44,948 bases of DNA from a virus. The position numbers and the translations under genes were made by a program. The notes under the pieces are model-generated. The model saw nothing but the letters and a program-made list of their open reading frames with translations, ran no database searches and was not told where the DNA came from. The stretch is from positions 1-44,948 of the IMG/VR virus record IMGVR_UViG_3300045922_000997; one strand, given 5' to 3'. Position 1 is the first letter of the stretch; each line of letters begins with the position of its first letter. Positions 1 through 44,948 of the stretch are shown piece by piece.

Positions 1-52
1 ATCCATGCACCGTCACGGGGACATGAACTACACTGGGAGGAGTTCCTCCTGC

Positions 53-126
53 TCCCCGGTCGTCTAACGGTAGGACAGCGGCCTTTGGAGCCGTGAATCG
101 TGGTTCGAATCCATGCCGGGGAGCCA
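53..126 (+). tRNA. tRNA-Gln (anticodon TTG), CCA encoded
   Basis: The sequence folds as a complete cloverleaf. The acceptor stem is TCCCCGG (53-59) with CCGGGGA (116-122), followed by discriminator G and an encoded CCA (124-126). The anticodon loop is CTTTGGA, giving anticodon TTG (Gln). The T arm is CGTGG-TTCGAAT-CCATG. It lies directly beside the serine recombinase gene, which reads into it from the other strand, so it is the likely integration target. The 52 bases to its left hold a short GGAGGA/TCCTCC hairpin (36-49) and no gene that I can see. Confidence 0.95.
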
Positions 127-1653
127 CTTCTCAAAACTGGCCGTTTTCGCCGCATTCTCCCCGACCGCATCGCCTGCCGCCTCACGCGCAAGTGCCAACA
201 TGTCAAAGGGTTGGCGGTATTCCGCGGTCAACACACCGTCCTTCCAAACGCAGTTCGATAGTAGAAAATTGAGGAGGCGCCGTTTTTCCGCCGGTTCCTG
301 CCTCTCGAACAAGGCGTGGGCGCGGTCGGCCAGGCGCAGGAGTTGGACGCCTTCCTCGATGTAGGTCCGGTTGGCGGACTGGTGCGTCTCGATGTCGCGC
401 AGGATGCGGTCCTGCTCGGCGCGCCACTCGGCCGACTTGCGGTCGAAGAAGGCGTTGTCGATCCGGCCGTCCAGCTTGTCCACGTACATCGCGTCGATGC
501 GGTCCTGGAGGCGGCGGTACTCCGCCTGGAGCCGTCCGATGGCTTCGTCGTGGAACGCCTTTTCGTCGCGGTGGCTTTCGCGCAGCGCGGTGACGATCCA
601 CTCCAGGACGTCCTTTGGGAACGTCAGCTTCCGGAGCAGCTCCGAGAACCATTCTTCCAGCACCTCCTCGCGCGTGTACGGCTCCGGGCAGCGGCCCTTG
701 TACCGCGAGCAGTGGTAGTAGACGTACTGCTGCTTCTTCAGTTCGCCGACGATGGCGCATCCGCAGTGGCCACACGTGATGAGGTTGCTGAAAGCGAAGT
801 CGTGCCGGACCTTGCGCGGCTTCTGGCGGCTGCGACCCTCGAGCCGATCCTGGACCTCCTGCCACAATTCACGGGAGACGATCGCCTCGTACTTGCCGGC
901 GTAGGTCTTGCCGTCGAAGTCGAAATCGCCCGAGTAGATGCGGTTGCGGAGGATCTTGTGGACGGTGGATGTCGGCACCGGGTTCCTGCTGCGCGGGTAG
1001 CACAGCCCATCCTGGCGGGCAACCTTGGCCAGTGCCTTCAGGGAATGGCGCCCCTCGGCGTATCGCTCGAAGAGCCGCCGGATGGCGGGGGCGAGGTTGG
1101 GATCGGGAGCGATAGTCCGCTTGCCGTCCGCGCCCATCACGTTGAGATATCCAAGCGGCGCGTAGGAGGGCCAGATGCCCTGGCGCGCCTTTTCGAGCAT
1201 CCCCTTCTTGGTCTCCTCTGACAGGTTGTCGATGTAGTTCTTGGCCATCAGGACCTTGATCCCGTGCATGAACTTCTCGGACGACCGCGATTCCTGGGAG
1301 ATGACGATGTTCTCTTTGACGAGGTGGATCTCGAGGTCCAGTTCGTCGAGCGTGACCCAGTCCTTGAGGTTGCGGTAAAGGCGGTCGGTCTTCTCGACGA
1401 GCAGGATCCGGCAGGTCTTGTCCTTGCGGAGGAACGCGAGCATCTCGCCGAAGCCCGTACGGCCGGCCTGCTTGGCCGTCTCGACGTCGACGAACTCCTT
1501 CAGGACCGTCAGGCCGCGGCTGGCGGCGTAGCCGCGCAGGAGTTGAAGCTGGGCGGGAATGGAGAAGCCCTCCCGCTCCTGGTCCTTCGAGGAGACGCGG
1601 GCGTAGAGGACAGCAGTCCTGTGACTCTCGCTTGGTGTTGATCGAGGCGGCAT
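64..1653 (-). CDS. Large serine recombinase (phage integrase)
   Basis: This 529-residue protein is a large serine integrase that cuts and rejoins att sites through a covalent serine-DNA link. The N-terminal resolvase domain (about 12-165) has the YARVSS motif with probable nucleophile Ser21. A recombinase DNA-binding domain follows (about 165-285), then a zinc ribbon with Cys294, Cys297, Cys315 and Cys322, then a charged coiled-coil tail. The length is usual for the family. The last 20 residues (after about residue 508) are the antisense of the tRNA-Gln gene and the stop lies inside the tRNA. The end of the protein is therefore set by the integration site and may differ in the excised form. 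A TATAGT -10-like hexamer sits upstream on the minus strand (1697-1692) without a clear -35. Confidence 0.93.
   Translation of the reverse strand: MPPRSTPSESHRTAVLYARVSSKDQEREGFSIPAQLQLLRGYAASRGLTVLKEFVDVETAKQAGRTGFGEMLAFLRKDKTCRILLVEKTDRLYRNLKDWVTLDELDLEIHLVKENIVISQESRSSEKFMHGIKVLMAKNYIDNLSEETKKGMLEKARQGIWPSYAPLGYLNVMGADGKRTIAPDPNLAPAIRRLFERYAEGRHSLKALAKVARQDGLCYPRSRNPVPTSTVHKILRNRIYSGDFDFDGKTYAGKYEAIVSRELWQEVQDRLEGRSRQKPRKVRHDFAFSNLITCGHCGCAIVGELKKQQYVYYHCSRYKGRCPEPYTREEVLEEWFSELLRKLTFPKDVLEWIVTALRESHRDEKAFHDEAIGRLQAEYRRLQDRIDAMYVDKLDGRIDNAFFDRKSAEWRAEQDRILRDIETHQSANRTYIEEGVQLLRLADRAHALFERQEPAEKRRLLNFLLSNCVWKDGVLTAEYRQPFDMLALAREAAGDAVGENAAKTASFEKWLPGMDSNHDSRLQRPLSYR
96..126. other. Probable attachment site (attL) in the 3' part of tRNA-Gln
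   Basis: The integrase gene abuts and overlaps the tRNA 3' half, as is usual when an element uses a tRNA as attB and restores its 3' end. The exact core cannot be set because the matching attR copy is not in this window, so the bounds given are approximate. This is inference from gene position and from the intact tRNA with CCA. Confidence 0.4.
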
Positions 1654-1780
1654 GGTTGCGTATCCGGTGGCACACGAAGTGTCCAGTACCTACTATACAT
1701 TCGCGTGGGAAACGGAATCCAGCATTGGTGAGATCAGAACGGCCCTCACGCCTTCCGAACCAGTGTGGTCCGAAACTGCC

Positions 1781-2734
1781 TCACGGCCTTCGTTGAATCG
1801 GCCTGACAAATCCGGCGGACGACAGCACCTGCACCAAATCAGCAACGACCGTCAACGCGAATTCTGGATCAACCAGCCGCCCTGAGATCACAACCCGGTC
1901 AGAGTGCGTGTGGCCATGCAGAATGCGCACTTTGCTGAGCAGATGATAGTCGAGGAATCCGAAGGGCAAGCGTACGGGCTTCTTCGACTTGAGCCTCTCA
2001 CCGAGTTCGGCGAGGGCTTGATCGAGCGTCTTCTTTTCTGGAGGCCCACCAAGCGCCAAGAGGACCAAGGACTCCGCGACGTTCTTTGCAGCGGTGATCA
2101 GGCTGGAGTGCAGATGGTTGGCGAGGCAGCGTTCCGCTTCCTTCCAGTCGCTCTCGACCTTCTGCCGGAGGAGTTCGTTGTCGATTGATGAGAAATCCAC
2201 CTCCGGCAGGTCACTGGCCATCCTGGTCGGCGCGAGAGTAAACATCTGCCTCCCGGCGATGTCCGATTCGACTCGGGCGATCCGCCAAAGGCTACTGGTC
2301 TCCCCAAGTCCGGTGAGAAAGTATCCCGGACGTCCCCGCTGAATGTCCGGTCCCCATGGGTACAGGTTGAGGGAGACCGCCGCCAAGTACTCCTCTACTT
2401 CGATTTGCGGTCGGCCGTGGTGGCCATCGGTCCAGTTGACCTTCACTGTTGTGTTCCAGCTGAAAACAATGCCGGACCGATTCGGCTCTCCGTCCGGACA
2501 CCGCAACGGCAGAAGCAAGAGTGGATACTTGCCTTCAAGTTCGCTCTTTGCCGCTCTGATCCCATCGTCAGTTCCAGCCTTCTCAACCGAGAGATAGCTG
2601 ACGCGGAGAAGCGGGTACGTGAAGCTGGCGGCCTCTGGAATCCCGCCAATCGTTGGTACCAGCAACAGCGGGGCTCCTCGTCGTTCTGCGATCCAGATCC
2701 TCGTTGCCCATTCGATGTTACTCAGGAACACCAC
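1781..2734 (-). CDS. Unknown protein with HEPN/DUF4145-like C-terminus, type I R-M accessory
   Basis: I do not recognise the N-terminal 200 residues of this 317-residue protein. They are soluble and mixed alpha/beta in look. The C-terminal third is helical and contains R270-ILHG-H275, an RX4H arrangement like that of HEPN-type ribonucleases and the DUF4145 branch, with a further His277. The gene starts 12 bases after hsdM and shares the hsdRSM transcript. Known type I R-M loci can carry an anticodon nuclease of HEPN type (PrrC) that responds when restriction is inhibited. A similar second line of defence is an inference here. It could instead be a non-catalytic helper, since the motif alone does not prove nuclease activity. 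Confidence 0.55.
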   Translation of the reverse strand: MVFLSNIEWATRIWIAERRGAPLLLVPTIGGIPEAASFTYPLLRVSYLSVEKAGTDDGIRAAKSELEGKYPLLLLPLRCPDGEPNRSGIVFSWNTTVKVNWTDGHHGRPQIEVEEYLAAVSLNLYPWGPDIQRGRPGYFLTGLGETSSLWRIARVESDIAGRQMFTLAPTRMASDLPEVDFSSIDNELLRQKVESDWKEAERCLANHLHSSLITAAKNVAESLVLLALGGPPEKKTLDQALAELGERLKSKKPVRLPFGFLDYHLLSKVRILHGHTHSDRVVISGRLVDPEFALTVVADLVQVLSSAGFVRPIQRRP

Positions 2735-2746
2735 CTCCCATTCAGG

Positions 2747-4267
2747 CTACCGAGCTGATCGCAGTTCTGCGATCAACGCCGCGATCTCTTTCTGCTTTGC
2801 CTCAATGATGTCCAGCAGCTCGGCTGGCGTCCGTTTGTCTTCGTCCTCGGTGACGTGCGGGTTGACCGCCTTCAGGTCGTAGTTGCGCGCCTCGAGCTGG
2901 CTGCGAGTGACGGTCCAACTCCGCGGCGAGTCGCTCCGCTTCGGCAGCCGGGCGAAGAAGTCATCAAAGTGACTGATCGTCAGCGGCTTTTTTTTCGACG
3001 CCTTCACGTCCGAGAGGTCGTAGTACCAGATCTTCTCCGTCGGCTCTCCCTTGGTGAAAAACACGAGGTTGGTCTTGACACTGGCGCCGGCCGCCACGAA
3101 CACGCCGGCGGGCAGACTGACGATGGACCAGACATTGCAGTCGTCGAGTAGCTTCTTTTTGGTCTGGAGGAACGCCGTTTCGCTCGTCCGGAACAACACG
3201 CCCTCGTCGAGCACGATGCCGCACCGGCCTCCGGGCTTCAGGCTGTCGATGACATGCTGGAGGAACAACACCTGCGTAGCGCCGGTCTTGTACGCGAACC
3301 GCGTCTGGGCCTCCTTGCCCTCTTTCCCACCGAACGGCGGGTTGGTCAGCACGACATCGTAGAGCGGCGGCGCGTCCTGGAAGAGTCCGCCGTAGATCTC
3401 CTGCCCCGTCAGCGTATTCCCGTGCCACAAGTTCGGCCGGTCGATGCCGTGGAGCACAAGGTTGGCGAGCGCAATCGGGTAGATCAGGTTCTCTTTTTCA
3501 CGTCCGTAGAAGGTCCGCTCCCGGAGAGTCTCAAGCTGGTCGGCCGTCGCATCGCGGCCGAGATTGGCCTTCATGTACTCAAAGCTCTGCGCGAGGAACC
3601 CACCTGTGCCGCAGCCTGGGTCGTAAACCGTCTCGCCCACGCGCGGATTGACTGCTCGAACCATCGCCCGGATGACTTCGCGCGGTGTGAAGAACTGCCC
3701 GCCGTCGTTGCCCTTCTCGCCCATCTTCAAGAGGAGGCCCTCGTAGACCTGCGATAGGGTGAAAACGTGGGTCGGGTCCACCGTCTCGCTGCTGATCTCG
3801 TGAACCTTGTCCAGCACGTCGAGCAGGTTGCGTTCCGTATCGATCCGGACCCGTTCGACGCCGGACATGATCTCGCTGATGACCTTCTGTTTTATCGTGG
3901 CGCCTGGCTTATCTTTCAGGCCGCGCAAATACGGCAAGAGCTTGCCGTTAACGAACCCGAAGAACGCACCCAGCGACCCGTCCTGCAAGGCCTTCCTCTT
4001 CTTGCCATCGGGCGCTGCCCAATCCCGCCACCGGTAAGGCTTTTCAACCGATGCTCGAAATTCGGCTCCAACGGCTTCGGCTTCTTGAGCCTCCTGTTCC
4101 TCGCGCTCATCCAGGATGCGGAGGAAAAGGATCCAGGTCAGTTCCGGAACGTACTGCATCGCGCCGGCGCAGTTGGACCGCCGCATGATGTCACAGATGC
4201 TCTTAACAGCGGTGTTGACCGACTGCTGGGTCAGGAGCGCTTTGCCGTTGCCATTCTTTGCCTTCAC
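2747..4267 (-). CDS. hsdM: Type I restriction-modification system DNA methyltransferase HsdM
   Basis: This 506-residue N6-adenine methyltransferase is the modification subunit of the HsdRSM complex and uses S-adenosylmethionine. An N-terminal helical HsdM domain (about 10-160) is followed by the catalytic domain with motif I DPGCGTGGF (216-224) and motif IV NPPF (309-312), and ends in a helical segment suited to contacting HsdS. Its start overlaps the hsdS stop by four bases, so translation is probably coupled. The length is normal and the motifs are intact. Without the specificity subunit it would not be expected to recognise DNA. Confidence 0.95.
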   Translation of the reverse strand: MKAKNGNGKALLTQQSVNTAVKSICDIMRRSNCAGAMQYVPELTWILFLRILDEREEQEAQEAEAVGAEFRASVEKPYRWRDWAAPDGKKRKALQDGSLGAFFGFVNGKLLPYLRGLKDKPGATIKQKVISEIMSGVERVRIDTERNLLDVLDKVHEISSETVDPTHVFTLSQVYEGLLLKMGEKGNDGGQFFTPREVIRAMVRAVNPRVGETVYDPGCGTGGFLAQSFEYMKANLGRDATADQLETLRERTFYGREKENLIYPIALANLVLHGIDRPNLWHGNTLTGQEIYGGLFQDAPPLYDVVLTNPPFGGKEGKEAQTRFAYKTGATQVLFLQHVIDSLKPGGRCGIVLDEGVLFRTSETAFLQTKKKLLDDCNVWSIVSLPAGVFVAAGASVKTNLVFFTKGEPTEKIWYYDLSDVKASKKKPLTISHFDDFFARLPKRSDSPRSWTVTRSQLEARNYDLKAVNPHVTEDEDKRTPAELLDIIEAKQKEIAALIAELRSAR

Positions 4268-5436
4268 GTCGATGGTTGGACCTCGTTTCCATTGCGCAGG
4301 ATCGCCGCGACGAGACTCCGAATGCCTTCCACTTGCTGTTGAAGCTTGTTGACAACTTGAGACTGTTGTTCAAACGATTTCAAAAGTGTTTCGGCGATCC
4401 GTCTTTGCTGCGCCAGAGTCGGTAACATGAGCGGGAAGGCCCCGAGCACGCGTTGGTTGATGGTAGCGATGCCAGTGGTTTGCTTTGCGTGGCGCAAAAA
4501 ATACGCCTTCCCGTAGGGTGAGCCGATCTGGAATGACGCAAAATCAGGGTCAGCAATGCTACGGTTAAGGCGGACTCGAAAGATGTGGTTCTGGTGAATG
4601 CAGCCACGCACCTGACCTCGCCAGACCGCACCGCGCCCAAGCTTGTCCCGATCACCACCCTCCGTGAGGAGGACATCACCGTCGCAAAGGGCTAGCCGTT
4701 CGTACTCGCGGTCGGACGCAGGTGTCTCCAGAATCTCAGCGGTGTCGATATAGCCATCCTTCACATTGGCCACCCGCAGGTAAGGACGCAGTGTCACGTT
4801 GTCCCCGTTTAGGTTCCGACCGAGGGTCACGCCCGCGACGATCTCTGCCACGTCGCGCAAGGGCCGGACGGGCCACTGAACACAGCTGGAAGGCTCAAAG
4901 AATGAGCGCAACCAGGAGGTGGGCAGAGCCTTGGCTGCGGCGAGAGCTTCAAGGGAGGTCGATTCAGCAGATGACGCCAGCGAGAGCTTTTGCGCGACGG
5001 ATAGCTGCGTGTCCCAGTTCGGTGCTTCCACCGTTCCATTGGCCAACCGCTTAAACAGAAGGCGCTCGCGGACCGCACCTCGGGCCAGAGAACGAATCAA
5101 ATCCTCTCCGTACTTCGAGCGCAGCCAGTAGTAGAACCATCGGTGGTGCAGCACGCCGGGGCGGGTGCGGAACACCACGTAGTCCGGGCTGGTGATCCCA
5201 GGCTCATCGCCGTCGTCCACCATCGCGATCGACCCAATCATGATACGCATCGGGTTGTAGAAGATCGTTCCCGGCTCGACCAGTTTGTACCGCTCAGGGG
5301 ACTTGCCAACCGGTTCCTTGGCGAGAGCCAGGCCGGCGCGTGTGGCTCCGAGCACGCGATATTCCGACCACCTGGGCCCCACGCCGGACGAAACCTCAAC
5401 CAGGGCCTCGCTGAGCGGGATGTTACGGACACTCAT
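4264..5436 (-). CDS. hsdS: Type I restriction-modification specificity subunit HsdS
   Basis: This 390-residue protein carries two target-recognition domains separated by helical spacers, the normal HsdS plan. The second TRD (about 195-350) shows the typical start (W..RPLRDVAEIVAG), a YLRVANVKDGYID segment and the PTLAQQRRIAETL entry into the C-terminal conserved helix. The first TRD is divergent, as expected for the sequence-reading subunit. It overlaps hsdR upstream and hsdM downstream by four bases each. The recognition sequence cannot be read from the protein. Confidence 0.9.
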   Translation of the reverse strand: MSVRNIPLSEALVEVSSGVGPRWSEYRVLGATRAGLALAKEPVGKSPERYKLVEPGTIFYNPMRIMIGSIAMVDDGDEPGITSPDYVVFRTRPGVLHHRWFYYWLRSKYGEDLIRSLARGAVRERLLFKRLANGTVEAPNWDTQLSVAQKLSLASSAESTSLEALAAAKALPTSWLRSFFEPSSCVQWPVRPLRDVAEIVAGVTLGRNLNGDNVTLRPYLRVANVKDGYIDTAEILETPASDREYERLALCDGDVLLTEGGDRDKLGRGAVWRGQVRGCIHQNHIFRVRLNRSIADPDFASFQIGSPYGKAYFLRHAKQTTGIATINQRVLGAFPLMLPTLAQQRRIAETLLKSFEQQSQVVNKLQQQVEGIRSLVAAILRNGNEVQPST

Positions 5437-7808
5437 GCCGAGAACATCCTCCTCTTGGTTTCAGCGAGCACTTGGGCAGGTATGCCAGCGAGTTTGAGAG
5501 CGGCAAGGCCACCCGCTCCGCGCATCTCCGGGGTAGCGAAGATCTGCGGGTTCTCCAGGCCGTCCGTGCCTGCTTTGGCGAACTGGCTGGCCAGGGCGCG
5601 CACGGCGTCCGCAGCCTGCGGCGGCATCGCGCTGAGCCACGGGGCGTGTTTATAGCCAAACGCCGCCGCCCGCTCTGCCCGTGTCCGCGGCTGCATTCCG
5701 TAACCGAGTTCGGCCAGCACGTCGTACAAATCGAAATCCTGCATCTCCTCGAGGTCTCGCACAAGCAGAACGGACCGGCCGGCATCGGGCAATTGGCCGA
5801 TCAACGTGCGCCTCTCCTGTGGCGCGACCCACTTCGCGCGGAAGTCGTCGAGAGTCGGCGCTTCCTCAACCAGTTTCGCGGCGAGCCGTTCCTTGTATTC
5901 TTCCACCGTCACGGGCGTGGCCTTCCCATCCACCGAGGTCAGGATCAGTTTGCCGGCGTCGGTCACGATCACATCGAAGCCCTGGACCATGATCGACGGC
6001 TCGGGTGGGGGCGGCGGTGGCGGCTCTGGTCCTTCACCCGGTTCCTTTGGCTTTCGAGGGGGTGTGATCTTCGTGATGAAACTCTGCCCGAACAGCCGAG
6101 TTGCGTCCGTATAGTCGTACACGCGGAACATGAGTTTGCCGGTTGCCGGGTCGAGCCGGGTGCCGCGGCCTACCATCTGGTAGAACGCGATCGGAGAGCG
6201 GACGTACTTGAAGAAAACGATGTTCCGGACTCGGGGCACATCGACGCCTGTGGTGAGAAGATCGACCGTGGTTGCGATGAAAAAGGATCGCGAGGCGCCT
6301 TTGAGGTCTGCCAGGTACTGAGCCCCGCCGACGCTGGCCGTGCACTTGAATGCGTAGGGCTCCAACCGCTGTTTGCCATTCGAGGCGCACCACTGCGCGT
6401 ACAAGTTGTTCATGGCGATCGCCACGTCGTCTGCGTGCCGGTCGCGCACGCAGAAGATGATCGTTTTCTGCTCCGGGCCGCCCGTCTCCAGCAGATACCG
6501 GAACAGGTCCTCGCACATCGCGAGCACCCGATCCGGGAGCAAGAGCCTGTCCTCAAATTCCGTCTTTTCGTAGAGGTCCTGGAGTTGTTCGCGAGTGACG
6601 GGTTGGCCGGTATTCGCGTCCACCGGGCCACGGGCGAGAATGTCGTCGATCGTGATGCCCGTGTCGTCGAGGTTGACGCGGCCTTTCTGGATTTCACAGG
6701 CCGCCAGGTATCCGTCCTCGATGCCCTGAGCCATGTCGTATTCGTAGACAGGTTCGCCAAAATGCCGGATGTTGTCGGCGCTGATGGCGAGGTCGATGGC
6801 CGCCGCCGGACTCTCCTCCGGGATCTCCAGTTCACGCGGCGTAGCCGTGAGGCCAATTTGAACTGCGTCCGGGTTTCTGGTCAAGATCTGCGACCATTTG
6901 CCCCACGCGCTCCTGTGGCATTCATCAATGACGATGTGACTGAAGTAGTTGGGCGGGTAGAAGGTTGTCAAGAAGGTCGCCGTACCGTCCTCGTTCGAGA
7001 CGTCGAGAGTCTGGTAGGTCGCCACATGGATGCGGGCATTGCGGGCGTTGTTCGTGCCGTCCTGCCGCCGGTACACTTCTGCGGCGTCGGAGCCGAAGAC
7101 ATTCTGCAGGGCGCCCAAGCCCTGCGCCCGCAGTTCGTCGCGGTCGCAGACAAACAGTGCTCGCTTCAACTGGCCGGCATCCGCGATCTTCTTCAGGAGG
7201 TTCACAGCGATGAACGTCTTGCCAGCGCCGGTTGCCAAGGCGAGCAAGGCACGCTTCTCGCCGCGGGCGAGTTTCTCCAGCGCCGCACGAATAGCGGCGT
7301 CCTGGTAGTAGCGTCGGGTTGCCTCACCGCCCATGTACCGGACCAAGAGCGGCTTTGCGCCTTCCGATGCCAGGCTGAACTGCATTGCCTGTTCGTAGCG
7401 GCAGCGCAGTTCGTCAGGCGTGGGAAGTTGACTCAGCGGACGGGGTGCGCTTGTAAGTCCGGTGAAGCGGTCGTACTCGACGAACAGGCGCCCGTTGGTG
7501 GCGATGACGAACGGGACGTTGAGGCGCTTGCAGGCGGCATAGAGTTTGCCTTGCTCCAATCCGTGCGTTGGCGGGAGATGCTCGGCCTTCGCCTCCAACA
7601 CCGCGACAGCGACCAGTTGCGTGTCGATGTTGATCTTCACACGAAGGGTGTAATCGGTCCGGCCCTTGCCACGCCGGCGTGGTTTTCCGTCGATGATCTC
7701 GATGGTGCCGGCGGTCTCTTCGCGGCGGATATGCTCTTCCGTCCACCCGCGCTGGTGTAGTGCGGGGTCGATCAGTTTGGCCCGAGTATCTGCTTCGCTC
7801 AGTGGCAC
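5433..7808 (-). CDS. hsdR: Type I restriction enzyme HsdR (EcoEI-like)
   Basis: This 791-residue protein is the ATP-driven translocase and nuclease of the R-M complex. The N-terminal nuclease domain has the ExK signature (E72-A-K74). The SF2 motor has Walker A ATGAGKT (192-198), a DECH box (294-297), the SAT-like LTATP motif and the late motif GRGTRLD. A proline-rich linker containing PPPPPPPEP precedes an EcoEI_R_C-type C-terminal domain. The size matches the shorter EcoEI group rather than the EcoKI enzymes of over 1000 residues. It is first of the coupled R-S-M-accessory genes, and 78 bases separate it from the gene upstream on the same strand. Confidence 0.95.
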   Translation of the reverse strand: MPLSEADTRAKLIDPALHQRGWTEEHIRREETAGTIEIIDGKPRRRGKGRTDYTLRVKINIDTQLVAVAVLEAKAEHLPPTHGLEQGKLYAACKRLNVPFVIATNGRLFVEYDRFTGLTSAPRPLSQLPTPDELRCRYEQAMQFSLASEGAKPLLVRYMGGEATRRYYQDAAIRAALEKLARGEKRALLALATGAGKTFIAVNLLKKIADAGQLKRALFVCDRDELRAQGLGALQNVFGSDAAEVYRRQDGTNNARNARIHVATYQTLDVSNEDGTATFLTTFYPPNYFSHIVIDECHRSAWGKWSQILTRNPDAVQIGLTATPRELEIPEESPAAAIDLAISADNIRHFGEPVYEYDMAQGIEDGYLAACEIQKGRVNLDDTGITIDDILARGPVDANTGQPVTREQLQDLYEKTEFEDRLLLPDRVLAMCEDLFRYLLETGGPEQKTIIFCVRDRHADDVAIAMNNLYAQWCASNGKQRLEPYAFKCTASVGGAQYLADLKGASRSFFIATTVDLLTTGVDVPRVRNIVFFKYVRSPIAFYQMVGRGTRLDPATGKLMFRVYDYTDATRLFGQSFITKITPPRKPKEPGEGPEPPPPPPPEPSIMVQGFDVIVTDAGKLILTSVDGKATPVTVEEYKERLAAKLVEEAPTLDDFRAKWVAPQERRTLIGQLPDAGRSVLLVRDLEEMQDFDLYDVLAELGYGMQPRTRAERAAAFGYKHAPWLSAMPPQAADAVRALASQFAKAGTDGLENPQIFATPEMRGAGGLAALKLAGIPAQVLAETKRRMFSA

Positions 7809-7886
7809 GGCAATTCCGCAAGTCGTCTGAATACATCAAGTTATCAGATGGCGAAAGCTCGACGCCATCGTATGCCTTGAGTGCCG

Positions 7887-8696
7887 TCAGCCGAAGTCCA
7901 GCAACCCCTGGCGCTGTCTGGGCGGGTAGAAGACGCCGATGACGACCCAGGAGTTGTAAGGGAACGTCGTTCCCATGAACAGCAGGGGATCGCGGTCCTT
8001 GGAGAACATCCAGTGCAGGTACTTCTCCTTCACGCTCTGCGCGGCAAGTTGTTCGCTGGCCTTCCGGCCGCGCTCTTTCAGGTAGAGGACGCCGAGTTCC
8101 CAATCCTCAATCATGGCGCGATGAGGGTTGTCGCTGTCTTCGCAGCGGAAGACATAGCTGAACTTGAAGGGAATCTTCGCCAGGTCCTTTGGGGCATCGC
8201 CGAAGAGCGTGAGCTGATTGAAAAGTGCTTGCCACTCGGGCTTCCATTCCGGATCGGCTGGCTCAATCTCCAGGTCGAGCATTTCCGCGGGCCGGACGAT
8301 GCCGATTGAAATCCGCTCTGAGTCGTACAGCGCCTTCCATTGGTTGACCGTTCGGACCGGCATTTTTTCGATGATGTCCCGGCGCTCGCGCCAACCATTG
8401 TCGGTCGAAAGTGGCGGCCCAAGAATGCGGATGGAGTCCAGGTCGGGCCGGCGGCTCTCGGACCGATTGTCGTTCCCGGCGCCGCGATTGGCGAGGCCCA
8501 CGTTGATCCACTGATACTTGTGGAACTGCTGATTCTGACTGCGGTAGCGGTAGTCTACCGGGTAGAGGCGGACCCACTTATGGTTGCGCGTGATCCCAGC
8601 GGTGCACACCAACTCCTGATACCCGCGGGAGGGATGCGGGTAGGTCATGACGGTGATCAGGACGTCAGTGGGCTGGTACTGGGTGGGCTTTGTCAC
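7887..8696 (-). CDS. Unknown protein, partner of the DUF488-type gene
   Basis: I cannot assign a family to this 269-residue protein. It is soluble, has no signal peptide or membrane segment, and is rich in Trp, Tyr and Arg. The first third holds the segments LITVMTYPHPSRGYQELVC and WVRLYPVDYRYR. Its start lies 32 bases inside the upstream DUF488-type gene, so the two are probably translated together and may act as a pair. It sits between that gene and hsdR on one strand, so it is likely part of the defence cargo. That role is an inference from position only. Confidence 0.7.
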   Translation of the reverse strand: MTKPTQYQPTDVLITVMTYPHPSRGYQELVCTAGITRNHKWVRLYPVDYRYRSQNQQFHKYQWINVGLANRGAGNDNRSESRRPDLDSIRILGPPLSTDNGWRERRDIIEKMPVRTVNQWKALYDSERISIGIVRPAEMLDLEIEPADPEWKPEWQALFNQLTLFGDAPKDLAKIPFKFSYVFRCEDSDNPHRAMIEDWELGVLYLKERGRKASEQLAAQSVKEKYLHWMFSKDRDPLLFMGTTFPYNSWVVIGVFYPPRQRQGLLDFG

Positions 8697-9558
8697 TGTT
8701 CAGCTCCACGACAGGCAGGTTGGTCAATGCGGCGATGTGCTCGGCGAGCCGGGTGCGATGACAGCAGGCGGGGTCGGCCTCCATGCACATCAAGGCGCTC
8801 GGCTTCGATTTCACAAAAGCGACGGCTTGCGCCACAGCGGTTTGCTTGCTCTTGCCGAGTTCGGACGCGTACCAGTCGAACAACCTGGCGTAGGACTTCG
8901 GTTCGCTGAGGTTCTGCCTACGATCGGAGGGTACGCCCAAATCTGGAATGTGGATGTACTCGATCCCGAGGTCGGCCGAGACGCGGTCGAGGGTACTCTT
9001 GTGAAAACCGTAGCGGCGCGCAACCGGGTTGCATCGCACGTCGATCAGCCGCGCGATGCCGGCGCGCAGCAAGCGATCCATCAAGCCGTCGACCATCAGG
9101 CCCTCGTAGCCGACCTTGTACACGGCGATCGGCGCCTTGGGCAGTTTCACGGCTCGCTTGCTGAGGTCCTGGCTGTTCGCTGTGTACCAGGGATAGCGGC
9201 GGTAGACGTCCGCGACCAGGTCGCCCACCGGCATGCGGGCGTACTTGTCGAGGATGCGCTCGATTTCGGCGGCGAACCCGAACGCGAGATCGCGGGGCTG
9301 CTCTTTTCGAAAGCCGAGCAACCGAACGCCAGTGTTAGTAGTCTCGATCCAGCCCTCCTCCGCAAGCTGCGCCAGGTCGTAGTAAAGCGTGAAAGAGTAC
9401 GGTCCGAACTTGTACGGCACGAACTCGTAGACCGCACTTCGGGGCGGATCTTCGGCTTCCTGGCTCAACAGGAAAGCAAGTTTGACGAGATGGAGCTTTG
9501 AAGCACTGCCATTGAGGCGGCCAAGGATCCTGACGATCGTGCTCTGTCGGGCGGTCAT
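8665..9558 (-). CDS. DUF488 family protein with N-terminal winged-helix/Panacea-like domain
   Basis: The C-terminal half carries DUF488 hallmarks: the VGYEG strand, LIDVRCNPVARRYGF, and the Cys/His cluster CMEADPACCHR near the end. The N-terminal part (KLHLVKLAFLL, YEFVPYKFGPYSFTLYYDL) looks like a Panacea/DUF4065 or winged-helix module, which makes this a fusion. DUF488 proteins often lie in defence and mobile loci, but their activity is not firmly known. I chose the ATG at 9558 (MTARQSTIV) because the residues before it are unlike protein; the same frame is open to a GTG at 9639. A TATAAT hexamer lies at 9630-9625 on this strand and would suit a start downstream of it. Confidence 0.8.
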   Translation of the reverse strand: MTARQSTIVRILGRLNGSASKLHLVKLAFLLSQEAEDPPRSAVYEFVPYKFGPYSFTLYYDLAQLAEEGWIETTNTGVRLLGFRKEQPRDLAFGFAAEIERILDKYARMPVGDLVADVYRRYPWYTANSQDLSKRAVKLPKAPIAVYKVGYEGLMVDGLMDRLLRAGIARLIDVRCNPVARRYGFHKSTLDRVSADLGIEYIHIPDLGVPSDRRQNLSEPKSYARLFDWYASELGKSKQTAVAQAVAFVKSKPSALMCMEADPACCHRTRLAEHIAALTNLPVVELNSDKAHPVPAH

Positions 9559-9706
9559 GCCGGGGCCCTGTTGTGACGCCGATGAGCGCACGTACTCCCG
9601 ATAGTCAACGTGTCGAGCGCCATGATTATAGTCAAGCACATCAACGACTTCCGGACAAGGGCGTTTCAGACAAAATCGCGCAAGAATGTTTTGGCGCGGC
9701 AGGGGC

Positions 9707-9736
9707 TTGACGGAAGATAATCGCCCGGTGTACAGT
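9707..9736 (+). promoter_or_regulatory. Probable sigma70-type promoter of the repressor gene
   Basis: TTGACG (9707-9712) and TACAGT (9731-9736) are separated by 18 bases, 41 bases ahead of the XRE start. The -10 box falls inside a palindrome, which fits autorepression. Divergent transcription of the defence operon starts on the other side of the same gap. Confidence 0.55.
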
Positions 9737-9747
9737 GGTTAGTACAC
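9728..9747. promoter_or_regulatory. Palindromic operator candidate for the XRE repressor
   Basis: GTGTAC (9728-9733) and GTACAC (9742-9747) form perfect six-base arms around an eight-base spacer. The site covers the -10 region of the repressor promoter. This arrangement is usual for phage and ICE XRE regulators that control their own gene. No second matching copy was found upstream of the DUF488-type gene. Confidence 0.5.
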
Positions 9748-9776
9748 ATGCAGCCTCTTGGATCGAGGGCCGGGTC

Positions 9777-10127
9777 ATGAACCCAAAGAAATTCGGAGCC
9801 ACCATCCGCGCGCTCCGCGAGCAGCGGCAAATCAGCTTGCGGAAGTTCGCCGACAAGGTCGGCATCAGCCCCACGTACCTCTCCAAGGTCGAGCGGGATG
9901 AGTTCCCGCCGCCGGGAGAGGAGACCATCAAGCAGATCGCCGAGGCGCTCGGCCAGGATCCGGATGAATTGCTTGCGCTGGCCGGGAAGGTCTCCTCCGA
10001 CCTGCCGGCCATCATTCAGCAGCGGCCGCGGGAGATGGCCAGCTTCCTCCGTACCGCAGGCGAGTTGACTCCCGAAGAACTGGCCAGGCTGACCAAGTAC
10101 GTCGAGAGGATGAAGCGTCCGGGCTAA
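9777..10127 (+). CDS. XRE-family transcriptional repressor (ImmR/CI-like)
   Basis: This 116-residue protein has an XRE helix-turn-helix at about 5-62 (FGATIRALREQRQISLRKFA, then VGISPTYLSKVER) and a short C-terminal helical region without a LexA-type protease fold. It is followed after 53 bases by an ImmA/IrrE metallopeptidase. In ICEBs1-like elements that pair forms a DNA-damage switch in which ImmA cleaves the repressor. The same job is likely here as the prophage immunity repressor. ATG 9777 was chosen because GAGGG precedes it and it lies downstream of the promoter; the frame is open upstream to a start at 9735. Confidence 0.88.
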   Translation: MNPKKFGATIRALREQRQISLRKFADKVGISPTYLSKVERDEFPPPGEETIKQIAEALGQDPDELLALAGKVSSDLPAIIQQRPREMASFLRTAGELTPEELARLTKYVERMKRPG

Positions 10128-10180
10128 CGCGGCCTTTCGCGCCGTCCGGCAAACGATGATGAAGATGAGGATGAACCCGA

Positions 10181-10909
10181 ATGGAAGTGAAAGTTCCCCG
10201 GATCTCCGAGCGGACCATTGAGGCGGAAGCGGCCGCCCTGCTGGATCGCTACTCCAAAGAGCACGAGCCGATTCTCAAGCCGCCGGTCCCGGTGGATGAG
10301 TTGCCTGAGATGGTTCTTCAGGTCCGGCTGGAATTCGACGATCTGCGGAAGCTCGTGGGACGCGGCGACGCGATCGGCGCGACGTGGTTCGAGACGCGGG
10401 AGATTTACATCGACCAGAGCCTTGATCCCAAGGATCACCCTCGAAAGCAAGGCCGTTACCGCTTCACCGTGGGTCATGAGATCGGCCATTGGGTCCTGCA
10501 TCGCCGGTTCGTTCCCGACCGGGCGTCGCAGATGGCGCTCTTCGAGGGCCGGGCGCCCGAGCCGTCGATCCTGTGCCGGGAGGCAAACAAGCGCGAGCCC
10601 GCCGAGTGGCAGGCGGACCGGTTCTCCTCCTTTCTGTTGATGCCTCGGGATCTGGTTCTGAAAGCCTGGCGCGAGAGCCGCGGGGCGGCGCCGTGGGTGT
10701 TCGACATGCCGAAGTATCGGACCGCCGTGGCGAACGGGTTCACGGACTCTTTCGACGTGGTCGCCAAGGACATGATGAACCACGTCGCCTCCGATTTCGC
10801 CCCTCAGTTTGGTGTTTCGACCGAGGCTATGCGGATTCGCCTGGAGAACCTGGGATTGCTGAAGAAGGTGCAGGGGCGGCAACTTCTGGATCTGGAGGCG
10901 GCCGGATAG
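10181..10909 (+). CDS. immA: ImmA/IrrE family metallopeptidase
   Basis: This 242-residue protein is a predicted zinc endopeptidase with HEIGH at residues 99-103 and a downstream E142-WQAD helix that supplies the third ligand. A short N-terminal region and a C-terminal winged-helix-like segment (MMNHVASDFAPQFGVSTEAMRIRL) flank the protease core. It follows the XRE gene on the same strand. ImmA proteins relieve repression by cutting the partner XRE regulator after DNA damage, so this is the likely induction arm of the lysogeny switch. Purine-rich GAGGATG precedes the start. Confidence 0.88.
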   Translation: MEVKVPRISERTIEAEAAALLDRYSKEHEPILKPPVPVDELPEMVLQVRLEFDDLRKLVGRGDAIGATWFETREIYIDQSLDPKDHPRKQGRYRFTVGHEIGHWVLHRRFVPDRASQMALFEGRAPEPSILCREANKREPAEWQADRFSSFLLMPRDLVLKAWRESRGAAPWVFDMPKYRTAVANGFTDSFDVVAKDMMNHVASDFAPQFGVSTEAMRIRLENLGLLKKVQGRQLLDLEAAG

Positions 10910-10935
10910 GCCTTTCTGTGGCACAAGGGTTTAGC

Positions 10936-11217
10936 ATGAAGCGCACACTGGACACGCCGGATCATCCCACGGCTTTGCGGACCGCGGGCGCTGGAGCGTT
11001 CGAGACCTCCGACTTCTACCTGGCCTGCTACCTGCGGTGCATCGGCTACGCCCTCGACGACGTGCGGCGGGACGGGCGGCGGGTGGTCTTTGTGTTCGGA
11101 GACAAGCCGGCCCGGAAGACGGACCTGATGGCGTTTTTCGGCAACAAGGCGGAAGTGAACCCGCTGCAATTTGTCGCGGCGATTAAGGATTTGAAAACAC
11201 TGATCCACAACTCATAG
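10936..11217 (+). CDS. DUF5659-like small protein
   Basis: This 93-residue protein has the pattern FETSDFYLACYLRCIGY followed by a beta hairpin (RRVVFVFGDKP) and an FGNKAEVNPLQF...IKDLKTLIHN ending. These resemble the DUF5659 small proteins found in phages and mobile elements, whose role is not known. It is the first gene of a run of closely spaced plus-strand early genes after immA. Confidence 0.7.
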   Translation: MKRTLDTPDHPTALRTAGAGAFETSDFYLACYLRCIGYALDDVRRDGRRVVFVFGDKPARKTDLMAFFGNKAEVNPLQFVAAIKDLKTLIHNS

Positions 11218-11227
11218 GGGATGTCGA

Positions 11228-11437
11228 ATGGACAAGAAGTCGAATCCGGAGACCAGCGCTTTGGCCAGGGCCATGGCGAAGATTGAAGCCGAAGTCCGCG
11301 AGGGCGTCAGCCACGGCCACTTCGACCTGGCCATCTCGTGCAAGATCGCCAACAGCGGCAAGCGCGAGCTGCTCGTCAAGGCCGGCAAGAATCACCGGTT
11401 TCTCATCCCCGAGAGCGAATTACCGCAGTCCGCATAG
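11228..11437 (+). CDS. Small unknown protein
   Basis: This is a 69-residue charged protein with no signal or membrane segment. A helical N-terminal half (ALARAMAKIEAEVREGV) is followed by a likely beta segment (HFDLAISCKI, RELLVKAGKNHRFLI). A GGGGA sequence precedes the ATG. I do not recognise a family. It sits between the DUF5659-like gene and the ParB-like gene. Confidence 0.6.
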   Translation: MDKKSNPETSALARAMAKIEAEVREGVSHGHFDLAISCKIANSGKRELLVKAGKNHRFLIPESELPQSA

Positions 11438-11572
11438 TTTTGTGAGGACCTCCGCAAACGGGGGCCTCGAACCACCTACTCGTTAGATCGCTCACCATCG
11501 GCGCTCATGCCGAGGTGGAGGGTCGAAGCGGATGACGCGAGGGCGTTGTCCGGCAGGATCTCCACTTTTCGG

Positions 11573-11767
11573 ATGAGCGAGCCCAGGCAAGAGTTCCTCG
11601 AACAGACCCGAAGCTTCTGGCAGAAGCGGACGGACCGGCCACTGTCTCTTGAAGACGCCCGGCAGATCGCCGCGAACGCGGCCGGCGTGTTCCAGGTGCT
11701 GGCGCAGTGGGCGGAGGCCGAGGACCGCCGTCATCCGAATCCCCCTCAGGAGGCGGCGGGCCGATGA
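11573..11767 (+). CDS. Small helical unknown protein upstream of the ParB-like gene
   Basis: From the ATG at 11573 this encodes 64 residues, mostly helical, with the core FWQKRTDRPLSLEDARQIA. The same frame is open to 11507, but the extra residues look non-coding. Its stop overlaps the ParB-like start as ATGA, so the two genes are probably coupled. The 135 bases before it (11438-11572) hold no gene that I can support. Confidence 0.6.
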   Translation: MSEPRQEFLEQTRSFWQKRTDRPLSLEDARQIAANAAGVFQVLAQWAEAEDRRHPNPPQEAAGR

Positions 11768-12711
11768 CGTCCAATCTCGTTCTTCGTGAAGTCCCATGCG
11801 ACTCGATCCGCGTCGTGGGGCGGCACCGCCGCGACCTGGGCGAACTGGAGGTGCTCGCAGCCAGCATAGCGACCGTGGGACTGCTCCACCCGCCGGTGAT
11901 TACCAAGGACGGCGTGCTGATCTGCGGAGAGCGGCGCCTCGTGGCGACGCGCGACATCCTCGGCTGGAAGACGATTCCGGTGATTGTGCTCGAGGTGTCG
12001 AGCATTGTCGAAGGGGAGTACGCGGAGAACGAGATCCGCAAGGATTTCACGCCGTCCGAGCGCGTGGCCATCGGCAAGGCGATTGAAGCGGAGATCGGCA
12101 AGCGCCAGGGGCAGCGTACGGATAAGGAACTTCCGCCAGATCTGGCGGAAGTTACGCCGGGCGTGGAGACGCGCGAGGTCGCAGCGAAGAAGGCCGGGTT
12201 TGGCGGCCACTCCACTTATGAGCAGGCCAAGAAGGTCGTCGAGAAGGCCGTTGACGAAGTGGTCGCGCAGATGGACGCCGGCGGCCTGTCGATCAGCGCG
12301 GCCGCGGTGATCGCCGACCAGCCGCCAGAGGCGCAGCGCGAGATCGTGCAGATGCCCGCTGCCGTGCGCCGCCAGATCGTGCGCCAACTGCGCGAGGCCA
12401 CCGAACTCCCTTCCACCGCCGAAGCGCGGCGCATTGCTCGCGAGACGGGCATGCTCGTGGCGGACCGAACCGGAAGGTACCGCTCGGGCCTCTCGGACGA
12501 GGAACGCAAGGCGCTCAAGGAAGATCTTGACTCGATCTGGGCGGTGACGCGCGCCGTCATGGCTCTGGCCGAGACGCCGCTCGATCCGGTCGACCTGGCA
12601 TCGCGGCTTGAATACTGGCACTGCCCGGGCATCCGGGCCAAATCGCCGGTCGCTCTCGACTGGCTCCACCGCTTTGAGGAGGCAATCCGTGACAAGACCC
12701 AGATTTCATGA
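11764..12711 (+). CDS. ParB/Spo0J-like nuclease-domain protein
   Basis: This 315-residue protein begins with a ParB N-terminal domain (about 8-95), seen in LEVLAASIATVGLLHPPVIT, the GERRL motif and the ENEIRKDFTPSERVAI segment typical of the ParB-to-KorB linker. A helical region follows. There is no ParA gene nearby, so it is more likely a phage regulator or nuclease-like protein than a partition factor. A perfect 26-bp palindrome (12128-12153) lies in frame and encodes the KELPPDLAEVT stretch in what looks like a linker. I chose ATG 11764 for its ATGA overlap with the gene before. Confidence 0.85.
   Translation: MTSNLVLREVPCDSIRVVGRHRRDLGELEVLAASIATVGLLHPPVITKDGVLICGERRLVATRDILGWKTIPVIVLEVSSIVEGEYAENEIRKDFTPSERVAIGKAIEAEIGKRQGQRTDKELPPDLAEVTPGVETREVAAKKAGFGGHSTYEQAKKVVEKAVDEVVAQMDAGGLSISAAAVIADQPPEAQREIVQMPAAVRRQIVRQLREATELPSTAEARRIARETGMLVADRTGRYRSGLSDEERKALKEDLDSIWAVTRAVMALAETPLDPVDLASRLEYWHCPGIRAKSPVALDWLHRFEEAIRDKTQIS
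12128..12153. repeat. 26-bp perfect palindrome inside the ParB-like gene
   Basis: The left arm AACTTCCGCCAGA (12128-12140) is followed at once by its exact reverse complement TCTGGCGGAAGTT (12141-12153). It is nearly the same as one of three palindromes at 34321-34401, 22 kb away, so it belongs to a repeat family and is not a codon-usage accident. It is read through in frame. Confidence 0.85.
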
Positions 12712-13201
12712 CTCGGAACTGTCGCGCCGGATCGACGAGGTGATCCTGGCGCACCTGGAGACCCGCGAGCCCACCGCTGAGGAAGTCAGCGCGGAGGTGC
12801 TGGAGCGCTACGGTGACCTGGTCGAAGAGTACGGCCGCGAACTGGCCGTGGCGCAGGTGCGGTCCATCGTCAGCGACCGCATGAAGAAGACGCTGGCGAC
12901 GCGGAAGGGGCGCGCGCTGCAACTGCGGCTCGACATGCGCTTCGGAGGTCTGGAGCCGGAGTCGGCCCTCACGTTCCGCGATGACCGTGGAGCCATCCGC
13001 TACGTGGCCACGGCGCGGGCGACCCAGGAACATCACCGGCGCTACATGGCGCTGCTCAAGGAGCAGATTGAAGCCGACACGGCGCGGCTGAAGGTGGCCG
13101 AGTGGTTCTACGCCTGGCTCGAACCGGTCTTTGCCGAGCATCCGGGCATCACCACGGCCGAGGCGATCGCATTGCTCGCCCCCGAAGGTCAGGCGGCGTG
13201 A
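12689..13201 (+). CDS. Unknown early protein
   Basis: This encodes 170 residues from GTG 12689, which has GAGGAGG six bases upstream and overlaps the end of the ParB-like gene. The N-terminal 60 residues are helical (ELSRRIDEVILAHLETREPT) and may form a winged helix. The middle is basic, and the C-terminal half is a long charged helix with a WFYAWLEPVF segment. I do not recognise a family. Its position just before the helicase gene suggests a role in early DNA metabolism, an inference from context. Confidence 0.75.
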   Translation: MTRPRFHDSELSRRIDEVILAHLETREPTAEEVSAEVLERYGDLVEEYGRELAVAQVRSIVSDRMKKTLATRKGRALQLRLDMRFGGLEPESALTFRDDRGAIRYVATARATQEHHRRYMALLKEQIEADTARLKVAEWFYAWLEPVFAEHPGITTAEAIALLAPEGQAA

Positions 13202-13209
13202 AGGGCCCC

Positions 13210-14646
13210 ATGACAACAACGATGCCGGTTCTGCACCACACCACGCCGTGGCGGCACCAGCGCGAAGCCGTTGCCTTTGTCCGCGATCTGTATCGACGCG
13301 GCAGGCGAGGCGCCATGATCGCCGCAGTCATGGGCACGGGCAAATCGGCGATGACCGTGTACATCTGCGTCGAGGAGGGGTTTCAACTGATCCTCATCCT
13401 CTGTCCGCTGCGGGTGGTGCAGGTATGGCGGCCGCAGTTCGAGATGCACTCGAACCTTCCGTTTCTGGTTGTGCCACTCGATGATTCCTTCGCCAGCGTG
13501 CGCGCCAAGCGGGCCGAGGCCGAGCGGCAGATTGCCCTGGCTAAGGCGCGGGGCGTGCCAGCAGTGGTTGTCATCAACTACGACAGCGCTTGGCGATCGC
13601 CGTTTGCGGAGTGGGCCCTCAAGCAGAAGTGGGATTTGGTCGTCGCCGACGAGATCCATCGCTGCAAGGCGCCCGGCGGCAAGGCCAGCCGGTTTCTAGC
13701 GCGGCTCGGCCAGGCGGCGAGGTTCCGTCTAGGCCTGTCGGGCACGCCGATGCCGCACTCGCCGCTCGACGTCTACGCCTACTTCCGCTTCATCGACCCG
13801 TCCATCTTCGGCTGGAGCTTTCACAAGTTCCGGCAGCATTACGCCGTCCTGGGCGGATACCAGAATCATCAGGTTGTCGGCTACCGGAATCTTGATGAGC
13901 TGAACCAGAAGTTCTACTCCGTGACCTTCGCCTGCGGCAAGGACGTCTTGGATTTGCCGGAGGAACTGGAGGTCACCTACCGCTGCGAACTCGGCGCGGA
14001 GGCGCGCCGGATCTACCTCGCGCTGAAGAAGGATTTGATCGCTGACGTTGGCTCCGGCGCCGTCACTGCGGCAAACGCGCTGGTTCGTTTGCTGCGATTC
14101 GCGCAACTGACAGGCGGCTTCATCCCCACCGACGACGGCGAGCAGATACAGATCGACACCGCAAAAATGGAGCTACTGCGCGACGTTCTGGAGGATCTCG
14201 ATCCCACTGAACCTATTGTCGTCTTCGCCCGGTTCCGCAACGACCTCGACGTCGTGCACCGTGTCGCAGCGGACCTGGGCCGCGGCTCGTTAGAGATTTC
14301 GGGCCGCCGTGATGAGCTGCGCGATTGGCAATCCGGCGCCGCGCCCATTCTGGCGGCGCAGATTCAGGCCGGCGGCGTCGGCGTCGATCTGACGCGCAGC
14401 CGTTACGCGATCTATTTCAGCATCGGCTTCAGCTTGGGCGACTTTCTTCAGAGCAAGGCCCGGCTTCACCGGCCCGGCCAGCGCAGGACAACGGAATTCA
14501 TCTTTCTAGCCGCCGCGAACACGGTGGACGAACAGATTCTGCGGGCGCTCGCCGCGCGTCAGGACCTGGTCGAATCCGTGTTGGCGCAAACCATCGGAAC
14601 CGCTGGCAACGGTCCGGTTCGCAGTCGACCGCAGAGGAATGGATAG
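13210..14646 (+). CDS. SF2/SNF2-like DNA helicase
   Basis: This 478-residue protein is a DEAD/SNF2-type ATPase. It has Walker A MGTGKS (41-46), a DEIH box (147-150), SGTP (177-180) and, in the second RecA lobe, the Q-rich motif KARLHRPGQ near residue 430. It is compact and lacks added nuclease or chromodomain parts, like phage-encoded SNF2 helicases that act in replication or recombination. ATG 13210 has AAGGG upstream; a GTG at 13198 that overlaps the previous stop is an equal alternative. Confidence 0.9.
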   Translation: MTTTMPVLHHTTPWRHQREAVAFVRDLYRRGRRGAMIAAVMGTGKSAMTVYICVEEGFQLILILCPLRVVQVWRPQFEMHSNLPFLVVPLDDSFASVRAKRAEAERQIALAKARGVPAVVVINYDSAWRSPFAEWALKQKWDLVVADEIHRCKAPGGKASRFLARLGQAARFRLGLSGTPMPHSPLDVYAYFRFIDPSIFGWSFHKFRQHYAVLGGYQNHQVVGYRNLDELNQKFYSVTFACGKDVLDLPEELEVTYRCELGAEARRIYLALKKDLIADVGSGAVTAANALVRLLRFAQLTGGFIPTDDGEQIQIDTAKMELLRDVLEDLDPTEPIVVFARFRNDLDVVHRVAADLGRGSLEISGRRDELRDWQSGAAPILAAQIQAGGVGVDLTRSRYAIYFSIGFSLGDFLQSKARLHRPGQRRTTEFIFLAAANTVDEQILRALAARQDLVESVLAQTIGTAGNGPVRSRPQRNG

Positions 14647-14713
14647 CCGCGGATTAGATCGGAATGGAGTGGCTCGCAATGGAATTCAACACCGTGGATT
14701 CGAAAGGAACGAA

Positions 14714-15322
14714 ATGTACAAACAACTTGAGGTAACGATTCGGGGCATCACCCCGTGCATGATGCACAACGGCCGGACGGCCTCGCCGCTGGACCCCATC
14801 GTCAAAGAAATGAAGAGGGTCCACAGCAAGAAGACCAAGACGGATGCGGATCACGAGCTGCTCGCCTATCTGGAATGGCTGGGCGCGCTCTACACTACCG
14901 CGCCGGGCGTCTTTCAGGTGGCCGGGAACGCCGTTCTCGTGGAGGGCTTCGGAGTCCCGTGTTGGCCCGGGGAATGCATCGAGGCCATGCTGGTGTCGGC
15001 CGCCAAGAAGAACAAGCTCGGCCAGCAGTTCAAAGCGGGCCTGATCTGCGACGGCAACTGGCCGCTGCTCTATGACGGTCCCAGGGACATCGGCGCGCTG
15101 ATGCGCGATCCCGCCTTCCGCGACAGCCGGATGGTGGTTGTTTCGCGCGCTCGCGTGACGCGGACGCGCCCCATCTTCCACCAGTGGAGGCTCGGCTTCA
15201 CACTGCACTTTCTCCCCGACCTGCTCAATGAGTCCCAAGTCCGCGACGCCGTTGTGGCAGCCGGGCGGCTGGTCGGTCTGGGCGAGTACCGCCCGAAGTT
15301 CGGGCGGTTCGAGATGGAGTAA
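14714..15322 (+). CDS. Unknown conserved phage-type protein
   Basis: This 202-residue protein starts at ATG 14714 after an AAAGGAAC ribosome site. It begins LEVTIRGITPCMMHNGRTAS, a beta-strand opening with a TP.MMHN motif that I have seen in unassigned phage proteins. It continues with mixed alpha/beta segments and ends in GRLVGLGEYRPKFGRFEM. The replication-module context suggests nucleic-acid binding, but I have no motif that proves it. The 67-base leader before it is purine-rich and repetitive. Confidence 0.75.
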   Translation: MYKQLEVTIRGITPCMMHNGRTASPLDPIVKEMKRVHSKKTKTDADHELLAYLEWLGALYTTAPGVFQVAGNAVLVEGFGVPCWPGECIEAMLVSAAKKNKLGQQFKAGLICDGNWPLLYDGPRDIGALMRDPAFRDSRMVVVSRARVTRTRPIFHQWRLGFTLHFLPDLLNESQVRDAVVAAGRLVGLGEYRPKFGRFEME

Positions 15323-15436
15323 GCGCGATCGGCCGGCAACGCAAAGGCGCGGACTGGAAGGGAGAGGATGCGAGTGCATTGGATAGGAACGGCGCGCAAA
15401 ACACGATGACCGGCGGACGGATTCGGAAAGGAACAC
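15323..15436. other. Purine-rich leader, no gene seen
   Basis: This 114-base gap contains many spaced GGA triplets and ends with GGATTCGGAAAGGAAC before the next start. A closely similar GGATTCGAAAGGAAC precedes the gene at 14714. The shared block may be a repeated translation-start leader. No RNA fold or promoter stands out. Confidence 0.4.
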
Positions 15437-15904
15437 ATGGCGAGATATCCCATTGACTTCGACATCTTGCAGAAGGGCCAGTTGTTGACCGCGGAGTTTC
15501 TGGAAAACGCCTGCGGCCACCAGCGCGGCACGACGAAGTACGAGTTCTTCTGCATGACCCTGGCGCAGATGATCTTTGCGGAGACCGGCTTCACGGCGAA
15601 ACGGTCGGGGGACGACTTGCGCATCCTCACAGATTCGGAGGCCGCGCAATACAACGCCCGGCGCGTAGAACAGCATGTGCGAGGAGTGTTCCAGCGCTTC
15701 GAAATGCTGGCCTCGGTTGACATGGCCGCCCTCGGCGCGGACGAGAGGCGGGAGTACGAGCGCCAGCTTCTTAACAAAGGCCGCTACGTGCAGGCGCTGG
15801 TGACCGTCAAGCGGCGGCATCAGCTGGAGGGCCACGCCAGAACGGTCCCCGGTCTGCCTGGCGTCCAAGCAGGCAAAACGCAAGACAAGGAAGGACAGCA
15901 ATGA
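15437..15904 (+). CDS. Unknown early protein
   Basis: This 155-residue soluble protein has an N-terminal segment YPIDFDILQKGQLLTAEFLE, a helical middle and a basic C-terminus (ALVTVKRRHQLEGHARTV). I do not recognise a family. It has a strong AAAGGAAC ribosome site, and its stop overlaps the start of the next gene as ATGA, so both are probably made together. Confidence 0.75.
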   Translation: MARYPIDFDILQKGQLLTAEFLENACGHQRGTTKYEFFCMTLAQMIFAETGFTAKRSGDDLRILTDSEAAQYNARRVEQHVRGVFQRFEMLASVDMAALGADERREYERQLLNKGRYVQALVTVKRRHQLEGHARTVPGLPGVQAGKTQDKEGQQ

Positions 15905-16296
15905 ACTCCGAACAACTGAAACGCTTCGTCGCTCTGGAAGAGCGGCGCAAGGAACTGGAAGGCGAGATCGACAGAATCAAGGCCGAGGCCGCGGCACTGG
16001 AGTCGGTCCTTATGCCGCAGTTTGAGCAGGAGGGCGTCGAGCGGATTTCAATCGACGGCCGTACGGTCTTCATCGAACGGCGCTTGTGGGCGTCCGCCAG
16101 AAACGGCGATAAGCAGGCCCTCTGCAAGGCGCTCAAACGTGCCCGCCTCTCGGAATTCGTACAGGAAACATTCAACTCGCAGAGCCTTTCGGCCCTGGTC
16201 CGTGAATGGGACCGCGACGGCAGGCCCATGCCACCGAGTCTGCGGGAGGTGTTGGAAGTAAGTGAGGTTTTCAAACTCAGAACAAGGAGAAGCTGA
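15901..16296 (+). CDS. Coiled-coil unknown protein
   Basis: This is a 131-residue protein. Residues 1-40 form a charged coiled coil (LKRFVALEERRKELEGEI), followed by a small alpha/beta domain (VERISIDGRTVFIERRLW) and a helical tail. Small phage proteins with this layout are often annotated only as hypothetical. It overlaps the gene before by four bases and is followed after two bases by the next start, so it is part of a tight early operon. Confidence 0.75.
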   Translation: MNSEQLKRFVALEERRKELEGEIDRIKAEAAALESVLMPQFEQEGVERISIDGRTVFIERRLWASARNGDKQALCKALKRARLSEFVQETFNSQSLSALVREWDRDGRPMPPSLREVLEVSEVFKLRTRRS

Positions 16297-16298
16297 CC

Positions 16299-17051
16299 AT
16301 GGCAAGCAAGGAAGTCATCAAGAAAAACCAGGAAGCGGCGATCAGCCCGTTCGTCGTATTCCAGACGCCGGTCGCGGAGATCCGCGACGCGGTGGCGGCC
16401 AACCTCGGAGACAGCGGCATGAGCGCCACCGACTTCGAGCGCATCAAGATTCCGGCGGGAGGCGGTACGGCCTGGACGCTGCAAACGCTCGACGGCGAGG
16501 AGATGGTGAAGGAACTCGCGGGCATCATCGTCGCCTGGCGTGACACGCGCGCCTACTGGAGCGTGCCGCTCGAGCAGTCGGACGGGAACATGCCTCCGGA
16601 CTGCTACTCGCTCGACGCGCGCACCGGTACCGGCAAGCCGGGTGGCGACTGTCACAAGTGCCCCTTTGCCCAGTTCGGCAGCGACCCGAAGGGCGAGGGC
16701 CAGGCCTGCAAGCTGGTGCGCCAGTTGTTCTTCGTGCGAGAGGAGAACCTGCTGCCCGAGATCGTGAGCCTGCCCGCGAGCTCGGTCAAGCCGGCGCGGC
16801 AGTACTTCATGCGCCTCGCGTCGAAGGCCGTGCCCTGCTACGGCCTGATCACGAAGATCGGCCTCGAGAAGACGAAGAACGCGCAGGGCATCGTGTACTC
16901 GCGGGCGACATTCACCTCCAGCGGCCGGCTCTCGCCCGAACAGGCCGCGCGCATCAAGGAGTACGCCGCGATGCTCAAGCCGTTCCTCGAGTCGGCGCCC
17001 TCGGCTCCCACGGCGAAAGATGTCCAGCACGGTGAAGGCGAAATCATCTGA
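16299..17051 (+). CDS. Unknown protein with Cys cluster, possible ssDNA-binding or recombination factor
   Basis: This 250-residue protein has a central cluster CHKCPFAQFG...GQACK (about 118-138) that could bind zinc. It is otherwise mixed alpha/beta, with the segments ISPFVVFQTPVAEIRDAV near the N-terminus and FMRLASKAVPCYGLITKIGL later. It sits directly before the primase/helicase. A single-strand DNA-binding role would fit this position and the Cys cluster, but that is inference and no known motif confirms it. Confidence 0.7.
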   Translation: MASKEVIKKNQEAAISPFVVFQTPVAEIRDAVAANLGDSGMSATDFERIKIPAGGGTAWTLQTLDGEEMVKELAGIIVAWRDTRAYWSVPLEQSDGNMPPDCYSLDARTGTGKPGGDCHKCPFAQFGSDPKGEGQACKLVRQLFFVREENLLPEIVSLPASSVKPARQYFMRLASKAVPCYGLITKIGLEKTKNAQGIVYSRATFTSSGRLSPEQAARIKEYAAMLKPFLESAPSAPTAKDVQHGEGEII

Positions 17052-17074
17052 CACGGCCGGCGCGGGGAGGAAGC

Positions 17075-19642
17075 ATGGAGGTCGGCGAACTGGCCATCCG
17101 GCAATTTATCGAGCGGGTTCACGGCCCCGAGCCACAAGGGTGGCTCGTGGTGTGGACCCGCCAGGACAAGGCATCGAGGGCGTTTCGTCTCGCGCAAGAG
17201 GGCGCCCTCGATGCCGCAGTCGCCTATTGCGCGGATCGTGCCTCGCGGCAGGACGTCTACGCCGCCGTCGGATTGCAGCGGGAGGCGCCGGAACATGGCA
17301 GCCGCGGCAAGGAAGCTGGTGTCGTGTCGGTACCCGGCGTGTGGGCCGACATCGACATCGGCGGCGCGGCGCACAAGGCGAAGGAGCTTCCCGGCAGCGA
17401 GGAAGAAGCGCTGTCTCTGGTAGATGCCGTCGGACTCCCGCCGTCGGTCATCGTGCGCAGCGGCTTCGGGCTCCAAGTGTACTGGCTCTTCCGGGAGCCG
17501 TTCGTCATCGAGACGGAGGCCGAACGGCGAGAACTGAAATCACTCTCGCGGCGTTTCCAGCAGATGCTTCGCTTGCAGGCGCGTGCGCGGGGCTGGACCA
17601 TCGACCCGACCGCCGATCTCTGCCGCGTTTTGCGCGTGCCGGGAACCTTCAACCGCAAGATCCCCGGCGACGTGCGCCCGGTGACCGCCGAGTACTTCGA
17701 CCGGGCCTACTGCGTGGACGACATCGCCGAGGTCCTTTGCGGGCTCGATGATCCCGGCGAGCCCGCGCCCAGCCAGCCGCCACCGGACCTGCCGCCGGCC
17801 AAACTACCGCCCATCCTCGACGGTTGCGCCTGGATGCGCCACTGCCGGGACGACGCGGCGACGCTTCCGGAACCCGAGTGGTACCGGATGCTGACGGTCG
17901 TCGCCCGGTGCGAAGATGCCGAGCGCTGGGCGCACGAGCTGAGCCAGCCGCACCCGAAGTATTCGCGGCGCGAGACTCAGCGGAAGCTGAAGCAGGCATC
18001 CAGCGAGCAGGTGGCTCCCGTCACCTGCGCCTACGTCGAATCCGACCTCGGCGGCGCACGGTTTTGCGATGCTTGCCTGTTCCGCGGCAACGTGAACTCG
18101 CCCATCGCGATCGGACGGCTGGAGGTGGACGGCGAAGCCGGCGAGTCCGGGCCGCCCGACGATGGGGAACCAGAGGACGGAGACGAATCCGATCCGCCGC
18201 CCCCGGCGGTCACGGCCGCCGCCTCCCAGATTGAGCACTACACGGATCTCGGCAACGCCAAACGCTTCGCCGCCCGGTACCGCGACCGGCTCCTGTACTG
18301 CGAGAAGTGGACCCGCTGGTTCGATTGGGACAACATGCGCTGGCGCGACGACGAGACGCTCGAGGTCTACCGCCTGGCCGGACTACTGATCCGGAGCCTG
18401 TACCCGCTTGCCAAGCGAATCCGCGACGACGAAGAGCGGCAGGCCTTCCTGAAACACTTGGCGCGGTCCGAATCCTTCCGGGCGCAGACCGCCATGATCA
18501 ACCTTGCCAAGGCCGACCCAGCCTTCGCGGTCCGGCCCGGCGACCTGGACCGTGACCCGTGGCTGCTGACCATCGAGAACGGCACGCTCGATCTGCGCAC
18601 CGGCACGCTGCGCCCGCACGATCAGCGGGACCGCATCACCAAGCTGGCGCCGGTCCGCTTCGATCCCACGGCATCCTGCCCCAACTGGCTTGAGTTCCTG
18701 CACATGGTCATGGGCGGCAATCAGCGGCTGGTCTCGTTTCTCCAGCGCGCCTTCGGCTGCTGCCTCACGGGGATCACCTCGGACAAAGCCATGTTCATCC
18801 TCTACGGGGCGAGCGGCGACAACGGCAAGTCGACCATGGTCGACGTCATCCAACTGCTGCTCGGCGACTACGCCGTGCGCACGCCCACCGAAACCTTCCT
18901 GCGCAAAAAGGACGGAGCGATTCCGAACGATGTCGCCAAACTCAAAGGCGCCCGCTTCGTGTGGGCCTCCGAAAATGAGCGCGGCTCGCGGCTGTCGGAG
19001 TCGCTGATCAAGGAGATGACCGGGGGCGACAAGCTCTCGGCGCGATTCATGCGGGGCGAGTTCTTCGAGTTCTACCCGGAGTTCAAGCCGTGGCTGGCCA
19101 CCAATCACAAGCCGCAGGTGCGCGGCGACCGCGCGCTGTGGAACCGTCTAAAGCTGATCCCCTTCCACGTAACGATCCCCAAGGAGCGCCAGAAGCCGCG
19201 CCACGAGGTGATGGCGATGTTCCGGCGGGAGATTTCGGGGATCTTGAACTGGGCGCTGGAGGGGTGCCTCGAATGGCAGCGCAACGGCCTGGGCGTCCCG
19301 GAGGAGGTGTTGGCAGCCACGCGCGAGTACGAGGCCGAACAGGATACCTTCGCGATGTTCCTCGAAGAGAAATGCGTGCGGGCGCCCAACGCGCGCGTGC
19401 TGTCGCTGGCACTGTACCGCGAGTACAAGTCCTGGGCCGAGCAGTACGGCGAGTCGCCCGTCAGCCACAAGATGTTCGCCTCGTTCATGAGCGAACGGGG
19501 GTTCGAGAAGACCAAAACCATGAAAGGCGCGCTGTACTCCGGCGTGGGTTTGCGTACCGAGGACCACTACGACACACCGCGCAGTTCATCGCCGCCACGG
19601 CAAACTCACCTGGTCCACGAGGAAGAAGGGGAGGAAGTGTGA
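17075..19642 (+). CDS. PrimPol-D5 family primase/helicase
   Basis: This 855-residue replication protein joins an N-terminal AEP/PrimPol-type primase (about 1-250) to a D5/P4-type SF3 helicase. The primase part has the metal-binding pair D92-I-D94 and the SGFGLQVYW segment (129-137), where Gln sits at the position of the His often seen. A Cys-containing linker follows (residues 305-335). The helicase Walker A GASGDNGKST lies near residue 577-586, followed by a Walker B region and the conserved LATNHKP. A single protein of this type can start and unwind replication, as in phage P4 and satellites. GAGGAAGC precedes the ATG. The gap just after it holds the repeat cluster proposed as origin. Confidence 0.92.
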   Translation: MEVGELAIRQFIERVHGPEPQGWLVVWTRQDKASRAFRLAQEGALDAAVAYCADRASRQDVYAAVGLQREAPEHGSRGKEAGVVSVPGVWADIDIGGAAHKAKELPGSEEEALSLVDAVGLPPSVIVRSGFGLQVYWLFREPFVIETEAERRELKSLSRRFQQMLRLQARARGWTIDPTADLCRVLRVPGTFNRKIPGDVRPVTAEYFDRAYCVDDIAEVLCGLDDPGEPAPSQPPPDLPPAKLPPILDGCAWMRHCRDDAATLPEPEWYRMLTVVARCEDAERWAHELSQPHPKYSRRETQRKLKQASSEQVAPVTCAYVESDLGGARFCDACLFRGNVNSPIAIGRLEVDGEAGESGPPDDGEPEDGDESDPPPPAVTAAASQIEHYTDLGNAKRFAARYRDRLLYCEKWTRWFDWDNMRWRDDETLEVYRLAGLLIRSLYPLAKRIRDDEERQAFLKHLARSESFRAQTAMINLAKADPAFAVRPGDLDRDPWLLTIENGTLDLRTGTLRPHDQRDRITKLAPVRFDPTASCPNWLEFLHMVMGGNQRLVSFLQRAFGCCLTGITSDKAMFILYGASGDNGKSTMVDVIQLLLGDYAVRTPTETFLRKKDGAIPNDVAKLKGARFVWASENERGSRLSESLIKEMTGGDKLSARFMRGEFFEFYPEFKPWLATNHKPQVRGDRALWNRLKLIPFHVTIPKERQKPRHEVMAMFRREISGILNWALEGCLEWQRNGLGVPEEVLAATREYEAEQDTFAMFLEEKCVRAPNARVLSLALYREYKSWAEQYGESPVSHKMFASFMSERGFEKTKTMKGALYSGVGLRTEDHYDTPRSSSPPRQTHLVHEEEGEEV

Positions 19643-19885
19643 TGACGGATCCGTCATGTCTTGACCAAGCAAGTGCTTTATTTTCAACAGACCATTTTGG
19701 ATATGACGGGTTATGACGGATAGACCCTATTATCCGCCTATACGCAAAGAAGAACCCATGCCCTTATACACGTATAGAGCTTATATAGGAAAACCCGTCA
19801 TAACCCGTCATATCTGTCATTGTTCGCCGCATCTTATTGCGAAAAAGACAGTTATGACCATGACGGATTCAGCGCAATCCGTCAT
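19642..19885. other. Iteron-like ATGACGG cluster in AT-rich gap, candidate replication origin
   Basis: Eight exact copies of ATGACGG or its complement lie in 244 bases, at 19642(+), 19651(-), 19703(+), 19713(+), 19795(-), 19805(-), 19860(+) and 19879(-), with near copies at 19814 and 19854. They build the palindrome ATGACGGATCCGTCAT (19642-19657), a perfect 20-base inverted repeat (19700-19719 with 19795-19814) and a 10-base arm hairpin (19860-19885). Several copies are 10 bases apart, one helical turn. The 75 bases between the large arms are clearly AT-rich against GC-rich neighbours. The site follows the primase/helicase at once, as origins do in phage satellites. An operator cluster is the main alternative. 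I see no supported gene in 19643-19896. Confidence 0.6.
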
Positions 19886-19896
19886 AGGGGGCGGTC

Positions 19897-20343
19897 GTGG
19901 ACGTTGAAGCCGTTCTGGACCGCCTGATGGAGGCCGGGGTCTCGGTCTGGCTGGACGACGAGGGCAAACTGCGGATCGACAAGGGCGCGCCGGAGGAGAT
20001 CAAGCAGCTCGTGCGCGAGCACAAGCAGGAGGTGATCGACGTGCGCCGGGCGCAGGACTTCATGAACCGCGCCGGCATCCGGATCATTCGCCTGCCGCTG
20101 GGCCATCTTGCCCTGGCCTATCCGCCGCGCACCGACATGGGCGAGCTTCGATGGGCGGCGCGCATTCTTCACATGGAGTCTATGCCGCTGGTCATCAACG
20201 ACGAGGGGCTCGAGTGGATCAGCCCCGAAGAGTGGCGGCGCCGACAAGTCGCTAGGATCTGCGAAGAGTACCGGCGCGAGCGGCTGAGGAAAACGGCGAC
20301 GGATGCCGCCGAGCAGCCCATGCCTCGGAGGCGGCGGGCATGA
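19897..20343 (+). CDS. TubC N-terminal docking-domain-like protein
   Basis: This encodes 148 residues from GTG 19897. The N-terminal 45 residues (AVLDRLMEAGVSVWLDDEG, then IKQLVREHKQEVID) match the pattern of TubC docking-like domains that recur in phage and ICE replication regions, where their role is not polyketide assembly and is unclear. The C-terminal half is basic and Arg-rich (EEWRRRQVARICEEYRRERL). Its stop overlaps the next start as ATGA. It begins 12 bases after the last repeat of the candidate origin, so it could be controlled from it. Confidence 0.75.
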   Translation: MDVEAVLDRLMEAGVSVWLDDEGKLRIDKGAPEEIKQLVREHKQEVIDVRRAQDFMNRAGIRIIRLPLGHLALAYPPRTDMGELRWAARILHMESMPLVINDEGLEWISPEEWRRRQVARICEEYRRERLRKTATDAAEQPMPRRRRA

Positions 20344-20630
20344 CGACCGAACGTGCGATCGTCAAGGCGATCCTGGCCTACCTGAACGGTCTCCCTGGGT
20401 GCCTGGCGCGCAAGCGTTGGGGCCGTGGCATGGGCGTGGCGGGCGACCCTGACATCGACGCCTGCATCCGCGGCCGCAGCGTGCAACTCGAGGTGAAGCG
20501 CCCGGGCGAGAAACCGACTGCGCTGCAGGCGAAGCGGCTGGAGGAGTGGCGAAAGGCGGGCGCGCTCGCTGCCGTGGTCAGCAGCGTGGAGGAAGTGAAG
20601 TCGCTCTTGGCGGAGGTGGACCTGCGATGA
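20340..20630 (+). CDS. VRR-NUC-like nuclease
   Basis: This 96-residue protein has the compact PD-(D/E)XK pattern of VRR-NUC domains: GDPDIDACIRGRSVQLEVK, with the active Asp and the E-V-K triad, then an alpha/beta end (LEEWRKAGALAAVVSSVEEV). The length is normal for stand-alone phage VRR-NUC proteins, which may resolve DNA branches. It overlaps both neighbours by four bases, inside the replication operon. Confidence 0.85.
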   Translation: MTTERAIVKAILAYLNGLPGCLARKRWGRGMGVAGDPDIDACIRGRSVQLEVKRPGEKPTALQAKRLEEWRKAGALAAVVSSVEEVKSLLAEVDLR

Positions 20631-21094
20631 CAGCGCTCGAGTTCGTATTCCGGTCGACCGAGGTGGCCAGGATCGCGGAAGTGAGCCTTCGGCAACTCCA
20701 GATCTGGGAAGAGAAGAGGGTCGCGGTCGCCTCGCGGCGTGGCCGGGTCCGGATCTACGATGCGACCCAAGCGCTGTTCGTCGTCGTCTGCGCGGAACTG
20801 CGCCGCCGCGGGCTGTCGTTCCAGCGGCTGCAACGGGTGGCTGCCGAGATGCGGCGGATCCTGGTCGACCACCGCGTCGTGGAGATGGCCGGTCATCGCC
20901 AGGTTTTCCTGCTCACGGACGGGCGCCGCGTCCAGTTCGCCGACTCTCCAAACAAAACCTGCGAACTTGTTTCAAACCTTTTCCGGCCATTCATCTGTGT
21001 GAACGTCTCCGATTGCCTGCAACGGATTCAGAATGCAGCGCTTACGGAAAACCTTCGCGAGTCTTGTTCGACCACGCGCTCTGCCGCAAAATAG
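20627..21094 (+). CDS. MerR-type helix-turn-helix protein
   Basis: This 155-residue protein begins with a MerR-like DNA-binding domain: FRSTEVARIAEVSLRQLQIW, then a wing RRGRVRIYDATQALFVVV. A long helix (RRGLSFQRLQRVAAEMRRIL) and a small strand-rich domain follow. There is no metal-binding Cys pattern of classic MerR sensors. In this position it may be a late-gene activator or excision-type regulator; this is inference. The C-terminal 40 residues look less protein-like and the true end may be poorly conserved. Confidence 0.75.
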   Translation: MTALEFVFRSTEVARIAEVSLRQLQIWEEKRVAVASRRGRVRIYDATQALFVVVCAELRRRGLSFQRLQRVAAEMRRILVDHRVVEMAGHRQVFLLTDGRRVQFADSPNKTCELVSNLFRPFICVNVSDCLQRIQNAALTENLRESCSTTRSAAK

Positions 21095-21225
21095 AAGCAA
21101 GCCTGGCGCCGGGACTCGCTGAACCGCCGCAGGCTCGATGGAGCGCCGGCCGCACAACGCAGCGGCGCGTTCCGATCTCCCTTGCGGGCATACCCGCAAT
21201 CCCACCTGGGCATCACACCAGAACT

Positions 21226-21552
21226 GTGCGCAAAACCATCCGCATCGAGAACCCGGTCGCCGGGTGTGGATTCACGTCGAAGAACCGCGCCAAGCGCTTT
21301 GTGGGACAGGGACGCGCCGAGTGGGTGGAGCCGGGCGTCTCGATTCGATTCATCCAGTCGGACCACCGGCACGCCTCCGCGCGGAAGTCGGCGGACACGA
21401 CCCGCTACTGGTATGAGCGCGCGGCGCACACGGGCCTCGCGCAGCTTTCGGAGTTGGCTAATCTGCCGATGATCAAGCCGCACGTGTTGCTGGGGATGGG
21501 TCGGCGCAAAGGAGCAAGCCGCCATACCTTCCTGGCGACGCAGGGAGTCTGA
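21226..21552 (+). CDS. Unknown basic protein
   Basis: This encodes 108 residues from GTG 21226, a basic alpha/beta protein with the segments IRIENPVAGCGFTSKNRAKR, WVEPGVSIRFIQ and LGMGRRKGASRHTF. I do not recognise a family. The frame is open upstream to a TTG at 21013 but those residues look non-coding, and no good ribosome site is seen, so the start is uncertain. Confidence 0.5.
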   Translation: MRKTIRIENPVAGCGFTSKNRAKRFVGQGRAEWVEPGVSIRFIQSDHRHASARKSADTTRYWYERAAHTGLAQLSELANLPMIKPHVLLGMGRRKGASRHTFLATQGV

Positions 21553-21579
21553 GATGCCCCCGTCTTGCGGAGTGGTAAC

Positions 21580-21604
21580 GCATCTTCGGAAATTCCGAAG
21601 ATGC
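21580..21604. other. Perfect 12-base-arm hairpin in the gap before the late genes
   Basis: GCATCTTCGGAA (21580-21591) and TTCCGAAGATGC (21593-21604) pair perfectly around a single A. It lies in a 184-base gap (21553-21736) with no gene, between the early block and the methyltransferase block. No T run follows, so it is not a plain terminator. It does not match the 24-bp palindrome family. A short CGGTTGT tandem repeat lies near 21690-21706. Confidence 0.55.
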
Positions 21605-21736
21605 TAGGCAATCGTGGGTCCTTCCGGGGCGGCTCGGCCGCGGGTGGATCGGTGGCACGATTTCGCTTGCGTCACGGCTGAAAAAAGGTGGTCGGTTGTC
21701 GGTTGTCACCCGGCGTTATGAAGCCCATCCAGAACC

Positions 21737-22096
21737 ATGGCTGATTCTCCGTCCCTCCAGCCGCGATCGTTTGGGAAGATCGCGGTCTCCACGCCAGGAA
21801 CACCCGTCCGGGTGACCTCCGACACCTCGATCCGGGCTCACCGGATCCGGTTCGCCGTCGCCATCGGCGAGACGGGCCGGGTGTTCCTCGGTGTGGCGGG
21901 GATGAACAAGGCGACCGGCGCCGGCGTGGTGAAAGAGTTCTGGCCCACGGGCGCGGGCGGCGGCGTGGCCGATGAGTTGGTTCTCGAATCCGCCTCGGGC
22001 GACCTGCGGCCGTCGGACTACTTCGTCGACGCCAACACAGCCGGCGAGGGGTTGATCGTCGCCTACTGGGTCTGGGTTCCGAGCTATGGCAGTTGA
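21737..22096 (+). CDS. Unknown beta-rich protein
   Basis: This is a 119-residue beta-rich protein rich in Gly, Val and Thr, with segments such as FGKIAVSTPGTPVRVT and EGLIVAYWVWVP at the end. It looks like small structural or decoration proteins of phages, but I see no known family. It overlaps the start of the first ParB-methyltransferase by 11 bases. Confidence 0.65.
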   Translation: MADSPSLQPRSFGKIAVSTPGTPVRVTSDTSIRAHRIRFAVAIGETGRVFLGVAGMNKATGAGVVKEFWPTGAGGGVADELVLESASGDLRPSDYFVDANTAGEGLIVAYWVWVPSYGS

Positions 22097-23546
22097 TCGC
22101 GTGACGCCGGCGATGGCGAAGCGCATCGAGCTGTGGCGGGTGGACCGATTGGCGCCTTACCAGCGGAACCCGCGGACGCATTCCGAGGAGCAAGTGACGC
22201 AGATCGCGGCCTCGATTGCGGAGTTCGGCTTCTGCAATCCGATCTTGGTGGACTCGCGCGATGGCATCGTGGCCGGGCACGGGCGGCTGCTGGCGGCAAA
22301 GAAACTCGGGCTCGCCGAAGTGCCGGTGATCGTGCTGGATCATTTGGGCGAGACCCAACGGCGAGCCTACTTGCTGGCTGACAACCGGTTGTCGGAGCTG
22401 GCCGGCTGGGATCACGAGTTGCTGGCGCTCGAACTGAAGGAGATTGCGGACGCCGGGTTCGACCCGACGCTCGCCGGATTCGACTCGAAGGAGGTTGACG
22501 ACTTCCTGGCGTCGCTCGAACGGGACGCTGAGCTCGAAGCCGAACAGGTCGGCGACGCCATTCCGGAGTTGCCTGCGGAGGCGGTAACGACGCCTGGAGA
22601 CCTCTGGCTGATTGGTCCCCATCGCCTTATCTGCGGGGACTGCCGCGATCGCAGCGTCATCGCGCGGCTGTTTGAGGACCAGAAAGCGAACGTCGTCATT
22701 ACGTCGCCACCCTACGCCACGCAGCGGCAGTACGATCCGTCGAGCGGGTTCGCGCCGGTCGCGCCGGAGAAATACGTCGCCTGGTTCAGGGACGTGGCGG
22801 GGGCGGTCGAATCGGTGCTCGCGCCCGACGGCTCCTACTTCCTCAACATCAAGGCTCACGCCGAGGAGGGCGAACGGCACACCTACGTGATGGACCTGGT
22901 GCTTGCGCACAAGCGGCAGTGGGGCTGGCGGTTCGTCGATGAGTTCTGCTGGCGCAAGACCGACGACGGCGTTCCCGGCGGCTGGTCGAACCGCTTCAAG
23001 AACGCCTGGGAGCCGATCTACCACTTCTCACGCGAGCGCAAGATCAAGTTCCGGCCGCGCGAAGTGGGTCACTGGTCGGACGACTGTTTCGACTACTCAC
23101 CCGATAACCCGAAATCGACTTCGGGCAGCGGGCTGCTGGGCACGGGGCCGCGCGGCGCGGCGGCCGACAAGGGCAAGAACCATGCGGCCTGGCAGACGAC
23201 GCGCCGCAACGCCAACGACCTCGAAGGCCGGCATGGCGGGCTGGCGCGCCCGTCGAATGTGATCGAGGCCAAGACCGAGTCCTCGCAAGGGAACCACTCG
23301 GCGCCGTTTCCCCGCGCGATTCCGGAGTTTTTCATCAAAGCATTCTCGGACGCCGGCGACGTGATCTTCGACCCGTTCGCGGGCAGCGGCACGACGCTGG
23401 TCGCCGCCGGGCTGCTTGAACGAGCGGGCTTCGGCATCGAGATCAGCCCGGCCTACTGCGATGTGATCCTGCGCCGACTGCAGGAGACCTTGAAGCTCAC
23501 GCCCGTGCATGCGCTGACGGGCGAACCATTTCAACCCAACACGTGA
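22086..23546 (+). CDS. ParB-domain DNA methyltransferase fusion (first copy)
   Basis: This 486-residue protein joins a ParB-like domain (about 15-110; HSEEQVTQIAASIAEFGF, AGHGRLLAAKKLG) to a beta-class DNA methyltransferase. Motif IV is TSPPY near residue 206, the form common in N4-cytosine and some N6-adenine enzymes. Motif I is FDPFAGSGTT near residue 428, after the target domain, the usual permuted order. Such fusions are common in phages and protect phage DNA or mark it. A second copy with a different motif IV lies at 24339. The alternative start ATG 22113 is possible. Confidence 0.92.
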   Translation: MAVDRVTPAMAKRIELWRVDRLAPYQRNPRTHSEEQVTQIAASIAEFGFCNPILVDSRDGIVAGHGRLLAAKKLGLAEVPVIVLDHLGETQRRAYLLADNRLSELAGWDHELLALELKEIADAGFDPTLAGFDSKEVDDFLASLERDAELEAEQVGDAIPELPAEAVTTPGDLWLIGPHRLICGDCRDRSVIARLFEDQKANVVITSPPYATQRQYDPSSGFAPVAPEKYVAWFRDVAGAVESVLAPDGSYFLNIKAHAEEGERHTYVMDLVLAHKRQWGWRFVDEFCWRKTDDGVPGGWSNRFKNAWEPIYHFSRERKIKFRPREVGHWSDDCFDYSPDNPKSTSGSGLLGTGPRGAAADKGKNHAAWQTTRRNANDLEGRHGGLARPSNVIEAKTESSQGNHSAPFPRAIPEFFIKAFSDAGDVIFDPFAGSGTTLVAAGLLERAGFGIEISPAYCDVILRRLQETLKLTPVHALTGEPFQPNT

Positions 23547-23560
23547 AGGAGTGAATCACC

Positions 23561-23998
23561 ATGCCTGAAGTTGCCACGCCGAACCAGGCCGAACGCGAGT
23601 TCGAGACCGGCACGGACGAATCGTTCAAGAACACGAGCGCCACGGCCGGAGCCGCGCACAGCGAGAACCAGCGCGTGACGTTCGCCAACATCAAGCGGAC
23701 CTACGACGTCTACCAGGACCTGGACATCCAGGCCGCACGGCAGGCTCTCACCGAGCAGACGCGGCTCAACCAGATCGCCTCGCAGGCGCTCCAGAACGCC
23801 GTTGAGACCGCAAATCTGGTCTCGAAGCAGGCCGTGCGTCACGGCGACATCGCCATCGACGGCCAATGGAACCCTGTGCAGCAGGGCGCGGGCGACACGC
23901 TGACCGCTCGGGCGGTCTCGATCGACGACGTCTCGCTCAAGGCCATCGGGGCGGTGGTCGCCGCCGCCGTGGCCGACGCGCTGGCCAGCCGCAAGTAG
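23561..23998 (+). CDS. Unknown protein between the methyltransferases
   Basis: This 145-residue protein has a helical Gln/Ala-rich middle (IQAARQALTEQTRLNQIASQ) and an Ala-rich C-terminus (LKAIGAVVAAAVADALASRK). It has no signal peptide. I do not recognise a family. GGAGTGA lies before the ATG, and a strong terminator follows the gene. Confidence 0.7.
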   Translation: MPEVATPNQAEREFETGTDESFKNTSATAGAAHSENQRVTFANIKRTYDVYQDLDIQAARQALTEQTRLNQIASQALQNAVETANLVSKQAVRHGDIAIDGQWNPVQQGAGDTLTARAVSIDDVSLKAIGAVVAAAVADALASRK

Positions 23999-24023
23999 TC
24001 TTTCTCCTGAAGGGCGCATGAAG

Positions 24024-24063
24024 GGGCGGTTCCGCACTCCTCCGCGGGGCCGCCCTGCTTTTT
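24024..24063 (+). terminator. Rho-independent terminator
   Basis: GGGCGG (24024-24029) pairs with CCGCCC (24050-24055), with an inner CCGC/GCGG stem, followed by a run of five T (24059-24063). It would end transcription from the first methyltransferase and its downstream gene, so the next genes need another promoter or read-through. Confidence 0.8.
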
Positions 24064-24072
24064 GGGGAAGTG

Positions 24073-24342
24073 ATGATTCGCGAACTGCGGCTGTGGTGGC
24101 GGCTGCGGCCGCTCGTCAACCGATTCCAGGAGCTCACGAAGATGAAGATCTCGTTGAACGTCGCGATTCAGATGCTGGCGCTGGCGGCGCAAGGCTTGAA
24201 CGCCTCGATCGACCTGCTGCCCGGGCGCGGCAAGTTCTGGGCCATGGTCGGGCTGTCCGCCGTGCAGGGTCTCACGGCCGTACTCGCCCACTTTGCCAAC
24301 CCTGATGGCACGCCGGCCGAGGCGCCTTACATCAAGAAGTGA
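24073..24342 (+). CDS. Small membrane protein, possible holin
   Basis: This encodes 89 residues from ATG 24073 (a GTG lies three bases earlier). Two hydrophobic stretches (ISLNVAIQMLALAAQGL and FWAMVGLSAVQGLTAVLAHF) follow a charged N-terminus (MIRELRLWWRLRPLVNR). Size and topology suit a phage holin, but there is no endolysin next to it, and small phage membrane proteins of other roles look alike. Its stop overlaps the next GTG start. Confidence 0.6.
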   Translation: MIRELRLWWRLRPLVNRFQELTKMKISLNVAIQMLALAAQGLNASIDLLPGRGKFWAMVGLSAVQGLTAVLAHFANPDGTPAEAPYIKK

Positions 24343-25598
24343 AGCCCGACCTCCAAGTCGAACGCTGGCCCCTCGAGCGGCTGATTCCCTGCGCGAGGAA
24401 TCCGCGCACGCACACCGAGGAGCAGGTGGCGCAGATCGCAGCCTCGATCGCCGAGTTCGGGTTCGTCAACCCCGTGCTGGTCGGCGCCGACGGCGTCATC
24501 ATCGCGGGCCACGCCCGTGTCATGGCCGCCCGGAAGCTCGGGATGGCCGAGGCGCCGGTGATCGTGCTGGACCACTTGAGCGAGGCGCAGCGGCGCGCGC
24601 TGGTGATTGCCGACAACAGGCTTGCCCAGAACGCGGGGTGGGATGAGGAAATGCTGCGCGTCGAGTTGGAGGCGCTTCGCGAAGACGACTTTAACCTCGA
24701 CCTGCTGGGCTTCGAGGACGCAGAGATCGAAGCGCTGCTCGCTGAGTCCCAACGCGAGTCTTCGGGACTAACGGACGAAGACGCCGTCCCGGAGGCGCAG
24801 GAAACCGCAGTCACCGTGCCGGGCGACGTGTGGGTGCTTGGCGACCATCGCTTAGTGTGCGGCGACTCGACGCAGGTGGCGACGGTCGAGAAAGTGCTGG
24901 CCGGCGGGCTGGCGGACATGACCTGGACAGACCCTCCCTATGGGGTCAACTACGGCGCGACGATGAAGGACAAGCTTCGAAAGAAGCATCGCCGGATCGC
25001 CAACGACAACCTCGGCCCCGCGTTCGAACCCTTCCTTCGCGACGCCTCCGCGAACATCCTGGCCGTCACGAAGGGGGCCGTCTACATCTGCATGTCGTCC
25101 TCCGAGCTGCACACGCTGCACAAGGCCTTCACCGCGGCGGGCGGCCACTGGTCGACGTTCCTCATCTGGGCCAAGAACACATTCACGATGGGCAGGTCCG
25201 ACTACCAGCGGCAGTACGAGCCGATTCTCTACGGCTGGAAGGAAGGAATGGATCATTACTGGTGCGGGGCCCGCGACCAGGGCGATGTCTGGTTCGTCAA
25301 GAAGCCCGTTGCGAACGACCTGCACCCGACCATGAAGCCCGTCGAGTTGGTCGAGCGGGCGATTCGCAACTCGAGCAAGAGCCGCGACACGGTACTCGAT
25401 CCGTTCGCCGGGTCGGGCTCGACGCTGATCGCTTGCGAGAAGACCCGCCGCCAGGCGCGGCTGATCGAACTGGAGCCCAGGTACTGTGATGTCATCATCC
25501 GCCGCTTTGAAGAGTTCTCCGGCAAGCGCGCCGTGCTCGAATCCGACGGACGAGGGTTCGCAGAGATCGCCCTGGAACGAGGAGCGGTGGCGGCGTGA
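24339..25598 (+). CDS. ParB-domain DNA methyltransferase fusion (second copy)
   Basis: This 419-residue protein has the same ParB plus beta-class methyltransferase plan as the gene at 22086, and its ParB part is clearly similar (HTEEQVAQIAASIAEFGF, AGHARVMAARKLG). Motif IV here is TDPPYG near residue 196, the form usual for N6-adenine enzymes, and motif I is FAGSGST near residue 355. The target domain differs, so the specificity probably differs. Start GTG 24339 overlaps the previous stop. Confidence 0.92.
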   Translation: MKPDLQVERWPLERLIPCARNPRTHTEEQVAQIAASIAEFGFVNPVLVGADGVIIAGHARVMAARKLGMAEAPVIVLDHLSEAQRRALVIADNRLAQNAGWDEEMLRVELEALREDDFNLDLLGFEDAEIEALLAESQRESSGLTDEDAVPEAQETAVTVPGDVWVLGDHRLVCGDSTQVATVEKVLAGGLADMTWTDPPYGVNYGATMKDKLRKKHRRIANDNLGPAFEPFLRDASANILAVTKGAVYICMSSSELHTLHKAFTAAGGHWSTFLIWAKNTFTMGRSDYQRQYEPILYGWKEGMDHYWCGARDQGDVWFVKKPVANDLHPTMKPVELVERAIRNSSKSRDTVLDPFAGSGSTLIACEKTRRQARLIELEPRYCDVIIRRFEEFSGKRAVLESDGRGFAEIALERGAVAA

Positions 25599-25791
25599 TG
25601 TTGCACGATGCGAACGCGAACTCGCCGAAGCAGAGGCACTGCTGCGCGCCGGCCATCCGGACGTCGCGGGCCTATGCCTCGCGCTTCACGACTGGGCGCA
25701 GGAGTTGCGGATCCTGCAGAGGGAGCGTGAGCAATGGATGAACGGATCCTGGCGGCCATCGTGCCAGCCATCGGGCTGGTCTCGGGGTTGA
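25486..25791 (+). CDS. Possible small helical protein overlapping the methyltransferase end
   Basis: The part from about 25600 (DVARCERELAEAEALLRAGH and on to LALHDWAQELRILQREREQW) reads like a real helical protein and fills an otherwise empty gap. Its only ATG in frame lies 113 bases inside the methyltransferase, and the upstream residues look like shadow. The start is unclear and it could be spurious. Confidence 0.35.
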   Translation: MMSSSAALKSSPASAPCSNPTDEGSQRSPWNEERWRRDVARCERELAEAEALLRAGHPDVAGLCLALHDWAQELRILQREREQWMNGSWRPSCQPSGWSRG

Positions 25792-25988
25792 TCGCCACCT
25801 ACGTGAGCCTCCAGAATCGGGCGCTACTCGCCGAGGTCCGCAAGGAACTGGCCGAGCTCGAGAGCCGGATTATTTTGCGCCTCAACGGTCTGTACATCCG
25901 GCGGGCCGAATGCGAGTTGCACAATGCGCTGCTGGAAGAACGGATCGAGGGGATCGTACGGCAGAAGAGAGAAGCCGCCAGCGATTGA
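25734..25988 (+). CDS. Small membrane-anchored coiled-coil protein
   Basis: This 84-residue protein has one N-terminal membrane segment (ILAAIVPAIGLVSGLIATYV) followed by a charged helix (LAEVRKELAELESRIILRL). This layout is seen in phage spanin- or holin-associated proteins and in many unassigned small phage proteins. A GAGGGA site precedes the ATG. A stem-loop overlaps its stop. Confidence 0.7.
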   Translation: MDERILAAIVPAIGLVSGLIATYVSLQNRALLAEVRKELAELESRIILRLNGLYIRRAECELHNALLEERIEGIVRQKREAASD

Positions 25989-25998
25989 GACTGGCGGC
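25974..25998. terminator. Hairpin at the convergent gene junction
   Basis: GCCGCCAG (25974-25981) and CTGGCGGC (25991-25998) form an eight-base stem with the stop codon of the gene at 25734 in the loop. The minus-strand DUF3489 gene ends 19 bases further on. No T run is present, so terminator function is only possible. Confidence 0.4.
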
Positions 25999-26016
25999 GG
26001 AGGGGCGAGGCCGGTG

Positions 26017-26571
26017 CTATTGAGGCTTGATCCGATACGCTCGGGCGCCTTCGGCAGTCTTCAGAGATTCGACCGTGAGCCCCATCTTCTTGCCGAGCGC
26101 GCCGCTGAGGAAGCCGCGGACGGAATGCGCCATCCAGCCGGTTACGGACATGATCTCCTGCAACGTGGCGCCCTCCGGACGCTTCAGGAGTTCAAGGACG
26201 ATGGCCTTTTTCGAGCCTTCGCGCGCGGACTTTGCCCCGTCACCGGTGGTGGCCTGTTTGGTGGCCTTGGCCTGCTTCGGCGCGACAGGCGCGGCCTGGG
26301 GCGCGGCGGTGGGCGTCAGGGCCTGGATGGCGCGCCAGATCCGCGCGACCGCGGTCTTGCGGTCAGTGAACTTCTTCACGGGCTTCAAGTCGCCGAAGGG
26401 TGGCACGCCGGCGAAGCCGTTCCAGATCTCGACCAGCCGCTCGGTGGGCCAGTTGGCGGCGAGCTTGGCGAGTTCCTTCTCGCTCGAGAATCGCGCGTGG
26501 TCCTCGGGGATAACGTCTCCGGCCAGGTAGGCGGTGATGGTGTTGTCAGTGTCGATGGCAAATGTCGTCAT
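26017..26571 (-). CDS. DUF3489 domain protein
   Basis: This 184-residue protein starts MTTFAIDTDNTITAY after an AAAGGA site. The C-terminal 75 residues (KAIVLELLKRPEGATLQEIM, then TGWMAHSVRGFLSGALGKKM) match the winged-helix pattern of DUF3489, common in prophages. A Lys/Ala-rich linker precedes it. Role unknown; DNA binding is likely from the fold. It ends a four-gene block read against its neighbours. Confidence 0.85.
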   Translation of the reverse strand: MTTFAIDTDNTITAYLAGDVIPEDHARFSSEKELAKLAANWPTERLVEIWNGFAGVPPFGDLKPVKKFTDRKTAVARIWRAIQALTPTAAPQAAPVAPKQAKATKQATTGDGAKSAREGSKKAIVLELLKRPEGATLQEIMSVTGWMAHSVRGFLSGALGKKMGLTVESLKTAEGARAYRIKPQ

Positions 26572-26585
26572 AGCAGGTGTCCTTT

Positions 26586-26819
26586 CTATCGGGTCATGCC
26601 GCCGAGTTGTCCGTCGGCGGTGATGCTGAGGTTCTTGTAATAGGCGCTGGCAATCCTGGCCCAGCCCCAAGGTGTGTGCAGCTCATGCCGAACCGCGATG
26701 CGGCTCAGCTTCAGGCGATGCCAGCCGTTGTCGAACTCCTTTTTGAGGTGGCCCCAGCGGTCGAGCTTCCAGCCGTTTCGCGTGGCCCAGGCGAGCAGTT
26801 CTTCGCGGGTGATGGCCAT
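26586..26819 (-). CDS. Small unknown protein in the minus-strand block
   Basis: This 77-residue protein has an N-terminal helix (ITREELLAWATRNGWKLDRW) and a basic middle (WHRLKLSRIAVRHELH). It resembles small phage proteins that pair with DUF3489 genes in gene order, but I cannot name the family. It lies 14 bases before the DUF3489 start. Confidence 0.65.
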   Translation of the reverse strand: MAITREELLAWATRNGWKLDRWGHLKKEFDNGWHRLKLSRIAVRHELHTPWGWARIASAYYKNLSITADGQLGGMTR

Positions 26820-26823
26820 GGCG

Positions 26824-27012
26824 TCAGTCCTCCCGGCGGCGGTCGATAAGGCCCGACGCGTCCTCGACCGACTGCCGGATGTCGTCCCAGCAGTCGCGGC
26901 AGAACTGGGCCTTGTCGAGAAGCAGCCCCTCGCGGTTGGTCAACACGAGCTCGCGGTGGATTGGCTTCGCCTCGTCGCACAGCGAGCATTCGATGTAGGG
27001 TTGTGCGGTCAT
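26824..27012 (-). CDS. Small zinc-finger-like protein
   Basis: This 62-residue protein has two CxxC pairs, CSLC at about 10-13 and CRDC near residue 38, a probable zinc ribbon. AGGAGA lies six bases before the ATG. It could bind nucleic acid or protein. The surrounding genes in the same block are also small and unassigned. Confidence 0.7.
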   Translation of the reverse strand: MTAQPYIECSLCDEAKPIHRELVLTNREGLLLDKAQFCRDCWDDIRQSVEDASGLIDRRRED

Positions 27013-27027
27013 GGTTCGTCTCCTGGT

Positions 27028-27276
27028 TCAGTACTCGAGGCCCTTGGCGTCGACCGCGCTGCGATCGCCCAGGTCGGCGAGCACGTAGGCGAGCTGCTCG
27101 GTGATGCGGCCGAGGTCGCCCGCGTAGCCCCAATCGGCGGGCGCGGCGGCCTGCCTCTGCTTGTGTTTGGCCAGGCGCGAGGCGATGCGCTTCAGCAGGT
27201 CCTGGGCTTCCGCGTACCGCTCGGCGTAGCAGCCGGCGGCGGTTTGCGTGGTCGATTGCGCTTTGGTGTTCCTCAT
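27028..27276 (-). CDS. Small helical unknown protein, first of the minus-strand block
   Basis: This encodes 82 residues from ATG 27276, which has GGAG five bases upstream; an ATG at 27291 is also in frame. It is mostly helical (YAERYAEAQDLLKRIASRLA) and ends in an acidic helix. The frame continues further upstream without looking like protein. The 72 bases between this start and the terminase small subunit must hold the promoters for both directions. Confidence 0.6.
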   Translation of the reverse strand: MRNTKAQSTTQTAAGCYAERYAEAQDLLKRIASRLAKHKQRQAAAPADWGYAGDLGRITEQLAYVLADLGDRSAVDAKGLEY

Positions 27277-27348
27277 TGCGACTCCATTCATCGCTTCGGT
27301 TCCGGGTAGAAGCAAGCGAATTCCGGCAGCGAATCGCGAGAAAGTTCC

Positions 27349-27846
27349 ATGCCGTTGCTGAGCCTGCGCGCGTACGCCAAACATCGCGGCGTAAGCCTGG
27401 CGGCGGTGCAAAAGGCGATCCACTCCGGGCGGATTACGCCCAACGCGGACGGCTTGATCGACAGCGACCGCGCCGATGCCGAATGGAATGCGAAGACCCG
27501 GCCAGGGCAGCGGCGGGCGAAGGCAGCGGCTGCCGTGCCAAGGGATCCAAGCGAGGCGCCTGCCGCCGGGCTCGATTACTTCCGTGCGCGGGCGATCCGC
27601 GAGAGCTACCTGGCGCGGCTGGCCAAGCTCGAGTTCGAGGAGCGCATCGCGAAGGTTGTGGATCGCGATGAGGTGCAGGTGGCGGCGTTCACGCGCGGGC
27701 GCGTGGTCCGCGACAACATGCTGAACATCGCCGACCGGGTGGCGGCGACTCTCGCCGCCGAGAGCGACGTAGACCGAGTGCATCGCATTCTGAGCGACGA
27801 GATTCGGATGGCCCTGGATGTCCTTGCCGGCCCAAACAGCGACTGA
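27349..27846 (+). CDS. Terminase small subunit (Nu1-like)
   Basis: This 165-residue protein has an N-terminal winged-helix of Nu1 type (SLRAYAKHRGVSLAAVQKAI), a Lys/Ala-rich linker and a C-terminal helical part (RARAIRESYLARLAKLEFEE) that would bind the large subunit. In lambda-like phages it recognises the cos region, which often lies just upstream. It overlaps the large subunit gene by 29 bases. Confidence 0.88.
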   Translation: MPLLSLRAYAKHRGVSLAAVQKAIHSGRITPNADGLIDSDRADAEWNAKTRPGQRRAKAAAAVPRDPSEAPAAGLDYFRARAIRESYLARLAKLEFEERIAKVVDRDEVQVAAFTRGRVVRDNMLNIADRVAATLAAESDVDRVHRILSDEIRMALDVLAGPNSD

Positions 27847-29713
27847 GATTTATAACACCGCCTTCAACGCGGGCCTGAAGCCGGATCCGTTGCTGACGGT
27901 CTCCCAATGGGCGGACCGCTACCGGCGGCTGTCCGGAAAAGCGGCGGCGGAGCCGGGCCCGTGGCGCACGGAGCGCACGCCGTACCTGCGGGAGATCATG
28001 GACTCGCTTTCGCCGTCGTCGCCGGTCGAACGCGTGGTGTTCATGAAAGGCAGTCAGATCGGGGGCACCGAGTGTGGGAACAACTGGGTGGGCTACGTGA
28101 TCCACAAATCGCCCGGGCCGATGATGGTGGTGCAGCCCACGGTCGAACTGGCCAAGCGCAACTCGAAGCAGCGCATCGATCCGCTGATCGAAGAAAGCGA
28201 CGTTCTGCGGGAGCTGGTAAAAAGCCCGCGATCGCGCGACTCGGGCAACACGGTTCTCTCGAAGGAGTTTCCCGGCGGCGTGCTGGTGATGACCGGGGCC
28301 AACAGCGCGGTGGGGCTGCGCTCGATGGCGGTGCGGTATCTGTTCCTCGACGAGATCGACGCCTATCCGGGCGACGTCGACGGCGAGGGCGATCCGATCC
28401 ACCTGGCCTTCGCGCGCACACGCACGTTCTCGCGCCGCAAGGTGTTCCTGTGCTCGACGCCGCTCATTACGGGCTTGAGCCGGATCGAGGCGGCGTTCGC
28501 CGAAAGCGACCAGCGGCGCTACTGGGTGCCGTGCCCGCACTGCGGCGAGTTCCAGGTGCTGAAGTTCGAGCGGCTCCGCTGGCCCAAGGGCGAGCCAAGG
28601 AAGGCGGCCTACCACTGCATCGCCTGTGAGCAGGCCATCTTCAACCACCAAAAGAACACGATGCTCGCGCGCGGCGAGTGGCGGCCCGAGGCGCAAGGTG
28701 ACGGCCGCACGCGCGGCTATCATCTCTCGAGCCTCTATAGTCCCGTGGGTTGGTATTCCTGGGAGCGCGCGGCGGATGACTGGGAAAAAGCCCAGAAGGA
28801 TGTCGAACGCCTGAAGTCGTTCGTGAATCTCGTGCTCGGCGAGTCGTGGCAGGAGCGCGGCGACGCGCCCGACTGGCAGCCGCTCTACGACCGCCGCGAG
28901 GATTATCCGATTGGCACGGTCCCACGGGGCGGCCTGTTTCTCACCGCTGGCGCCGATGTGCAGCGGGACCGGATCGAAGTCGAAGTAGTGGCTTGGGGCC
29001 GCGGCAAGGAGTCGTGGTCGGTCGACTACCGCGTGCTGGTGGGAGACACGGCGCGGGCCGACGTGTGGCGGCAGTTGGACGCATTGCTGGATGAAGAGTT
29101 CCCGCACGCGAGTGGCATGCGGATGCCGATCCGCGTGCTGTGCGTGGATGCGGGCTTCAACCCGCGCATCACCTATGACTGGGTGCGCCAGCACCCGCAG
29201 GCCTCCTGGGGGCCCGCTGGCGCAAGGGCGGCGCATCCGAAGACCGCCGTGGCGGTGAAAGGCACGGCGCGCACGGACCGGCTGATTCTGGGCGCCTCGC
29301 CCGTCGATGCCAGCAAGCGGCGTGGCACGCGGTTGTGGACGCTCGGCACGCCCGTGGCGAAGTCGGAACTTTACAGCCGCCTACGCCTCGTGCCGCCGGC
29401 GAAGGAAGGCGGCGACCCGTTCCCCGCGGGCTACTGCCACTTCCCGCGCTACGAGGAAGAATATTTCCGGCAGTTGACCGCGGAGAGCGTGGTCAAAGGT
29501 CACTGGGTCGTTGCGCCCAACCGGCGCAACGAAGCGCTCGACTGCCGGGTGTACGCGCGCGCGGCGGCCTCGATCTACGGCATCGACCGCTTCAGTGAGA
29601 AGCACTGGCGGGAACTCGAGGCCCTTTTGCCCGCGCCCGCCGCGGAGCCGGCACACCCTCAGCCACGCCCGGTGCGCCGCGTGACGGTGCGTTCGAACTG
29701 GATGAAGCGATAA
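27818..29713 (+). CDS. Terminase large subunit (gpA family)
   Basis: This 631-residue packaging motor and nuclease of the lambda gpA family has a Walker A-like GSQIGGTE (78-85), Walker B LFLDEID (175-181) and a Cys pair region CPHC...CIAC in the middle, then the nuclease domain in the C-terminal half. The length is near lambda gpA (641). It is followed at once by the gpW-like and portal genes. Confidence 0.95.
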   Translation: MSLPAQTATEIYNTAFNAGLKPDPLLTVSQWADRYRRLSGKAAAEPGPWRTERTPYLREIMDSLSPSSPVERVVFMKGSQIGGTECGNNWVGYVIHKSPGPMMVVQPTVELAKRNSKQRIDPLIEESDVLRELVKSPRSRDSGNTVLSKEFPGGVLVMTGANSAVGLRSMAVRYLFLDEIDAYPGDVDGEGDPIHLAFARTRTFSRRKVFLCSTPLITGLSRIEAAFAESDQRRYWVPCPHCGEFQVLKFERLRWPKGEPRKAAYHCIACEQAIFNHQKNTMLARGEWRPEAQGDGRTRGYHLSSLYSPVGWYSWERAADDWEKAQKDVERLKSFVNLVLGESWQERGDAPDWQPLYDRREDYPIGTVPRGGLFLTAGADVQRDRIEVEVVAWGRGKESWSVDYRVLVGDTARADVWRQLDALLDEEFPHASGMRMPIRVLCVDAGFNPRITYDWVRQHPQASWGPAGARAAHPKTAVAVKGTARTDRLILGASPVDASKRRGTRLWTLGTPVAKSELYSRLRLVPPAKEGGDPFPAGYCHFPRYEEEYFRQLTAESVVKGHWVVAPNRRNEALDCRVYARAAASIYGIDRFSEKHWRELEALLPAPAAEPAHPQPRPVRRVTVRSNWMKR

Positions 29714-29725
29714 GGGGCGTGACTC

Positions 29726-29935
29726 ATGGCCTACTCGCAAACTCAACTCGAAGCGCTTGAGGCAGCGCTGGCCAGCGGCACGCTGCGCGTGACATTTGAA
29801 GGCCGCAGCCTCGAGTACCGCAGCGTCGATGAACTCAAGAAGGCGATCGCCGAAGTGAAAGCCGCCATGGCTGCCGCGGATCCGGTTCGGCCTCGCTCGC
29901 GCGTGGTACGGACCTACACGACCAAAGGTTTCTGA
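29726..29935 (+). CDS. Head-tail joining protein (gpW family)
   Basis: This 69-residue protein matches gpW size and pattern: an N-terminal helix (QLEALEAALASGTLRVTFEG), the RSLEYRS strand, a second helix (VDELKKAIAEVKAAM) and a basic tail. gpW sits between the connector and the tail and stabilises packaged heads. Its stop overlaps the portal start by one base. Confidence 0.85.
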   Translation: MAYSQTQLEALEAALASGTLRVTFEGRSLEYRSVDELKKAIAEVKAAMAAADPVRPRSRVVRTYTTKGF

Positions 29936-31425
29936 TGGGCTACTGGCGGAATCTCATGCGGGCGGCCTTCGGGGCGCCCACCAGGGCGCTTGCCGGTTAC
30001 GAGGCCGCTGCCAGCACGCGCCGCACGCAAGGATGGAACCCATCGAATGAAGGGATCAACGCCCTGGTGGCCGGCGGCGGCGATGCGCTGCGGTCCCGCT
30101 CGCGCGACATGGTCCGCCGCAACGCCTGGGCCAGCAACGCGGTCGAAAGTTTCGTCGGCAATGCGGTCGGCACGGGCATCAAGCCGCAATCGAAACACCC
30201 GGACCCGGCGGTGAAGCGGCGGCTGCAGGAACTCTGGCTCCGGTGGACGGACGACGCCGATGCCGCCGGGCTGACGGACTTCTACGGGCTCCAGGCCTTG
30301 GTCTGCCGCTCGACGATTGAAGGCGGCGAGTGCCTGGTGCGCATTCGCGAGCGCCGGACCGAAGACGGCTTGACGGTGCCGCTGCAACTTCAACTGCTCG
30401 AGGCCGAGCACCTGCCGGCGACGAAGAACGAGAATCTCCCGAACGGCAACGTCATCCGCGCCGGAATCGAGTTCGACCGGATCGGCCGCCGGGTTGCATA
30501 CCACCTCTACCGCGAGCACCCGGGCGAGAAGCTCACGTTCCTCAACGCCGGTGAGACCGCGCGTGTGCCGGCCGAGACCGTGCTGCACATCTATAAGCCA
30601 CTGCGGCCTGGCCAGCATCGCGGCCAGCCGTGGCTCGCGCAGGTGCTGGTGAAGCTGCATGAGCTCGACCAGTACGACGACGCCGAACTCGTCCGCAAGA
30701 AGCTGGCGGCGATGTTTGCGGCGTTCATCACCGAGAACAACCCCGAGGATCCGGTGATCGGCTCAAAGCCCGGCGAGGGCGAGACGGACGCCAGCGGCGC
30801 GCCGCTGGCCGGAATCGAGCCAGGCTCGATCGTGAAGCTGCTGCCGGGCGAGGATGTGAAATTTACCGAACCGGGCGACGTGGGCGGCATGTACACCGAG
30901 TTCATGCGAGTGCAGTTGCGCGCCATCGCCGCGGGCCTTGGGATCACCTACGAGCAGCTCACCGGGGATCTCGAGCGCGTGAATTACTCCTCGATCCGCG
31001 CGGGGTTGCTCGAGTTCCGCCGCCGCTGCGAGCAGTTCCAGCACCAGGTGATGGTCTACCAGTTCTGCCGCCCGGTGTGGCGGGCCTGGATCCAGGCGGC
31101 GTCGCTCAGCGGCGTGATCGATGCGCGCGACTACGCATCGAACCCGAACGCCTATCTCGACGTCGAGTGGCGGCCGCCGTCCTGGGCGTGGGTCGACCCG
31201 CTCAAGGACATGAACGCCGAGGTCGTGGCCGTGCGCGCGGGCTTTAAGCCGCGCAGCGCCGTGATCAACGAGATGGGCTACGACGAGGAAGACGTCGACC
31301 GGCAGGCCGCCGCCGACAACGCGCGGGCCGATGCCTACGGGAACATCTACGACTCCGATCCGCGCAAGACCACGAGCAACGGGCAGCGAGTCGCTGAGCC
31401 AGAGTCCGCAACGCAAGTCGAATGA
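29935..31425 (+). CDS. Portal protein (lambda gpB family)
   Basis: This 496-residue protein is the portal ring subunit through which DNA enters the head. The N-terminal region RSRDMVRRNAWASNAVESFV and the GITYEQLTGDLERVNYSSIR motif are typical of the lambda B/GpB group. The length is close to lambda B. Its end overlaps the protease gene by four bases. Confidence 0.95.
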   Translation: MGYWRNLMRAAFGAPTRALAGYEAAASTRRTQGWNPSNEGINALVAGGGDALRSRSRDMVRRNAWASNAVESFVGNAVGTGIKPQSKHPDPAVKRRLQELWLRWTDDADAAGLTDFYGLQALVCRSTIEGGECLVRIRERRTEDGLTVPLQLQLLEAEHLPATKNENLPNGNVIRAGIEFDRIGRRVAYHLYREHPGEKLTFLNAGETARVPAETVLHIYKPLRPGQHRGQPWLAQVLVKLHELDQYDDAELVRKKLAAMFAAFITENNPEDPVIGSKPGEGETDASGAPLAGIEPGSIVKLLPGEDVKFTEPGDVGGMYTEFMRVQLRAIAAGLGITYEQLTGDLERVNYSSIRAGLLEFRRRCEQFQHQVMVYQFCRPVWRAWIQAASLSGVIDARDYASNPNAYLDVEWRPPSWAWVDPLKDMNAEVVAVRAGFKPRSAVINEMGYDEEDVDRQAAADNARADAYGNIYDSDPRKTTSNGQRVAEPESATQVE

Positions 31426-32621
31426 CGAACCTTTCGCATATCGCTTCGCGCGTGTTCAACACGCCGCTGATGATCGACTCGAAGAAACTGGCGGCGATCC
31501 TGTCCGTGCTGGCGCCGCGCTTGGGTCTCGAGCCTCCAGCGGTGGAGGCGGCCTTGCTCACCGAGCAACGGTCGCGGAAGCCCTATGCCGTGACGGACGC
31601 TGGCGTCGCCGTCATCGAAGTCTCGGGCAGCCTGGTCAACCGTTCGTCGGGCATGGACGCGCAATCAGGGCTCACCTCGTATGAGCAGTTGGGCAACGAG
31701 ATTCTCGACGCCGCCACGGATACGCAGGTCCGAGGGATCCTCTTACGCTTCGACAGCTATGGCGGCGAGGCCAACGGCGCCTGGGATGTGGCGAGCCTGA
31801 TCGAGGAGGCCGCACGGGTGAAGCTCGTCTGGGCAGCGGTCGATGACTGGGCCTTGAGCGCGGGGTACCTGCTGGCCTCGGCCACCAACCGCATCTGGAT
31901 CACCCGCACCGGCGGCGTCGGTTCGGTCGGCATCATCGCCATGCACCTCGATCAGAGCGGCTGGGACGCGGCGAACGGCCTCCGCTACACGACCCTCTTT
32001 GCCGGGGACCGCAAGAACGACTTCAACCCGCACGAGCCGCTTTCCGACGGCGCCCGCTCGGTGCTTGTGGCCGAGGTCGACCGGCTCTACAGCATGTTTG
32101 TCGACGCCGTGGCCCGCCGCCGCAGCCTGAGCGCCGCGGACGTGCGCGGAACCGAAGCGGGCATCCTCTACGGCGAAGACAGCGTTGCTCAGGGCTTCGC
32201 CGACCATGTCGGCACGTTCCGCGACGCCCTGGCCGCGATGACCGATTCGTTGTCAAAACCGAAGTTCACGAAAGGAGGCACTCCAGTGTCTGAAGCAACC
32301 CAGGCGGTAACGAGTCCGCCCGTCCCCGATCTTGCCGCCATTGAGGCCGCTGCCCGCGAGCAGGGCTACGCCGAGGCGGCCGAGATCGTCGTGCTGTGCT
32401 CGATCGCCGGCCGGCCCACGTTGGCCAGCGACTTCATCAGCCGCCACCTCTCGGCGCCCGAGGTCCGCAAGGAACTGCTCGCGCTGCGCGCCGAGGCCAA
32501 CCAAGAAGAGATCCGATCCCACGTTCTGCCGGAGGCGAGCACCGCAGCCAAGCAGAACCTCGAGGAAAACCCGGTCGTCAAGGCCTGCATGGCCTTGGCC
32601 AGCCCGAAAGGAGGGAAGTAG
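31422..32621 (+). CDS. S49-type head maturation protease with C-terminal scaffold (gpC-like)
   Basis: This 399-residue protein has an S49/SppA-like protease domain (about 60-265) with probable nucleophile Ser146 (DDWALSAGYLLAS) and Lys198 (AGDRKND), the Ser-Lys dyad of phage head proteases. Residues from about 289 form a separate helical region. An in-frame GTG at 32286 with a strong AAAGGAGG allows this part to be made alone, like Nu3 within lambda C. Confidence 0.93.
   Translation: MTNLSHIASRVFNTPLMIDSKKLAAILSVLAPRLGLEPPAVEAALLTEQRSRKPYAVTDAGVAVIEVSGSLVNRSSGMDAQSGLTSYEQLGNEILDAATDTQVRGILLRFDSYGGEANGAWDVASLIEEAARVKLVWAAVDDWALSAGYLLASATNRIWITRTGGVGSVGIIAMHLDQSGWDAANGLRYTTLFAGDRKNDFNPHEPLSDGARSVLVAEVDRLYSMFVDAVARRRSLSAADVRGTEAGILYGEDSVAQGFADHVGTFRDALAAMTDSLSKPKFTKGGTPVSEATQAVTSPPVPDLAAIEAAAREQGYAEAAEIVVLCSIAGRPTLASDFISRHLSAPEVRKELLALRAEANQEEIRSHVLPEASTAAKQNLEENPVVKACMALASPKGGK
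32271..32278 (+). promoter_or_regulatory. Internal ribosome-binding site for the nested scaffold
   Basis: AAAGGAGG lies seven bases before an in-frame GTG at 32286, inside the protease gene. This is the strongest Shine-Dalgarno match in the head module and is hard to explain other than as an internal start. Confidence 0.8.
32286..32621 (+). CDS. Nested scaffold protein (Nu3-like), internal start in the protease gene
   Basis: This product of 111 residues begins VSEATQAVTSPPVPDLAAIE and shares the reading frame and stop of the protease gene. It is helical and charged (IEAAAREQGYAEAAEIVVLC, APEVRKELLALRAEANQEEI), as expected of a capsid scaffold. In lambda, Nu3 is made from the 3' third of gene C in exactly this manner. 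The strong internal ribosome site at 32271-32278 supports this. The scaffold role is from family knowledge. Confidence 0.75.
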   Translation: MSEATQAVTSPPVPDLAAIEAAAREQGYAEAAEIVVLCSIAGRPTLASDFISRHLSAPEVRKELLALRAEANQEEIRSHVLPEASTAAKQNLEENPVVKACMALASPKGGK

Positions 32622-32624
32622 CCC

Positions 32625-32999
32625 ATGCCCGTTCAATCGCAATCGAACTACCTCGGCGACTGGCTGAAATTCGAAGAGGACAACCTTTACAGCCGCGACG
32701 AGGTCACCGTCGCGAGCGGCCAGAACCTGGCGACCGGCACCGTAGTCGGCGTCATCACCGCCAGCGGCAAGGTGACGCAACTTGCGCCGGCCGCTTCCGA
32801 CGGCTCCGAGAACGCCGCCGGCGTGCTGCTGAACGCTGTCGACGCGAGCGCCGCCGACAAGCCCGGCGTCATCGTCGCGCGCCACGCCATCTGCTCGGAC
32901 AAAGGTCTCATCTGGCCCGGCTCGATCACCGGCCCGCAGAAGGCGGCCGCCATCAGCCAACTCAAAGCCCTGGGCATTCTCGTCCGGGAAGGAGCCTAA
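32625..32999 (+). CDS. Head decoration protein (gpD family)
   Basis: This 124-residue protein matches the HDPD/gpD pattern: a leader YLGDWLKFEEDNLYSRDEVT, then a beta-rich core with VTVASGQNLATGTVVGVIT and GVLLNAVDASAADKPGVIVA. It would trimerise on the expanded capsid, as in lambda D (110 residues). It lies between the scaffold and the major capsid gene, as in lambda. Confidence 0.9.
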   Translation: MPVQSQSNYLGDWLKFEEDNLYSRDEVTVASGQNLATGTVVGVITASGKVTQLAPAASDGSENAAGVLLNAVDASAADKPGVIVARHAICSDKGLIWPGSITGPQKAAAISQLKALGILVREGA

Positions 33000-33002
33000 C
33001 CC

Positions 33003-34013
33003 ATGCCGATGCTCAATCCATTCGCCACCGATGCCTTCAACATGGTCGCCCTCACGGCGGCCATCAACAAGATCCCCAACACCTACGGGCGCCTCGAGCA
33101 GTTGAACCTGATGCCCGCCACCGGCGTCCGTACGCGCACGGTCATCATCGAGGAGATGAGCGGCGTGCTCAACCTGCTGCCCACCCAGCCCGTCGGCGCG
33201 CCCGGCACCGTGGGCGCCCAGGGTAAGCGCAAAGTCCGCTCGTTCGTCATCCCGCATATCCCGCACGATGACGCCGTGCTGCCCGAGGAAGTCCAGGGCA
33301 TCCGCGCCTTCGGCTCGGAGTCCGAGACCGAGGCGCTTGCCGATCTGCTCGCCCTGAAGCTCCAGAACATGCGCAACAAGCACGCCATCACACTCGAGCA
33401 CCTGCGCATGGGCGCGCTCAAGGGCGTGATCCTCGACGCCGACGGCTCGGTTCTCTACAACCTCTACACCGAGTTCGACATCACCCCTAAGACGGTCAAC
33501 TTCGCGCTGTCAACGGCTTCGACTGAAGTGCTGCTCAAGGTGCTCGAGGTGAAGCGCCACATCGAGGACAACCTCAAGGGCGAGTTCATGACGGGCATCC
33601 TGTGCCTGTGCTCCTCGGCGTTCTATGACGCCTTCACGACGCACGCCAAGGTGAAAGAGGCCTTCCAGTACTACCAGCGCAATCAGCAACTCGGCAACGA
33701 CTACCGCACGGGGTTCACCTTCGGCGGCGTGACGTTTGAGGAGTACCGCGGCCAGGCGACCGACGCCTCCGGAGCCGTGCGGAAGTTCATCGCGGACGAC
33801 GAGGCGCACTTCTTCCCGCTCGGCACCGCCAACACCTTCCGGACGTTCTTCGCGCCGGCCGATTTCAACGAGACGGCGAACACGCTCGGCCTGCCGCTTT
33901 ACGCCAAGCAGGAGCCGCGGAAGTTCGGGCGCGGCACCGATCTGCACACGCAGCAGAACCCGCTGCCGATCTGCCTGCGGCCGGAGGTGCTGGTCAAGGG
34001 GACCAAGTCCTGA
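33003..34013 (+). CDS. Major capsid protein (gpE family)
   Basis: This 336-residue protein is the HK97-fold capsid subunit of the lambda gpE family. Its pattern starts NPFATDAFNMVALTAAINKI and includes the E-loop-like region VIIEEMSGVLNLLPTQPVGA and the conserved C-terminal ICLRPEVLVK. The length is close to lambda E (341). It follows gpD after three bases. Confidence 0.95.
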   Translation: MPMLNPFATDAFNMVALTAAINKIPNTYGRLEQLNLMPATGVRTRTVIIEEMSGVLNLLPTQPVGAPGTVGAQGKRKVRSFVIPHIPHDDAVLPEEVQGIRAFGSESETEALADLLALKLQNMRNKHAITLEHLRMGALKGVILDADGSVLYNLYTEFDITPKTVNFALSTASTEVLLKVLEVKRHIEDNLKGEFMTGILCLCSSAFYDAFTTHAKVKEAFQYYQRNQQLGNDYRTGFTFGGVTFEEYRGQATDASGAVRKFIADDEAHFFPLGTANTFRTFFAPADFNETANTLGLPLYAKQEPRKFGRGTDLHTQQNPLPICLRPEVLVKGTKS

Positions 34014-34015
34014 CC

Positions 34016-34321
34016 ATGAGCGGCTGGGAAGCGGCGGTGAGCGGCCTGAACGCGGCCGTCGTGAATACGTTCGGCCGCGAGGTTCTCTACCTTCCCGAGG
34101 CGGGCGGGCAGGCTGCCGTCCGCGCGGTGTTTCAGCCGGCGCGGGAGGCCGAAGATGCATCGCCGGGCGTCTATGCGGTGATATTTGCGCGGCTGTCGGA
34201 TCTGCCGTCGGCGCCCGTGCGCGGCGACGAGGTTGAGATCGAAGGCAGTCGGTACAAGGTCTTCGATATCGAAGCCGACGCCGAGGGCGCCGCGGTGCTC
34301 CGGCTCCGCAAGACCGGCTGA
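34016..34321 (+). CDS. Head-tail attachment protein (gpFII-like)
   Basis: This 101-residue beta-rich protein begins SGWEAAVSGLNAAVVNTFGR and contains ARLSDLPSAPVRGDEVEI and SRYKVFDIEADAEGAAVLRL. Size, fold pattern and position after the major capsid gene fit lambda FII (117 residues), which joins head and tail. No FI homolog lies between E and this gene. Confidence 0.75.
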   Translation: MSGWEAAVSGLNAAVVNTFGREVLYLPEAGGQAAVRAVFQPAREAEDASPGVYAVIFARLSDLPSAPVRGDEVEIEGSRYKVFDIEADAEGAAVLRLRKTG

Positions 34322-34401
34322 CTTGTGGAAGATCTTCCACAGGTCGGACTTCCGCCAAATCTGGCGGAGGTTTCTCGACTTGTGCGCAATTGCGCACAAG
34401 T
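34321..34401. repeat. Three consecutive 24-bp palindromes
   Basis: P1 (34321-34344) has the perfect core TGTGGAAGATCTTCCACA and one mismatch further out. P2 (34348-34371) is built on TCCGCCA/TGGCGGA with two mismatches. P3 (34378-34401) has perfect arms ACTTGTGCGCAA and TTGCGCACAAGT. All begin ACTT and end AGGT or AAGT, and starts are 27 and 30 bases apart, so reading frames pass through them. P2 is nearly the same as the palindrome inside the ParB-like gene at 12128. They fill most of the 97-base gap between the gpFII-like and gpZ-like genes, which holds no gene I can support. Confidence 0.9.
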
Positions 34402-34418
34402 TCTCTTGAAGACGGTTC

Positions 34419-34874
34419 ATGCCAAGCGTCCGGGTCTACCAGAAGAAGCAACTGCGGCTCGACCTGCTGACCTTCCGCCAGCGCCAGATGTATGAGTTGG
34501 GCGCGGCCGGTGTCACGGCGGTAAAGACGCGGCTCGCCGCCGCCCAAGGCCCGGAGGATTCCGCTGCTAAGCCGCTCACCAAACGCTACGCGATCTGGAA
34601 GACGCGCAAGGGCAAGGGCAACCGCCGCAACCTGACATTCTCGGGCGACTTGCTGCGCAACTTCCAGGTCCGCATGGTGAGCGAGAACCGCGCCAAGGCC
34701 AACGTCTCGACCCGCAAGGACCGGATCAAGGCCTGGGCCAACCAGAAGCGCGAGGCCTGGATGGTGTTCTCGCCGAAGAACAAGGCGTCGGTCATGGAGG
34801 CAGCCCGCAAGATGCTGGAAGCGATGAAGCCGCGGCTGCTCGTCGAACGCAGCTTGGGAGGAAAGCAGAGATGA
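34419..34874 (+). CDS. Phage virion morphogenesis protein (gpZ/gp10-like)
   Basis: This 151-residue basic protein has the central segment NLTFSGDLLRNFQVRMVSEN, as in tail-completion proteins of the gpZ/HK97 gp10 type. It follows the head-tail attachment gene, as Z follows FII in lambda, and overlaps the next gene by four bases. In lambda, Z is needed for the head-proximal tail end. Confidence 0.75.
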   Translation: MPSVRVYQKKQLRLDLLTFRQRQMYELGAAGVTAVKTRLAAAQGPEDSAAKPLTKRYAIWKTRKGKGNRRNLTFSGDLLRNFQVRMVSENRAKANVSTRKDRIKAWANQKREAWMVFSPKNKASVMEAARKMLEAMKPRLLVERSLGGKQR

Positions 34875-35344
34875 TCAATCCGGCGGAACTCGTGGACAAC
34901 CTGGTCGCCCTGCTCCGCGACATCCCGGAACTGGTTGCGGAGATGGGCGGCGATGAGCAGCGGATCTTCGCTTACCACGACCAGTATCCGAAGCGGGCGA
35001 GCCTGGCGGCGGCGATCCACGAGATGCCCGCTCCGGGAATCATGGTCGCCTGGCAGGGGACGCAGCCCGCGAGCTTCGGCGGCGTGGATGTGTGGCGGCA
35101 TCAGGTCACGCTGTATCTGCGGGCTCGCGAGACCTTTGACGGAGATCCGCCCACGGCTTACTACCGGCTGTTCCGGCTGATCACCAAGGGAGTTCCGGCG
35201 TCGGCTGGCGTGCCAATGCTCAACGCGACGGTCCATCCATCCTGCCACCCGATGGACCTGCCGCGCATCGAACGGCAGACCGACGCCGAGGGGCTCGACT
35301 ATTTCGAAGTGCCGCTCAGCTTTCTGGAGATGGGAGATGACTGA
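34871..35344 (+). CDS. Tail terminator protein (gpU-like)
   Basis: This 157-residue alpha/beta protein begins INPAELVDNLVALLRDIPEL and has VWRHQVTLYLRARETFDG and a C-terminal YFEVPLSFLEMGDD strand typical of gpU-like tail terminators, which cap the tail tube and set its end. Position between the gpZ-like and tube genes supports this. No strict motif is seen. Confidence 0.7.
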   Translation: MINPAELVDNLVALLRDIPELVAEMGGDEQRIFAYHDQYPKRASLAAAIHEMPAPGIMVAWQGTQPASFGGVDVWRHQVTLYLRARETFDGDPPTAYYRLFRLITKGVPASAGVPMLNATVHPSCHPMDLPRIERQTDAEGLDYFEVPLSFLEMGDD

Positions 35345-35510
35345 AAAGACCGTGCTGATGCGCTCGCCCGAGGGCGAGGTGCAGGAAGTGGAAGCCACGC
35401 CGGCAACGCTCGTGCCGCTTATGGTACGCGGCTGGCGGCAGGTCACGGAAGAGGAGGTAACGCCTGATGTCCGTCGCGCGGATGCAGGAAATCCAGATCT
35501 GCTTCGGTAA
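35337..35510 (+). CDS. Small unknown protein between tail terminator and tail tube genes
   Basis: This 57-residue frame starts at ATG 35337, overlaps the gpU-like stop and runs into the tail tube start. It reads MTEKTVLMRSPEGEVQEVEA followed by LVPLMVRGWRQVTEEEV, a compact beta-helix pattern typical of small phage tail-module proteins. GGGAG precedes the ATG, and no other frame covers 35345-35466. Role unknown. Confidence 0.7.
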   Translation: MTEKTVLMRSPEGEVQEVEATPATLVPLMVRGWRQVTEEEVTPDVRRADAGNPDLLR

Positions 35511-36507
35511 GCAGAAGCAGACCAACATCTCGACCGCCAACACTGGCGGCCAGATGTGGCAGTTGCGGAAGCTCAACGCCACGCTCGCCAACCCGAAACT
35601 GAACACCGAAAACGACGCCGATGAATTCGGCAAGGGCCACGAGTTCCCGACGCAATCCTTCCAGACCTCCTGGGACGTGAACGGGACGCTTGAGAAGTAC
35701 CTCGGCGCGGAGATCGGCGCCTGGGCGATGGCTTTCGGGCTCGGCAAGGTCGTCAAGTCCGGCACGACGCCGAACTTCACCTACACATGCACGCCGCTGT
35801 TTCCGGCGAACGGTGATGCGGCCGAGCTGCCCTACTTCAGCTTCGTCGAGCAGATCCGCCCCGGCGCGGGCGTCGTGGTGGACCGGATGGCCGTGGGGTG
35901 CGTGGTCGAAGGCTGGACCATCTCGATCGGCTCGGGGCCGGGCCGCGCGAATTCGAAGATCACGGTCGAGTTCGTTGGGTCGGGCAAAACTACCGAGCCC
36001 TCGGGCATCACGATGCCGGCGGCGACGGTCGAGAAGCTCCTGCCGTCGGCATCGCTCGCGCTTTCGATCAACGGCGTTAACTACGTCTCGAACAAGAACA
36101 TCGTCTCGCTGGAGGCGTCGTGGAAGAACAATGTCCGGCTGGACGGTGGCTTCTATCCCGGCTCGGGCTTTCAGACGCCCGGCGACGGGGCAAGCGGCGC
36201 CATCCGTGGCCGGCTCGAGTTTGGCAACCGTCAAGGCACGTTGCGCTTCGTCGCCCGTTTCGAGAACGGTTCGACCGAGTTGACCAAGCTCAAGAGCCAG
36301 TCCACAGGCACAGCGGTGCTGGCGCTCACCTACGACGCCAACAACTCGCTTGAGATCACCTGGCATAAGGTCTCTTTCGCCTCGGCCGAGGTGGGCGAGA
36401 CGGACGGCATCGTCACCGTCTCGGTCGAGTGCCTGCCGATGTGGGACGAAACCAACGGCATCGTCTCGTCAGTGGCCAAGTGCAACGTGGACGGGATCGC
36501 TCAGTAA
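35467..36507 (+). CDS. Tail tube protein (gpV-like position)
   Basis: This 346-residue protein starts after GAGGAGGT and is a beta-rich tube-type protein with Gly-rich strands, including SWDVNGTLEKYLGAEIGAW and VVEGWTISIGSG. Siphoviral tubes of 340-odd residues with a C-terminal Ig-like part exist, and this sits exactly where lambda V lies, before the chaperone genes. The match is by position and fold type rather than a strict motif. Confidence 0.8.
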   Translation: MSVARMQEIQICFGKQKQTNISTANTGGQMWQLRKLNATLANPKLNTENDADEFGKGHEFPTQSFQTSWDVNGTLEKYLGAEIGAWAMAFGLGKVVKSGTTPNFTYTCTPLFPANGDAAELPYFSFVEQIRPGAGVVVDRMAVGCVVEGWTISIGSGPGRANSKITVEFVGSGKTTEPSGITMPAATVEKLLPSASLALSINGVNYVSNKNIVSLEASWKNNVRLDGGFYPGSGFQTPGDGASGAIRGRLEFGNRQGTLRFVARFENGSTELTKLKSQSTGTAVLALTYDANNSLEITWHKVSFASAEVGETDGIVTVSVECLPMWDETNGIVSSVAKCNVDGIAQ

Positions 36508-36516
36508 GGAATTGCC

Positions 36517-37119
36517 ATGTTTGACGCAAAGCAACCCATCACCATCCACCTGCGCACGCCGGAAGGTGTGAAGCCAGTCCGGGTGCGCTTCCCGACCGAC
36601 GAGGAGTGGATCGACCGCCAGAAGAAACGTAAGGTCATCGTGAAGCAACTGGGGCGCGGCGTGTCGGAAACGACGATCCCCGACTCGGCAGAAGCCGACG
36701 CCGCTCTGCTCGCGAAGATCCGCGTGCCGGAGGAGAACGCGCCCGAGGTCGATGCCTTCGAGGCCAGCCGGATCATCGAGCAGTTGAGCCAGGCCGAAGT
36801 AGACGACGTCGAGCAAGTTGGTGACGCCTTCCGCGTGACGCTGCGGGTTCTTGGCGGTACGGTGGAGCACATTCTGAAGATGCCTTCCGCCAAGGACGTT
36901 TTCGAATACCGCAGAGGCTTTGCGCGCGTGCTCGATCTGCCTTATAACCGGCAGGAGTTGATCATCAACCTGGCCCCGGCTGCCGCGCTCTTCAAGAAGC
37001 TGCTCGAATCCTCCGAAGGCTACTCGGGCGAGGTGCCGATCATCCACCAGGCCGTCGCGATCAAAGCCGCGATTGATGCTCTGGACGGCGCCTTTGAGGA
37101 GCAGCGCGACCCAAACTGA
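36517..37119 (+). CDS. Tail assembly chaperone G (0-frame product)
   Basis: This 200-residue protein is helical in the second half and lies between the tube and tape measure genes, as G does in lambda. The gene ends at TGA 37117-37119, directly after the slippery heptamer CCCAAAC in frame. Most ribosomes would make this short form. It would coat the tape measure during tail assembly. Confidence 0.85.
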   Translation: MFDAKQPITIHLRTPEGVKPVRVRFPTDEEWIDRQKKRKVIVKQLGRGVSETTIPDSAEADAALLAKIRVPEENAPEVDAFEASRIIEQLSQAEVDDVEQVGDAFRVTLRVLGGTVEHILKMPSAKDVFEYRRGFARVLDLPYNRQELIINLAPAAALFKKLLESSEGYSGEVPIIHQAVAIKAAIDALDGAFEEQRDPN

Positions 37120-37448
37120 CTCACCGGGAGTGGCCTGAGAAACCCTCCCTGCGGTTCCTGATTCACTGGGCGCTCCGCCGCGAGGAACTCTGCGATCCCG
37201 GCCTCTGCCAGGACGCTCCCGACGATGGCGGCCGCTGCGACCACTGCCCGCTGGACAAGCTGGACGCGGCGCAGTCCTCTGAGGCGGGTCTGTTGCTGCG
37301 GCGCGCGCTCGACATTCGGGCGGCGCTGAAGATAGGCGCACGGATCGGACTGGACGAGATCCGGGCTGACGAGTTCCGGGCGCTTGTGGTGCTCGAAGAG
37401 GAACACGACGCGTTGGAACGCGAGCAGATGAACGCGCATGGCCGATAA
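36517..37448 (+). CDS. Tail assembly chaperone G-T fusion (by -1 frameshift)
   Basis: After the slip at 37110-37116 reading continues in the -1 frame from CTG 37116 to TAA 37446-37448, adding 110 residues to G for a product of about 310. The T part begins LTHREWPEKPSLRFLIHWAL and has a Cys group C-x5-C then C-x2-C that could bind zinc, then a helical end (LVVLEEEHDALEREQ). It overlaps the tape measure start by 11 bases. In lambda, the GT product joins tube subunits to the tape measure. Confidence 0.85.
37110..37116 (+). promoter_or_regulatory. Programmed -1 ribosomal frameshift site CCCAAAC
   Basis: The heptamer is a canonical X XXY YYZ slippery site, in phase as C CCA AAC, with the G stop codon TGA as the next codon. 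A -1 slip opens a 110-codon frame with no start codon of its own. The arrangement is the known tail G-GT strategy of lambda-like phages. A downstream structure could raise efficiency but I did not model one. Confidence 0.88.
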
Positions 37449-40400
37449 CAGGCTCGAACTCGTCGTTGAAGTCGACACCAACAGGGCCAATGCGTCCATC
37501 AAGAGCGTCAACGCGAGCCTGTCGAGCATGGAGGCTTCGGCCGTGAAGACCGCCCGGGGCGCGGCGCAGGGAATCGACGGCATGACCGCCGCCATGGTGA
37601 AGGGTGCGACAGCCGGGAACCTGCTGGCCGACGCCATCAAGAGCGCGCTCACCTGGGCCAAGGAGTTCACCGTCGGTTCGGTCATGATGGCCGCCGAGAA
37701 TGCCAAAGCCGAGGCCTCGCTCAAGGCGCTGGCCACCGCCCACGGCGTTGGAGCGGCCGCGGCGGCCAGGCAGGTCACTGCGATCGAAGAGATTGGCTTC
37801 GAGTACACCGACGCCGCGCACGCGGTGCAGCGGTTGATCGTTGCGGACCTGGAACTGGCCAAGGCTCCGGGCCTGGCGAAACTCGCCAAGGATGCGGCGG
37901 CGGTCCAGAACATCGCCGCCGGCGAGGCCCTCGAATCCATCGTGATGGCCATCGAGTCGGGCTCCTCGCGCGGCCTGCGCACCCTGGGGCTGTTCGTCGA
38001 CTTCCAGAAGGAATCTCAAATTGCCCAGCTTCAACTCGGCCGCGCACTGTCCGAGACAGAGGAGAAGCAGCTCCGCTATAACGCGGTGATTCGCGAAGGC
38101 GCGAAGATCCAGGGCGCCCACGCGGCGGCCTCCCAGACCGTCGAGGGACAACTGGGCGCGCTGCGCCGCGAGTTCAACAACCTGCGCGAAGACATCGGAG
38201 CCACGTTCCAGGATGACTTCAAGGCGTTGATCGGCAACCTGCGGGGCCTGGTCGGCTGGCTCCGGGAGAATGCAGATTCGCTCAAGAAGTTCGGCGAGGT
38301 GGCGCTGTGGGTGTCGGGCATTTTGGCGACTTACGCCCTGGCCGACAAGATCATGGCGCTCGCGAAGTCCATCGCCGCGCTCCAACTCGCGAGCATCAAC
38401 CCCTACGCGCTGCTCGCGGTGGGCGTGGTGGGTGCGGGCTTCGCCATCTACTCGCAGTGGAAGGACACCCAGGATCAGCTTCAGGCCCGTTTCGACGAGA
38501 TGCAGCGGAAGGCGCTGCGCGAGGACCTCTTCAGCGGCCGGACGAGCGTCGATGCCCTGCGCAAGCAGGGAATGACGGACGATCAGATCCGCGAACTCGT
38601 CATGGGCAAGCGGTGGCTCCCTGGAGAGCAGTCCTTCGAGTACGAAGGCCCGAAACTGACCATCAAGTCGTCATCGGAGCCGAACATCGAGGCGCTGAAG
38701 CGGGCGGCCGAGATCCGGAAGCGCCAGTTGGAAGTGGAGCGGGAGAGCGCACGCGCACTCGAAGAAGTGCGGCGGCGCGGGCTGACAGGATTCGCGCGGG
38801 ACGTGGCCGAGGTCCAGGAGCAGATTCGAAAGTGGACGACCTTTGTTGACGAGCGCGGCAATGAGCAGCGCATCGCGCTGACCCGACAGGCGTGGGAGAA
38901 CGTCATCGGAGAACTTCGCGTGCGACTGGCGAACTGGCAGAAGGAAGTCCAGGAGACCAACCGCAAGAACCTGGCCGAGTATCTGGCCACGGAAGAAGAG
39001 GCCGCGCGGCGGCGGCTCGAGATCGAGTCGCACCTGTTCAGCCAGCGGCTGGCCTACAACGAGGAGGTTGCCAAACGCAACCTCGATCACCTCGAGCAGA
39101 TGCTCGGCATTGAGGAGCAGCGGGCCGGGTTCGCGCGCGAGGCGCAACTGCGGGCGCTCGATGCCACGAATGCGCAGACGCTTGAGCAAAAGGTTGCCGT
39201 CGAGCAGCGCAAGGCCGCGATCGAGATCGAGCACCTCACCCGCGTGCACGAGATCCGCATGCGCCTGTTTGATCTCGAAACCTCGCGGATGGTCATTGAG
39301 GAAGAGGCGCAGCTCAAGCGGCTCGGCTATCGGGCTGATGAAATCCAGGCACGGATCGCCGAGCTCACCGCACAGCGGGATGAGATCCGGCGGTTCCAGC
39401 AGGAGGCTACCGACGCCGCGATCCAGGGCGCGCGCGAAACGGCGGCGATTCACCAGGCGCAGTTGGTGCGAGACCACAACCAGCGAATCTTCGATTCCTT
39501 CAAGCGCCAAGCCGAGGGCGTCTTCGACGCGCTGCTTACCAAGTCGCAGTCCATCTGGTCGGCCATCGGCAACTCGCTCAAGACCGCCCTGCTCACCGCC
39601 ATCAAGGACGTGGTCACTTCGCGCGTGGCCGCGATGCTGATGCAGTTGTTTACCGGCACGCGGGTCTCGCTGGCCGGTGGAGGCGCCTCCGGCGGGGGCA
39701 CACTTGGCAGGCTCGGCGGGCTGCTCGGTATCGGTGCAGCGCCGGTCTTCGGAGGAGGTAGTGGCGGCGGTGGTCCCATTCCCGGCGGCGCGGCAGGCGG
39801 GTGGGGCACGCCTCCCTTCATTCTTTCAAATGGCAGCAGCGGTTGGAGTGGCCTGCTCGGCGGCTGGAAGGATTTCTTGGGCTTCGGCGGCGGCGTTCAG
39901 TACGCCCCTGGCAAGGCAGTGACGTGGGAAGCCGCGACGATGGGCCAGAAGCTTTCGGCGCTCGGGCGGTCTAATGCTGCGCTGCTTGGTGGTGCAGCGC
40001 TTGCGCTGATGGGCCTCCAGCGCGGCGGCGTCTCCGGCCTCGCCATGACCACCGCCGGCGGCGCGATGATCGGCTTCAAGTATGGCGGTCCTCTGGGCGC
40101 GGCGATCGGCGCCGGGATTGGCGCGGTCGCCGGGCTGGTGCGGCTGTTCGTCAAGGGCGCGCAGGAAAAAGCGCGCGAGAAGATCAAGGCCACCTACGGC
40201 GTCGACATCCGCGACAAGGGTGTGCTGAAGCAGATTGTCGACATTGCCAAGCAAGGCTTCGGCGGCAATCTGGAGGCGGCCATTCGTAGCCAGCAGATCC
40301 GCGACCTGGTCGAGTTGTACGCGCTGTCGACCGGTCAGACCACTTCGGGACTCCCGGCCACCGTGCGTCCGGTTTCGCTTCTGCAGCAAGGAGGCGGGCT

Positions 40401-40650
40401 GTTCCAATCGAGTTCCGGCGGCCTGACGCTAGCGCCGCTTGGAGGCGTCACGCCATCGTCCGCCGCTGGGCCCACGGTAATCAACATCACCGTGCCCGGA
40501 GCGAAGGAGTTCTTCGAGAAGGAAACGGTGCGGGTAGTCGTCGAGAATCCGCGCGCGGTGCAATCGGCGGCGATGACCGCGACCAAAGCCAGCTCTGGCC
40601 GCCGCGAGATGACCGGGCTGCAACTCAGCCCAGGATTGATTATGTCGTAG
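37438..40650 (+). CDS. Tail tape measure protein
   Basis: This 1070-residue protein sets tail length. It starts LELVVEVDTNRANASIKSVN, has two hydrophobic stretches in the region around 285-345 (VALWVSGILATYALADKI, NPYALLAVGVVGAGFAI), long charged coiled coils (about 400-680), Gly-rich linkers (near 745-800) and a second hydrophobic part. It is longer than lambda H (853), so the tail is likely somewhat longer. It is the last gene before the reverse-strand toxin-antitoxin pair. Confidence 0.93.
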   Translation: MADNRLELVVEVDTNRANASIKSVNASLSSMEASAVKTARGAAQGIDGMTAAMVKGATAGNLLADAIKSALTWAKEFTVGSVMMAAENAKAEASLKALATAHGVGAAAAARQVTAIEEIGFEYTDAAHAVQRLIVADLELAKAPGLAKLAKDAAAVQNIAAGEALESIVMAIESGSSRGLRTLGLFVDFQKESQIAQLQLGRALSETEEKQLRYNAVIREGAKIQGAHAAASQTVEGQLGALRREFNNLREDIGATFQDDFKALIGNLRGLVGWLRENADSLKKFGEVALWVSGILATYALADKIMALAKSIAALQLASINPYALLAVGVVGAGFAIYSQWKDTQDQLQARFDEMQRKALREDLFSGRTSVDALRKQGMTDDQIRELVMGKRWLPGEQSFEYEGPKLTIKSSSEPNIEALKRAAEIRKRQLEVERESARALEEVRRRGLTGFARDVAEVQEQIRKWTTFVDERGNEQRIALTRQAWENVIGELRVRLANWQKEVQETNRKNLAEYLATEEEAARRRLEIESHLFSQRLAYNEEVAKRNLDHLEQMLGIEEQRAGFAREAQLRALDATNAQTLEQKVAVEQRKAAIEIEHLTRVHEIRMRLFDLETSRMVIEEEAQLKRLGYRADEIQARIAELTAQRDEIRRFQQEATDAAIQGARETAAIHQAQLVRDHNQRIFDSFKRQAEGVFDALLTKSQSIWSAIGNSLKTALLTAIKDVVTSRVAAMLMQLFTGTRVSLAGGGASGGGTLGRLGGLLGIGAAPVFGGGSGGGGPIPGGAAGGWGTPPFILSNGSSGWSGLLGGWKDFLGFGGGVQYAPGKAVTWEAATMGQKLSALGRSNAALLGGAALALMGLQRGGVSGLAMTTAGGAMIGFKYGGPLGAAIGAGIGAVAGLVRLFVKGAQEKAREKIKATYGVDIRDKGVLKQIVDIAKQGFGGNLEAAIRSQQIRDLVELYALSTGQTTSGLPATVRPVSLLQQGGGLFQSSSGGLTLAPLGGVTPSSAAGPTVINITVPGAKEFFEKETVRVVVENPRAVQSAAMTATKASSGRREMTGLQLSPGLIMS

Positions 40651-40653
40651 GAC

Positions 40654-40962
40654 TCAAGCAGCGTTGCGTGGAAGGACTTCGCGCTCGATTCGGCTGGCCA
40701 GGGCATCCTCGGCGGCCGCCAGATCGTACTTCGCCTGAAGGTTGACCCACATTTGCGCTGAGGTGCCGAAGTAGCGCGCCAACCGTAGCGCCGTATCAGC
40801 GGTAATGCCTCGCTGGCCCTTTATGATGCCGCCGATCCGGTTCGCGGGAACGCGCAGCGCCGTAGCGAGGGCGTTCACGGTCAGGCCGGCCTCGTTCAGC
40901 AGGTCCTGTAGAACCTCCCCGGGATGGATCGGTGGCAAGCGCTTCGGCTGTTTCGTTGCCAT
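40654..40962 (-). CDS. higA: HigA-type antitoxin (XRE family)
   Basis: This 102-residue protein matches the HigA addiction-module antitoxin pattern: LPPIHPGEVLQDLLNEAGLT, then the helix-turn-helix and ITADTALRLARYFGTSAQMW. It neutralises the toxin and represses the operon. It lies 14 bases after the toxin gene, the usual higBA order, and ends three bases from the tape measure stop on the other strand. Confidence 0.92.
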   Translation of the reverse strand: MATKQPKRLPPIHPGEVLQDLLNEAGLTVNALATALRVPANRIGGIIKGQRGITADTALRLARYFGTSAQMWVNLQAKYDLAAAEDALASRIEREVLPRNAA

Positions 40963-40976
40963 GTTGGAGCCTCCTT

Positions 40977-41252
40977 TCAGTGGTAATCGACAATTTCGAC
41001 GTTGTGAGCGTCTCCGTTCCGCCATTCAAAGCAGATCCGGAACTGGTCGTTGATCCGGATGCTGTGCTGGCCCTTCCGGTCTCCCTTGAGCGCTTCCAGC
41101 CGGAGGTCAGGCAACTCGAGATCCCGGAGAGACGTAGCCGCGTCCAAGAGTTCCAATCGGATCCGAGCCGCCTTTTCGATGCTTTGAAACTTCCGGCTGA
41201 ATTTCCGATCCAGCAGCAACTGCACATCCTTCTGGCGGCAGGATCGGATCAT
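40977..41252 (-). CDS. higB: HigB-type toxin (RelE superfamily mRNA interferase)
   Basis: This 91-residue protein has the HigB pattern: a basic N-terminus, LPDLRLEALKGDRKGQHSIR, then INDQFRICFEWRNGDAHNVE. RelE-family toxins cut mRNA on the ribosome. Length and key basic residues are normal. The pair is read against the late genes, so it is likely expressed from its own promoter in the lysogen. Confidence 0.93.
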   Translation of the reverse strand: MIRSCRQKDVQLLLDRKFSRKFQSIEKAARIRLELLDAATSLRDLELPDLRLEALKGDRKGQHSIRINDQFRICFEWRNGDAHNVEIVDYH

Positions 41253-41293
41253 ACGACTACCATATTACGACGCGCGTACAACTAAGGCAATTC

Positions 41294-41740
41294 ATGACCC
41301 GCCAGGAACTGATTGAGAAGATCGCGAGGGCGATCGCGGAGATGGAGGGTTTCTACGCCACCACAGCGAAACCAACTCTTGCCCAGAGGAACGCGAACCC
41401 GGGCAATATCCGGCAGTGGCGGGACGCGCGCGGCCGGCCATATCCCACCCTTCGCGGTTACGTGGATTTCGTCGCGTGGGCGTCCGAGCGGTTTCCCGGC
41501 ACCTCGCGCGAGGAGATGAGCCAACGAGCGATCGAGGAAGGCTGGCGCATCCTGCGCGTGCTCGTGGGGCAGTACCTCGATGGAAAGTACACGCAGGGCA
41601 AGCCGCCTACGCTCGATGAGATGTTCCGGGTCTACGCGCCCTCAGCGGACGGCAATCATCCGGTGAACTACGCCCGCTTCGTCGCCCGCAAGATCGGCGC
41701 GCGCCCGGACCAGAGACTCATCGACCTGGTGACCGTCTGA
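41294..41740 (+). CDS. Muramidase-like protein (phage structural lysozyme type)
   Basis: This 148-residue protein has an N-terminal ARAIAEMEGF segment, an NPGNIRQW motif and a YVDFVAWASERFPGTS region, the pattern of small goose-type/transglycosylase-like proteins found with tail and endolysin genes of phages. Glu18 could be catalytic. It may degrade peptidoglycan at entry or lysis. The role is inferred from pattern and place. Confidence 0.65.
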   Translation: MTRQELIEKIARAIAEMEGFYATTAKPTLAQRNANPGNIRQWRDARGRPYPTLRGYVDFVAWASERFPGTSREEMSQRAIEEGWRILRVLVGQYLDGKYTQGKPPTLDEMFRVYAPSADGNHPVNYARFVARKIGARPDQRLIDLVTV

Positions 41741-42141
41741 TGCCCGGCTCGGTTCAGAACGCGGCACCGCACACCGTGCTGCCGGCAAGCCTCTCGCGCG
41801 CCTTCGTCCACGAGCGCGAGTATCCAGTTCTCGACAATGAGTACCGCAACGGCGAATCGCAGCGGTCCGTGCAGGCCACCAACAGCCGCAAGCGCTGGCG
41901 GCTGGCCAAGAGGCTGACTCCGGCGCAACTCACGGCGCTCCGCGACTTCCATGACGCCCGCAAGGGTCCGACTGAGCCGTTCTACTTTTACGACCCGTAT
42001 GAGACCAGCCCAAAGTTTTCCTATGATCCCTCCGGCCAGGCCGTTGCGGGCCGCTACACCGTGCGCTTCGCCGGCGAGTGGAGCCAGTCGGTCTCGCTCG
42101 GCCGCGCGGATGTTTCCATCGAACTGATCGAGGTGGCTTGA
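41740..42141 (+). CDS. Minor tail protein (gpM-like, first copy)
   Basis: This 133-residue protein carries the YRNGESQRSV start and RWRLAKRLTPAQLTALRDFH...FYFYDPY pattern of gpM-like minor tail proteins, which build the distal end of the tail tube. The family is repeated at 44501 in this window. It overlaps the gene before by one base. Confidence 0.7.
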   Translation: MPGSVQNAAPHTVLPASLSRAFVHEREYPVLDNEYRNGESQRSVQATNSRKRWRLAKRLTPAQLTALRDFHDARKGPTEPFYFYDPYETSPKFSYDPSGQAVAGRYTVRFAGEWSQSVSLGRADVSIELIEVA

Positions 42142-42144
42142 ACC

Positions 42145-42543
42145 ATGCCCGGCAAATCGCAATCCCATACCGACGCCGTGCTTAACGTGCTGCGCGGCTC
42201 GACGCTCAACGGCGTCTCGCCCTTCGTCGGCCTTTTCTCCACAGCGCCCGCCAACGACGCCGCCGCGGGCACCGAACTTTCCGGCAACGGCTACCAGCGG
42301 CAGGCAGTGACGTTCGGCGCGCCCGTCACCGACACGGGCAACATCCGCAAGATCGGGAACACAAACAACATTTCTTTCGGCCCGGCCTCGGCCGACTGGC
42401 TCCAGGCCGTCGCCTTCGGCATCTTCGACGCCTTGTCGGGCGGCACGCTCCTCTACTGGGACGCGCTGACCACGCCCAAGACCATTCAGCAGGACGACCA
42501 CGGCCAGTTCGCGCCCGGCACGCTCGTCGTCAAGGAGGACTGA
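42145..42543 (+). CDS. Tail fibre-like protein
   Basis: This 132-residue beta-rich protein begins GKSQSHTDAVLNVLRGSTLN and has VSPFVGLFSTAPANDAAAGT and SGNGYQRQAVTF segments shared with small tail fibre-type proteins found in many phages. It ends in a Gln/Asp stretch. The exact role in the tail tip is not known. Confidence 0.7.
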   Translation: MPGKSQSHTDAVLNVLRGSTLNGVSPFVGLFSTAPANDAAAGTELSGNGYQRQAVTFGAPVTDTGNIRKIGNTNNISFGPASADWLQAVAFGIFDALSGGTLLYWDALTTPKTIQQDDHGQFAPGTLVVKED

Positions 42544-42544
42544 C

Positions 42545-43345
42545 GTGGCCATCGACACGATGGACAAGTTGGTCGCTGCGCTGCCCGGTCAGCACCGCCA
42601 CCTCTTCAAGGCCTCCCAGACTGCCGAGGGCGCGGGCACGTGGCACTCGCTGTGGAAAGCGGCGGGCAGTCCGGGCGCTGGTTCAACGCCGCCCACGGGC
42701 AACGGCCAGGTGCCTACACGCCTCACTGCCGGCGCGATCACGCTGGTGAACCCAAGCGGCGCGAACAAGCTATACCTGGCGCGGTTTTCCGTCGCCGGCG
42801 CAACTGCGGGCACGGTGATTCTCTATGACCGCCTTTGGCACAACTCGGGGCTCAACGGCAACATCACCACGGCGCAGACCATTGCGACGCCGCCCACGCT
42901 GACGCGGCCGGACGCCGACGGCGCGGACGTCGAGCTGTGGGGCGAGGTCTACACGGCAATGGGCGCGACCGCGAGCGTCTTCACCGCCACCTATACCAAC
43001 CAGGACGGCGTCGCCGGGCGTTCCGCGACGTACTCGATGCCCGCCAATGCGCTCTCGGTCGGGCAGATGTTTCCGTTCACGCTCCAGGCCGGCGACACGG
43101 GGGTGCGGACGGTGAGCCAGGTGCAGTTATCGGCCGCCACGGGAACCGCGGGGGACTTCGGGATGGTACTCCTGCGTCGGCTCGCGGAGGTGCCGATCAC
43201 CGCTGTCAATGTGCTGGCCGACCGCGATGCCTTCGCCCTGGGTATGCCCGAAGTCTTCCCGGACGCCTGCCTGGCGCTTCAGGTTCTTTGCACGACCACG
43301 AGCACAGGCAACATCATGGCGGCGGTTGAGTTCATCGAGGGCTGA
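42545..43345 (+). CDS. Phage structural protein, beta-rich, unknown family
   Basis: This encodes 266 residues from GTG 42545 and is strongly beta-rich, with many Thr, Ala and Gly and segments such as YLARFSVAGATAGTVILYD and FTATYTNQDGVAGRSATYS. It lies between fibre-like genes, so it is likely a virion or receptor-binding part. No motif gives a firm name. Its stop overlaps the next ATG by one base. Confidence 0.7.
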   Translation: MAIDTMDKLVAALPGQHRHLFKASQTAEGAGTWHSLWKAAGSPGAGSTPPTGNGQVPTRLTAGAITLVNPSGANKLYLARFSVAGATAGTVILYDRLWHNSGLNGNITTAQTIATPPTLTRPDADGADVELWGEVYTAMGATASVFTATYTNQDGVAGRSATYSMPANALSVGQMFPFTLQAGDTGVRTVSQVQLSAATGTAGDFGMVLLRRLAEVPITAVNVLADRDAFALGMPEVFPDACLALQVLCTTTSTGNIMAAVEFIEG

Positions 43346-44241
43346 TGCCGGGCAGGGGCGCGTATCCGAACCAGTCGGCGCGGATCACCCGCGCAGCCCT
43401 CACCCAGAAGCCCGAAGACGGTGTTCGGGCGGCCCTGTCTGCGTACTTCTTCGGCAGCAGTGGCAGCGTTCAGGTCATGGCCGGGACTTCAGCGGGGCTG
43501 GCGAACACGGCGGCGGGCCTGAACGTCCTGCGTTCAGTCTCCGGGGCTGTGTTCGCCGATTCATGGGGAGCAGCCAGCCTCACCCGCGCCTTGCGCCTGA
43601 CCGGCTTCACGAGCGGCGCGGGAATCACTTCAGGGACCAATCGGCTGCTGCGCGGCCTGGCGGGAGCCGCGTCGGCTGGCGCGAATGCGGCTGGTGGGAT
43701 GCGGATGATCCGGACGCTGGCCGCTGCCGCAGTTGGGCTTACCGCAGTCGCCGCGCACTTCGCGAGGCTTCGCGCCCTTGCGGGTAGTGTCCTCAGCGCA
43801 AGTAGTATTGACGGCACGGTGGCCATCTCGCGTGCCTTGGTGGCCACATGCGTCGCACTGTCGAGCTCAGGCGGGAAACTCTCCCTGGCAAGGGCACTCA
43901 ATGCGGTCACCCTGGGTGTCGCCGCCATCCGTGCTCGCCTGGCCCGTGTGCGCGCGCTGACCGGTGCAGGGCTTTCCGGGGGAGCGCTGCTTGGCCGGTT
44001 GGCCGTGATCCGCAGTCTCGCCGGTCGGCTCGCCGGATGGTCTGCGATCGTCGGGATGCTGCTCTCCGCGGTTCGCACGATCCTGGCGCGCACGGTCTTC
44101 GCACGGGGAGACGCTCGCACGGCCATTATCAGCTTCGAGGAACGATCGGTCGTCGTATGCGGTGAACAACGCCTGATCACACCTGCCGCTGAGGCTCGGA
44201 CTTTGACCGTGCGCGAGGGCAAGAGGCAGATCGACGCATGA
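43345..44241 (+). CDS. Virion-type protein with exact 20-residue tandem repeats
   Basis: This 298-residue protein has about nine units of 20 residues with pattern R-x-L-x-(G/A), at Arg103, 123, 143, 163, 183, 203 and 223, with looser units near 43, 63 and 81. The units are diverged at DNA level. The C-terminus has four E-x-R-like units nine residues apart (Arg267, 276, 285, 294), a pattern common in phage fibre-adaptor proteins. It precedes a fibre-tail adaptor-like gene. A rod or beta-solenoid part of the tail tip is the likely role. Confidence 0.75.
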   Translation: MPGRGAYPNQSARITRAALTQKPEDGVRAALSAYFFGSSGSVQVMAGTSAGLANTAAGLNVLRSVSGAVFADSWGAASLTRALRLTGFTSGAGITSGTNRLLRGLAGAASAGANAAGGMRMIRTLAAAAVGLTAVAAHFARLRALAGSVLSASSIDGTVAISRALVATCVALSSSGGKLSLARALNAVTLGVAAIRARLARVRALTGAGLSGGALLGRLAVIRSLAGRLAGWSAIVGMLLSAVRTILARTVFARGDARTAIISFEERSVVVCGEQRLITPAAEARTLTVREGKRQIDA

Positions 44242-44501
44242 CCTTCACCAAAGACCCCGACGCTATCCTCGACTACGCGGTTGATTGGAGCCGGTGGCTT
44301 GCAGGGGACGCAATCGCTGCCAGCACGTGGTTTGTGCCGACTGGGCTAACCAAAGCCACCGAGAGCAACACGGCCACGAAGGCGATTGTCTGGCTCTCGG
44401 GCGGATCAGCAGGACAGAACTACACGGTGACCAACCGCATCACCACGGCCGCCGGTCGAACTGAAGATCGGTCTTTCACCATTCGCGTTGAGGAGCGCTG
44501 A
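44238..44501 (+). CDS. Phage fibre-tail adaptor-like protein
   Basis: This 87-residue protein contains KDPDAILDYAVDWSRWLAGD and STWFVPTGLTKA, then a beta sandwich end (YTVTNRITTAAGRTEDRSFT). This matches the small fibre-tail adaptor proteins of lambda-like and related phages. Its start overlaps the gene before by four bases and its stop overlaps the next start as TGATG. Confidence 0.8.
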   Translation: MTFTKDPDAILDYAVDWSRWLAGDAIAASTWFVPTGLTKATESNTATKAIVWLSGGSAGQNYTVTNRITTAAGRTEDRSFTIRVEER

Positions 44502-44948
44502 TGCCGGACTACATCGGCAACATCGCGGTCCCGGAGATCGTGCCGTCGGGCGTGTTTCCGCTCGTGCCAGACTGGCCGATCGAGGTGCGCCGCGACCATG
44601 AGGTCGTGGTGCATCAATTCGGCAGCGGCAATGCAAAGATCGAACAGCGCATGCTCATTGGAACGGGTGCGCGGCGCTTCACCATTCGTAAACAGTGGCT
44701 GCGAGACGCCGAGCGCATCGCCCTGCGCAACTTCTGGGAGTCGAAGTATGGCCCCTACGGAGCTTTCACCTACAACGCTTCGAACGACAGTGGAATCGGC
44801 ACCACGCCCGTCACCTGCCGTTTCGCCAACGAGCCGCTCTCCTGGGAGATGGTCGCCGACTGGGCTTGCTCACTGGGTGTGACGCTCATCGAGATCCCCC
44901 AGACCAGCCCGTCTTATCCGCTGAACCAGACCGTCAATCGCTTCCCAC
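44501..44948 (+). CDS. Minor tail protein (gpM-like, second copy), cut by the window end
   Basis: The 149 visible codons are open to the last base, so the gene continues. It has the same plan as the gene at 41740: HQFGSGNAKIEQRMLIGTGA, RKQWLRDAERIALRNFWESK, a GPYGAFTYN segment and a C-terminal VTLIEIP strand. It may be longer than the first copy and carry added domains beyond the window. Confidence 0.7.
   Translation, partial: MPDYIGNIAVPEIVPSGVFPLVPDWPIEVRRDHEVVVHQFGSGNAKIEQRMLIGTGARRFTIRKQWLRDAERIALRNFWESKYGPYGAFTYNASNDSGIGTTPVTCRFANEPLSWEMVADWACSLGVTLIEIPQTSPSYPLNQTVNRFP

Follow-up and report, generated by a model that had tools for sequence, protein, structure and literature searches.

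Fixed-end 24-bp palindromes with covarying arms occur at a gene junction and in interdomain linkers of phage genomes

A palindrome array at the head-closure junction of a tailed phage

The DNA analyzed here (the window) is one entire IMG/VR virus record of 44,948 bases. Its gene set includes a serine integrase, type I restriction-modification, ParB genes, a D5 primase, a lambda-type portal, and a capsid E protein, and we infer from it a temperate tailed phage. The large serine recombinase (positions 64 to 1653) lies within a phage region on the minus strand (64 to 7808) and is followed by the full set of type I restriction-modification genes, hsdM (2747 to 4267), hsdS (4264 to 5436), and hsdR (5433 to 7808). 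Acidobacteriota are the likely hosts, since Bryobacterales genomes (L069, L071, and L076) carry the phage genes together with the palindrome array described below.

The array lies in the segment from 34016 to 34874, between a plus-strand gene of 101 amino acids encoding a head-tail attachment or head closure protein, Hc1 (34016 to 34321; PF05354, phrog_82), and a conserved plus-strand gene of 151 amino acids that has no Pfam or PHROG match (34419 to 34874). The 97-base gap is filled by three palindromes, all given on the plus strand, with a slash at the center. Palindrome 1, ACTTGTGGAAGATCTTCCACAGGT (34321 to 34344), reads ACTT-GTG-GAA-GA/TC-TTC-CAC-AGGT and forms 11 of 12 pairs; it begins with the A that ends the stop codon (TGA) of the preceding gene. 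Palindrome 2, ACTTCCGCCAAATCTGGCGGAGGT (34348 to 34371), reads ACTT-CCG-CCA-AA/TC-TGG-CGG-AGGT with 10 of 12 pairs, and palindrome 3, ACTTGTGCGCAATTGCGCACAAGT (34378 to 34401), reads ACTT-GTG-CGC-AA/TT-GCG-CAC-AAGT and is perfect, with 12 of 12 pairs. The original prediction, which had placed three 24-bp palindromes in a row at 34321 to 34401 with starts 27 and 30 bases apart, is borne out in both respects. It had also read this spacing as keeping both strands open, which is no rule of the family, for the starts in related arrays are, for example, 27 and next 29 bases apart or 34, 28, and 33 bases apart. A protein-coding array was likewise rejected, as the start spacing in relatives is no multiple of three.

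When both strands were searched with up to three mismatches allowed, ACTTGTGGAAGATCTTCCACAGGT matched its own site only, and shuffled sequences are expected to give 0 matches. Folded as RNA, the array stretch reaches –56.1 kcal/mol (z = –7.7). There is no T-run after the stem of the kind expected of an intrinsic terminator, and further copies sit inside open reading frames. A promoter was looked for at the array and none was found. An Rfam search placed no family at the palindromes, its two subthreshold matches lying elsewhere, and comparing the DNA with annotated phages and plasmids brought up no noteworthy match.

Fixed ends and covarying arms define a family

The palindromes belong to a true family with the frame RACTTnnGnnmRA/TYknnCnnAAGTY, in which the ends are fixed and the arms are variable but covary. 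The unit is 24 bp, or 26 counting the flanking purine and pyrimidine; a purine precedes it in 142 of 168 occurrences, and the near-fixed positions are the ends, G7/C18, and A12/T13. The three arm types of the window were seen again in 33, 31, and 11 other viral contigs, often adjoining each other, and nearly all of these contigs are relatives of the window phage with an array at the same junction.

Pairing was compared with that obtained when arms were shuffled among palindromes. In 7 unbiased ParB palindromes 78 pairs were observed versus 61 after shuffling, in 19 ParB palindromes 219 versus 176, and in 54 array palindromes 563 versus 441; none of 2,000 shuffles, in which relatedness is ignored, matched the observed pairing. 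Further members were found with looser patterns and with one scan of 84,980 bacterial and archaeal genomes. The scan gave 26 loci over several phyla, 22 of them with no more than one of the 12 pairs missing, whereas about 5 loci with such pairing would be expected at random by a binomial estimate, the scan pattern having left five pairs free. The single-site match of ACTTGTGGAAGATCTTCCACAGGT, this pairing excess, and covariation above that of shuffled arms rule out a chance origin. Members occur in metagenome-assembled and other genomes labeled Bryobacterales/Acidobacteriota, Magnetococcales, Verrucomicrobia, Nitrosomonas, Clostridia, and others. Weak pattern hits in an S1-domain protein (L081), in L070 and L088, in terminase-like open reading frames (L246 and L260), and in several low-GC contigs have 8 to 10 of 12 pairs or no palindrome, may be due to chance, and were not counted. 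Some arrays (L178, L184, and L208) also contain AATTCCGGACAATTGTCCGGAATT, or a sequence close to it, a sister palindrome whose ends differ.

Copies inside genes fall in linkers and at domain borders

A fourth palindrome of the window, overlooked in the original prediction, lies in a ParB-like gene on the plus strand (11707 to 12711; PF02195, phrog_12047). This perfect copy, ACTTCCGCCAGATCTGGCGGAAGT (12129 to 12152, plus strand), reads ACTT-CCG-CCA-GA/TC-TGG-CGG-AAGT, is in frame, and encodes the octapeptide LPPDLAEV. In the predicted structure of the protein, a moderate model with a pTM of 0.43, residues 116 to 128 are the sole segment with a pLDDT below 50, and the octapeptide (residues 123 to 130) overlaps this segment; as modeled, the peptide thus falls in a low-confidence linker.

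Relatives of this ParB were gathered by peptide patterns, with the palindrome unused in the search. Every one of 63 to 100% identity has a palindrome downstream of the QGQR motif, in the same linker as the window copy, and the arms are CCG.CCA, GTG.AAA/GAA, CCG.CTC/CGC, CCG.GAA, AGG.GAA, CCG.GTC/GGC, or CCG.CCA with a CATG center. The palindrome is absent from more distant relatives (37 to 48% identity), and no clean empty site was found among the close ones. The ParB proteins of the window and of L075 are 87% identical; their palindrome arms share 43% of bases, versus 85% over the 60 bases upstream.

Copies were also found in unrelated genes, at domain borders or in linkers. In the ATPase/nuclease region of terminases, L121 encodes LGENFPQV and L125 encodes LEENFPQV at the same position, and the L125 terminase has a second copy in another reading frame. 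D5 primases (L108, L128, and L267) carry a copy in front of the D5 domain, with differing arms, and two ParB-methylases (L159 and L160) carry one between the two domains. Most in-gene copies share a reading phase that gives L-x-x-(N/D)-x-x-x-V, the second copy of L125 and possibly L261 being exceptions. In L102 and L108, arrays precede a different phage gene. The two fusions of ParB_N and DNA methylase (PF01555) encoded by the window (22086 to 23546 and 24339 to 25598) lack family palindromes, unlike the ParB-methylases of L159 and L160. The genome of a gammaproteobacterial symbiont (G021; L090, L158, L162, L164, and L249) has at least 6 palindromes, some with looser arms (e.g., CCT.CTA) and several inside small linker-rich proteins.

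A palindromic shape with a fixed outer frame would suit binding sites of a multispecific DNA-binding protein whose variants would read the different arms, for instance a ParB-like protein acting on parS-like palindromes; the phage encodes three ParB_N-domain proteins, and a copy is present in a ParB gene. We consider this quite improbable, since three or four arm types are mixed within one array, copies occur in terminase, primase, and methylase genes as well, and the arms differ even between the 87%-identical ParB proteins.

Occupied and empty sites at the same junction

Eighty relatives of the junction were fetched by alignment of the 151-amino-acid downstream protein, again with the palindrome unused in the search. 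Among 58 distinct gaps, 6 hold no palindrome, 7 hold one, 11 hold two, 26 hold three, and 8 hold four. Most zero-copy phages have a bare TGATG, in which the upstream stop overlaps the start of the 151-amino-acid gene (in L242, the upstream match may be a neighboring gene rather than the true one), and in most filled gaps the first palindrome starts at the A of the TGA stop. Mapping copy number onto an ML tree requires 18 label changes (minimum, 4; shuffled mean, 29.7), part of which are losses given that the tree is midpoint rooted. One clade with support of 100/95 places zero-copy rows beside one-copy rows bearing different kinds of palindrome, indicating that gain, loss, or exchange recurs. 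Related phages thus differ in whether a permissive site is filled and in which unit fills it, such sites being the stop/start junction and interdomain linkers.

The filled gaps also hold tails and linkers of about 12 to 18 bp that differ between phages, so the insert is not always exactly 24 bp. In L231 the last palindrome is truncated, being cut into the start codon. No clear target-site duplication was seen by eye in the aligned flanks of the junction. The gap of L236 measures 619 bases, with roughly 550 extra bases between the palindromes and the next gene.

Three further alternatives were considered. First, the units may act in cis as RNA hairpins, for mRNA processing or stability between cistrons and for ribosome pausing at interdomain linkers, and be kept by selection with compensatory changes. 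The strong covariation, the high stability of the tandem hairpins, and the large share of mismatches at the central bases, which would form the loop, are in keeping with this idea. Among unique array palindromes, moreover, coding-strand G.T mismatches are commoner than A.C mismatches (29 versus 20), although this strand bias is weak because T3.G22 alone accounts for 12 of the 29 G.T cases, mostly in one palindrome type; so slight an excess, dominated by one position, does not favor an RNA over a DNA hairpin. Close relatives live without any copy, no terminator-like T-run or Rfam family was found, and a stem alone would leave the fixed ends and core unexplained, so that we regard functional cis-hairpins as unlikely but deserving of weight.

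Second, the palindromes may have arisen by chance in place, with quasipalindrome correction by template switching keeping the arms symmetrical and no mobility involved. Near-perfect arms and concerted arm changes would then need no selection; the identical fixed ends in unrelated genes and phyla, the tandem arrays, and presence or absence at the TGATG junction would all stay unexplained, which makes this reading highly improbable.

Third, the units may be boundary sequences, or linkers, that aid modular exchange between phages by homologous recombination. They do lie at gene and domain boundaries, and in three contigs other genes stand between two palindromes or arrays at the junction (L106, 188 to 3940; L132, 1578 to 5306; L118, 4483 to 5810). 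The intervening open reading frame of L118 is SDR oxidoreductase-like; in L106 and L132, neighboring phage genes are partly duplicated, which may reflect an assembly join. Boundary sequences of this kind should be conserved, yet the arms differ between phages, and 24 bp is short for homologous recombination; we hold such a role to be improbable.

The family differs from classical REP elements

The original prediction compared the palindromes with REP/MITE units. Its modular part stands, for a common outer frame is combined with differing inner arms, and the behavior resembles that of small mobile palindromes, with covarying arms and copies that come and go; a pool of REP/MITE copies in host genomes is not supported. 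Genomes bearing the family mostly have 1 to 4 matches, and one symbiont genome has 9, several of them palindromic. The strict pattern was rare in phylum samples, with one matching genome among 297 from Acidobacteriota and five among 299 from Pseudomonadota, counts that include the query genomes.

A partner transposase of the REP-associated TnpA (Y1) type, which had been suggested as a check, is absent from the window and from the copy-bearing genomes G006 and G016; in the remaining genomes searched, no Y1 match lies beside a known copy, the nearest being 8 kb away (contig 23 of G021). In the 8-nt flanks of 168 distinct occurrences, GTAG and CGTC tags number 1 to 2 each versus 5.5 to 9.7 expected and are therefore rarer than expected. 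Because the hosts are not full of copies, no GTAG/CGTC tag is evident, and the phage has no Y1, the family is not a classical REP, and a host REP/MITE mobilized with a RAYT was rejected on the same grounds of tag, copy number, and transposase. REPs of the GTAG and CGTC superfamilies are 20- to 40-bp palindromes, sometimes clustered or intragenic, in many phyla, and the CGTC type has loops of 4 to 5 nt (PMC3733652). The present family is likewise made of short palindromes that are clustered in places, intragenic in places, and spread over many phyla; unlike in REPs, the fixed ACTT/AAGT ends lie inside the stem. Next to RPEs (see below), intragenic REPs (PMC3733652) come closest to it in behavior.

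A proposed model for the palindromes as short insertion elements

We favor, with a probability of roughly 60%, the reading that the palindromes are copies of phage-associated 24-bp palindromic insertion elements whose enzyme is supplied in trans. They probably move as units by way of a single-stranded hairpin that a trans-acting enzyme reads. In single-stranded DNA (or RNA), each unit would fold into a hairpin of some 10 bp capped by a 4-nt loop; a putative enzyme of the phage or the host would read the fixed ends and the center and copy or paste the unit. Since pairing alone would be required of the arms, they could drift together or be swapped for those of another family member. Most copies would be neutral passengers, made tolerable by their position between genes or in loops and by the lack of stop codons in all frames of the common types. 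Against the insertion-element reading, all close ParB relatives keep the linker palindrome, a pattern that also fits selection for function.

More tentatively, the family could represent a new class of ultrashort mobile DNA, 24 bp long and noncoding, with fixed ends and a variable self-complementary core. Such units would reach gene junctions and interdomain linkers across many phyla through a phage or host enzyme acting in trans, and each in-gene insertion would add an octapeptide to a protein. If so, as little as 24 bp suffices for an insertable piece of DNA with a recognizable frame, and its insertion furnishes phage proteins with linker peptides. With filled and empty versions of a single junction available across many related phages, the movement of intragenic palindromes of the Rickettsia palindromic element (RPE) type becomes directly testable.

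In open-licence papers, we found none on these palindromes or their octapeptides, and broader searches led to work on REP, RPE, MITE, and PARCEL sequences; the family is not described in the papers found, which is no proof of absence. By analogy it most resembles the RPEs, palindromic repeats that lie in frame inside unrelated coding genes (PMC10969869, PMC3733652). RPEs are about 150 bp long and occupy Rickettsia chromosomes (PMC10969869), and some types are REP-like and shorter (PMC3733652). RPEs and the present family share an in-frame palindromic unit inside unrelated genes (here ParB, terminase, D5 primase, and ParB-methylase). The present family is set apart by the RPE descriptions (about 100 to 150 bp, Rickettsia), being far shorter at 24 bp, phage associated, and cross-phylum; it also has few copies per genome and forms arrays at a stop/start junction. 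PARCELs are palindromic coding DNA, horizontally spread and linked to mobile elements (PMC2996958), yet they consist of tandem 25-residue protein repeats, whereas this family contributes single octapeptides to linkers and forms noncoding arrays. The dispersed palindromic repeats of Volvox organelle genomes, which are regarded as selfish (PMC2670323), belong to the organelles of an alga and are an analogue by description, not by sequence.
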